Source: a virus
IMG/VR virus record: IMGVR_UViG_3300033148_001870
Location: 1 to 32,029 of that record
Length of the DNA: 32,029 bases
Strand: one strand, 5' to 3'
A program made the translations under genes and the position numbers. The notes under the pieces are model-generated. The model saw only the letters and a list, made by a program, of their open reading frames with translations, was not told the origin of the DNA and searched no databases. Each line of letters begins with the position of its first letter. Positions within the stretch are counted from its first letter, which is position 1. This document shows, piece after piece, positions 1 through 32,029 of this stretch.

Positions 1-116
1 CATTTAAACCTCCATGATTCTGTTAAGTAGATTAGCTTCTGAGCCAATCCTGGCGGTGGAATGGGCGCACCACGTAGAAAAGCCATAACTGTACAAACTG
101 CACGATATTTACTCAT
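1..116 (-). CDS. Small unknown protein, incomplete at window edge
   Basis: Leftward gene of at least 38 codons starting MSKYRAVCTVMAFLRG; not recognised. A good ribosome binding site (GGAGG, seven bases before the ATG) supports the start, which overlaps the stop of the upstream 32-residue gene as TGATG. A second GGAGG lies near its visible 3' end, followed by an ATG at positions 3-1, so another gene starts at the window edge. If the next base outside is A, this gene would end there in an ATGA overlap. No domain is visible. Confidence 0.55.
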   Translation of the reverse strand, partial: MSKYRAVCTVMAFLRGAPIPPPGLAQKLIYLTESWRFK

Positions 117-214
117 CACCAACCTCCAAATAACCAAACAAAGGAACAAAAGGCCAGAAATACCAGGATAGCGGCAAGTCGGCGTGTAAACGGGCTAAGT
201 ATTGTGTATTTCAT
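116..214 (-). CDS. Tiny hydrophobic membrane peptide (32 aa)
   Basis: Begins MKYTILSPFTRRLAA and continues as one strongly hydrophobic stretch (about residues 14-30) ending GGW. Two arginines sit just before the hydrophobic segment, so a single membrane helix with N-in topology is likely. The start overlaps the stop of the 97-residue gene (ATGA) and its stop overlaps the next start (TGATG), which is why I accept such a short frame despite a weak ribosome binding site. Function unknown; small phage membrane peptides of this kind often act in lysis or superinfection control, but nothing here decides that. Confidence 0.5.
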   Translation of the reverse strand: MKYTILSPFTRRLAAILVFLAFCSFVWLFGGW

Positions 215-504
215 AGCTCGACCAACTCACTTAGAAGTAAGGCGCTGATGGCTTCTTTTTCTTCATGTTTTGGCTCGAAAGATTGCATAAATGATTTCAA
301 ATAAGGCACAGCCTTGCTTTTAAAGCCTTCGTCTAAATCAGGCTTAAAATTAAGCTTACCGCCACCAAAAAAGAGAGACGAAAACAGGTCATTGTATGGT
401 GTATGACCGTTATAAAACCCTTTTGCTTCGGCTTCGGCCAATAGCTTTTTATCTGTTATCTGACACATAGACAATTCATCGAATTTATGTTTTGTGATAT
501 CCAT
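211..504 (-). CDS. Hypothetical protein (97 aa)
   Basis: Soluble, mixed-charge protein starting MDITKHKFDEL with a glycine-rich turn (FFGGGK) near residue 47 and a helical, leucine-rich C-terminus. Not recognised. AGAGGG sits upstream of the ATG with good spacing. It lies inside the leftward early-type operon between a 59-residue gene and a tiny membrane peptide, and its stop shares bases with the next start. No zinc, nucleotide or DNA-binding motif is visible. Confidence 0.7.
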   Translation of the reverse strand: MDITKHKFDELSMCQITDKKLLAEAEAKGFYNGHTPYNDLFSSLFFGGGKLNFKPDLDEGFKSKAVPYLKSFMQSFEPKHEEKEAISALLLSELVEL

Positions 505-516
505 ATTAGTACCCTC

Positions 517-696
517 TTATATTGTAAGTTGTATTTCGTCACGGAAAATATCAGCTATTTTCCCACAAGGGAAAAGCGCACAATACATAGGCCCGACATC
601 CTTAATATCAAGCCTATACAATGGAACGGTAGCAATTAAAACGATATACTGACCATTCAAATGCTTAAGCGATGTATCGGTTGTATTAAATATCAT
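517..696 (-). CDS. Hypothetical small protein (59 aa)
   Basis: Starts MIFNTTDTSLKHLNGQYIVL and ends in DEIQLTI. The alternating hydrophobic pattern suggests a small beta-rich domain. An AGGTGA ribosome binding site precedes the ATG. Its last codons plus stop (14 bases at 518-531) are repeated exactly at the end of the next upstream gene (705-718), so both proteins end in QLTI. Not recognised; the good translation signals and tight packing make it a real gene. Confidence 0.6.
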   Translation of the reverse strand: MIFNTTDTSLKHLNGQYIVLIATVPLYRLDIKDVGPMYCALFPCGKIADIFRDEIQLTI

Positions 697-703
697 AAAT
701 CAC

Positions 704-856
704 CTATATTGTAAGTTGATAAACCACACTACCATTAAGTGTGACAGTCATAGAAATCGCACCGAATCCTAGAGCAATACGGATACACTCTAGGCAAGTA
801 GGTGCCCCTGACTTCCAGGTACGGCCCTTAGCGTCTTTAGCTTCAAGCTTGTGCAT
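704..856 (-). CDS. Hypothetical small protein (50 aa)
   Basis: Starts MHKLEAKDAKGRTWKSG and has a CLEC pair near residues 21-24, which could bind a metal but lacks a visible second pair. The start lies two bases after the TAA stop of the 141-residue gene, so translation is probably coupled. It ends QLTI, encoded by the same 14-base sequence found at the end of the next gene. Function unknown. Confidence 0.55.
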   Translation of the reverse strand: MHKLEAKDAKGRTWKSGAPTCLECIRIALGFGAISMTVTLNGSVVYQLTI

Positions 857-858
857 GG

Positions 859-1284
859 TTATGCCTCGTAATCGGTTAAAGTTTCAGCAATCGTATCAAG
901 ACAAGACTGATTCAGTTTAGCAAAGTCAATGCCTGCCTTTTTAAAAGCACTGGTTATCTTGCGCGGGTTAATGCCTTGGCAGTCAAGGCAGGCGCAATAG
1001 ATAAAGGATTGACGCGCTATAGCTAATAAGCCAGCTTGTCGACGCTTTTTAGTTACAGGTAGCATAGATACCCACTGTTTAACAAGCTCGGCAAACTCCG
1101 TACCGTATGAGCCGTCAACGAACCATTTACAGCGTTCCGTATGCTCGTTCATGGTGGCAAGTAGGTCAGATACCTCAGAATCAGCGTCCGGGCCTAGCTT
1201 GCGGGTATTAATTTCGTTGATCTTCGCGTGCGCTTGTCGTAAAGCATTAGCAAAGTAAGTGTTATAATCTGTTTGTGCTTTCAT
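859..1284 (-). CDS. Hypothetical protein (141 aa)
   Basis: The largest gene of the leftward operon, mostly helical. It has a cysteine cluster CACLDCQG near residues 97-104 which could coordinate a metal. A good AGGAG ribosome binding site supports the ATG at 1284. I do not recognise the family. Flanked by a 60-residue gene upstream and a coupled 50-residue gene downstream; position next to other tiny early-type genes suggests a host-takeover or regulatory role, but that is only context. Confidence 0.7.
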   Translation of the reverse strand: MKAQTDYNTYFANALRQAHAKINEINTRKLGPDADSEVSDLLATMNEHTERCKWFVDGSYGTEFAELVKQWVSMLPVTKKRRQAGLLAIARQSFIYCACLDCQGINPRKITSAFKKAGIDFAKLNQSCLDTIAETLTDYEA

Positions 1285-1298
1285 GATATAATTACTCC

Positions 1299-1481
1299 TT
1301 AGTGGTTAATAGAATTTTTTGTGTCGGCTAGGACATCAGTAACATAGTGATGTATGTTACCCACAGGGATACAAGTACCTTGTAACTCGTTATCGGCAAC
1401 GGCCTTAGCTAAGTATTTGTTAGCAGTATTCAGCGCCGCCCACAGAAGCTGGTTATGTTTTTCTAAGTGTGCTTTTGTCAT
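1299..1481 (-). CDS. Hypothetical small protein (60 aa)
   Basis: Starts MTKAHLEKHNQLLWAALNTA; predicted mainly helical. AGGAG precedes the ATG at ideal spacing. It lies 14 bases from both neighbours in the leftward operon. Not recognised, no motif visible. Confidence 0.6.
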   Translation of the reverse strand: MTKAHLEKHNQLLWAALNTANKYLAKAVADNELQGTCIPVGNIHHYVTDVLADTKNSINH

Positions 1482-1495
1482 TATTTATACTCCTG

Positions 1496-1678
1496 TTAAT
1501 GGGTTATATGGACACGCTTACAAACAATCTTTACAGGATATGGACAGTTTTCCCGGTATTCTGTGCGACGTTGGATAGCGTCATGGTATGAATTTTCGGA
1601 TATTTCGTGTTCCCATCCGTCGCCATACCCATAATTAACGTGGATCTGGTACTCGTCTTTTGTTTTACGTTGGTACAT
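1496..1678 (-). CDS. Hypothetical small protein (60 aa)
   Basis: I place the start at 1678 (MYQRKTKDEY), preceded by AGAGGG. The same frame stays open further upstream to 1858, but that stretch lies opposite a better zinc-binding frame and would be an unlikely hydrophobic extension. The 60-residue product is charged, rich in Y, H and R, with a central GYGDGWEHE turn. Function unknown. Confidence 0.6.
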   Translation of the reverse strand: MYQRKTKDEYQIHVNYGYGDGWEHEISENSYHDAIQRRTEYRENCPYPVKIVCKRVHITH

Positions 1679-1706
1679 TGTTATACCCTCTTTAGTTAAT
1701 CCCATA

Positions 1707-1730
1707 AAGCCCACTACTATGAATGGGCTT
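1707..1730 (-). other. Intercistronic hairpin in the leftward operon
   Basis: Seven-base perfect arms (AAGCCCA at 1707-1713 and TGGGCTT at 1724-1730) with a ten-base loop, between the zinc-binding gene and the 60-residue gene. No U-run follows on the minus strand, so it is not a standard terminator. It may protect or process the message. Confidence 0.4.
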
Positions 1731-1736
1731 GAGTGA

Positions 1737-1895
1737 TTAATCTTCCGGCTCCTTATCCAGCAAGGTGGTGCATTCCTCGCAGTATTCGCCGTGAATGCTA
1801 GATATAAAGCTTTCAATAGGCTTATTGTCGCCACAATAAAGACAAGGAACCAAGTCACCCGATTTATGAGTAGTGCCTGCTGTGTTTGTAATCAT
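1737..1895 (-). CDS. Small zinc-ribbon-like protein (52 aa)
   Basis: First gene of the leftward operon. Two cysteine pairs are visible, CLYC (residues 18-21) and CEEC (39-42), separated by 17 residues: a typical spacing for a single zinc ribbon. The C-terminus is acidic. AGGGG precedes the ATG with good spacing, and a TATAAT-like -10 element lies upstream. Small phage zinc-ribbon proteins often bind nucleic acid or a host polymerase; here only the metal site is supported by sequence. Confidence 0.65.
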   Translation of the reverse strand: MITNTAGTTHKSGDLVPCLYCGDNKPIESFISSIHGEYCEECTTLLDKEPED

Positions 1896-1922
1896 AATTT
1901 ACCCCTTTAGGTTAATAACTAC

Positions 1923-1951
1923 ATTATAGACACATACAGGTATAACACCAG
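1923..1951 (-). promoter_or_regulatory. Leftward promoter candidate for the small-gene operon
   Basis: A perfect TATAAT (complement of 1923-1928) lies about 28 bases upstream of the first ATG of the operon. With a 17-base spacer the -35 would be CTGGTG (1946-1951), a weak match. An imperfect palindrome GGTA...TACC (1939-1960) overlaps this -35, which would suit repression or activator use. Confidence 0.5.
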
Positions 1952-1977
1952 TACATTACCAGCTAACTCACAATAAC

Positions 1978-1991
1978 TTGATATAAATCAA
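1978..1991. promoter_or_regulatory. Operator-like palindrome TTGAT-N4-ATCAA
   Basis: A perfect inverted repeat, TTGAT ATAA ATCAA, sits in the divergent control region. Two more half-sites follow: ATCAA at 2013-2017 and TTGAT at 2037-2041, the latter two inside a seven-base inverted repeat (TAATCAA/TTGATTA). The sequence equals the consensus of FNR-type regulators, but a phage repressor site is an equal possibility. No repressor gene is seen in the window. Confidence 0.4.
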
Positions 1992-2047
1992 TTAGAGAGT
2001 TAATGAATACTAATCAACTAATTACAGCACAAAGGATTGATTAACAA

Positions 2048-2533
2048 GTGGGCACTAAAAAGTCAGACAGTAAAGCTATGCAAGATTACTATGATGGGAA
2101 TGGCAATCATCCTGGCGGACGACCGACTAAGTATAATCCCGCAATACTCCGCAAAACCAAAGAATATATAAACAGTTATGAAGAGCAGGGTGATCGTGTA
2201 CCTATGGTAGCTGGCCTGTGTAAGTGGCTGAAACTAAACAAAGATACAATCTATGCTTGGATTAAGGACGAAAGTAAGTCTGAGTTTTCCGACATTGTGT
2301 CCCGCATCTTATCAGAACAAGAAAGGTTGTTAATAAACAAAGGGTTAGACAGTGGGTTTAACAGTAATATAACTAAGCTCATGCTGGTCAAACACGGTTA
2401 TCACGATAAGCAGGAAGTTACAGCTCAGATTGAGACTAAGGAAGTTGGTAACAATGAACTAGCAAGGCGCCTGGCCTTTGTTATCGCTAAAGGTGTTACA
2501 ATCGAGGGCGAGTGTGAACAAGTAGATAGCTAA
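2048..2533 (+). CDS. terS: Terminase small subunit (GP3/P22-type DNA-packaging protein)
   Basis: The 161-residue protein carries the pattern of the GP3-type packaging family: GGRPTKY near residues 24-30, then a helix-turn-helix core (VAGLCKWLKLNKDTIYAWIK, about 54-73), then a conserved stretch around NKGLDSGFNSNITKLMLVKHGYHDK. It should recognise the packaging site and hand DNA to the large subunit encoded just downstream. The start is GTG, with AAGGA eleven bases before it; an in-frame ATG at 2081 is an alternative that keeps the core. Immediately after its stop begins a cluster of GTGCAACC repeats, a natural candidate for its binding site. Confidence 0.85.
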   Translation: MGTKKSDSKAMQDYYDGNGNHPGGRPTKYNPAILRKTKEYINSYEEQGDRVPMVAGLCKWLKLNKDTIYAWIKDESKSEFSDIVSRILSEQERLLINKGLDSGFNSNITKLMLVKHGYHDKQEVTAQIETKEVGNNELARRLAFVIAKGVTIEGECEQVDS

Positions 2534-2534
2534 T

Positions 2535-2700
2535 GTGCAACCATGATATACTTACTTATCAACTAGATAGCGAGGTAAATCATGAAAAAGGACGCTGAAT
2601 ACTACAGAAAGTATCGTGCAGCTAAGAAAGTGCAACCTGGAAGTGCAACCATACCAAAAAGTGCAACCAATGACGTGCAACCTGCAACCAAGGCGCAACC
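2535..2700 (+). repeat. Cluster of GTGCAACC direct repeats
   Basis: Five exact copies start at 2535, 2630, 2643, 2661 and 2675; two variants follow (CTGCAACC at 2682 and GCGCAACC at 2693). The first is outside any gene; the rest lie in the N-terminal part of the next gene. Because spacings are not multiples of three, copies are read in two frames, as VQP or SAT. A protein repeat would not do this, so the DNA sequence itself appears to be kept. Position between the terminase genes suggests a packaging (pac/cos) binding region. Confidence 0.75.
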
Positions 2701-2995
2701 ATCTGACGGCTTAGCCCGGACTGGTCATGGTAGCTTGGAAGTTTCAGCTAAGGAACCAGATTACACATGGCTGGATATCTCACCCAAATTGTTCGATGGT
2801 GTTGGTCGAGGTACGCCGATTAAGATTGAGAACAGAGAGGATAGATGTGTCCTGATCTCAAAAGGCTGGGTAACTATCGAAGGTGGACAGGATTTGACCC
2901 AAGGTGTTGTGTCTGAGGAAGCTTGGAAGGCCCGTCTAGATTATACCTGCAAGCACGGGAGACCAGGCTGGAGTTGCAAGCCATGTCTGCATTAA
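2582..2995 (+). CDS. Hypothetical protein carrying the repeat cluster, Cys/His C-terminus
   Basis: A 137-residue protein. The N-terminus (KKDAEYYRKYRAAKK) is a basic helix like that of many small phage DNA-associated proteins. Residues about 17-43 are a low-complexity linker encoded by the GTGCAACC repeats. The C-terminus has a possible metal site: C-K-H at about 123-125, then CKPCLH ending the protein. GAGGT precedes the ATG. It lies between the two terminase genes. Function is unknown; a packaging accessory role is only inferred from place and from the repeats inside it. Confidence 0.65.
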   Translation: MKKDAEYYRKYRAAKKVQPGSATIPKSATNDVQPATKAQPSDGLARTGHGSLEVSAKEPDYTWLDISPKLFDGVGRGTPIKIENREDRCVLISKGWVTIEGGQDLTQGVVSEEAWKARLDYTCKHGRPGWSCKPCLH

Positions 2996-3000
2996 TTCAG

Positions 3001-3114
3001 AATATACATATATAGTGATGGGGGGGGGCGAGAGTGATTTGCATCGAGAGATTGATTCCGACCTCCCCATATATATATCAAATATCAAGTAACCCCACAA
3101 TATATATGTATATT
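3001..3114. repeat. Perfect 14-bp inverted repeat enclosing a run of nine G
   Basis: AATATACATATATA at 3001-3014 is the exact reverse complement of TATATATGTATATT at 3101-3114, with 86 bases between. Inside lie nine consecutive G (3020-3028) and a CCTCCCC stretch (3062-3068) that could pair with them. The right arm ends 11 bases before the large terminase ATG, which has no visible ribosome binding site, so RNA folding could control terminase translation. A role in packaging or cleavage is also possible. Confidence 0.55.
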
Positions 3115-3125
3115 ATATTACAATA

Positions 3126-4691
3126 ATGCCTAATCTTGATGAGTATCTAACTGCGCTAGGGGCTTTATCCGAAGCCGATAAAAAGGCAATCCTGAATCAG
3201 ACTAAGGACGATATTTGGATTCCGAACCCCGGCCCTCAGACTCAAGCCTATTTTTCCAAAGCTGATATTCTACTTTACGGAGGGCAAGGTGGAGGAGGGA
3301 AAAGCGACCTTCTTGCTGGGCTGGCTCTTACGCAACATAAGCGCTCTCTTTTATTGAGGTATCAATATACAGACCTTGGAGCAATGATTGAGAGGACGGT
3401 AGATATTGTCGGATCGAGGAAAGGTTTAAATTCACAACCCCCTGCGCAGCTAAAACACAAGAAAGGAATAATTGATTTCGGGGCCGCCTCTAGTATGGAA
3501 AAGGCTCAGACATGGCAGGGGAACCCTCATGACCTAATTGGAGTCGATGAGGGATGTCAGTTTCAAGAGGACGTTGTACGGTTTCTTTTAGGTTGGAACC
3601 GTGCGGCTGATGAGACGTTGGATTCAAATTCTACTCAGCGTGTTCGTACAATCATAGCCTCGAACCCTCCGTTAGCTTCTGAGGGTGAATGGATAATCGG
3701 TATGTTCCGTCCTTGGTTAGACCCTACTTATTCTAACCCCGCTAAGGATGGTGAGTTGAGATGGTATATTATCGACCCCGACGGTAAGGATATCGAGGTT
3801 GACGATGAAGATGATGTCCGTGAATTCGACGGGAAGAAGTATCTCCCGAGATCAAGAACCTTTATTTCAGCGTCTTTATCGGATAATCCATTTTTAATAG
3901 ATACTGGGTATCAGTCTACTCTCGACGCCCTTCCTGAGCCGATGCGCTCCGCTATCCGTGATGGTAACTTCATGGCGGCCCGCGAGGATGACGAATGGCA
4001 GGTGATCCCGACAAACTGGGTTCTGCATGCAAATGAGCGATGGAAGGCCGGGAAGGGTGAAAATGCAATGACAGCCCTTGGTTTGGACATAGCTAGAGGG
4101 GGACGTGATCAGACCGTCCTCTCGCCTCGTTACGGACTCTGGTTTGACCATTTGATATGTGTCCCTGGATCTCAAACCCCGGACGGGCCTTCTGTTGTTG
4201 GCTTGGTCGTCCAGACCTTAAGAGACGGGGCCTGCATAAACCTTGATGCTATTGGGGTTGGATCTAGCGTTCAAGACCACATCAAAGCAGCCGGTTTAGA
4301 TCATGTCCCTATAAATTCAGCATCCAAATCGACTCGGAATACGATAGATGGTAATTTTGGTTTTTTAAACAAGAGATCTGAAATGTGGTGGGGATTGAGA
4401 GAGGCGCTTGACCCTGACTATGGAATTGAAATTTCTCTGCCCCCAGACCCTGCTCTACAAGCCGATCTAACTACGCCAAGATATGAAGTCAGGCCTGGGG
4501 AGCTTCCGAAGATTTGCGTTGAGAGTAAAAAAGACATCAAAAAACGGCTTGGCCGCTCAACGGATAAAGGAGATTCTGTCGTATACGCATGGTCTGCGGG
4601 GGAAGTTGAGAGAATGAGAGATCGCAAAAAGAGAAGAGCCAATGCCCCAACCCGAACCAATAACAAATACAGACCTCATCGAGCTTTCTAA
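3126..4691 (+). CDS. terL: Terminase large subunit
   Basis: ATP-driven packaging motor and nuclease, 521 residues, a normal length. The Walker A is GGQGGGGKS (residues 52-60) and Walker B with catalytic glutamate is LIGVDE (to 142). A coupling motif resembling TIIASNPP follows near 178. The C-terminal RNase H-like nuclease shows the expected acidic residues: D321 in ALGLDIARGG, D374 in INLDAIG and D483 in KGDSVVYAW. All key residues are present, so it should be active. No ribosome binding site is visible before the ATG; an inverted repeat ends just upstream. The last 50 bases overlap the next gene in another frame. Confidence 0.93.
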   Translation: MPNLDEYLTALGALSEADKKAILNQTKDDIWIPNPGPQTQAYFSKADILLYGGQGGGGKSDLLAGLALTQHKRSLLLRYQYTDLGAMIERTVDIVGSRKGLNSQPPAQLKHKKGIIDFGAASSMEKAQTWQGNPHDLIGVDEGCQFQEDVVRFLLGWNRAADETLDSNSTQRVRTIIASNPPLASEGEWIIGMFRPWLDPTYSNPAKDGELRWYIIDPDGKDIEVDDEDDVREFDGKKYLPRSRTFISASLSDNPFLIDTGYQSTLDALPEPMRSAIRDGNFMAAREDDEWQVIPTNWVLHANERWKAGKGENAMTALGLDIARGGRDQTVLSPRYGLWFDHLICVPGSQTPDGPSVVGLVVQTLRDGACINLDAIGVGSSVQDHIKAAGLDHVPINSASKSTRNTIDGNFGFLNKRSEMWWGLREALDPDYGIEISLPPDPALQADLTTPRYEVRPGELPKICVESKKDIKKRLGRSTDKGDSVVYAWSAGEVERMRDRKKRRANAPTRTNNKYRPHRAF

Positions 4692-4851
4692 AGAAGAGGA
4701 GAAAAATGGGTGGACAAAAGAGACGTTAACAAAATATCTGAATGAAAGAAATGCTATGCAATCTCTGAAAATTGACATCCATAACCCCCAAAGAAGAAAA
4801 AAACCAACCTTTCAAAATCATTCTTACAGCCCTCACAGGTGGAGACGATGA
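4642..4851 (+). CDS. Hypothetical small protein (69 aa)
   Basis: Overlaps the end of the large terminase by 50 bases in a different frame. The product starts MPQPEPITNTDLIELSKEEE, is highly charged, and contains GWTKETLTKYLNER followed by a basic tail ending HSYSPHRWRR. The composition looks like a true protein rather than a shadow, and the next gene begins at its stop (ATGA). Not recognised. Confidence 0.6.
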   Translation: MPQPEPITNTDLIELSKEEEKNGWTKETLTKYLNERNAMQSLKIDIHNPQRRKKPTFQNHSYSPHRWRR

Positions 4852-5129
4852 ACCAAGAAGACAGGCTTAATAGATTAGTTAGAAGAGTTAAATTAGAAAA
4901 AGAAATGGCATCGAGAGAGTGCCGCGGATGTTCCTATGAAGAAGATATAAATAATAACAAGGGTTTTGGTGTATGCACGGATGACGCTAATATTTGTCCG
5001 ATTTGCGAAAGAGTCGGAATTAGCGGACCAGTTTTGCATACATGCAAAACTACATGGATGCACCCGATATGCTCTAGTTGTAATGAAGACATAACTGAGC
5101 TTGAAAAGGTGAAAATATACGATGAATAA
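4848..5129 (+). CDS. Cysteine-rich zinc-binding protein (93 aa)
   Basis: I choose ATG 4848 (MNQEDRLNRLVRR) because AGGTGG sits five bases before it; a GTG at 4839 is in frame but worse placed. After a basic helix come CRGC (about 22-25), C44, CPIC (about 51-54), then C-x-T-x-W-x-H-x-x-CSSC. This is enough for two zinc sites in ribbon or treble-clef form. Such proteins are common beside terminase genes, but the exact role is unknown. Overlaps both neighbours by a few bases, so it belongs to the same message. Confidence 0.65.
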   Translation: MNQEDRLNRLVRRVKLEKEMASRECRGCSYEEDINNNKGFGVCTDDANICPICERVGISGPVLHTCKTTWMHPICSSCNEDITELEKVKIYDE

Positions 5130-5274
5130 TTTGAAATTGGTGACACCAAAACCTATAACCAGCGGGTATTCGATTAGCATCGAAGAACAACACTGGATAC
5201 AGTTTGTGTTCTCACCTCAAAAAACATATCGAATACGTTTTACAAAAGAATTAAAAAGATTTTGGTCTAAATGA
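5122..5274 (+). CDS. Small basic protein (50 aa)
   Basis: Starts MNNLKLVTPKPITSGYS; rich in K, R and aromatic residues and probably beta-rich. AAGGTGA lies upstream at good spacing, and the gene overlaps both neighbours (eight bases upstream, ATGA downstream). Not recognised, but the perfect packing supports it. Confidence 0.6.
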   Translation: MNNLKLVTPKPITSGYSISIEEQHWIQFVFSPQKTYRIRFTKELKRFWSK

Positions 5275-5681
5275 ATATAGGCGATCAAGTAGAATCCGCC
5301 ACCTGGATCACGGGGGATGAGCCACAAGAGCTGAGACAAAGGTATGAGCGATACGTTGTCGATGCGATACGTTATCTATGTTTTGAAAACGGATTTGTCA
5401 GTGGTGAAGTAGAATTTACCGAAAAACACCCGATGGATGATGTTATTGAAGCCCCCGATCACGTTTCTGGCTCAAGAGTCAGACTGCTTATTGGGGAGGC
5501 TACCGTTGTTGAGAAACTGATCGAATCCCCCAAAGGTTCGTTTGTGGCCAATCTTGAGCTTAAGGATTTGCAAAAACTCAGAGGCATCCTTAGAAACTAT
5601 AAACAATTAACTGATTTTGAGTGTGATACGATCATAGAACAACTCGGGCCAGAGGCTGCGTTAGACACGCTAAGACATTGA
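5271..5681 (+). CDS. Hypothetical protein (136 aa)
   Basis: Acidic protein starting MNIGDQVESATWITGDEP. It has a middle beta-like part (VRLLIGEATVVEKLIESPKG) and a helical end (LKDLQKLRGILRNYK). I do not recognise it. There is no clear ribosome binding site; the ATGA overlap with the small gene upstream suggests coupled translation. Its stop shares bases with the TTG start of the next gene. Confidence 0.65.
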   Translation: MNIGDQVESATWITGDEPQELRQRYERYVVDAIRYLCFENGFVSGEVEFTEKHPMDDVIEAPDHVSGSRVRLLIGEATVVEKLIESPKGSFVANLELKDLQKLRGILRNYKQLTDFECDTIIEQLGPEAALDTLRH

Positions 5682-6028
5682 GGGCTTTAATTATATTTCG
5701 TGACGGAGACCATGTACTTTCATTCCTTCTGAAAAAAGGATTCCAGCATTGTTTTGTGTGTATCGAGCAAAATGGTTTATGGATACAAATAGATTACAGG
5801 GCGGGCGTTCCTGATATCCGCTATCTTTCGCAGAGTGATTTTGACCTTGCTTCATTCTATCGTGACCAGGGCATGACTGTTGTTGAAACAACCCAAGGAA
5901 GCAAGCCTGCGACCTTTCCCTTCAGCTTAAGGAATTGTGTCGGCATGGCTAAACAGATTTTATGTATTAACAATTTTGCACTGACCCCATACGGGTTATA
6001 TAAACGAGAGGTAAATTATGTCAAGTAA
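5678..6028 (+). CDS. Possible permuted papain-fold (NlpC/P60- or LRAT-like) protein
   Basis: A 116-residue protein starting from TTG 5678, overlapping the upstream stop. It has a histidine in GFQHCFVCIE (H24), an acidic residue in IQIDYR (D39) and a cysteine at the start of a helix in LRNCVGMAKQ (C87), followed by a TPYGLYKREV end. The order His-acid-Cys is that of circularly permuted papain-like enzymes such as YiiX and LRAT-type proteins. The fold assignment is an inference from this pattern; no fold search was done. Located in the packaging/head gene block. Confidence 0.5.
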   Translation: MRALIIFRDGDHVLSFLLKKGFQHCFVCIEQNGLWIQIDYRAGVPDIRYLSQSDFDLASFYRDQGMTVVETTQGSKPATFPFSLRNCVGMAKQILCINNFALTPYGLYKREVNYVK

Positions 6029-6335
6029 AGGGGTGGATCTTATTCCAAAGTCAAAAAAACAGGCGGGGCTTACCCCGAAGGTGGCAACAACAGGATATGA
6101 CAAAGAGGTGATTGAGGCTCAAACAGCGGGGCTATTTCCAGAATTGCCGCCGATCCCACCGCTACCACCGCCACCAACGAGCGATGATCCGCGAATTGCG
6201 GCGGCCAGAGAAAAGCAGAGATTAGTGGGTCTTAAGCGCAAAGGAAGACGATCTGCAATTTTAACATCAGGACGCGGAGTAAAAGAACCGCTTGGCACGG
6301 TCAACAGACCATCAGCACAATTACTAGGAGGATAA
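6018..6335 (+). CDS. Proline-rich small virion-associated protein (105 aa)
   Basis: The N-terminus is basic (IPKSKKQAG), the middle is proline-rich (LPPIPPLPPPP, about 45-55) and the C-terminus has a RRSAILTSGRGV ... PLGTVNRPSAQLLGG motif that I associate with small conserved proteins near podovirus portals. GAGAGG precedes the ATG. Role unknown; extended, disordered shape is likely. It overlaps the previous gene by 11 bases. Confidence 0.6.
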   Translation: MSSKGVDLIPKSKKQAGLTPKVATTGYDKEVIEAQTAGLFPELPPIPPLPPPPTSDDPRIAAAREKQRLVGLKRKGRRSAILTSGRGVKEPLGTVNRPSAQLLGG

Positions 6336-6336
6336 T

Positions 6337-6630
6337 ATGGCTACTTTATTTATAGCGGTTTGGCGCGATGCCGAGGAAGTCGCGCTTGGTGATCCAATCC
6401 AAGAGATGGTCGTAACTGTTGCCGGAGCATCTGATGTATCGGATGTAATTGTCGGCAAGAACCGGGAACGAAACCGGATCAGGCTTCTTACAGATACGAA
6501 TTGTTTCGTAACCTGGGGCGAAGATCCAACTGCAACGAATGATGGGTTGAATGGCCGCCCGATGGGGTCTGAAAACCCGGAGTACTTCGATATCGAGGCT
6601 GGGTATAAAATAGCTGTAATACAGCGATGA
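6337..6630 (+). CDS. Conserved small beta-rich phage protein (97 aa)
   Basis: Starts MATLFIAVWRDAEEV and ends EYFDIEAGYKIAVIQR; the pattern of short strands with VTWGEDPTA and GRPMG turns looks like a small virion or head-associated protein found next to portal genes. AGGAGG lies ahead of the ATG at good spacing. No enzyme motif. Function not known. Confidence 0.6.
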   Translation: MATLFIAVWRDAEEVALGDPIQEMVVTVAGASDVSDVIVGKNRERNRIRLLTDTNCFVTWGEDPTATNDGLNGRPMGSENPEYFDIEAGYKIAVIQR

Positions 6631-6640
6631 GGGTAAAGTA

Positions 6641-7204
6641 ATGATTGGATCAATACGCGCAACAGGAAGCCCCACGGTCAAGACCGTGACAGAGACGCTT
6701 GCGTTGTTACAGGTTGTCGGCGGTGGCGACAAAGAAGTTAGAAAGTTGCTCGAAGAAATACGTGAAACTCAAGAGCATAACGATCAAGTTCTTAGTGAAG
6801 CTCGGACAGCTAAACAGGCTGCGACAACCGCACAAGCAGGCGCAAACGAGAAAATAAATGAATTAACCCGTGCCAAGGCAGAGATGAACACAGCCAAGGA
6901 CAAGTTTCATAGCGATATAAAATCTTCTTCGAGATTACTGAAAAAACGCGAAGATGACGTTAGTAATCGTGAGACCGAAGCCGCTACCGAAAAAACTCTA
7001 TTTTCTGAGGAGAAGCGTAAAGAGCTTCTTATCTTAAATCAGTTAAAAAAAGATATCAGTCAACGTATTGTAGCCGTTGAGAAACGTGAGACCCTGTGTG
7101 CTGAAAAACAAAACACTCTGAAGGAAATGTTTGAAGGATTCACCCAGACAGTAGAAGCGCTTTCCCAAAAAGTAATTCACGCAAAGAGCGTTGTTAATGT
7201 CTAA
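6641..7204 (+). CDS. Long coiled-coil protein (187 aa)
   Basis: From about residue 32 to 178 the sequence is continuous charged helix with heptad-like spacing (for example KLLEEIRETQEHNDQVLSEA and KKREDDVSNRETEAATEKTL). The N-terminus is short and beta-like. This suggests a rod-shaped trimer or dimer. It sits directly before the portal gene and overlaps it by eight bases, so a head-assembly or virion structural role is plausible. No signal peptide. Family not recognised. Confidence 0.6.
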   Translation: MIGSIRATGSPTVKTVTETLALLQVVGGGDKEVRKLLEEIRETQEHNDQVLSEARTAKQAATTAQAGANEKINELTRAKAEMNTAKDKFHSDIKSSSRLLKKREDDVSNRETEAATEKTLFSEEKRKELLILNQLKKDISQRIVAVEKRETLCAEKQNTLKEMFEGFTQTVEALSQKVIHAKSVVNV

Positions 7205-8825
7205 AAGAGTCAAAGATATCATCGCGAGATGGAAGGAACTCAAAGAGAAGAAAAGTCTTTGGCATAACCACTACGACGATCTTGCACGTGTCATGTTACC
7301 GAGACGTTTAGGATTTGCCCAGACAACGATTACCGGCGAAAATCGAAATGATGATATTTTTGACGGCACTCCAATGCAGGCCGCAAGAGGGTTAGCGAAT
7401 GCAATTGGCGGTATGATGCGTCCCGAAGGTCTTCCACGGATAGAAATGAAGACCGAAAACGATTCCCTGAACGCAATGGATGAAGTCAAGGACTGGCTGG
7501 CAGATTCAGATGAAAAATTAAAAAATGCCTTCAACAATCCTGATTCTCGTTTTCGTCAGGCCAGCGGTGAAAAAGACATTGATTTGGTAGTTTTTGGCAC
7601 TGCCGCTATGTTTGTGGGCGAGGAAAGAAACAAATTATTATTCCAGACGCTTCATTTAAAAGATGTAACCCCTTTTTTTAGCGAGGCGGGCGTCCCGGAG
7701 GGGATGTTTTTAAAGAGAAAACCCACCGTAAGGCAACTAATAACACGTTTTGGTGAGGAAAAGCTTTCTGACGATACAAGAAAACTTATCACAGATAATA
7801 AAATAGATGAAAAAGTCGAGGTTTTACGCGTAGTTCTCCCAAGAGAAGAAAGTCGTGCCGGGGCCTTATTCGCGCGTAATCTACCGTTTGCCGATATATG
7901 GATTGAAATAGAGGCAAAGCATGAATTATTAGTCGGTGGATTTCATGAATTCCCTTTTGTTGTCCCCCGGTGGGATACGACAAGTGGCGAGGATATGGGC
8001 CGATCTCCGGGAATGATAGCCCTCCCCGACGCTGAGACCTTACAGGCGATGGGGGAGACTATCCTGATTGCCGGACAGCGTGCAGCCGACCCCCCTCTAA
8101 TGGCCCCTAATGACGGGTCTTTTGACGCGTTAAACACGTTCCCCGGAGGTTTGAGTTATTACGACGTAGAAACGGCTGTCGCCGTAAGAGGTAATCCGTT
8201 CTTTTCTCTCGAATCTGGCACAAACCTGTCTATTTCGAGAGACATGCAAGCTGATTCAAGAGATCAAATCTTTGCGGCATTTTTCAGAAACGTATTAAAT
8301 CTTCCGGTCAGAGGCCCGGAAATGACCGCGACTGAGGTTATTCAGCGAAAAGAAGAATTTATCCGCGAGATCGGCCCTATATTCGGTCGGTTAGAGACGG
8401 ACGACACCTCGCCGACGGTAGAGCGAGCATTTATGATAATGCTTCGCGCAGGGGCTTTTTTGCCCATTCCCCAAGTCTTACAGGAGCAGAATATTCGGTT
8501 TGACTACGACTCCCCCGTCAAGAAGATCCGCCAACAGATTGACGCGGCGGCAGCTAGAATGTGGTCGCAAGAAATGATAGAGTTGAGTGCCGTAAAACCA
8601 GAAGCGCTTGACCTGATTAATGTTGATGAGTTAGGACGGTTCTCTGCTGATGCGTTAGGTATTCCGAAGAAAGTAGTAAACGGCGTCGATCAGGTCGAGC
8701 AATTAAGAGCACAGAGGCAAGAAGCCGTGGAAGCCCAACAACAAGCAGATCAACTTGCTCAAGGTATGGATATTGCTAAAGTGGGCGCAGATGCGGCTAA
8801 TGCTGCTGGATTAACAGGAGAATAA
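7197..8825 (+). CDS. Portal protein (T7 gp8-like head-tail connector)
   Basis: The 542-residue product matches the head-to-tail connecting family of T7-like phages. The N-terminal pattern is RVKDIIARWKELKEKKSLW followed by PRRLGF and a GTPMQAARGLANAIGGMM segment; the C-terminal part has the clip/stem-like stretch with EMTATEVIQRKEEF and ends in a glutamine-rich helix. It forms the dodecameric ring through which DNA passes. I start at ATG 7197; a TTG two codons earlier is unlikely. Followed at once by two conserved small genes and the scaffold. Confidence 0.9.
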   Translation: MSKRVKDIIARWKELKEKKSLWHNHYDDLARVMLPRRLGFAQTTITGENRNDDIFDGTPMQAARGLANAIGGMMRPEGLPRIEMKTENDSLNAMDEVKDWLADSDEKLKNAFNNPDSRFRQASGEKDIDLVVFGTAAMFVGEERNKLLFQTLHLKDVTPFFSEAGVPEGMFLKRKPTVRQLITRFGEEKLSDDTRKLITDNKIDEKVEVLRVVLPREESRAGALFARNLPFADIWIEIEAKHELLVGGFHEFPFVVPRWDTTSGEDMGRSPGMIALPDAETLQAMGETILIAGQRAADPPLMAPNDGSFDALNTFPGGLSYYDVETAVAVRGNPFFSLESGTNLSISRDMQADSRDQIFAAFFRNVLNLPVRGPEMTATEVIQRKEEFIREIGPIFGRLETDDTSPTVERAFMIMLRAGAFLPIPQVLQEQNIRFDYDSPVKKIRQQIDAAAARMWSQEMIELSAVKPEALDLINVDELGRFSADALGIPKKVVNGVDQVEQLRAQRQEAVEAQQQADQLAQGMDIAKVGADAANAAGLTGE

Positions 8826-8826
8826 A

Positions 8827-9081
8827 ATGAGCGAATCTATGTGGATGGATCGCGCCCAGAGCGCAGAATCAAAATTAATTACCATGAAGGAATCTCTTGG
8901 CGCGGCGGTAGAGCGGGTCAAAATATTCAAAGCTAATTTTGGCGTTAAGGAAAGAGCCAACGGTGAGATTGAAATTGATTTTGACAAGTTTGTTGAAAAT
9001 CTCGGCAAAGAAAGCGCGACGGAACTAAGAAAAATCATTGACGAGCGCTACTCAACCACTCTGCATTTGAATCATGGCTGA
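8827..9081 (+). CDS. Conserved small protein after portal (84 aa)
   Basis: Acidic, helical protein starting MSESMWMDRAQSAESK. AGGAG precedes the ATG. A gene of this kind follows the portal in several podoviruses, but its role is not known to me. It overlaps the next gene by eight bases. Confidence 0.65.
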   Translation: MSESMWMDRAQSAESKLITMKESLGAAVERVKIFKANFGVKERANGEIEIDFDKFVENLGKESATELRKIIDERYSTTLHLNHG

Positions 9082-9388
9082 TTTATTTACAGAATTACTT
9101 AATTCTATAAGATCTTTACCCATAACCGAAAATTATTCCCCCAAAGAACGGTATCAGGATTTCAGGCAGGTCTTCACAGGAACCGAGCAGGGGAAAAGGG
9201 TATATCGAGAACTTCTTTCTTGGGGAAAGATGTTTGCAAGCTCGGTATATGGTGACCCGATTGATCCTCTCCGTATGGCGAAGGATCAAGCGGTTAGTGA
9301 CTTTTCTAAAAAAATACTTGCTACTGTTGAGATTGAACCTCCAGAGCAACCAACTAAGGCTGTACGAAAACCAACGAGGAGCAAATAA
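9074..9388 (+). CDS. Bbp19-like virion-associated protein
   Basis: The segment DFRQVFTGTEQGKRVYRELL (about residues 29-48) matches the Bbp19-type family of podoviruses, where a tyrosine/arginine, 'VF-x-GT-x-x-G-x-x-V' motif is typical. Total length 104 residues, with a basic C-terminal tail (KAVRKPTRSK). Position between portal and scaffold is also typical. Exact role unknown. No ribosome binding site is visible; the start overlaps the preceding gene. Confidence 0.65.
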   Translation: MADLFTELLNSIRSLPITENYSPKERYQDFRQVFTGTEQGKRVYRELLSWGKMFASSVYGDPIDPLRMAKDQAVSDFSKKILATVEIEPPEQPTKAVRKPTRSK

Positions 9389-9696
9389 TGGCTGATGAAG
9401 CATGGGTAGACTCAATTGAAGATGAAGGGCTTAAAGAATCTTTAGGACAATTTGAAAGTCAGGAAAAACTGTTTGATGCTATTGGATATAAAGCTCCCGA
9501 ACCTGAAAAAGAAAACTGGAGCGAAGGTTGGGATGAAGAATTAAAAAATACCGCCGACCGATTCTCTTCAAGAGAAGATGCGGTTAGGGCTGTTCAGGAT
9601 TTAAGAAAACGTGACTCACAGGTTCGTGTCCCCGGCAAGGACGCGCTGAGGATGGTGAAGGGTATGACTTCCCAGAAGTCCCAGAAGAGGAGATGA
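9388..9696 (+). CDS. Scaffold protein, N-terminal part (frame-split)
   Basis: 102 residues, very acidic: EAWVDSIEDEGLKESL ... AIGYKAPEPEKENWSEGW ... DLRKRDSQVRVPGKDA. This is the usual start of a podovirus capsid-assembly scaffold. After GKDA the frame gives an unlikely basic tail (residues about 87-102, SQKSQKRR). In the other frame the same DNA reads AEDGEGYDFPEVPEEEM and runs straight into the next gene. One extra base near 9640-9655 would fuse both. GAGGAG precedes the ATG. Confidence 0.7.
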   Translation: MADEAWVDSIEDEGLKESLGQFESQEKLFDAIGYKAPEPEKENWSEGWDEELKNTADRFSSREDAVRAVQDLRKRDSQVRVPGKDALRMVKGMTSQKSQKRR

Positions 9697-10253
9697 CTGA
9701 TGAGTTAAAGGCTTCTCGTAAAGACTGGGGGGAAAGATTCCATAAGCTTAATATGCCAAAAAACGTAGTCAGCTCAATACTCGGCTTTTTTAACGAAGAT
9801 GCCGGAAAGATAATAGCGGCAGAGGCCGAGGCTGATAAAGAATTTGTCAAAACACAAGAAGAAGCCCTTCATGGTGAATGGAAAGGGGATTATGAAAAGA
9901 ACAAGACTTTAGCTAATCGTGCTTTCAAAGACATCGCCGAACGTGCTGGTTTGAAACTTGATGATCTAACCAAAATTGAAACCAAAGATGGCCGATTCCT
10001 TATGGATAGACCTGAGCTGTCCAAATTATTCGCTGTTATCGGCAGGGAAATGGCTGAAGGCCCGTCTGTTCTGACTGGGGGCGATCTGGATACGGCTGAA
10101 GATCAAATAAAAGACATTCGTAAACAAATCAACGAAGCCCAGGCTAAGGGCGATAGTAAGCTTGCCAACAAGTTATTTGCCTCCGAACAAGGCTTAATAG
10201 CTAAAATGAAAGGAAGTAAGCCCATTGTAGGCAGCCAAGGAAGGGCGGCTTGA
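9693..10253 (+). CDS. Scaffold protein, C-terminal part (frame-split)
   Basis: 186 residues, helical and charged: DELKASRKDWGERFHKLNMP, then EEALHGEWKGDYEKNK, then a C-terminal helix with EDQIKDIRKQINEAQAKGD. This is the body of a capsid-assembly scaffold that should bind the coat protein at its C-terminus and leave before DNA filling. Its ATG overlaps the stop of the first part (ATGA). The frame is open upstream of the ATG back to about 9614 and encodes a scaffold-like YDFPEVPEEE, so the ATG may be internal to a once single gene. Either a mutation, a sequence error, or programmed frameshifting. Confidence 0.7.
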   Translation: MTDELKASRKDWGERFHKLNMPKNVVSSILGFFNEDAGKIIAAEAEADKEFVKTQEEALHGEWKGDYEKNKTLANRAFKDIAERAGLKLDDLTKIETKDGRFLMDRPELSKLFAVIGREMAEGPSVLTGGDLDTAEDQIKDIRKQINEAQAKGDSKLANKLFASEQGLIAKMKGSKPIVGSQGRAA

Positions 10254-10278
10254 CAAGTATTCAATAATATTCTAATCT
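10250..10278 (+). promoter_or_regulatory. Sigma70-type promoter candidate for the capsid gene
   Basis: A perfect TTGACA (10250-10255) overlaps the scaffold stop codon, followed by a 17-base spacer and TAATCT (10273-10278). The capsid ATG is about 165 bases downstream, leaving a long leader. Separate strong transcription of the coat gene would fit its high copy need. Confidence 0.5.
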
Positions 10279-10284
10279 TCAACT

Positions 10285-10440
10285 AGACGACTCACCCGCA
10301 CGGCGAAAGCCCCGGCCTCGTCACAAGAATTACACTACCGAATGCCCCGGTAAAAGGATGAAGGCCCCGAAAGGCTTACCCTGAACTCTTAACCGGCTCA
10401 CCTGATGGAAAGTGTCCAAACTCAATCAATGAGAGGGCAT
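10285..10440 (+). promoter_or_regulatory. Structured leader of the major capsid gene
   Basis: A 190-base non-coding stretch, GC-richer than its surroundings, between scaffold and capsid gene. Visible pairings: a hairpin AAGGCC (10361-10366)/GGCTT (10373-10377) with CCGAAA loop; an outer CCGGTAA (10347-10353)/TTAACCGG (10389-10396); and an alternative GGTAA (10349-10353)/TTACC (10376-10380), which excludes the others. A GAGAGG ribosome binding site follows. This could be a stabilising or regulating RNA element. Confidence 0.45.
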
Positions 10441-10444
10441 ATCT

Positions 10445-11338
10445 ATGTCAACTTCAATCGACACCTCGTTTATTACAAGTTACGAGGCAAAAGTACATGA
10501 GGTCTTCCAACGACAAGGAAGTTACCTTAAAGATTGTGTTCGTGTTAAGGATAATGTTATAGGATCTACAGCCGTTTTTCAGAAAATCGGCAAAGGCACC
10601 GCAACGACCAAAGCACGGCACGGAACAATTACGCCGATGAACCAACAACATACGGCACCTTCAACCACACTGGCTGACTTTTACGCAGGCGACTGGGTAG
10701 ATAAGCTGGATGAGGCAAAAATCAACATCAACGAGCGTGACGTCATTGCAAGTGGCGGCGCGATGGCGCTTGGCAGGAAAGTAGACGATCAGATCACCAC
10801 GACTCTTGATACCACTTCTCAATCAACCGTTACACTAACCGTTACTTCAAAGGCAACCGTTCTTGCGACGGCTATCGAGTTTACTGAAGCGGCGTGGTCA
10901 AATGACGTACCGAATGACGGCCAAGTTTATGCGGTCGTAACCCCTCGGTATTGGTCACAACTCATGACTTTGGATCAGTTTTCACGGTCAGAATGGGTCG
11001 GCGCTGATGGAATGGCCTTTACTAATGGCCCTGCGATTGGACGAGGTAAGTTCAAGAACTGGATGGGGATCATGTGGAAGATGCAAACAGGTCTTCCTGG
11101 GGCTGGTACAGCAACTGCTAAAACTTTTGTTTGGCATAAAATGGCGGTTGGTTACGCCGTTGCACAATCTGCCGGTAATATTGCCGGAAACGAAGCTGTG
11201 GCGGCTGATATCACCTGGCATGGTGATCGGGCGGCACATTTCGTCAACCACATGATGAGCGGTAACAGTGTTATGATAGATGACACTGGTGTTATTGAGG
11301 GGAACCTTGATGATACTGCTGCAATCGTAACTTCATAG
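10445..11338 (+). CDS. Major capsid protein
   Basis: The 297-residue product has the features of a podovirus coat protein: N-terminal helical part (SYEAKVHEVFQRQGSYLKDC), a charged loop (GTATTKARHGTITPMNQQ), the LADFYAGDWVDKLDEAKINI segment and a C-terminal domain with VVTPRYWSQLMTLDQFSRSEW. It follows the scaffold and precedes a small head protein, the normal order. Presumed HK97 fold. It has its own promoter candidate, a long structured leader and a good ribosome binding site, which fits high expression. Confidence 0.85.
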   Translation: MSTSIDTSFITSYEAKVHEVFQRQGSYLKDCVRVKDNVIGSTAVFQKIGKGTATTKARHGTITPMNQQHTAPSTTLADFYAGDWVDKLDEAKININERDVIASGGAMALGRKVDDQITTTLDTTSQSTVTLTVTSKATVLATAIEFTEAAWSNDVPNDGQVYAVVTPRYWSQLMTLDQFSRSEWVGADGMAFTNGPAIGRGKFKNWMGIMWKMQTGLPGAGTATAKTFVWHKMAVGYAVAQSAGNIAGNEAVAADITWHGDRAAHFVNHMMSGNSVMIDDTGVIEGNLDDTAAIVTS

Positions 11339-11347
11339 GAGGCTATC

Positions 11348-11668
11348 ATGGCTTATACAGAAGGTGGTCTTTCCTTAATTTCTTCAGTAAATGGGTTTGG
11401 GCTTTATCGTTATGATTCTCTCGATGATGTTGATTTGGTCGAAGATGCTGGCTATTTCAACAATCTGGATGATAATCTTAACCTTGCAATAGGCGATATA
11501 ATCCACGCTTTTGATTGGACAACCGCAGTTCGCTCAGGGACGTTGGCAGGCTATAAGAAATTTGCCGTTACCAACGTGATCTCAAACGATGCTGCCTCCA
11601 GTGCAGGCGCTGTAAATATTGCTGAAATTGGTGTATCAACAGACGGAGCAATCTCCTCTGGCGATTAA
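11348..11668 (+). CDS. Small head protein, possible decoration protein (106 aa)
   Basis: Starts MAYTEGGLSLISSVNGFGLYRY; beta-rich, acidic, with AGGAGG at ideal spacing. It sits nine bases after the capsid gene and before a strong terminator, so it should be made at high level together with the coat protein. Position and size suggest a head decoration or cement protein, but there is no sequence proof. Confidence 0.6.
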   Translation: MAYTEGGLSLISSVNGFGLYRYDSLDDVDLVEDAGYFNNLDDNLNLAIGDIIHAFDWTTAVRSGTLAGYKKFAVTNVISNDAASSAGAVNIAEIGVSTDGAISSGD

Positions 11669-11674
11669 TGAGGG

Positions 11675-11700
11675 AGGGGGCTTTTTGCCCCCTTTGTCTT
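11675..11700 (+). terminator. Rho-independent terminator after the capsid operon
   Basis: Stem AGGGGGC (11675-11681), loop of five T, complementary GCCCCCT (11687-11693), then a T-rich tail TTGTCTT. It ends the capsid unit and marks the left border of the sugar cassette, whose first start codon overlaps the tail. Confidence 0.85.
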
Positions 11701-12184
11701 GACAGGAACGTGCATTGTTGCTGGCAGCGCGAGTTGTTTGCATGAAGATCTTGGAAAAGCCGGTGATTTCCCGGTTATAGCAGTCAATGGCGCGTCAAGA
11801 GAAATTAAAGCATTCGCGCTTTATTCACAACACCCAGAAAAATTCTTAAGCGCAAGATGGATTCATTGGCAAAAAAAGTTTCATAAAGACTTTACTGTTA
11901 ATAGTTCCATTTATCATGAGTGTGTAGATCATGTATGGGATATTAAAAACGGAGGCAGCTCCGCTTGGGGGGCGCGTAAAATGGCATCTTTGATGGGGTT
12001 TGATAAAGTCATCCTTTGTGGCTGCCCAATGAAGCCTGGGCCTTATGTCGGTGGTCATAATATGGGTGGTTTTATGCATAAAGAGGATGTGGTTGAAGTT
12101 TTACTAAACTATATCAAGAATGATACGAAGTGGCATAAAGGCTGCATCAGCATGAGTGGGGCTACCAGAGACGTTCTATGCTGA
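11699..12184 (+). CDS. MptE/DUF115-like or sialyltransferase-like Rossmann protein
   Basis: 161 residues. The N-terminus CIVAGSASCLHEDLGKA ... VIAVNGA has the nucleotide-binding look of DUF115/MptE-like proteins and of some phage sialyltransferase-like enzymes; later come SAWGARKMASLMGFDKVILCGCPM and a GYVGGHN-like loop. It probably handles a nucleotide-linked sugar. The TTG start lies inside the terminator tail with no ribosome binding site, and no better start exists without losing the first strand, so the gene may be poorly expressed or its 5' end may have been cut by the insertion. Overlaps the next gene by seven bases. Confidence 0.5.
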   Translation: MTGTCIVAGSASCLHEDLGKAGDFPVIAVNGASREIKAFALYSQHPEKFLSARWIHWQKKFHKDFTVNSSIYHECVDHVWDIKNGGSSAWGARKMASLMGFDKVILCGCPMKPGPYVGGHNMGGFMHKEDVVEVLLNYIKNDTKWHKGCISMSGATRDVLC

Positions 12185-12702
12185 CAGTTGCTTGTGTTTT
12201 ATCTCCCGGCCCAACTTACAACCAATCCCACGTTCACAGATTAAGACAACAGCTTATAGGCAGAATAAACCAGCCTTTTGAGTTTGTTTGTTTAGATGAT
12301 TCGCCTTACCCCGGCTGGTGGGCAAAAATAGATTTATTTAAACCCGGACGATTTACCGGACGAGTCTTGTATTTTGATCTCGATGTTACGATTATCTCAA
12401 ATCTGGACGAAGTGGCGGAATGCCCTTCTTTTACGGCGGTAAGAGACTACTTAAATAAAAGTCTAATTAATTCAAGCGTGATGGTGTGGGATGCGGGTAC
12501 ATTAGATCATGTTTATAAAAAGTTCAGCCTTGATATGGCAGACAAGTTCCCCGGCGATCAGGAATATATAAATTCAGTGAGCATCCCTTCCAAATTCCCT
12601 AAAAAATGGTTTCCGTCTTATAAGCATGATTGCAAGGATGAAATCCCTGAAGGGGCTAAAGCTATTATTTTTCATGGAAAACCTAAGCCTTGGGATCTCT
12701 GA
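12178..12702 (+). CDS. GT8-like glycosyltransferase
   Basis: 174 residues. The key piece is GRVLYFDLDVTIISNLDEV, with the DxD metal- and nucleotide-sugar-binding motif at D67-L-D69, typical of family 8-like GT-A enzymes. An acceptor-side stretch with PGDQEYIN (about 122-129) and a C-terminal IIFHGKPKPWDL (matching the usual HF-G-x-KPW end) strengthen this. It should transfer a sugar from a nucleotide donor. No membrane segment. Starts at ATG overlapping the previous gene; stop shares bases with the next ATG. Confidence 0.75.
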   Translation: MLTVACVLSPGPTYNQSHVHRLRQQLIGRINQPFEFVCLDDSPYPGWWAKIDLFKPGRFTGRVLYFDLDVTIISNLDEVAECPSFTAVRDYLNKSLINSSVMVWDAGTLDHVYKKFSLDMADKFPGDQEYINSVSIPSKFPKKWFPSYKHDCKDEIPEGAKAIIFHGKPKPWDL

Positions 12703-14048
12703 TGGATTTAGTATTAATTAATCCCGGAGACCAGGAAAAAATATACCAGCATTTAAGCGGTGGGTTAACCGCCAAAGAGCAGCCTCTTTGGTGCCGGTTG
12801 ATTGCTGGGTATATTCGAGACAACGGCTATAGCGTTCAGATCATTGACGCTGACGCTGAAGACTTGACCGCGAAAGAAGTCGCTGCAAGGGTAAATCAGA
12901 TAAACCCTCGTCTTGTAGGTATGATCGTTTACGGTCATCAGCCCTCGGCCTCAACGCAGCAAATGGAGTCGGCAGGCGAGATATGTGATCTTATTGACTT
13001 GCCTATTGTTATTGCCGGAGGGCATGTCTCAGCCTTACCAAAAAGAACGCTACGAGAAGAATCTGTTGGATGTGTTGCGGTAGGCGAAGGCGCTATAACA
13101 ATCAAAGAGCTACTTGAAGGCAAGCCTATGTGTGAAGTCTATGGGCTTGTCTGGGCAATAAGCAATCCATGTATACCTGTCACAAATCTACCTTCGCCTT
13201 TACTTGATCTAGATCAGCTATCGGGTAACACATGGGATTTACTCCCAATGGACAAATACCGCGCACATAACTGGCAGGGACAAAGACAACCCTATGCTTC
13301 GATTTACACAAGTCTTGGATGCCCTTATCAGTGTTCGTTTTGTTGTATTAATGCCCCTTTTGGGGGAAGTGGATACAGAACTCGAAAGCCTGAAGATGTG
13401 ATAGCTGAAATTAAAATGCTTCACGATACTTACGGGGTAAAGACATTCAAAATCATAGATGAGATGTTCGTTTTAAAGCCATCTCATTACATACCGATTT
13501 GCGAAGGACTGGCTGAACTAAACCTAGATCTAAATATCTGGGCATACGCAAGAATTGATACCGTTAAACCTGAAACATTAAATCTTTTACGCAAAGCTGG
13601 CATACAATGGTTGGCGCTAGGTATCGAATCCGGCTCTGAATATGTCAGGGATGGCGCAGACAAAACATTGTCAGAAAAAGATATTTATACCATTGTCAGA
13701 GAAATCCAGAAGGCCGATATTAAAGTCCTGGGAAACTTTATTTTTGGCCTGCCCGACGATACAATGGATTCCATGTGTGAAACGCTTGATCTAGCCATCA
13801 AATTAGAGTGCGATTTTGCGAACTTCTATTCTTGTCAGGCGTATCCGGGGTCGAAGCTTTTTAATGAAGCCAACCCTGACGATTTACCTGATTCATGGTC
13901 TGGTTATTCTCAACATTCGGCAAACTGTAAACCCTTACCCACTAAAACCTTAACCTCAAAAGAAGTGCTACAGTTTAGAGATTATGCTCATTCTACTTAT
14001 TTTGCAGATATCCCGGCTTTATCCGCGCCTTTGAAGAGAAATGGATAA
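12702..14048 (+). CDS. B12-binding-domain radical SAM protein
   Basis: 448 residues. The first 200 form a B12-binding-type Rossmann domain (LINPGDQE at the start, AGGHVSALPKRTL in the GG loop region), although the cobalt-ligating DxHxxG is not seen. The radical SAM core has C207-x3-C211-x2-C214 (GCPYQCSFCC) for the 4Fe-4S cluster, followed by FKIIDEMF, an ALGIESGSE loop and FIFGLPDDT. Members methylate unactivated carbons or rearrange sugars and other small molecules. Within a sugar cassette, C-methylation or deoxygenation of the sugar is a fair guess. I start at ATG 12702 because a TTG four codons earlier adds nothing. Confidence 0.8.
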   Translation: MDLVLINPGDQEKIYQHLSGGLTAKEQPLWCRLIAGYIRDNGYSVQIIDADAEDLTAKEVAARVNQINPRLVGMIVYGHQPSASTQQMESAGEICDLIDLPIVIAGGHVSALPKRTLREESVGCVAVGEGAITIKELLEGKPMCEVYGLVWAISNPCIPVTNLPSPLLDLDQLSGNTWDLLPMDKYRAHNWQGQRQPYASIYTSLGCPYQCSFCCINAPFGGSGYRTRKPEDVIAEIKMLHDTYGVKTFKIIDEMFVLKPSHYIPICEGLAELNLDLNIWAYARIDTVKPETLNLLRKAGIQWLALGIESGSEYVRDGADKTLSEKDIYTIVREIQKADIKVLGNFIFGLPDDTMDSMCETLDLAIKLECDFANFYSCQAYPGSKLFNEANPDDLPDSWSGYSQHSANCKPLPTKTLTSKEVLQFRDYAHSTYFADIPALSAPLKRNG

Positions 14049-14622
14049 GCAGGAATTAATCGACTTCGAGGAAGGGATTGCCGCTTCGTTTAATAATGGA
14101 GAAATCCCCTACCCAGTCCATTTTTCAGACGGTAATGAAGATCAGTTAATCGAGATATTCAAAGAAATTAAATCGGATGACTGGGCTTTTGGATCATGGA
14201 GGATGCACTATCAAGCTTTATTAAAAGGGGTTTCAAGTGAAGCCTTGAAAGAAGCCATATTTAGTGGCGAATCAATGGCTCTACGCTTCCCTAAAGAGCG
14301 TGTATACGGCTCTGCTATCGTAGGAGGCACGATCCCAATCGCATTAGGGGTAGCGCTAGGTATCAAGCGAGAGGGCGGCTCAGAGCGCGTCTGGTGCTTT
14401 CTTGGGGATATGACAGCAGAGACAGGCATATTCCATGAGGCTAAAAAATATGCAGAAAACTTTAACCTACCAATTAACTGGGTTATTGAAGATAATGGTA
14501 TATCAGTATGTACTAATACTAAAGAAGCATGGGGTGGCGATCTGAGTCTAACCGGAGTCAAGCGGTTTAAGTATCAATCTCGCTGGCCGCATTGTGGTAG
14601 CGGAGTAAGAGTCAATTTCTAG
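14041..14622 (+). CDS. TPP-dependent enzyme, alpha (PP-domain) subunit
   Basis: 193 residues, resembling the alpha subunit of 2-oxo acid dehydrogenase E1 or the PP half of transketolase. The thiamine-diphosphate motif is G122-D123 (LGDMTAETG) to N152 (EDNGIS), the classical GD-x(25-30)-N. The AFGSWRMHYQALLKGV and GSAIVGGTIPIALGVALG stretches match E1 alpha. It is much shorter than normal E1 alpha (about 320-400). The C-terminus YQSRWPHCGSG is the usual end of small PP-type subunits, so it looks complete. Partner is encoded next. In a sugar operon it could transfer a two-carbon unit. Confidence 0.75.
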   Translation: MDKQELIDFEEGIAASFNNGEIPYPVHFSDGNEDQLIEIFKEIKSDDWAFGSWRMHYQALLKGVSSEALKEAIFSGESMALRFPKERVYGSAIVGGTIPIALGVALGIKREGGSERVWCFLGDMTAETGIFHEAKKYAENFNLPINWVIEDNGISVCTNTKEAWGGDLSLTGVKRFKYQSRWPHCGSGVRVNF

Positions 14623-14647
14623 TTATAAACAAGCGCTATCAGAGGCC

Positions 14648-15121
14648 ATGCAGGAATTGGCCGTCGATCCACGCACAGTTTTCTTGGGACAAGGATGCCG
14701 CGACAAAGGCACATTCATGTCAATGACGCTCGAAAATGTACCGCTTGAAAAACGTATCGAGATGCCGGTTGCAGAAGAAATGCAGATGGGGATCTCAATT
14801 GGCATGGCGATGACTGGATTGGTTCCGATTACTATTTACCCACGATTTAATTTTATTTTATGCGCCATGAGCCAGCTTGTGAATCATGTGGAGGTAATGC
14901 AGCCTCATGTTATAGTTAGAGTTGGGGTAGGATCTGAGGAACCTTTATATCCAGGCCCTCAGCACGTTGGTAACTTTAGTAATGCCTTTAGGGAAATGAT
15001 GCCGAATACAAAAATTATTGAATTAGAGAAAGCTGAACAAATTATACCAGCGTATAAAGGCGCGATTGAATACCAAGGCCCGACCATTCTTGTGGAAATA
15101 GCGGATTTATATGAAATTTAA
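14648..15121 (+). CDS. TPP-dependent enzyme, beta (Pyr-domain) subunit, minimal
   Basis: Pyrimidine-binding domain of transketolase/E1 beta: ELAVDPRTVFLGQGC, then RIEMPVAEEMQMGISIGMAMTG (containing the glutamate that activates thiamine), RFNFILCAMSQLVNHV and a GPQHVGNFSNAF loop. There is no transketolase C-terminal domain, so it is about half of a usual E1 beta. The ATG at 14648 falls inside the first conserved helix: the frame is open 11 residues upstream and reads ISSYKQALSEA, exactly how E1 beta proteins begin, from an ATT at 14615 with GGAG before it. The true start may therefore be AUU. Together alpha and beta form a bare catalytic core. Confidence 0.75.
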   Translation: MQELAVDPRTVFLGQGCRDKGTFMSMTLENVPLEKRIEMPVAEEMQMGISIGMAMTGLVPITIYPRFNFILCAMSQLVNHVEVMQPHVIVRVGVGSEEPLYPGPQHVGNFSNAFREMMPNTKIIELEKAEQIIPAYKGAIEYQGPTILVEIADLYEI

Positions 15122-15266
15122 TCCTAACTTATGGCTTATTAATCTTGGAATATGGATTTGTGGATTAGTTATTAATCTAATTCAACAAGAATGGACTGAT
15201 GCGTTATTATTCTTCGCGCTAAGTTATACAACTTTTATTTTGTGGCTAGAAGCACGAAGCAAATGA
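15111..15266 (+). CDS. Two-helix small membrane protein (51 aa)
   Basis: Two hydrophobic segments (about residues 8-23 and 31-45) separated by QQEWTD, starting MKFNPNLWLINLG and ending LEARSK. Overlaps the TPP beta gene by 11 bases and the dehydratase start as ATGA, so it lies exactly in the operon chain. Topology is a hairpin with both ends probably inside. It could anchor the sugar enzymes to the membrane or flip a lipid-linked product, but no motif supports a specific function. Confidence 0.6.
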   Translation: MKFNPNLWLINLGIWICGLVINLIQQEWTDALLFFALSYTTFILWLEARSK

Positions 15267-16351
15267 AAGTTAATTTACATGAGCCCTCCTTTGGCGAAGA
15301 AGAGATCAAAGCTGCCGTTGAGGTTTTGAGATCTACCAATGTAACTTCTGGTGACAAGGTAAGGGAGTTTGAATCAAAGTTCGGCCCTTATGCAGTTATG
15401 TGTAATTCGGGATCATCTGCTAACTTACTTGCCATCGCAACACTTTGTAACCCATTAAATCCTAAATTAAGCCCTGGCGATGAGGTTATTGTATCAGCGC
15501 TCTCTTGGTCAACGACAGTTTGGCCTTTGGTTCAACATGGGTTAGTGCCTGTCATCGTAGATATCGATCCAGAGACTTTAAATATCTCTCCCGGAGAAAT
15601 AGAAAAAGCAATTAGCCCAAAAACTAAGGCAATCATGCCGGTTCATGTTTATGGAAACCCCTGCGACATGGCGGCCATAAATAAATTTGGGCTTATCGTT
15701 ATATCTGATTGCTGTGAAGCATTAGGAATTGACGTAGGGCAGTCTGACTACAACACCTATAGTTTTTACTTCTCTCATCATATTACGACGTTAGAAGGCG
15801 GCATGGTGGTCGCGCGGTCTCAGGAAGACGCCGATCTGCTAAAAAGCATACGAGCACATGGCTGGACGCGAGAAATGAAAAATCCGCCCCATCACGACGG
15901 GATTGATGATCGATTCCTTTTTATAACAGCCGGATACAATTTAAGGGCTTCTGAAATTAATGCGGCTATTGGCCTTATTCAGTTAGGTAAACTGGATGGC
16001 TTTATTGAAAGCCGAAGAAACGCAGCCAGGATGTTAACCGAAATATTTGAAGGTTATGTAGGCATACAAAAAGACATGGGTTCCTCTTGGTTTGGATTTC
16101 CTATTATCACAGACGACGCCAAGGAGCTAAGAGCGCATTTTGAAAAGGACGGTATCGAAACAAGACCGTTAATCTGTGGAAATATTGCAAGACAGCCCGG
16201 AATGAAATTATACCCTCATCGTGTGGTTGGCGATTTACCAAACGCAGACGACGTTATGGATTATGGTTTTTCTATCGGGTGCCACCAAGACATCGGTGTG
16301 AATGAATGTGAATATATCGCCGCTTCATTTAAAAAGTTCAAGTATGCCTAA
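15263..16351 (+). CDS. PLP-dependent NDP-4-keto-sugar 3-dehydratase (ColD/RfbH-like)
   Basis: 362 residues of the DegT/DnrJ/EryC1 fold. In ordinary aminotransferases the PLP lysine sits in a K-x-I-T-x-x-E-G-G context; here it reads SFYFSHHITTLEGGMVV, so H172 takes the place of lysine. That change is the hallmark of ColD and RfbH, which use PMP to remove the 3-hydroxyl of a 4-keto-6-deoxy sugar. The ring-nitrogen aspartate is in VISDCCEALG. RfbH-type iron-sulphur cysteines are not obvious, which favours ColD. ATG 15263 overlaps the membrane peptide stop. A normal sugar aminotransferase is thus unlikely. Confidence 0.8.
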   Translation: MKVNLHEPSFGEEEIKAAVEVLRSTNVTSGDKVREFESKFGPYAVMCNSGSSANLLAIATLCNPLNPKLSPGDEVIVSALSWSTTVWPLVQHGLVPVIVDIDPETLNISPGEIEKAISPKTKAIMPVHVYGNPCDMAAINKFGLIVISDCCEALGIDVGQSDYNTYSFYFSHHITTLEGGMVVARSQEDADLLKSIRAHGWTREMKNPPHHDGIDDRFLFITAGYNLRASEINAAIGLIQLGKLDGFIESRRNAARMLTEIFEGYVGIQKDMGSSWFGFPIITDDAKELRAHFEKDGIETRPLICGNIARQPGMKLYPHRVVGDLPNADDVMDYGFSIGCHQDIGVNECEYIAASFKKFKYA

Positions 16352-17318
16352 TGCGTTAATAACGGGCTGCGCGGGCTTTGTGGGGAGTCATCTCGCGGAA
16401 TATCTGCTCGCTAATACCGATTGGAATATTTATGGGTTGATGCGATGGAGTGAACCACTTGATAACCTTGTAAATATAAAAGATGAAGTTATCTTACTAG
16501 AAGGCGACCTAACTGATTCTGGATCGCTTAATAAAGTCATCGAACAAAGCAAACCAGATTATATATTTCATCTTGCAGCTCAAAGTTACGTGCAAGCAAG
16601 TTTTGTTTATCCCGTAAAGACTTTACAGACTAATGTAATCGGAACCACGAATTTACTGGAGGCAATTAAAGATCTGGCCCCAGACGCCTGGATACATAAT
16701 TGCTCATCTAGTGAGGTCTACGGGAAAGTCGATAAAGATTATGGGGCAATAGACGAAGACTGCCCTTTCGCCCCCGCAAGCCCATATTCGATTTCTAAAA
16801 TAGCTCAGGACATGCTCGGTAGGTATTACTATGAGGCTTATGGGTTAAAAATCCTGACTACCAGAATGTTTACCCATACCGGCCCACGCAGAGGCGATGT
16901 ATTTTGTGAGTCTACCTTTGCAAAACAGGCTGCCATGATAGAGGTAGGTCTTTTAGAGCCGCCGATTAAGGTAGGGCACCTTGATTCAATCAGGACAATA
17001 GCAGACGTAAGAGACGCAGTAAGAGCTTATCACATGCTTTTGACGGTCAATCCAATACCGGGGGAGGCGTACAACATAGGCGGAAATCATACCTGCAAGG
17101 TTGGGGATATTCTTGCTGAGTTAAACAAAAACAACTATCCAGTAGAGAGCGATCCGGCAAGAATGAGGCCGTTAGACGCTAATTATCAAATACCTGATTG
17201 CTCCAAGTTTACCGGCCATACCGGATGGAAGCCTGCATTTTCTTTTGAAGAAACCATGAAAGATTTATTGGAATACTGGGAAGAACGAGTTAAATATAGT
17301 GTTGTGATACAACGATGA
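16344..17318 (+). CDS. NDP-sugar 4,6-dehydratase/epimerase of the SDR family
   Basis: 324 residues, extended SDR. The NAD(P) motif is T7-G-C-A-G-F-V-G14, the catalytic set includes SSSEVYG and Y148-x3-K152 (SPYSISK), and the later MFTHTGPRRGDVFCEST and VGHLDSIRTIADVRDAVRAY stretches are those of GDP-mannose 4,6-dehydratase and its relatives, including GDP-heptose dehydratase. It should create the 4-keto-6-deoxy intermediate that the neighbouring ColD/RfbH-like enzyme needs. The natural substrate nucleotide (GDP, CDP or other) cannot be read from sequence. The ATG at 16344 overlaps the upstream gene by eight bases. Confidence 0.8.
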   Translation: MPNALITGCAGFVGSHLAEYLLANTDWNIYGLMRWSEPLDNLVNIKDEVILLEGDLTDSGSLNKVIEQSKPDYIFHLAAQSYVQASFVYPVKTLQTNVIGTTNLLEAIKDLAPDAWIHNCSSSEVYGKVDKDYGAIDEDCPFAPASPYSISKIAQDMLGRYYYEAYGLKILTTRMFTHTGPRRGDVFCESTFAKQAAMIEVGLLEPPIKVGHLDSIRTIADVRDAVRAYHMLLTVNPIPGEAYNIGGNHTCKVGDILAELNKNNYPVESDPARMRPLDANYQIPDCSKFTGHTGWKPAFSFEETMKDLLEYWEERVKYSVVIQR

Positions 17319-17710
17319 TCCTCGTTTCTGGTGGATTTGACCCAGTACATACCGGGCATTTAGATTATCTTTTGGCAGCGGGTGTATACGGTAAAGTCAT
17401 TGTTGCCTTAAACTCCGACGAATGGCTTGTCAGGAAAAAGGGTTATTATTTTATGTGCTGGGATGATCGCAAACGCATCCTTGAAAGTATACGTTACGTT
17501 CATAAAGTAGTCGCAGTTAATGACTTAGATGGTACGGTATGCGCTGCCTTAAAATCAGCGGCTCCTCGTTACTTTGCTAATGGTGGTGACAGGGAAACCT
17601 CTAACCCAAAAGAACACGATATGTGTAAAAAATTAAATATTACTGAAATGTTTGGCGTTGGGGGCGGGAAAACTCGCTCATCAAGCGAACTGATAAAGGG
17701 GATTAAATGA
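17315..17710 (+). CDS. Cytidylyltransferase-type sugar nucleotidyltransferase (RfaE2/TagD-like)
   Basis: 131 residues. The N-terminal GGFDPVHTGHLDYL holds the HxGH motif (H12, H15) of the nucleotidyltransferase superfamily. A further ANGGDRETSN and GGGKTRSSSELI (equivalent to the ISSTxLR signature) support RfaE2/HldE-C or glycerol-phosphate cytidylyltransferase relatives. It should couple a sugar or polyol phosphate to a nucleotide. Beside a heptokinase-like gene, an activated heptose is a natural product. Starts in an ATGA overlap. Confidence 0.8.
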   Translation: MILVSGGFDPVHTGHLDYLLAAGVYGKVIVALNSDEWLVRKKGYYFMCWDDRKRILESIRYVHKVVAVNDLDGTVCAALKSAAPRYFANGGDRETSNPKEHDMCKKLNITEMFGVGGGKTRSSSELIKGIK

Positions 17711-18678
17711 TTATTGTTAAAACGCCGTATAGAATTTCATTTTTTGGAGGCGGGACGGACTACGAAGCGTGGTATTCAAAATTCGGCGGCAAAGTGCTTA
17801 CCTGTACAATAGATAAATATTGTTATGTTTGCTTAAGGTATATGCCAGCTTTTCTCGGATCAAAATACATTGTATTCTGGTCGAAAATGGAAAAGGTTAA
17901 TCATGTAAAAGATATTCAGCATAATGGTGTTAGAGGATGCCTTGAATACTTAGGAATTGATGATGGCATAGAAGTAAATCATGCTGGCGATCTTCCTGCC
18001 AGATCGGGGCTAGGATCATCATCATCATTTACGGTTGGCATGTTGCATGCGTTACATTTGCTGAAAGGCAATAAGCCAGATAAAGCTCTCTTGGCGCAGC
18101 AAGCCATCAAGGTTGAGCAAGAAGTCCTGAAGGAGACTGTCGGCATTCAAGATCAGATCCAGTGCGCGTGGGGAGGAATTAATCATATTAAGTTTGATAC
18201 AGATGGAGAATATAGCATAAGGCATTTATCTTTGGAGGAAGGAATAAAGCAAAAAACGCAAGACCATCTGATTATGTTTTTTACCGGCCTTCAAAGAACT
18301 GCATCTGATATCGCAACAGAGCAAGTCAGTAACGTAAATCGTAAGCAGGCTGAATTACACGCTATTGCAGATCTGGTCGATCCAGCAACAACCGCGCTTA
18401 AAAAAGGTGATATGAAAGAATTTGGAAGACTCCTCCATGAGTCATGGATGTTAAAGCGCACCTTATCAGACAAGATAACCACCCCTGAGCTTGATGATAT
18501 CTATGGAAAAGCGAGAAGTGTTGGCGCGTATGGCGGGAAGCTTCTCGGAGCAGGCGGAGGCGGATTTTTCTTATTTTGCATAGATCCGGGGAAAAGGCAG
18601 GAGCTAATAAATAAATTAGGTCTTTTGCACGTACCAGTAAGATTTGAGTTTGGTGGCAGTCAGATCGTTGAAATCTAA
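17707..18678 (+). CDS. hddA: GHMP kinase, D-glycero-D-manno-heptose 7-phosphate kinase-like
   Basis: 323 residues. The start TPYRISFFGGGTDYEAWY and TIDKYCYV are the HddA signature. The GHMP phosphate-binding loop is LPARSGLGSSSSFTVG (about 96-111) and the C-terminal motif is GAYGGKLLGAGGGGFF. In bacteria HddA phosphorylates heptose 7-phosphate at C-1 before guanylylation. No isomerase (GmhA) or phosphatase (GmhB) lies in the window, so these would come from the host or the substrate differs (fucose and other kinases share the fold). Overlaps the previous gene by four bases. Confidence 0.8.
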   Translation: MIIVKTPYRISFFGGGTDYEAWYSKFGGKVLTCTIDKYCYVCLRYMPAFLGSKYIVFWSKMEKVNHVKDIQHNGVRGCLEYLGIDDGIEVNHAGDLPARSGLGSSSSFTVGMLHALHLLKGNKPDKALLAQQAIKVEQEVLKETVGIQDQIQCAWGGINHIKFDTDGEYSIRHLSLEEGIKQKTQDHLIMFFTGLQRTASDIATEQVSNVNRKQAELHAIADLVDPATTALKKGDMKEFGRLLHESWMLKRTLSDKITTPELDDIYGKARSVGAYGGKLLGAGGGGFFLFCIDPGKRQELINKLGLLHVPVRFEFGGSQIVEI

Positions 18679-19546
18679 AATTCTTTTCCTGACAACCCCG
18701 ACAAATGATTGTAATAATCATGTAAGGGCCTTTCGATCATTTGCTCCAGCAGAGCATTTAATCATGAGGACAAAAGGTATTCGTGTAGACGGGCATATAG
18801 TAAAACAGGTTCGTGATGTAAACCCCGATGTAATTTTTTATATAAGTGCAAATCAAGGCCCATGCGCTTTAAAGTGGCGAACGCTCGTAGATTTAAAGAC
18901 AATCTCGAAAACAATCAATTTATGTTCAGATGCAATGGACAGACCCTGGCACGGCGTATTAGATTTATACAAAAAGCATTCATGTTTCGACCTTCAGGCA
19001 TCTATTGATGGATCGAGATATGAGGCGATGGATTTAGCTGCGCTTACTCCTGTTGACCCAACATATTACTCCAACGATGTTGACAAAGATATTAGGTGCG
19101 GCTTTTCTGGATCAGTGGGAACTTCAGGGCAACGGGCAATGATTATCAATTCTCTTGAATGGTTCGGTAATTTGACTATTAGACTAAGAACCTTGAAAAA
19201 GGGATATGAAGATCACGTTAATTTTTTAAAACGATGTAAAATGATTTTAAATACATCATGGACAGGCACAGGACACGCCCACCATATCAAAGGAAGAGTA
19301 TTAGAGGCAGGGTGGGCTAGGTGTGCATTGCTGGAATCACACAGCTCCCCGATTGGAGAGTGGTTTTCGGAAGACTGTTACTTCACATGGCGAAGCGCAA
19401 AAGAAGCCGCTGAGATTATCCATGACGCAAGCGATAAGGAAGTTGCTGAAAAGGCAAAAAGACTTGCTGAAGAAGTAAGAGAACGATTCACGCCAAAACA
19501 GATTTATGGAAAAATGTTAAGCCTTATCGGAGTTGAAGGGGAATAA
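18668..19546 (+). CDS. GT-B glycosyltransferase, CgeB-like
   Basis: About 292 residues, starting at TTG 18668 (LKSKILFLTTPTND) just before the kinase stop; a TTG eight codons upstream is an alternative and neither has a clear ribosome binding site. The second half has KGRVLEAGWARCALLES ... GEWFSEDCYFTWRSAKEAAEII, the donor-binding region of CgeB/GT4-type enzymes, and ends with RERFTPKQIYGKML. It should transfer a sugar from a nucleotide donor. No membrane segment; cytosolic. Confidence 0.7.
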   Translation: MKSKILFLTTPTNDCNNHVRAFRSFAPAEHLIMRTKGIRVDGHIVKQVRDVNPDVIFYISANQGPCALKWRTLVDLKTISKTINLCSDAMDRPWHGVLDLYKKHSCFDLQASIDGSRYEAMDLAALTPVDPTYYSNDVDKDIRCGFSGSVGTSGQRAMIINSLEWFGNLTIRLRTLKKGYEDHVNFLKRCKMILNTSWTGTGHAHHIKGRVLEAGWARCALLESHSSPIGEWFSEDCYFTWRSAKEAAEIIHDASDKEVAEKAKRLAEEVRERFTPKQIYGKMLSLIGVEGE

Positions 19547-19557
19547 AAATCTGGATA

Positions 19558-20139
19558 TTGCCCTCTAGAAGCAGACCGCACAATATAAAACGTTTAGTCC
19601 AAGCCTATTTACACACAAAAGCCTCAACGCCAGTATTATTGCGTCTTGATGAAGACGACCCTGTATTAGGGGGTTACGATGTTCCCGATACATGGGCTGT
19701 CGTTGTAGGGAAAAGACTTCCTTTATCTGAATACTATAATGAAATTCCACTTAATCTTGACTGGTATGGATTTATTGCAGACGATGTTGTGCCAGAGACT
19801 TTACGCTGGGATACACGCTTAATAGAGGCAGCCGGATCAGATGGTATGGCGGTTCCGTCTGGGGGGAATGGAACGCCTCATTTTGTGTTAGGCGGTGATT
19901 TAGTACGAGAAACAGGCTGGGTATGCTTACCGGGCCTGGACAGAATTTATATAGATACTGTCTGGGGGGGCATTGCCAAAAAAAGAAATGTATTAAGGTA
20001 TGTACCTGATGTTGTTTTAAGGCATCATCATTTTAGTAATGGCAAGGCGCTATTTGACAAGACCTATAAAAAGCCTAATAAGGCAAATGACAAGCTAATA
20101 TATGAAACATGGAGAAAAGACTATGATTATACACCCTGA
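19558..20139 (+). CDS. GT-A-like glycosyltransferase (phage/polysaccharide type)
   Basis: 193 residues from the first standard start, a TTG. Sequence features: PSRSRPHNIKRLVQAYL near the N-terminus, LRLDEDDP (acidic donor-site motif, about 29-36), YGFIADDVVPET (DD, acidic), and PGLDRIYIDTVWGGIA. The frame is open further up and reads IKIWI before LPSRSR, from an ATA at 19543 overlapping the stop of the upstream gene. That piece is the expected first beta strand, so the gene probably lost an ATG by one base change or starts at AUA. Function: sugar transfer, target unknown. Confidence 0.65.
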   Translation: MPSRSRPHNIKRLVQAYLHTKASTPVLLRLDEDDPVLGGYDVPDTWAVVVGKRLPLSEYYNEIPLNLDWYGFIADDVVPETLRWDTRLIEAAGSDGMAVPSGGNGTPHFVLGGDLVRETGWVCLPGLDRIYIDTVWGGIAKKRNVLRYVPDVVLRHHHFSNGKALFDKTYKKPNKANDKLIYETWRKDYDYTP

Positions 20140-20578
20140 AATAATTGTTACACCAGATTTGCCAACGATTAAATTTAAACAACCAAGAGATCAAGTTGAT
20201 CTTGATGTTGAATTGCCGAAAATTCTCCATACGCAAGGGTGGGGATGTGGCACCTATTTTCATATTCAATTCGTAAATCATGAAAAAACAAAATTACTAG
20301 CCTCTGCTACCTTTGTTGTGAGTGAAGAAACAGAATCTATACACACAAGCGACAATCAGTATAATCCTGTAACCAAAACGATTTTCACCCGTAGCGCGAC
20401 AAGAATAGGGGATTGGTGGGAGAAATCAAAAAACCCAAGTGAAAATATTAGCGAGAAAATTAGTGCAAAGGTTAAATGGAATCCTGGCAAAAAGGTACAT
20501 CAGGTAATTGAAGATGGAAAGATTATTTATGAAAACGCAGACAAGGAGCAAGCGCTTAAAGTTGCAGAGGCCGCGTAA
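20123..20578 (+). CDS. Conserved phage protein before tail tubular A (151 aa)
   Basis: Start chosen at ATG 20123, with GGAG eight bases ahead; a longer version from 20102 overlaps the glycosyltransferase more. The middle has PRDQVDLDVELPKILHTQGW and GTYFHIQFVNHEKTKLLASA, then VTKTIFTRSATRIGDWW. I associate this pattern with a conserved, uncharacterised podovirus protein next to the tail genes. Probably a beta-rich virion protein. It marks the return from the sugar cassette to the phage core. Confidence 0.6.
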   Translation: MIIHPEIIVTPDLPTIKFKQPRDQVDLDVELPKILHTQGWGCGTYFHIQFVNHEKTKLLASATFVVSEETESIHTSDNQYNPVTKTIFTRSATRIGDWWEKSKNPSENISEKISAKVKWNPGKKVHQVIEDGKIIYENADKEQALKVAEAA

Positions 20579-21192
20579 TGTCCACTGATACCGATCTTGT
20601 AAATACCGCCCTACGCAGAATAGGGGCTAACCCAATCACTTCATTAGCTGACGGAAGTACAAACGCTAACACAGTAAATGATATTTATACTGAATTGCGT
20701 GACGATCTGCTTAGGTCTCATCCGTGGAATTTTGCAACAAAGCGCGTAAAGCTTGCACAATCGGCAACTACTCCAGTATTTGAGTTTGATTACGGCTATC
20801 CATTACCTGCTGACTGGTTAAGAACTATGTCAGTTCATGATAATGACGCAGGGCATGGCACTATTTTGTACCGTATGGAGTTAATTAATGGGCAGAAATC
20901 AATTCTTACATCAAGAAGTGAAATCTGGCTGCGTTACGTGTCTATCGTAACTGACACAAATTTAATGTCTGCTGATTTCAGGAATGCGCTTTCGTTTGTA
21001 ATCGCAAGGGATTTATCAATACCACTTGCCTCATCAAATACGCTGGAAGAAAGAATGTCAAAAAAAGCCGACAGAGCCATCGCAAGGGCGCGTTCTTCAG
21101 ATTCAATGGGTGGATTCCCCGAACTTAGACCCAGAGGCTCATGGGCGAGCGCGAGAGGCGGAAGACGTAGAAATGACTTCCTCTCAGATTAA
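20578..21192 (+). CDS. Tail tubular protein A (T7 gp11-like)
   Basis: 204 residues. The opening TDLVNTALRRIGANPITSLADGS and the LRDDLLRSHPWNFATKRVKL segment are typical of tail tubular A of podoviruses, which makes the dodecameric adaptor between portal and nozzle. C-terminus is basic and serine-rich (RARSSDSMGG). The start overlaps the previous stop as TAATG. Confidence 0.85.
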   Translation: MSTDTDLVNTALRRIGANPITSLADGSTNANTVNDIYTELRDDLLRSHPWNFATKRVKLAQSATTPVFEFDYGYPLPADWLRTMSVHDNDAGHGTILYRMELINGQKSILTSRSEIWLRYVSIVTDTNLMSADFRNALSFVIARDLSIPLASSNTLEERMSKKADRAIARARSSDSMGGFPELRPRGSWASARGGRRRNDFLSD

Positions 21193-21220
21193 TTTTAATA
21201 TATTTGCGAGGACTAGGTAA

Positions 21221-24200
21221 TTGCCGCGCATCCATGATTTACAGCCAAATTTAAGTGCAGGAGAACTTAGTCCACGCCTTGCGGCCAGGTTGGATTTTGT
21301 AAAATACCCTGCCGGGCTTGAGATTTGTGAGAACCTGATCCCCTTATCGGAAGGCGGCTTAATGCGTCGATCTGGGACGCGGTATATTGCAGAGGAAAAA
21401 TCCAGTACAGTAAAAGGACGACTGAAACGGTTCATCTTTTCTGTAACACAGGCTTATATATTAGAACTCGGTAATACAATTGTACGGTTCTACCGCAACC
21501 AGGGGCAAATTGCCGTTGCGGATACAGATGCCGTAGTAACTAACGGCACCTTCAAGACAGATATTAATTTCTGGGATGATCGGTCAACCGGGACAGGAGC
21601 ACTCACACATGACGCGACTAATCAACGATTATCTCTACAGGTCGGAGGCACTAGAGACATAGATATAGGATGGGCTGAACAAGATATAACTACAACAAAC
21701 ACAAACACAGAGCATGTTATCAAGTTTCGCGTGATTGGAGCGCCGGGAGATAAGATAGAATTTCAAGTAGGCACAGCAGCATCGGGCGCGCAAACGCTTG
21801 CAGCAGTTGAAAAGGAAGTCGGATATCATTGCGTCGCTTTTACTCCAACTACCTCGCCTTTTTATATACAGTTTCGCAATCGTGGCAATTTTCGCAAAAA
21901 AATAGTACAGATAGATGACGTTTCTTTAATTGATAACTCTCCGGTTGAGATCGATACACCGTGGCTTGAGGCAGATCTGTACACCGTAGAAGGCACACAA
22001 AGCGCAGACGTGTTTTATAATTTTCATGCCGACTATCCTACCTATAAGCTTCAGCGTTTCGGACATACCACATGGTCATTGGTCGAAGTCGCATGGCAAG
22101 ACGGCCCTTATCTAGATGAAAATACCAGCACTACTACCATAACGCCTTCCGCTGATAGCGGGCTAAAGGTGAATTTCACTCTCTCTAGCATTGCCGGGGT
22201 CAATGATAATCAAGGCTGGCTTTCAACGGACGTCGGCAGGTCGATACGTTATAAAAAGGATGGCGGTAGTGCATGGAGCTGGGCGGTAATCACATCAATT
22301 ACTTCAACGACAGTAGTAGTGGCTGATATAAGAGAAACTTCGGAGTTTTCTCATGTTTGGCAGGCTGACGATACCCCGGCAGACAATGCGTTTGTGGATG
22401 AAACGGCAGACGCAAATTCTAGTACAGATGCTGACTGGACGCTTTTCCCTGCGACCGAAGCAACCGGTGACTATGCCGCTTTCGGCTTTACACAGACTTT
22501 CTCGCAAATTAGCTTTGATTATATAAATGGCACTGCCGGTATTGGCGGTGTTGTGGCGTGGGAATATTGGGACGGATCGGCGTGGGCAGCGCTTACCGGG
22601 GTGACGGATAACACGACTGGGTTTACAGCCGCTGCCGCCGATGATCTAACGGTAAGTTGGTCAATTCCGACAGATTGGGCCAAACAAGTAATTAGCACGT
22701 CTGCCTCGCTGTACTTTGTGAGGGCGAGGATAACGACTGTCTATTCTACCAACCCTGTCCTCGATCAAGGCTCAGTACGTATACAGTCTACGCCTATTAC
22801 CACGACATCTTTTCGTCTTGGAGCTTGGTCTGGGACTACTGGATATCCACAGGTAGCAAGCTTCTTTGAGCAACGGCTTTATGTGGCCGCAACTAATAAT
22901 CAGCCACAGACGTTTTGGGCCTCACAAACGGCGGATTTCGAGAATCTAAAGCCTGATGATGGCGCGGGTATTTTAGAAGCTGATGATGCTTTTAATTTTA
23001 CGCTTTCAGCAGACGATGTTAATGCTATTCGATGGCTGTCTTCAGGTGAAGATGTTCTTGTTATAGGAACTCAGGGGGGTGAATGGGTGCCTTCTTCCGA
23101 TGGAGTTGTAATTACTCCTCTCGATATTTCTGTCCGTAGACAGACAAAACATGGATCTGCACAAATCCAGCCTGTAAGAGTAGGGAATACGGTTTTATTT
23201 GTACAAAGAGCAAAGCGTAAAATCAGGGAATTTGGTATAAGCGAGTTTGGGGCAAGCTATTTAGCCCCTGACATGACTCGATTGGCCAAACATATTACAT
23301 TGGGTGGCATTATAGAAATGGATTTTGCCGAAGAGCAGGAATCTTTAGTGCAGGCAGTTCGTAATGATGGTCAATTATTATCTCTGACTATAAGGCGCGA
23401 AGAAGATATTGTCGGTTTTGGCAGACATATTCTTGGAGGATCGTTTGAAGGTGGTGACGCAGTTGTTGAATCGGTCGCTATAATACCAGGGAATGATGGA
23501 TCAGGCCAAACTCAGGATTCAGCCAACCGTGATGAAATTTGGGTCACTGTCAAGAGAACGATTAACAGTGCTACCAAGCGATATATTGAATTTTTCGAGC
23601 GTGACTTTGAAACAGGGGACGCACAAGAAGATGCCTATTATTCAGACTCTTTAATAACGCTTGATAGCCCGGAGACTATATCTGGGGCCACAAAAGCCAA
23701 TCCTGTTGTTCTTACGATAACGGCGACAACGCTTTCAAATGGTGACGAAATTCGAGTTACCGACGTTAAGGGGACGACCGAGTTAAATAACAATACTTAT
23801 AAGGTTGCTAACAAAGCAACTAATACTATCGAATTAACTTCCCCAGACGATGATTCAAATATAGATGGTACTGGATTTACGACTTATATTTCAGGCGGGA
23901 AGGTGAACCTGAAAGGAACTGCTATTACCGGGCTTGGCCATCTGGAAGGTGAAACTATCAAGGTGTGGGGCGATGGCGCTATCCAGACAGATAAAACAGT
24001 TTCAAGCGGCAGTATCACGGCTGACGAGAAAGCATCAGTCTTTCAGATTGGCCTTGGCTTCACCCACAAGATGAAGACTTTAAAAATATCCGCAGGCAAT
24101 CCTGCCGGAACTCCGTTAGGAAAGATAAAAAGAATTTACGGGATCACCTTTGTATTATTAAATAGCCATACGCTTAAGTTTGGGCCTGACTCCAGCAATC

Positions 24201-24391
24201 TAACGACGAAAGATTTTCGTATTGTGGCAGATCCAATGGATAATGCTGCGCCTTTATTTACGGGAGAGCAGTTTGTCGAATTTTCAGGAGACTGGGGAAG
24301 AGACGGAAGAATAGTTATTGAATCTGATGATCCGTCTCCGTTTTTCCTTTTAGCTTTGGCCCCTGAAATAAATCTGAATACACTGAAATAG
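21221..24391 (+). CDS. Tail tubular protein B / tail nozzle protein (T7 gp12-like)
   Basis: 1056 residues, starting at TTG with AGGA nine bases ahead. The N-terminus PNLSAGELSPRLAARLDF ... NLIPLSEGGLMRRSGTRYI is characteristic of podovirus nozzle proteins. The rest is beta-rich, with threonine- and serine-rich repeats and a middle NQPQTFWASQTADFENLKPD motif typical of this family. It forms the hexameric nozzle that carries tail fibres. It is longer than T7 gp12 (about 794), because of an additional stretch near residues 110-540 that looks like inserted beta domains. Confidence 0.8.
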   Translation: MPRIHDLQPNLSAGELSPRLAARLDFVKYPAGLEICENLIPLSEGGLMRRSGTRYIAEEKSSTVKGRLKRFIFSVTQAYILELGNTIVRFYRNQGQIAVADTDAVVTNGTFKTDINFWDDRSTGTGALTHDATNQRLSLQVGGTRDIDIGWAEQDITTTNTNTEHVIKFRVIGAPGDKIEFQVGTAASGAQTLAAVEKEVGYHCVAFTPTTSPFYIQFRNRGNFRKKIVQIDDVSLIDNSPVEIDTPWLEADLYTVEGTQSADVFYNFHADYPTYKLQRFGHTTWSLVEVAWQDGPYLDENTSTTTITPSADSGLKVNFTLSSIAGVNDNQGWLSTDVGRSIRYKKDGGSAWSWAVITSITSTTVVVADIRETSEFSHVWQADDTPADNAFVDETADANSSTDADWTLFPATEATGDYAAFGFTQTFSQISFDYINGTAGIGGVVAWEYWDGSAWAALTGVTDNTTGFTAAAADDLTVSWSIPTDWAKQVISTSASLYFVRARITTVYSTNPVLDQGSVRIQSTPITTTSFRLGAWSGTTGYPQVASFFEQRLYVAATNNQPQTFWASQTADFENLKPDDGAGILEADDAFNFTLSADDVNAIRWLSSGEDVLVIGTQGGEWVPSSDGVVITPLDISVRRQTKHGSAQIQPVRVGNTVLFVQRAKRKIREFGISEFGASYLAPDMTRLAKHITLGGIIEMDFAEEQESLVQAVRNDGQLLSLTIRREEDIVGFGRHILGGSFEGGDAVVESVAIIPGNDGSGQTQDSANRDEIWVTVKRTINSATKRYIEFFERDFETGDAQEDAYYSDSLITLDSPETISGATKANPVVLTITATTLSNGDEIRVTDVKGTTELNNNTYKVANKATNTIELTSPDDDSNIDGTGFTTYISGGKVNLKGTAITGLGHLEGETIKVWGDGAIQTDKTVSSGSITADEKASVFQIGLGFTHKMKTLKISAGNPAGTPLGKIKRIYGITFVLLNSHTLKFGPDSSNLTTKDFRIVADPMDNAAPLFTGEQFVEFSGDWGRDGRIVIESDDPSPFFLLALAPEINLNTLK

Positions 24392-24401
24392 GGATAGACT
24401 A

Positions 24402-24851
24402 ATGTGGGTAGCAGTAATAATGGCGATATCCGCCATAATGCAAGGACGGGCCGCAAAGAAACAAGCTGATTTCCAGGCGGCCATAAACCAACAACAAGCC
24501 GAAAGAGAGCGACAAATCTCAGCAGGCGAGGAAGAAGACTTCCGCCGTCAACAGTCAAGACTGCTTGCAGAGCGCCGAGCAGGCATGGGCGCTGCGGGCG
24601 TTGAAGCAGGCACAGGGACGACTCTACTGGCTCCTGGGGACTTTGCTGCCGAGACCGAACTCCAAGCCCTTCGTATCCGTGCAGGCGGCGAAACAAGATC
24701 TACGCGCCTTGAACAGCAAGCAGCAGTGACCCGTGCAGCAGGGAGATCCGCAGAAAGACGAGGATACATGCGCGCAGGGTCTTCATTGCTTTCTGGAGCT
24801 GCGTCATTTAATGATCGCCCAAAACCAAAACCTACATCAACGTGGGTATAG
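24402..24851 (+). CDS. Internal virion protein (T7 gp14-like)
   Basis: 149 residues. A short hydrophobic N-terminus (VAVIMAISAIM) is followed by an alanine/glutamine/arginine-rich amphipathic helix (AAINQQQAERERQISAGEEE), the RRQQSRLLAERRAGMGAAGV motif, and a C-terminal AGSSLLSG. This pattern is that of podovirus internal virion/ejection proteins that form the outer-membrane part of the DNA-transit channel. Located right after the nozzle gene, as in T7-like phages. Confidence 0.7.
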   Translation: MWVAVIMAISAIMQGRAAKKQADFQAAINQQQAERERQISAGEEEDFRRQQSRLLAERRAGMGAAGVEAGTGTTLLAPGDFAAETELQALRIRAGGETRSTRLEQQAAVTRAAGRSAERRGYMRAGSSLLSGAASFNDRPKPKPTSTWV

Positions 24852-24860
24852 AGAGAGATT

Positions 24861-26486
24861 ATGCCAATATTACCTTCTTCTGCTGATGTCCCAACGGTTT
24901 CTCCGCGAGTTGCTGCCGATCCTGGCCTTCAAGCCCCTGCTGCCGCCTTTGAATCACCGCTTGGCGTGGCTGCTGAGGAATTATTGCCTGCTGCTAAAAA
25001 ATTCGAGGAGATAAAACTTAAGCAGATAAACAGAGATGACGCTATTTCTTTGTCAAAGGCAGTCCAACAAAAGAATCTGGAGAATACTCTTGAGTTAGGC
25101 AGACTTCAAACAGACTCAGACTTGTCCGATAAGGAGGTTTTAAAAGAATATGGGGCTTTCCTTTCCAATAAAACGCGGGACGCAGTTGAAAGTTTTGCGG
25201 GGTCTGAAGATGGGCGGGCTAGGCTTGAGACGAGATTAAACGGGATAGACGCAACCTTTATAGGCCGAGCGGCTGGTATCTCTGTGACGACTGGAAATAC
25301 GAGAGCAGAAGCATCGTTTGATGAATCCCTAAACCCAATTATACAAAGAGCTGCACAGAACCCATCTGACTTAATGTTAGACCAAACATTTCAAGATATA
25401 GAAACATTAATGGGAGACCATAAAGGGGCTTTTAATCCAGACAGAGAAAACGTAAAACGGGAAGAGGCTCAGGAATTAGCCGTGCTTAATACGGTTAATG
25501 GTCTTATGGCTCAGGATCGTTTTGAAGAAGCCTTATACGTTTTAGACGGAAGAGGATTTATACAATCATTGTCGCCTAACAACCAAATTAATATCCGAAA
25601 ACAAATCAATGCAGCTCAAGAAGCAAAACGTAACGAAATCCGCAGCCGCGCTGCTGTGACTGCATCTTTTGGTGTTGTCGCCACCAAAGATGCAGGCGAT
25701 ATCAAGGCCGGACAATTTTTTACCGCAATAAGAACCAAAGAAGGGATATTCAGACAGGCTGTTGATAACGACGGAAGAATAAAACAAGTTCCCGTTAACA
25801 GCGAGGACATTCGTCCTGTTTCAACACAGCAAGCTGTTGGCTTGGGTGACTTGCAGCCGGGGAAAACAGAACAAAAAGAAATTAGAGATCAAGAGGTCGC
25901 GGCACAAACACTAATGTCAACAATATCTACCACGTTGGATTTATTAGAAGAAAATCCAGACATAAATACTTTCGTTGCCAGGACAGCATCATTTGTTAAT
26001 GATATGCAGCAAGAAGCTATCGCAGTCGCAAGATTAATGGACGCAGATATTGATGCAAATTTGCTTGATCCGGCAGGCTATGAAAAAGAATTTGATAAAT
26101 TGGGTATTGAAAATGCCAGAATGAGAAGTTTGATTACATCCTTGGCATTTCAGGCTGCTGCTGCTTCTGGTCAAACAGGAAGAGCAATATCTAATAAGGA
26201 CATCGAGAGGTTTATTACAGAAATAGGTGCATCATCTTCAGACCCCAGAGCTTTCTCTCAGGTGTTGGTAGATGTCGCATCACGAACTATTGACAGAATA
26301 AAATTAAATAGATTACTTCGAACAGGGGAACAAGTAGAAGGAGATTTTGGGTTAAGTGAATTAAGTAAGAGGATTACTAAAGACGCCCCTAAAGCTGCTC
26401 CTTCGGATAAAGTTAAAATATCTGAGGAAGATGAGGCATTAATACTGAAATATACTAAGGGTAATACTAAGGATAAAGTAAAATAA
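24861..26486 (+). CDS. Internal virion protein / DNA ejection protein (gp15-like)
   Basis: 541 residues, predicted mostly helical, with a disordered proline- and alanine-rich start (ILPSSADVPTVSPRVAADPG). No lytic transglycosylase motif is visible. Position two in the internal virion block and size suggest the core protein equivalent to gp15, but sequence proof is weak. Helical repeat-like parts include IGRAAGISVTTGNTRAEASF. The stop overlaps the next start as TAATG. Confidence 0.6.
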   Translation: MPILPSSADVPTVSPRVAADPGLQAPAAAFESPLGVAAEELLPAAKKFEEIKLKQINRDDAISLSKAVQQKNLENTLELGRLQTDSDLSDKEVLKEYGAFLSNKTRDAVESFAGSEDGRARLETRLNGIDATFIGRAAGISVTTGNTRAEASFDESLNPIIQRAAQNPSDLMLDQTFQDIETLMGDHKGAFNPDRENVKREEAQELAVLNTVNGLMAQDRFEEALYVLDGRGFIQSLSPNNQINIRKQINAAQEAKRNEIRSRAAVTASFGVVATKDAGDIKAGQFFTAIRTKEGIFRQAVDNDGRIKQVPVNSEDIRPVSTQQAVGLGDLQPGKTEQKEIRDQEVAAQTLMSTISTTLDLLEENPDINTFVARTASFVNDMQQEAIAVARLMDADIDANLLDPAGYEKEFDKLGIENARMRSLITSLAFQAAAASGQTGRAISNKDIERFITEIGASSSDPRAFSQVLVDVASRTIDRIKLNRLLRTGEQVEGDFGLSELSKRITKDAPKAAPSDKVKISEEDEALILKYTKGNTKDKVK

Positions 26487-28300
26487 TGGCTTCTTTGGAG
26501 CAAACATTATCTGCTCTCAGGGCGGCTGATGAGGCAGCCAATACTGAAGATGAGGCAGGTATTGCGGCTACTGAAGATGCAAAGCGGTTAGCAATTATTG
26601 CTCAAACCATGAGAAAGCAAACAGAAAAGCCAGCAGTTTCCGACCGCCCCGCCCCGTCTACCTTAGGTCAAATTGGCTTACGTGCGGTTACAGGCGCTGC
26701 GGAGGCCACAGGAACCATAGGAACTGGCGCTGTTTCATCTATTGTAGGTGGGCTGATAGGACTAGGGACGGGGATATCGAATATTATAACTGGGGACGAT
26801 GATCCGTTCGCAGAAGCAGAAGAAAGACTAAAGACGATTCAGGAAACATATACATACCAGCCAAGGACTGAAACTGGCAAGGCTCTTATAGGTGGGGTTG
26901 AAAGAATAGTTGAGCCATTAATGCATTTGACTGGGAAAGCGGGTGAAGGAGTTTTGAGTCTCACTGAAAGCCCTGCCGCTGCTGCCGCCGTGCAAACCGG
27001 ATTAGAATTCGCGCCATCATTAATTTTTACTAAAGGCGGGAAACTAATAGCAGAAGCAAGAAAAAGAAAAGAAGATATAAAGCGGGTAGGAAAAGAGGCG
27101 GGCGAATTAGAAATTGATCTCGGGGGAAAACCCGAAGCACAGCGGCAACAAATTATTGACGAGGCAGCAAGACAAACGGGGGAGAAAACAGCCATCGGAG
27201 AATCTCTGCCTGACATCCAGATAAAAGTACAAGAAGCTAAAGAGCTTGCAAGGCAACATCGGAACGATCTGTATGATGAGGCGCGGAAGACGAGAGCAGG
27301 AATTCCGGTTCCAGAAGCTCTGGAGTTTCCAAAGCTTGCGCGCGCTGCTCTCGAAGATTTTATCGATCTCGACACAATGCCAATTCTAAAAAGCCGACTT
27401 GACGAGCTGGTGGATATTGAAAAGCTGCCACTTAACTCTTCTGTGAGACTGAATGCCATAGAAAAATGGAGGAAGCGGCTAATAAGACTTAGACCTGCCT
27501 CCACCGATACATCACAAAATGTTGCCTTAAATATACTTAAGGGTGAGCTGGATAATTTTCTTACGTCTAAATTCAATGCAGATATGATAACTGGAGACCC
27601 TGCGGCCATATTGAAATGGAAAGAAGCGAGGTTAGCGCACCAAAGATACAAAGAAACATTTTTTGAGGATAAAGTCATCAGACAGCTTGCAGAGCAAGCT
27701 GCTACACCAGAAGAAATGAGACGCTGGATATTGGGGGCATCTGCTACAGGTGCAAAAGCAGAATCGGGACGTGTCGTTTCCAGATTAAAACAGATTATAG
27801 GGGAAGATAGCCCACAGATGACGGCGCTTCGCCAAGATATTTTGCTAGATGTTATGAAACCGTTATTTGAAGGGGAGCGCGGGAATATAACGACATTTGT
27901 GAAAAACGTAGAAAAGTTAAACCGGAATAATCCTACGCTGGTAAAAGAATTAATGCCTCATGTTAGAAACCAAATGGATAAGCTAAAAGACTTTGCCAAG
28001 GCTATCGAGAAACAAAGATCTCCCGACGTAAGGGCGCGTGACTTACACCGAATGGCCGCAGTTTTTCTTTTTGGGCACAATCTTGCAAAGCGTTCGCTTA
28101 CCGTTAACTTAGCAAGAGATGCCTTTGCTTTTATTACCGGCGGGACAGGGAAGGTTGGAAGAACAAGGATAATGGCGGAGATATTGGGCTATGATCCAAG
28201 AACGCCAATCCTGCCCGCTTCACCAGTTCTCCTGGGCGGGACTATAGTAACCTTTGATCGAGATCTTGATGAAGACGACTTAACTAAGGATACGCCATGA
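26486..28300 (+). CDS. Internal virion protein / DNA ejection protein (gp16 position)
   Basis: 604 residues, shorter than T7 gp16 (about 1318) and with no visible transglycosylase catalytic motif. Residues about 66-100 form a glycine/alanine-rich hydrophobic helix region (TGTIGTGAVSSIVGGLIGLG) that could enter membranes; the remainder is helical and basic (DLHRMAAVFLFGHNLAKRSL near the end). It should be ejected with the genome. It overlaps the tail-fibre gene as ATGA. Confidence 0.6.
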   Translation: MASLEQTLSALRAADEAANTEDEAGIAATEDAKRLAIIAQTMRKQTEKPAVSDRPAPSTLGQIGLRAVTGAAEATGTIGTGAVSSIVGGLIGLGTGISNIITGDDDPFAEAEERLKTIQETYTYQPRTETGKALIGGVERIVEPLMHLTGKAGEGVLSLTESPAAAAAVQTGLEFAPSLIFTKGGKLIAEARKRKEDIKRVGKEAGELEIDLGGKPEAQRQQIIDEAARQTGEKTAIGESLPDIQIKVQEAKELARQHRNDLYDEARKTRAGIPVPEALEFPKLARAALEDFIDLDTMPILKSRLDELVDIEKLPLNSSVRLNAIEKWRKRLIRLRPASTDTSQNVALNILKGELDNFLTSKFNADMITGDPAAILKWKEARLAHQRYKETFFEDKVIRQLAEQAATPEEMRRWILGASATGAKAESGRVVSRLKQIIGEDSPQMTALRQDILLDVMKPLFEGERGNITTFVKNVEKLNRNNPTLVKELMPHVRNQMDKLKDFAKAIEKQRSPDVRARDLHRMAAVFLFGHNLAKRSLTVNLARDAFAFITGGTGKVGRTRIMAEILGYDPRTPILPASPVLLGGTIVTFDRDLDEDDLTKDTP

Positions 28301-29316
28301 CAATTGCAACACCAGCAACACCACTAAGCTATAACGGCGATGATTCAACAACAGCCTTTTCTATCACTTGGATGTATTTCGTAAAGAGCAACGTTGTGGC
28401 AACACTCAGGGATTCTGCTGGGGCAGAAACTGTATGGGTGCTAGGAACGAACTACACCCTATCCGACGCAGGTGTTTCTACTGGCGGAACTTTAACGGCT
28501 ATTACGATACCAGCGACAAACGAGACACTAGTAATCACTCTTGAGCCACCTAATATTCAATCCACTAATATCCCTGTAGGCGGTTCTTTCCCAGCATCGA
28601 GCGTTGAAGATTCGCTTGATATTGCTTCGCAGCGCGATGCAAAAATGCAGGAAATACTGGACAGGACTTTACGGGCTCCAAAGTCAGACACTAGAAGTGG
28701 CAGTCAGTTAGAAATGCCAAATGAAACAACAAGGGCAAGTAAATTTCTAACTTTCGATGTTAATGGCGATCCAGGTACTTCTGCTGGGACGGGCGCTGAT
28801 AATGGATTAAGAGCTGATCTCGCCTCAACCACAAACACAGAAGGCGCGTCACTTATCGGCATAGAGGATTCGGCTGGGGTTATTACGGCGACTACAGTTG
28901 AAGCAGCTTTAGCTGAATTAGCTCCTTTAGATGGCACATGGACACCTGTATTAAGTGATGGGACGAATAATGCTACTCCTTCGACGGCGGTAGGCGTTTA
29001 TACGAAAATAGGTAATCAAGTATCAATTAAATGTTACCTAGCAACTTCTAGTCTTGGGTCAGTATCAGGCGATATACGCATTACAGGTCTTCCGTTTACA
29101 TCTGAAAATTTAGCTAATTCTCAATGTGGCATATCAGTTAGTTATGCGGCGGGATTAAATATAACGGCAGGCGAGTCTCTTGGTGGATATATTCCGACGG
29201 ATTCGACATACATCGTGCTTAGTGTGTGGAATACAACGGCAGGCGTAGCAAATATGACCAGCACTGAATGGTCAGCCGATGGAGAGGTAATGCTCACGGC
29301 GACTTATTTTGTCTGA
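28297..29316 (+). CDS. Tail fibre, T7-type N-terminus, short
   Basis: 339 residues. The first 130 form the virion-attachment domain: LSYNGDDSTTAFSITWMYF, GTNYTLSDAGVSTGG, IPVGGSFPASSVEDSLD. The C-terminal part carries the GTWTPVLSDGTNN ... GVYTKIGNQVSIKC ... ITGLPFTSENL pattern of many fibre tips. No lyase or depolymerase motif and no long beta-helix, so it is a short, binding-only fibre. Receptor unknown. Ends overlapping the next weak start. Confidence 0.8.
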   Translation: MTIATPATPLSYNGDDSTTAFSITWMYFVKSNVVATLRDSAGAETVWVLGTNYTLSDAGVSTGGTLTAITIPATNETLVITLEPPNIQSTNIPVGGSFPASSVEDSLDIASQRDAKMQEILDRTLRAPKSDTRSGSQLEMPNETTRASKFLTFDVNGDPGTSAGTGADNGLRADLASTTNTEGASLIGIEDSAGVITATTVEAALAELAPLDGTWTPVLSDGTNNATPSTAVGVYTKIGNQVSIKCYLATSSLGSVSGDIRITGLPFTSENLANSQCGISVSYAAGLNITAGESLGGYIPTDSTYIVLSVWNTTAGVANMTSTEWSADGEVMLTATYFV

Positions 29317-29341
29317 AGAACAAAGAAAAAAGGAGCGAAGC

Positions 29342-29506
29342 GTGGGACTATCTAACGAAGAATTAGATGGTATTGCCCAAAGATTATACGAAAGGTTTAA
29401 AAAGGATTTATTTATTAACGCAGGCAAAGGGATAGTAGGATTTGCATGGAAAGGGATATTGACACTTCTTGTTATCTTGGCGGCTTACCATTTGGGGACG
29501 AAATGA
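29342..29506 (+). CDS. Small membrane protein, holin-like candidate (54 aa)
   Basis: I start at GTG 29342 because GGAG lies six bases before it; a TTG at 29309 is in frame but overlaps the fibre gene with no such site. A single hydrophobic helix (about residues 29-49: GFAWKGILTLLVILAAYHLG) follows an amphipathic acidic/basic N-terminus. C-terminal HLGTK is positive. It may be a holin or a lysis-associated protein; the region after the fibre often holds them. The stop overlaps the next ATG. Confidence 0.55.
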   Translation: MGLSNEELDGIAQRLYERFKKDLFINAGKGIVGFAWKGILTLLVILAAYHLGTK

Positions 29507-29811
29507 AAACAATACTATTTATATTACTAATATCAGCAAATGCTAATGCAGATTATTATCACAACTATAAAATCCCTGATGTCTCAGTTGAGGGTAATGG
29601 AACGGCTTTATCTATTGCCGCAGCCCAGCATTCATTTTACTGGGGGACAGACCGATGGCAAGCATCTCTCGGTATGGGAACGTATAATAATGATGGGGCT
29701 GTTTCTTTTGGTATGGGGAAGATGTATGACGGGATCTTAATTAACTTCTCTATCGGCGGGACAGAGAGCGGTAAGTATGGTGGTGGAGTTGGGTTTACCT
29801 GGATTCCATAA
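29503..29811 (+). CDS. Secreted, YadA-anchor-like protein (102 aa)
   Basis: Start MKTILFILLISANANA-D is a short, good signal peptide with a cleavage site after residue 16. The mature part has AAAQHSFYWGTDRWQASLGMGTYN ... GAVSFGMGKMYDGILINFSIGG ... GGGVGFTWIP, alternating strands reminiscent of the YadA-type C-terminal anchor or a small outer-membrane beta-barrel. The ATG overlaps the previous stop (ATGA), so it is co-expressed. A phage-encoded envelope protein could alter the receptor or block superinfection. Barrel assignment is an inference. Confidence 0.5.
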   Translation: MKTILFILLISANANADYYHNYKIPDVSVEGNGTALSIAAAQHSFYWGTDRWQASLGMGTYNNDGAVSFGMGKMYDGILINFSIGGTESGKYGGGVGFTWIP

Positions 29812-29817
29812 TTAAAA

Positions 29818-29862
29818 TAGCCCCGAACTGCGACGGGGATGGAGCTCGTTCGTTGAGTCGAG
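29818..29862 (+). other. Paired hairpins upstream of the lysis gene block
   Basis: CCCCG (29821-29825) pairs with CGGGG (29834-29838); a weaker CTCG (29845-29848)/CGAG (29859-29862) follows. No T-run, so not a standard terminator. The 64-base gap between two genes otherwise packed tightly suggests a regulatory leader. Confidence 0.4.
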
Positions 29863-29875
29863 ATAAGATTATAAC

Positions 29876-30130
29876 ATGAAAGACTGGCCTATTAAAACAC
29901 TCGATGTCTTTTTAAAGAACATCAAGTCAATATTAATAATATTATCGTTAGCTGGAGTGAGCGTTCATCAGTCATACGGGAATGCAGATAAATCAGGCAA
30001 GCTCGAAACCGCACAATATACGTTAAAGGCGATTACAGAATCAGTCTATGCCCGACACCAAAAGTTGACAATTAAGCCGGTTGACACAGGGCTTGAAAAA
30101 CGAGTTAAACGATTGGAGAGATATCATTGA
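29876..30130 (+). CDS. Single-TM small membrane protein before the endolysin (84 aa)
   Basis: Starts MKDWPIKTLDVFLKNIKS, then a hydrophobic segment (about 19-30, ILIILSLAGVSV) and a polar, basic C-terminus with a helix (LEKRVKRLERYH). A GAGATAAGA-type site precedes the ATG. The endolysin starts within its stop codon. It could be a holin, an antiholin or an i-spanin-like protein; none has clear sequence support. Confidence 0.5.
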   Translation: MKDWPIKTLDVFLKNIKSILIILSLAGVSVHQSYGNADKSGKLETAQYTLKAITESVYARHQKLTIKPVDTGLEKRVKRLERYH

Positions 30131-30537
30131 ATCAACTTGAAGAAATGCTACTTAAGCACGAAGGGCTGAGATTACAGGTCTACAAGTGTACTGCTGGCAA
30201 GGATACGATTGGTATCGGTCATAATTTAACCGATAACGGTATATCAGAGAAAATTGCCTATGCTATTCTCAGAGAAGACATTGACGGCTGTGTTTCAGAC
30301 CTGAACAAATATGGTTGGTTTGCCAAACTGAACATCCCCCGCCAAGACGCATTGATAGATATGTGCTTTAATCTAGGGATTAATAGGCTTCTAGGATTTA
30401 AAATGATGATCGCTGCTCTCGATAATGAAGAATTTGAGGAAGCGGCAAAACAAGCTTTAGATTCACAATGGAGTGTCCAAGTGGGGAACCGGGCCTTTGA
30501 GTTGGCTGAAATGATTAAATCAGGAGAATATTTATGA
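30127..30537 (+). CDS. Endolysin, GH24 (T4-type lysozyme/muramidase)
   Basis: 136 residues, start TTG with GGAG upstream. The catalytic set is E12 (KHEG), C21 (YKCTAG) and T27 (GKDTIGIGH), which fits the E-8-(D/C)-5-T pattern of GH24 phage lysozymes; cysteine replaces the aspartate seen in T4 lysozyme, as in P1 Lyz. The C-terminal lobe has NIPRQDALIDMCFNLG and a helical end. No signal or SAR segment, so it needs a holin. It cleaves peptidoglycan glycan strands. Confidence 0.85.
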   Translation: MNQLEEMLLKHEGLRLQVYKCTAGKDTIGIGHNLTDNGISEKIAYAILREDIDGCVSDLNKYGWFAKLNIPRQDALIDMCFNLGINRLLGFKMMIAALDNEEFEEAAKQALDSQWSVQVGNRAFELAEMIKSGEYL

Positions 30538-30785
30538 GCATGAACTTTAACGAACCGATGAACACGGAAGCTAGCAAAAGGATTGAGGAACTTTTTAAAC
30601 CTTTTGCTATGGATGAGCGAACAGCTTTAATTGATAACCTTGTTTGCGATCAAAAGCAAACGAAAGAAATCGCTAACATCGCAAAACAGCCTGTTTCTGT
30701 TGAACTACATGGCGATGGAGACATTAAAGAAATGCGTGATGGCACAAAATACCGTGTTACCCCGCAAGGGTGGGTGAAAATATGA
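30534..30785 (+). CDS. Hypothetical protein in the lysis block (83 aa)
   Basis: Starts MSMNFNEPMNTEASKRIEEL and ends DGTKYRVTPQGWVKI. It is soluble, mixed charge, with a small beta-like C-terminal motif. AGGAG precedes the ATG; the start overlaps the endolysin stop and its stop overlaps the next start. Not recognised. Confidence 0.6.
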   Translation: MSMNFNEPMNTEASKRIEELFKPFAMDERTALIDNLVCDQKQTKEIANIAKQPVSVELHGDGDIKEMRDGTKYRVTPQGWVKI

Positions 30786-30865
30786 CATACCAAGATATCA
30801 ATGAAACTTTAATTGGAAGGTTATCCGTTCGCTTTATCAATAAAACAACGGGAGAGGTAGGATGA
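30782..30865 (+). CDS. Very small ORF (27 aa)
   Basis: Starts MTYQDINETLIGRLSVRF and ends TTGEVG. Its ATG overlaps the upstream stop (ATGA) and its TGA overlaps the next ATG, an arrangement unlikely by chance in such a packed block. GGTG lies ahead of the ATG. No function can be suggested. Confidence 0.4.
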   Translation: MTYQDINETLIGRLSVRFINKTTGEVG

Positions 30866-31170
30866 AAATAAAGAATATTGAGCTGGAAATCGGACGTAAA
30901 ACAATCAACCTAACCGTAGAACAGGCCAAGGAATTACGGGATATCCTGAATGAAACATTCCCTGAAGATACTACAGTTGTCCATGAACACCACAATTATG
31001 AGCGCCCTTATCGCGCCCCCTATCAGTATTGGGGTACGCCTTTCTGGTATACAGGCACAGCGAATATAGATGGCGTTGGCATGATAACCGGCAACAACAT
31101 AACCCTCACTGCCACGAGCAATACATCAAATATAACTAGCGGCACTCTCAAGCTAGTCGCTAACGGATAA
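30862..31170 (+). CDS. Hypothetical protein (102 aa)
   Basis: The N-terminal half (IKNIELEIGRKTINLTVEQAKELRDILNE) is a beta-alpha motif found in small phage proteins; the middle is aromatic and proline-rich (HHNYERPYRAPYQYWGTPFWY) and the C-terminus is a threonine/asparagine-rich beta segment. GAGAGGTAGG precedes the ATG. Not recognised; perhaps a virion or lysis accessory protein. Confidence 0.55.
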   Translation: MKIKNIELEIGRKTINLTVEQAKELRDILNETFPEDTTVVHEHHNYERPYRAPYQYWGTPFWYTGTANIDGVGMITGNNITLTATSNTSNITSGTLKLVANG

Positions 31171-31183
31171 TCAGGAGAATATA

Positions 31184-31357
31184 ATGTTTAAGAACATGAC
31201 ACTGAAACAAGCACTCACATCCAAAGGTATATTAGGTGGGTTAGGGTTAATCGCAGTAGGGGTTTTCTTGATGACCAAAGATCAATACGCCCTCGGCGCC
31301 GGACAAATATCCCTCGGACTTGGTATGATTGGTATCCGTGATAGTAAGCAAGCTTAA
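31184..31357 (+). CDS. Probable holin, two membrane helices (57 aa)
   Basis: Starts MFKNMTLKQALTSKGI, two hydrophobic segments (about 16-30 and 36-50) with a short polar turn (TKDQYA), and a charged tail IRDSKQA. Size, two helices, basic N-terminus and place between endolysin and spanins fit a class II holin. AGGAG stands before the ATG. It overlaps the i-spanin start by about 20 bases. Function is inferred from context and topology. Confidence 0.6.
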   Translation: MFKNMTLKQALTSKGILGGLGLIAVGVFLMTKDQYALGAGQISLGLGMIGIRDSKQA

Positions 31358-31574
31358 AACCTACGCCCTTGCTATCCTTTCAGTCCTGGCGGCGGTCTTC
31401 TTTGCTCTATTCAAAGGCTCCCAGGCTGCCAGGGCTAAAGAAAAGCTCGACGCATCTGAGAACGCAAGGGAAACAGAGCAAAAGGCCACACAAGCTCTGG
31501 TAGACGGGCTTGAGAGCGAGCAGGAGGCCAGAAATGAGGATATTGATACTTCTAAGCGCGATCACTTTAGTTAG
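31338..31574 (+). CDS. Rz: i-spanin, Rz-like inner-membrane subunit
   Basis: About 78 residues from GTG 31338 (a TTG three codons before is possible). An N-terminal membrane helix (TYALAILSVLAAVFFALF, about 8-25) is followed by a charged periplasmic helix (KEKLDASENARETEQKATQA) typical of i-spanins. The last 41 bases overlap the o-spanin gene in another frame, the classical Rz/Rz1 arrangement. It joins the o-spanin to span the periplasm and fuse the two membranes at lysis. Shorter than lambda Rz. Confidence 0.7.
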   Translation: MIVSKLKTYALAILSVLAAVFFALFKGSQAARAKEKLDASENARETEQKATQALVDGLESEQEARNEDIDTSKRDHFS

Positions 31575-31755
31575 CTGTGGGACGACTGTAGCGCCTGTCA
31601 GGCTGGTTCTCCCGCCACCACTGGATTACCCCACTATCGAGTCAAAGGCGCTGGAATGTCTCTCCCCCTCCGCCTACCGGCAGATGGTCGTCAGGGATAA
31701 GCTCAAGACCAAGCGGATCGAAACCCTGAGGAATATTATCAAATCCACCCACTAA
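31534..31755 (+). CDS. Rz1: o-spanin, Rz1-like outer-membrane lipoprotein
   Basis: 73 residues. Starts MRILILLSAITLVSC-G: a signal peptide ending in the lipobox LVSC with the lipidated cysteine at 15. A proline-containing part (LVLPPPLDYP) follows, as in Rz1. AGGAGG with six-base spacing supports the ATG at 31534. The gene begins inside the i-spanin gene. Mature protein would sit in the inner leaflet of the outer membrane and bind the i-spanin. Confidence 0.8.
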   Translation: MRILILLSAITLVSCGTTVAPVRLVLPPPLDYPTIESKALECLSPSAYRQMVVRDKLKTKRIETLRNIIKSTH

Positions 31756-31885
31756 TTTAGGGTCAAACAACGCCTCACAATCCAATTCATTGCGCTGCTT
31801 ATGCCATGCTCTTATGTATTCTATGTTCATAATATTAGTAAATAAGTAGTTTCTGATTAACTAATAGACTAAATATTAATCACCG

Positions 31886-32029
31886 TCAAGTTTTTGACAT
31901 CATTATTCGCTTTACTTTCTGCATCAGACGGTATTTTTTATTCTTAATTTTTTGCTTGGTATGGTAATACCAGCTCACTATTCTTCTATCTGGAGGATAA
32001 GGTAAAATCGTACGAGCAAAAGGCCAAAT
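31886..32029 (-). CDS. C-terminal end of a minus-strand gene, incomplete at window edge
   Basis: Reading leftward from the edge the frame is open for 47 codons (IWPFARTILPYPPDRRIVSW ... KNKKYRLMQKVKRIMMSKT) to a TGA. The strongly basic end and realistic composition suggest a true gene convergent with the lysis block. Not recognised. The stretch 31756-31885 between it and the o-spanin is AT-rich; it holds a GTCAA-GTTT-TTGAC hairpin (31885-31898), but no certain gene or terminator. Confidence 0.5.
   Translation of the reverse strand: MWPFARTILPYPPDRRIVSWYYHTKQKIKNKKYRLMQKVKRIMMSKT

Follow-up and report, generated by a model that had tools for sequence, protein, structure and literature searches.

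An eight-base word repeated between the terminase genes of an uncultured phage: a candidate binding array for the start of DNA packaging or replication

The stretch analysed here, called the window, comprises 32,029 bases of IMG/VR virus record IMGVR_UViG_3300033148_001870, a linear fragment. Between its genes for the small (TerS) and large (TerL) terminase lies a cluster of a short word, GTGCAACC, most of it written into the beginning of a small open reading frame, ORF137. The features of the region are as follows.

2048–2533, + strand: TerS, small terminase gene (Pfam PF16677 GP3_package, E 1.7e-21; PHROG 606 terminase small subunit, 2.5e-8)
2535–2542, + strand: GTGCAACC copy 1, exact, after the TerS stop (2533) and before the ORF137 start
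2582–2995, + strand: ORF137, the array carrier, made up of a basic N-terminus KKDAEYYRKYRAAKK, the array and a C-terminal domain that ends in CKHGRPGWSCKPCLH
2630–2637, + strand: GTGCAACC copy 2, exact, read V-Q-P in ORF137
2643–2650, + strand: GTGCAACC copy 3, exact, read S-A-T in ORF137
2661–2668, + strand: GTGCAACC copy 4, exact, read S-A-T in ORF137
2675–2682, + strand: GTGCAACC copy 5, exact, read V-Q-P in ORF137
2682–2689, + strand: near copy CTGCAACC, one mismatch, overlapping copy 5 by one base
2693–2700, + strand: near copy GCGCAACC, one mismatch to GTGCAACC
3126–4691, + strand: TerL, large terminase gene (PHROG 979, 8.2e-27)

Four of the five exact copies thus lie inside ORF137, in two frames (VQP and SAT), and copy 1 lies outside it. 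With exact and near copies taken together, successive starts are 95, 13, 18, 14, 7 and 11 bases apart. A word search confirms the five exact and two near copies at 2535–2700, directly 3' of TerS, to which a sequence-only reading had first drawn attention. That reading had named many copies throughout the genome as one observation that would count against it; no exact copy occurs outside the array on either strand of the whole 32,029-base window, and so this objection falls away, all five copies being in the array.

A chance origin of the cluster is rejected by shuffling, by a survey of other words and by recoding. The five exact copies compare with 0.65 expected in the window, both strands counted, and none of 100 shuffles reached five. 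The densest 8-mer in 200 bases occurs five times in the window, as against at most three times in 200 dinucleotide shuffles (best cluster two in 156 of them and three in 44), and no other 8-mer in the window, strands pooled, has four or more copies per 200 bases. When residues 13–44 of ORF137 were held fixed and synonymous codons were resampled from the window's own usage, four copies of GTGCAACC appeared in none of 200,000 trials; the maximum was three, in 22 trials. The claim that protein selection fails to explain words read in two frames is therefore borne out. Because no shuffle matches the cluster and recoding never yields four copies, constraint at the level of DNA is very likely, and it is the simplest reading of the array.

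ORF137 itself matched no family in Pfam or PHROG, and no Pfam family reached the cut-off for its C-terminal domain. This domain (W-x-ARL...C-x-HG...GWSCKxCL, window 2745–2995) recurs upstream of TerL genes; its relatives are found in locus L001 (43%), where an HTH-like start is fused to it (4836–5225), and in L228, where it stands alone as a separate ORF (1237–1458). The N-terminal part has a relative inside an ORF of L077/L315, and a search with a two-row alignment of this module (A3) returned only L077, L314 and L315 and, weakly, the unrelated L316 and L317. Just 5' of TerL, at 3061–3101, a block CCTCCCCATATATATNTCNAAATATCAANTAACCC is near-identical in locus L123, and in both it is preceded by a G run; the remaining intergenic DNA differs. 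The block could be a regulatory or cleavage site. Farther downstream, at 11699–20139, genes resembling by eye sugar-nucleotide/glycosyl genes (aminotransferase, epimerase, cytidylyltransferase, kinase and radical SAM types) are set among structural genes.

The position of the array, directly after TerS and before TerL, was central to the sequence-only reading, and it recurs with GTGCAACC in the unrelated phages of L003, L007, L108 and L226. In L007 and L108 a short basic ORF that carries the words and starts MPLSKxRNxxRM sits between the two terminase genes: in L007, 32 bases separate the end of TerS from the array and 169 the array from the start of TerL, and the corresponding distances in L108 are 40 and 301. 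An MPLSK ORF also follows TerS in L003 and L226, where more genes or a longer gap precede TerL (in L003, further genes separate the ORF from TerL), and the L226 phage has a single copy of the word, by the terminase. In the L110/L032 family and in the Nu1-like L026, the array lies within the TerS gene itself. Retrieved by the peptide MPLSK[AE]RN, without use of the word, the MPLSK family comprises five distinct loci (seven with duplicates). In these five, VQP tripeptides are written GTG CAA CC, that is, as GTGCAACC, in 14 of 14 cases; the background joint codon frequency for this spelling is 0.116, and the codons for MPLSK itself have diverged within the family. This codon choice, together with the recoding of ORF137, leads us to reject a protein repeat as the cause of the array. 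The naive probability of the 14 identical spellings, 8e-14, ignores kinship and was set aside. Also set aside was a test for synonymous change in the TerS family that bears the array; it is circular, since the presence of the word itself served to mark the codons.

A scan of viral contigs for three copies of GTGCAACC with gaps of at most 20 returned at least 120 stretches. Among the matches listed, 48 are multi-frame and 39 of those are irregular, in 25 groups, which reduce to 20 families when groups of the same protein family are joined by hand. The neighbouring ORFs scanned against PHROG were a subset chosen by eye, and four of the 20 families (L042, L043, L062, L122) are assigned neither to terminase nor to replication genes. 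Of the terminase candidates scanned, ten of ten TerL and six of seven TerS were confirmed, the exception being the L030 TerS. Among the matches listed, eight of the 20 irregular families (L003, L007, L010, L020, L032/L110, L059, L090, L108) sit in a terminase gene that PHROG confirms or at most 2 kb away from one, seven of the eight being oriented as the terminase genes are. In eleven of the 20 (L017, L018, L020, L031, L045, L057, L059, L061, L066, L085, L090) the gene that contains the array, or one no more than 0.8 kb away, is confirmed by PHROG as a replication initiator, primase or helicase; three count as both.

Two control words were searched for. For the reversed word, CCAACGTG, there were 18 stretches, three of them multi-frame and none irregular. 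A second word of identical composition, GTCAAGCC, was found in 60 stretches, of which 18 were multi-frame and 11 irregular. The irregular ones form eight groups: the array is in replication-initiator genes in five groups and 0.3 kb from a weak initiator match in one, and the other two arrays lie 0.6 kb from TerL and 0.8 kb from TerS. Since GTCAAGCC appears in both settings, the idea that GTGCAACC is unique to this setting is rejected; this kind of array is general, and GTGCAACC is at most commoner than other words. A sample chosen blind to the word (122 TerS/TerL loci, 835 kb) held five uneven multi-frame arrays of an 8-mer in at least five copies, ACCAGCAA, ACGGATAT, GGTGGAGC, GGCGGAAG and GCACAAAG, several of which, judged by eye only, are in or beside replication-like genes. 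Locus L297 was left out because CCAATGGC, present there eight times and in two frames, forms two regular 12-base runs. Three of the five arrays, L278 (2322–2431, GCACAAAG, eight copies), L273 (2077–2220, GGCGGAAG, seven) and L265 (2335–2470, GGTGGAGC, five), are found at or after ATPase-like genes, 5' of TerL, in phages with related TerL, and are candidate origins. On the sequences surveyed, arrays of short words are a general feature of both the replication genes and the terminase regions of phages, and GTGCAACC is one common word rather than a unique code.

A denser GTGCAACC pattern, searched for in 84,980 cellular genomes, gave 33 stretches, 17 of which (L190, L200–L206 and others) come from a single genome, candidate division BRC1 bacterium HGW-BRC1-1. 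Read in detail, L190 from this bacterium is a regular 11-base tandem repeat, and many of the stretches from other genomes repeat regularly in tandem every 10 or 11 bases. Among the papers listed, none was recognised as describing the present array; those that contain GTGCAACC have it once each and, by title, look unrelated to a phage repeat.

A search of related phages for the word, which the sequence-only reading had proposed, went against it. None of 43 loci carrying a relative of the window TerS has a GTGCAACC array; none was found upstream of a related TerL in the 41 loci examined of 80, the upstream DNA being short in some; and none is present in the annotated phages with related TerL, BPP-1, AP1, Acinetobacter 4316 and Limnohabitans DC33. 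The nearest relative, L123 (TerL 86% and TerS 57% identical to those of the window), has a TerS–TerL gap of about 830 bases that contains neither ORF137 nor GTGCAACC, and other degenerate repeats are present. In the next relative, L228 (TerL 77%), TerS belongs to a different family and is directly followed by a small ORF starting MTNKRKKYMRKYMAAKRQNVN, which carries three copies of another word, AATGTTAA, at steps of 21 and 42; the relative of the ORF137 C-terminal domain comes after it as a separate ORF. In this single example, the place and style of the array may persist though the word and TerS change. Direct conservation of the array in relatives is thus rejected at the TerS-relative, TerL-relative and annotated-phage loci alike, and the description of the words as conserved at the DNA level holds among the copies within the window and fails between related phages.

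These comparisons also bear on what might read the words. The TerS genes beside GTGCAACC belong to PF16677 (the window), phrog_4102 (L003/L108/L110), PF03592 (L007), phrog_57 (L059/L026) and DUF5681 (L226). The TerS of L003 is 29% identical to that of L108, and the window TerS shows only short weak matches to those of L003, L108 and L007. The proposal that TerS is the reader finds no support here, as the word adjoins unrelated TerS families and is missing as an array from all 43 loci with TerS relatives; direct reading by TerS alone is doubtful because the word stays while the neighbouring TerS family changes. A more speculative idea, which we consider quite unlikely, is that a short ORF whose N-terminus is basic (MPLSKxRNRxRM..., KKDAEYYRKYRAAKK...) and whose codons spell a GTGCAACC array forms a movable module, inserted between TerS and TerL of unrelated phages, that would recruit one common reader whatever the TerS. 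In that case the reader would join TerS and TerL as a third component in the initiation of packaging.

Known phage systems offer partial parallels. The R sites of lambda cosB are recognised by gpNu1. Like cosB, the candidate array of the window consists of several short copies of one word near terminase genes, and Nu1-like TerS genes (L026 and L059) carry or neighbour GTGCAACC arrays; unlike the lambda case, the window TerS is of the PF16677 family. The genome ends lie outside the record. Iterons of the lambda O type occur in phage replication-initiator genes. The window array resembles them in that short words are repeated in the linker of a coding gene, and GTGCAACC itself is found in initiator genes, but ORF137 is not a recognised initiator and its array is in a terminase operon, with short, irregular steps where many initiator arrays have steps of 22–25.

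Among pac systems, that of SPP1 contains three groups of direct repeats where the TerS gene begins (PMC4737164), and the DNA-binding domain of SF6 TerS is reported to bind pac DNA with no preference for sequence and irrespective of the box repeats (PMC4737164). Repeats near TerS, therefore, need not be TerS sites. The P22 pac lies within the TerS gene, without measured specific binding, and for most pac systems the review describes specific binding to pac as weak or difficult to measure (PMC9611059). The window array shares with SPP1/SF6 and P22 pac (PMC4737164, PMC9611059) a site at TerS, overlap with coding sequence and several short direct repeats; it differs from SPP1 in that its words follow TerS and fall in the next ORF, whereas the SPP1 repeats span promoters and the TerS start.

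The cluster is probably a protein-binding site, a candidate for aiding the start of DNA packaging or replication. Between these, we tentatively favour packaging, at somewhat less than an even chance: the cluster may be an iteron-like binding array that forms part of a packaging start, in a region of the pac or cosB type. Its location at the terminase genes, between TerS and TerL, suits a pac, and the several copies of one short word near terminase genes suit a cosB. Selection on DNA would keep the array, which takes up the beginning of a small ORF of the terminase operon; a phage DNA-binding protein would load on the irregularly spaced words and bring the terminase holoenzyme to DNA near the TerS/TerL junction, and packaging of the concatemer would begin in the array region. 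The binder would be TerS, a different protein of the phage or one from the host, and the bound state would serve packaging. The earlier suggestion of a pac- or cosB-like array keeps its standing as a reasonable idea, with no support for TerS as the reader. Against a packaging start stand the nearest relatives, which are without the word, and the occurrence of GTGCAACC and control GTCAAGCC arrays in replication-initiator genes as well, so that an array alone does not indicate packaging.

It is possible, though on balance unlikely, that the array is instead a replication origin, made up of iterons of a phage initiator that have moved from the initiator gene to the terminase region. The eleven families in or near replication genes among the matches listed, three of them also near terminase genes, fit such an origin, as does the finding that most contigs searched whole hold the word mostly in one array. 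In addition, the N-terminus of ORF137 and its words closely resemble, in protein and DNA, a stretch of the L077/L315 ORF (KDAEYYREYRATK, then words), so that the array may be borrowed from a replication gene; that ORF matches a DnaD-like helicase loader weakly (E 0.0017), and it matches best a family whose function is unknown. However, no replication gene was recognised among nine window proteins scanned, in a record that is a fragment, and the array lies in an ORF without family, flanked by TerS and TerL, rather than in or beside an initiator gene. The word is also present in TerS genes and in short TerS–TerL ORFs of unrelated phages, and the L226 phage has six copies of another word, GGCGGACA, by an ATPase-like gene, which was not confirmed as coding for a replication protein, and its lone GTGCAACC copy at the terminase. 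These GGCGGACA copies (L310, 9279–9373) are in both orientations, directly before the putative ATPase-like gene, and are themselves a candidate origin.

A regulatory role is improbable. Operator sites for a phage or host regulator of the late operon that starts at TerS would explain why all copies are in the orientation of transcription and why copy 1 precedes ORF137, and basic or HTH-like small ORFs do occur at the equivalent place in L228 and L001; but the region has two promoter-like matches where shuffles lead one to expect 5.0, and most copies are within coding sequence, downstream of the operon start. Nor is it likely that the words have no function as DNA and reflect a disordered V-Q-P/S-A-T linker or a chance expansion of a repeat by slippage. 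Bacterial and viral DNA do contain regular tandem repeats of GTGCAACC, and linkers tolerate such expansions, but the use of two frames, the irregular steps (13, 18, 14, 7, 11), the copy outside ORF137, the failure of 200,000 synonymous recodings to produce four copies and the one codon choice for all 14 VQP tripeptides of the diverged MPLSK family argue otherwise. An RNA-level element, such as a translation or processing signal of the terminase mRNA, is very improbable even with every copy on the sense strand, for the folding of the region does not surpass that of shuffles (z −0.49), the window has no Rfam match, and the word occurs as palindromic pairs in several replication genes, which suits double-stranded DNA.

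If the cluster is indeed an array of the packaging or replication kind, its interest lies in how small terminases choose viral DNA, which is still unsettled. For uncultured phages, word arrays recognisable in the sequence of terminase junctions and initiator genes would provide testable candidates for packaging starts and origins, and they would show that the coding DNA of a terminase operon can also serve as an array of binding sites.

Follow-up and report, generated by a model that had tools for sequence, protein, structure and literature searches.

In Campylobacter jejuni HS:5, a 4,6-dehydratase and a C3-dehydratase have been shown to convert GDP-heptose to GDP-3,6-dideoxy-4-keto-heptose (PMC10440746). 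Two-carbon branches at C4 of sugars have been credited to TPP proteins, either the two-protein AviB1/B2 or the single-chain YerE; a pyruvate-based C4-branching was proposed for AviB1/AviB2 in avilamycin, and in yersiniose the known acceptor of TPP-dependent C4-branching is a 4-keto-3,6-dideoxy sugar (PMC4753412). Here we analyze a podovirus locus that holds, between capsid and tail genes, a predicted 4,6-dehydratase, a C3-dehydratase and a two-part TPP enzyme, together with transferases. We propose, with slightly less than even confidence, that its product is an NDP-activated, C4-branched 3,6-dideoxyheptose that is put on a virion protein. A broader reading, which we regard as possible and hold tentatively, is that the capsid-to-tail slot is an exchangeable “sugar coat” locus through which entire pathways, for branched dideoxyheptose and for nonulosonate, are traded, such that the glycan differs among the virions of one lineage, and that the heptose version makes an undescribed C4-branched sugar by an uncharacterised pathway of O-antigen type shared with many bacterial phyla.

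Layout of the window

The window, i.e., the whole stretch of DNA analyzed, is a linear IMG/VR virus contig of 32,029 bases. Its plus strand carries, in this order, genes for terminase, portal-type adaptor, scaffold and major capsid protein, the sugar cassette, and genes for tail tubular proteins A and B, which, judged from sequence, is a podovirus gene plan; the closest isolates by capsid protein are Pelagibacter and Vibrio phages. A preliminary description had placed a sugar pathway between head and tail genes of a podovirus, and this setting was confirmed, the flanks matching portal-type adaptor, major head protein, and tail tubular proteins. No recognisable replication genes were found in the window, so the genome is probably incomplete. 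Four ORFs at the left end (211-1858) lie on the minus strand, opposite to the cassette.

The cassette (11699-20139) consists of 11 head-to-tail plus-strand ORFs, each 130 aa or longer, and lies downstream of the major capsid protein gene and upstream of the tail tube genes. Twelve overlapping genes had been counted before; eleven stand, most of them with overlaps of between a few and a few tens of bases, and a 51-aa ORF between D2 and E (15111-15266) is a possible twelfth. This small ORF has two hydrophobic stretches, and the corresponding gap is absent in relatives. The cassette genes run in the direction of the structural genes, and such co-directional, overlapping genes alongside structural genes suggest late co-expression with them. 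A consensus scan of the window for promoters and terminators gave none beyond the level of shuffled sequence. The sugar-enzyme motifs noticed earlier are matched by curated models (Radical_SAM, B12-binding, E1_dh, Transket_pyr, DegT, GDP_Man_Dehyd, CTP_transf_like, and GHMP N and C). The features, all on the plus strand, are as follows:

10445..11338, +, major capsid protein, left hotspot boundary (phrog_3437 major head protein, E=1.3e-49)
11348..11668, +, g11348, small beta-rich protein adjoining the capsid gene (position kept in relatives; AF2 pLDDT 85)
11699..12184, +, A, predicted GT42-like (CstII/MAF-fold) transferase (AF2 pLDDT 94; Foldseek to PDB)
12178..12702, +, B, glycosyltransferase (phrog_1962, E=1.8e-23)
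12690..14048, +, C, B12-binding radical SAM enzyme (Radical_SAM 3.9e-16; B12-binding 1.4e-15)
14041..14622, +, D1, TPP-binding (PP) half of a split E1/transketolase-type enzyme (E1_dh 1.6e-15; phrog_34187, fused form)
14648..15121, +, D2, PYR half of the D1/D2 enzyme (Transket_pyr 1.2e-12)
15242..16351, +, E, predicted ColD-type PMP-dependent C3-dehydratase (top PDB match ColD 2gms, 224 bits)
16302..17318, +, F, SDR nucleotide-sugar 4,6-dehydratase (top PDB match 7us5)
17315..17710, +, G, HxGH nucleotidyltransferase of the TagD / HldE C-domain superfamily (CTP_transf_like 2.1e-8; rfaE_dom_II 1.1e-11)
17707..18678, +, H, GHMP kinase, HddA/WcbL-like (HddA model 147 bits)
18644..19546, +, I, GT-B type glycosyltransferase (Glyco_trans_1_2 1.4e-7)
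19558..20139, +, J, glycosyltransferase (phrog_14945 7.5e-26)
20578..21192, +, tail tubular protein A, right hotspot boundary (phrog_394 1.8e-48)

Enzymes of the cassette

By their nearest relatives, H and F point to a heptose. The best PDB matches of H are 4usm/4usk (sugar kinase), 3k85, and 4n3o; its 147 bits to the HddA model (NCBIfam NF049969) are far under the equivalog cut-off of 600, though no other model scores better, and this model and the top PDB relatives alike are heptokinases. G is, by family, a putative heptose-1-P nucleotidyltransferase. F, which probably starts at ATG 16344, carries the catalytic motifs S-S-E (SSSEVYG) and YxxxK (YSISK). Its top PDB match is the GDP-D-glycero-D-manno-heptose 4,6-dehydratase 7us5 (305 bits, runner-up 193), so that by sequence F appears DmhA-like, with a GDP-heptose 4,6-dehydratase as its nearest characterised enzyme by a wide margin. 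In a search of the window for the complete GDP-D,D-heptose pathway, H and the HxGH protein G were present, and GmhA, GmhB, and HddC were missing.

E, the probable start codon of which is ATG 15266, had been called ColD/RfbH-like, and the first half of this name is retained. A His replaces the PLP-binding Lys, and SHHITTLEGG aligns with SHHIATMEGG of ColD; by sequence, E is a ColD-type C3-dehydratase with an NDP-4-keto-6-deoxy sugar as the predicted substrate. The RfbH/DdhC (E1) type was ruled out because the [2Fe-2S] cysteine motif is missing (there are no cysteines in E at the CYCAPGC..C stretch of 3bcx) and because the score against the RfbH equivalog model, 258 bits, is under the cut-off of 423.

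The TPP function read in the preliminary description is upheld by family models, the single gene is not: there are two short E1-like proteins, D1 (~190 aa) and D2 (160-180 aa), with no C-terminal transketolase domain. The motif GDM...EDN of D1 is intact in 26 viral sequences, and D2 retains the catalytic Glu (AEEM motif). A YerE-type single-chain TPP flavoprotein was not found in the cassette, D1 and D2 being separate E1_dh and Transket_pyr proteins. One frameshifted gene was ruled out, as the two halves are encoded separately in the mapped viral and bacterial relatives and fused solely in cyanophages. Upstream of 14648 (14615-14648), D2 has no ATG, GTG, or TTG, yet the frame is open, apparently homologous, and overlaps the D1 stop. 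The closest models of C are HpnJ (NCBIfam, under the cut-off) and BchE, and the closest PDB entry is 9ccb (AprD4); the substrates of these proteins are varied. B12-radical-SAM proteins include C-methyltransferases, and C may catalyze methyl transfer or a sugar rearrangement.

The four transferase-like proteins noted earlier hold up as PHROG glycosyltransferases (B and J), a Glyco_trans_1_2 protein (I), and a GT42 fold (A). In a profile search, A had no sequence relatives in the PDB, and the best PDB matches of its predicted fold in Foldseek are CstII sialyltransferases (E~1e-3, prob 1.00, TMq 0.56-0.67); from this model, A is predicted to be a GT42/MAF-fold transferase. MAF enzymes glycosylate flagellin. 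Relatives of J in Streptomyces phages are annotated as glycosyltransferase; in Streptomyces phage Comrade (L181:7983-9078), the J homologue has an annotated heptose nucleotidyltransferase directly after it, and both lie among replication genes.

The capsid-to-tail slot in related phages

Relatives were collected by scanning with D1 and, separately, with the capsid protein. The same gene order was found in other phages, as had been suggested for a check: in seven contigs (L002, L003, L004, L027, L036, L037, and L042), A and B followed by C, D1, and D2 lie between capsid and tail, and E to J are present up to contig ends. The catalytic motifs are kept in at least nine related podophages at 45-67% identity. 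Bar occasional sequences, these are GDM...EDN (D1), the catalytic Glu (D2), His (E), HxGH (G), GLGSSS (H), and CxxxCxxC (C); SSE/YxxxK of F is kept in close relatives. Recurrence at the same place in independent viral contigs, with catalytic residues kept, indicates that the cassette is not a chance arrangement, and an artefact or misassembly was ruled out by the identical order. In L050 and L052 the cassette is rearranged and G was not seen; the contig of L031 ends inside C. The cassette-bearing record L042, at 96 kb, is far larger than the others and has a thymidylate-synthase-family gene (L187 is grouped with it).

One cassette-bearing podophage (L037/G008) encodes a GmhA (192 bits, slightly short of the 209 bits of the equivalog cut-off) as well as a GmhB over its subfamily cut-off, which supports a heptose precursor. 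Two larger virus records and the annotated cyanophages P-TIM68 and S-SM2 likewise have GmhA-like genes next to the cluster.

The 40 complete capsid-to-tail intervals, which include near-duplicates, range from 487 to 9,904 bases with a median of 1,254; that of the window is ~9,240. In L025, with a capsid protein 90% identical to that of the window, the interval is 1,204 bases and the cassette is absent. L058 (2837-11202) and L074 (9136-18389) have instead a nonulosonate-type (Pse/Leg-like) set, with NeuB, CTP_transf_3, DegT aminotransferase, a His_biosynth-type protein, and a methyltransferase in common, plus GNAT in L058 and a Polysacc_synt_2 dehydratase in L074. These differences argue that the slot is, by gene content, a swappable sugar hotspot. 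In other relatives it holds methyltransferases, a sulfotransferase, TupA, an HlyC-like acyltransferase, and glycosyltransferases, such that glycan synthesis and modification appears to be its theme. Three HNH endonucleases are also among the hotspot ORFs of relatives, and the HlyC-like protein, of which there is one, belongs to the RTX acyltransferase family. L049 has A, B, F, I, and J and lacks C, D, E, G, and H, so that the transferase set seems able to accompany another pathway or a shorter one. Distances of capsid and cassette genes are weakly correlated (rho -0.14 to 0.41); therefore, there is no clear co-inheritance of cassette with capsid, and the sequences are consistent with shuffling among phages.

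For g11348, a fold search with the AF2 model gave no PDB match. This protein has short and long forms among relatives, the short form ending in a C-terminal Ala/Ser-rich tail, which most of the phages with A have; the short form occurs in 17/18 phages with A versus 3/11 without A (Fisher p=3e-4; forms were classified by hand, and the test ignores relatedness). This protein is a possible candidate for a decoration protein and glycan acceptor.

A bacterial counterpart

Counterparts of C, D1, D2, E, and H are also closely clustered in bacteria of many phyla (e.g., L118:6155-16309). Among 79 bacterial loci (L102-L180; L101 was left out), 42 hold at least 18 kb, and in these D2 (42/42), E (41/42), H (40/42), and C (39/42) lie within 6.5 kb of D1. 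The sources are Nitrospirota, Verrucomicrobiota, Pseudomonadota, Planctomycetota, and others; Betaproteobacteria and Pelagibacteraceae are represented as well. E is of the His (ColD) type in 73 of the 78 aligned sequences, which include those of the window and L101. L101 (WGED01000516.1), filed as a Cyclobacteriaceae MAG, falls within the podophage D1+D2 clade; it was rejected as a bacterial locus, being a phage contig with tail tube genes 75-76% identical, and its binning is possibly a host hint or contamination.

In Nitrospira L118, the order is rSAM, GHMP, SDR, D1, D2, E, NTP_transferase, and SDR, followed by Wzm/Wzt. A search of bacterial O-antigen loci had been proposed, and in this one case the core cluster does lie beside O-antigen export genes, so that its product there would be destined for LPS or some other surface polysaccharide. 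Neither the C-H-D1-D2-E pathway nor the phage cassette was found described in the literature searched, coverage of which was partial; the set is apparently an undescribed bacterial sugar pathway.

Proposed pathway and target of the sugar

By family membership and precedent, the following chemistry is proposed. GmhA from the host (from the phage in one relative) would provide D,D-heptose-7-phosphate, which H would phosphorylate at C1; a GmhB would take off the 7-phosphate, and G would activate the heptose to NDP-heptose. F would remove water across C4-C6 to give a 4-keto-6-deoxy sugar, and E would remove the C3 hydroxyl to give the 3,6-dideoxy-4-keto sugar. D1/D2 would attach a two-carbon acyl unit, donated by a 2-keto acid or a ketose, at the C4 carbonyl, C would methylate or rearrange the branched sugar, and A, B, I, and J would transfer the product or assemble a short glycan. 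The reactions of H, F, and E are supported by family and precedent; we infer that the TPP enzyme adds at C4, and likewise the nucleotide, the function of C, the order of steps, and late expression. The proposal of a C4-branched 3,6-dideoxyheptose follows from the heptose-like H and F, the ColD-type E, and TPP C4-branching of 4-keto-3,6-dideoxy sugars. Thus, the pathway outlined in the preliminary description stands at family level for activation, 4,6-dehydration, C3-dehydration, the TPP step, and transfer; its guesses “branched” and “heptose-based” fit together, since F and H are closest to heptose enzymes and a relative has GmhA and GmhB. There is no obvious candidate in the cassette for a reductase of the TPP product.

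As to the target, we lean toward the virion. This is suggested by the position among structural genes, which is a circumstantial pointer, the soluble transferases, the missing O-antigen export and polymerase genes, the GT42/MAF fold of A, and the exchange of sugar modules next to a capsid that is conserved; g11348 or a capsid or tail protein may be the acceptor. The main alternative, which we consider rather unlikely, is that the same sugar is made to alter host LPS or capsule, e.g., to block superinfection or to keep progeny off debris. The bacterial counterpart adjoining Wzm/Wzt in L118 would fit such a role, and with four transferases an LPS chain might be lengthened. However, no clear transmembrane segments were found in the cassette proteins (mean hydropathy over 19 residues <1.9 in all), no family match to a flippase/ligase or membrane glucosyltransferase of Gtr-type O-antigen conversion was found in the cassette, Wzy_C was not found in cassette-bearing virus records, and the cassette is placed among structural genes.

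The C4-branching step itself has an alternative, which we consider unlikely: the TPP enzyme may perform ketol chain extension or use a free keto acid, the product being an unbranched higher-carbon or dideoxy sugar. D1/D2 belong to the E1/transketolase superfamily, are split, lack the C-terminal transketolase domain, and are unlike YerE, a characterised C4-branching enzyme. Conversely, they are tightly linked to a ColD-type C3-dehydratase in phages and bacteria alike, the arrangement expected if a 4-keto-3,6-dideoxy sugar is the acceptor, as in the C4-branching proposal.

Glycosylation of phage DNA is established, and a glycan shielding the DNA of this phage from restriction is quite improbable. 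The window is without early genes, so base-modification genes could be outside it, and a thymidylate-synthase-family gene occurs in one 96-kb cassette-bearing record; yet it is absent in the window and in the other 11 records searched, many of them fragments, and the cassette is located among late structural genes. A small remaining share of probability falls to targets other than virion, LPS, and DNA. It is highly improbable that the cassette is a functionless passenger recently captured from a host O-antigen locus: homologous clusters do occur in bacteria, but the podophage copies form one deep D1+D2 clade (support 87/90, core 100/99) apart from bacterial and other viral copies, the phages are 45-67% identical to each other with catalytic residues and order conserved, which indicates an old, maintained cassette, and frequent inactivating mutations were not noticed in the relatives read.

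Comparison with known systems

If the preferred reading is true, a very small phage devotes about a quarter of a 32-kb record to one rare sugar, and relatives exchange sugar pathways while the capsid is retained, making virion glycan identity a fast-evolving trait. The locus would also be a tractable entry to a C-branched sugar pathway that occurs widely among bacteria and is undescribed, and the question of virion versus LPS becomes directly testable.

Mycobacteriophage Che8 resembles this case in its capsid glycan and phage-encoded glycosyltransferases (cited in PMC11256854); a dedicated rare-sugar synthesis cassette is not described in the text consulted, and the glycan of the present phage is a prediction from its genes. 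The cyanomyoviruses P-TIM68 and S-SM2 have a fused D1-D2 (“transketolase central region”), an HxGH heptose transferase, and a phosphoheptose isomerase; they differ as large myoviruses with other genes, and their clusters are outside the head-to-tail-tube interval in the stretch seen. The bacterial C-H-D1-D2-E cluster has five core families and the His-type C3-dehydratase in common with the phage, whereas L118 adds NTP_transferase, further SDR genes, and O-antigen ABC export, bacterial E is ~30% identical to phage E, and A, B, I, and J are transferases of the phage's own. In the YerE (yersiniose) and AviB1/B2 (avilamycin eurekanate / paulomycose) systems, the proposed substrate of a TPP protein is likewise a 4-keto deoxy sugar; in contrast to the two E1-like proteins of the phage, the cassette of which has no ketoreductase, YerE is a flavoprotein made of one chain, whereas the AviB1/B2 complex consists of two proteins, like D1/D2. 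C. jejuni HS:5 shares the 4,6-dehydratase and then the PLP C3-dehydratase acting on an activated heptose, with an HddA kinase upstream (PMC10440746). Compared to HS:5, the phage has an HxGH nucleotidyltransferase in place of HddC, has neither a C5-epimerase nor a C4-reductase, and adds TPP and radical-SAM enzymes.
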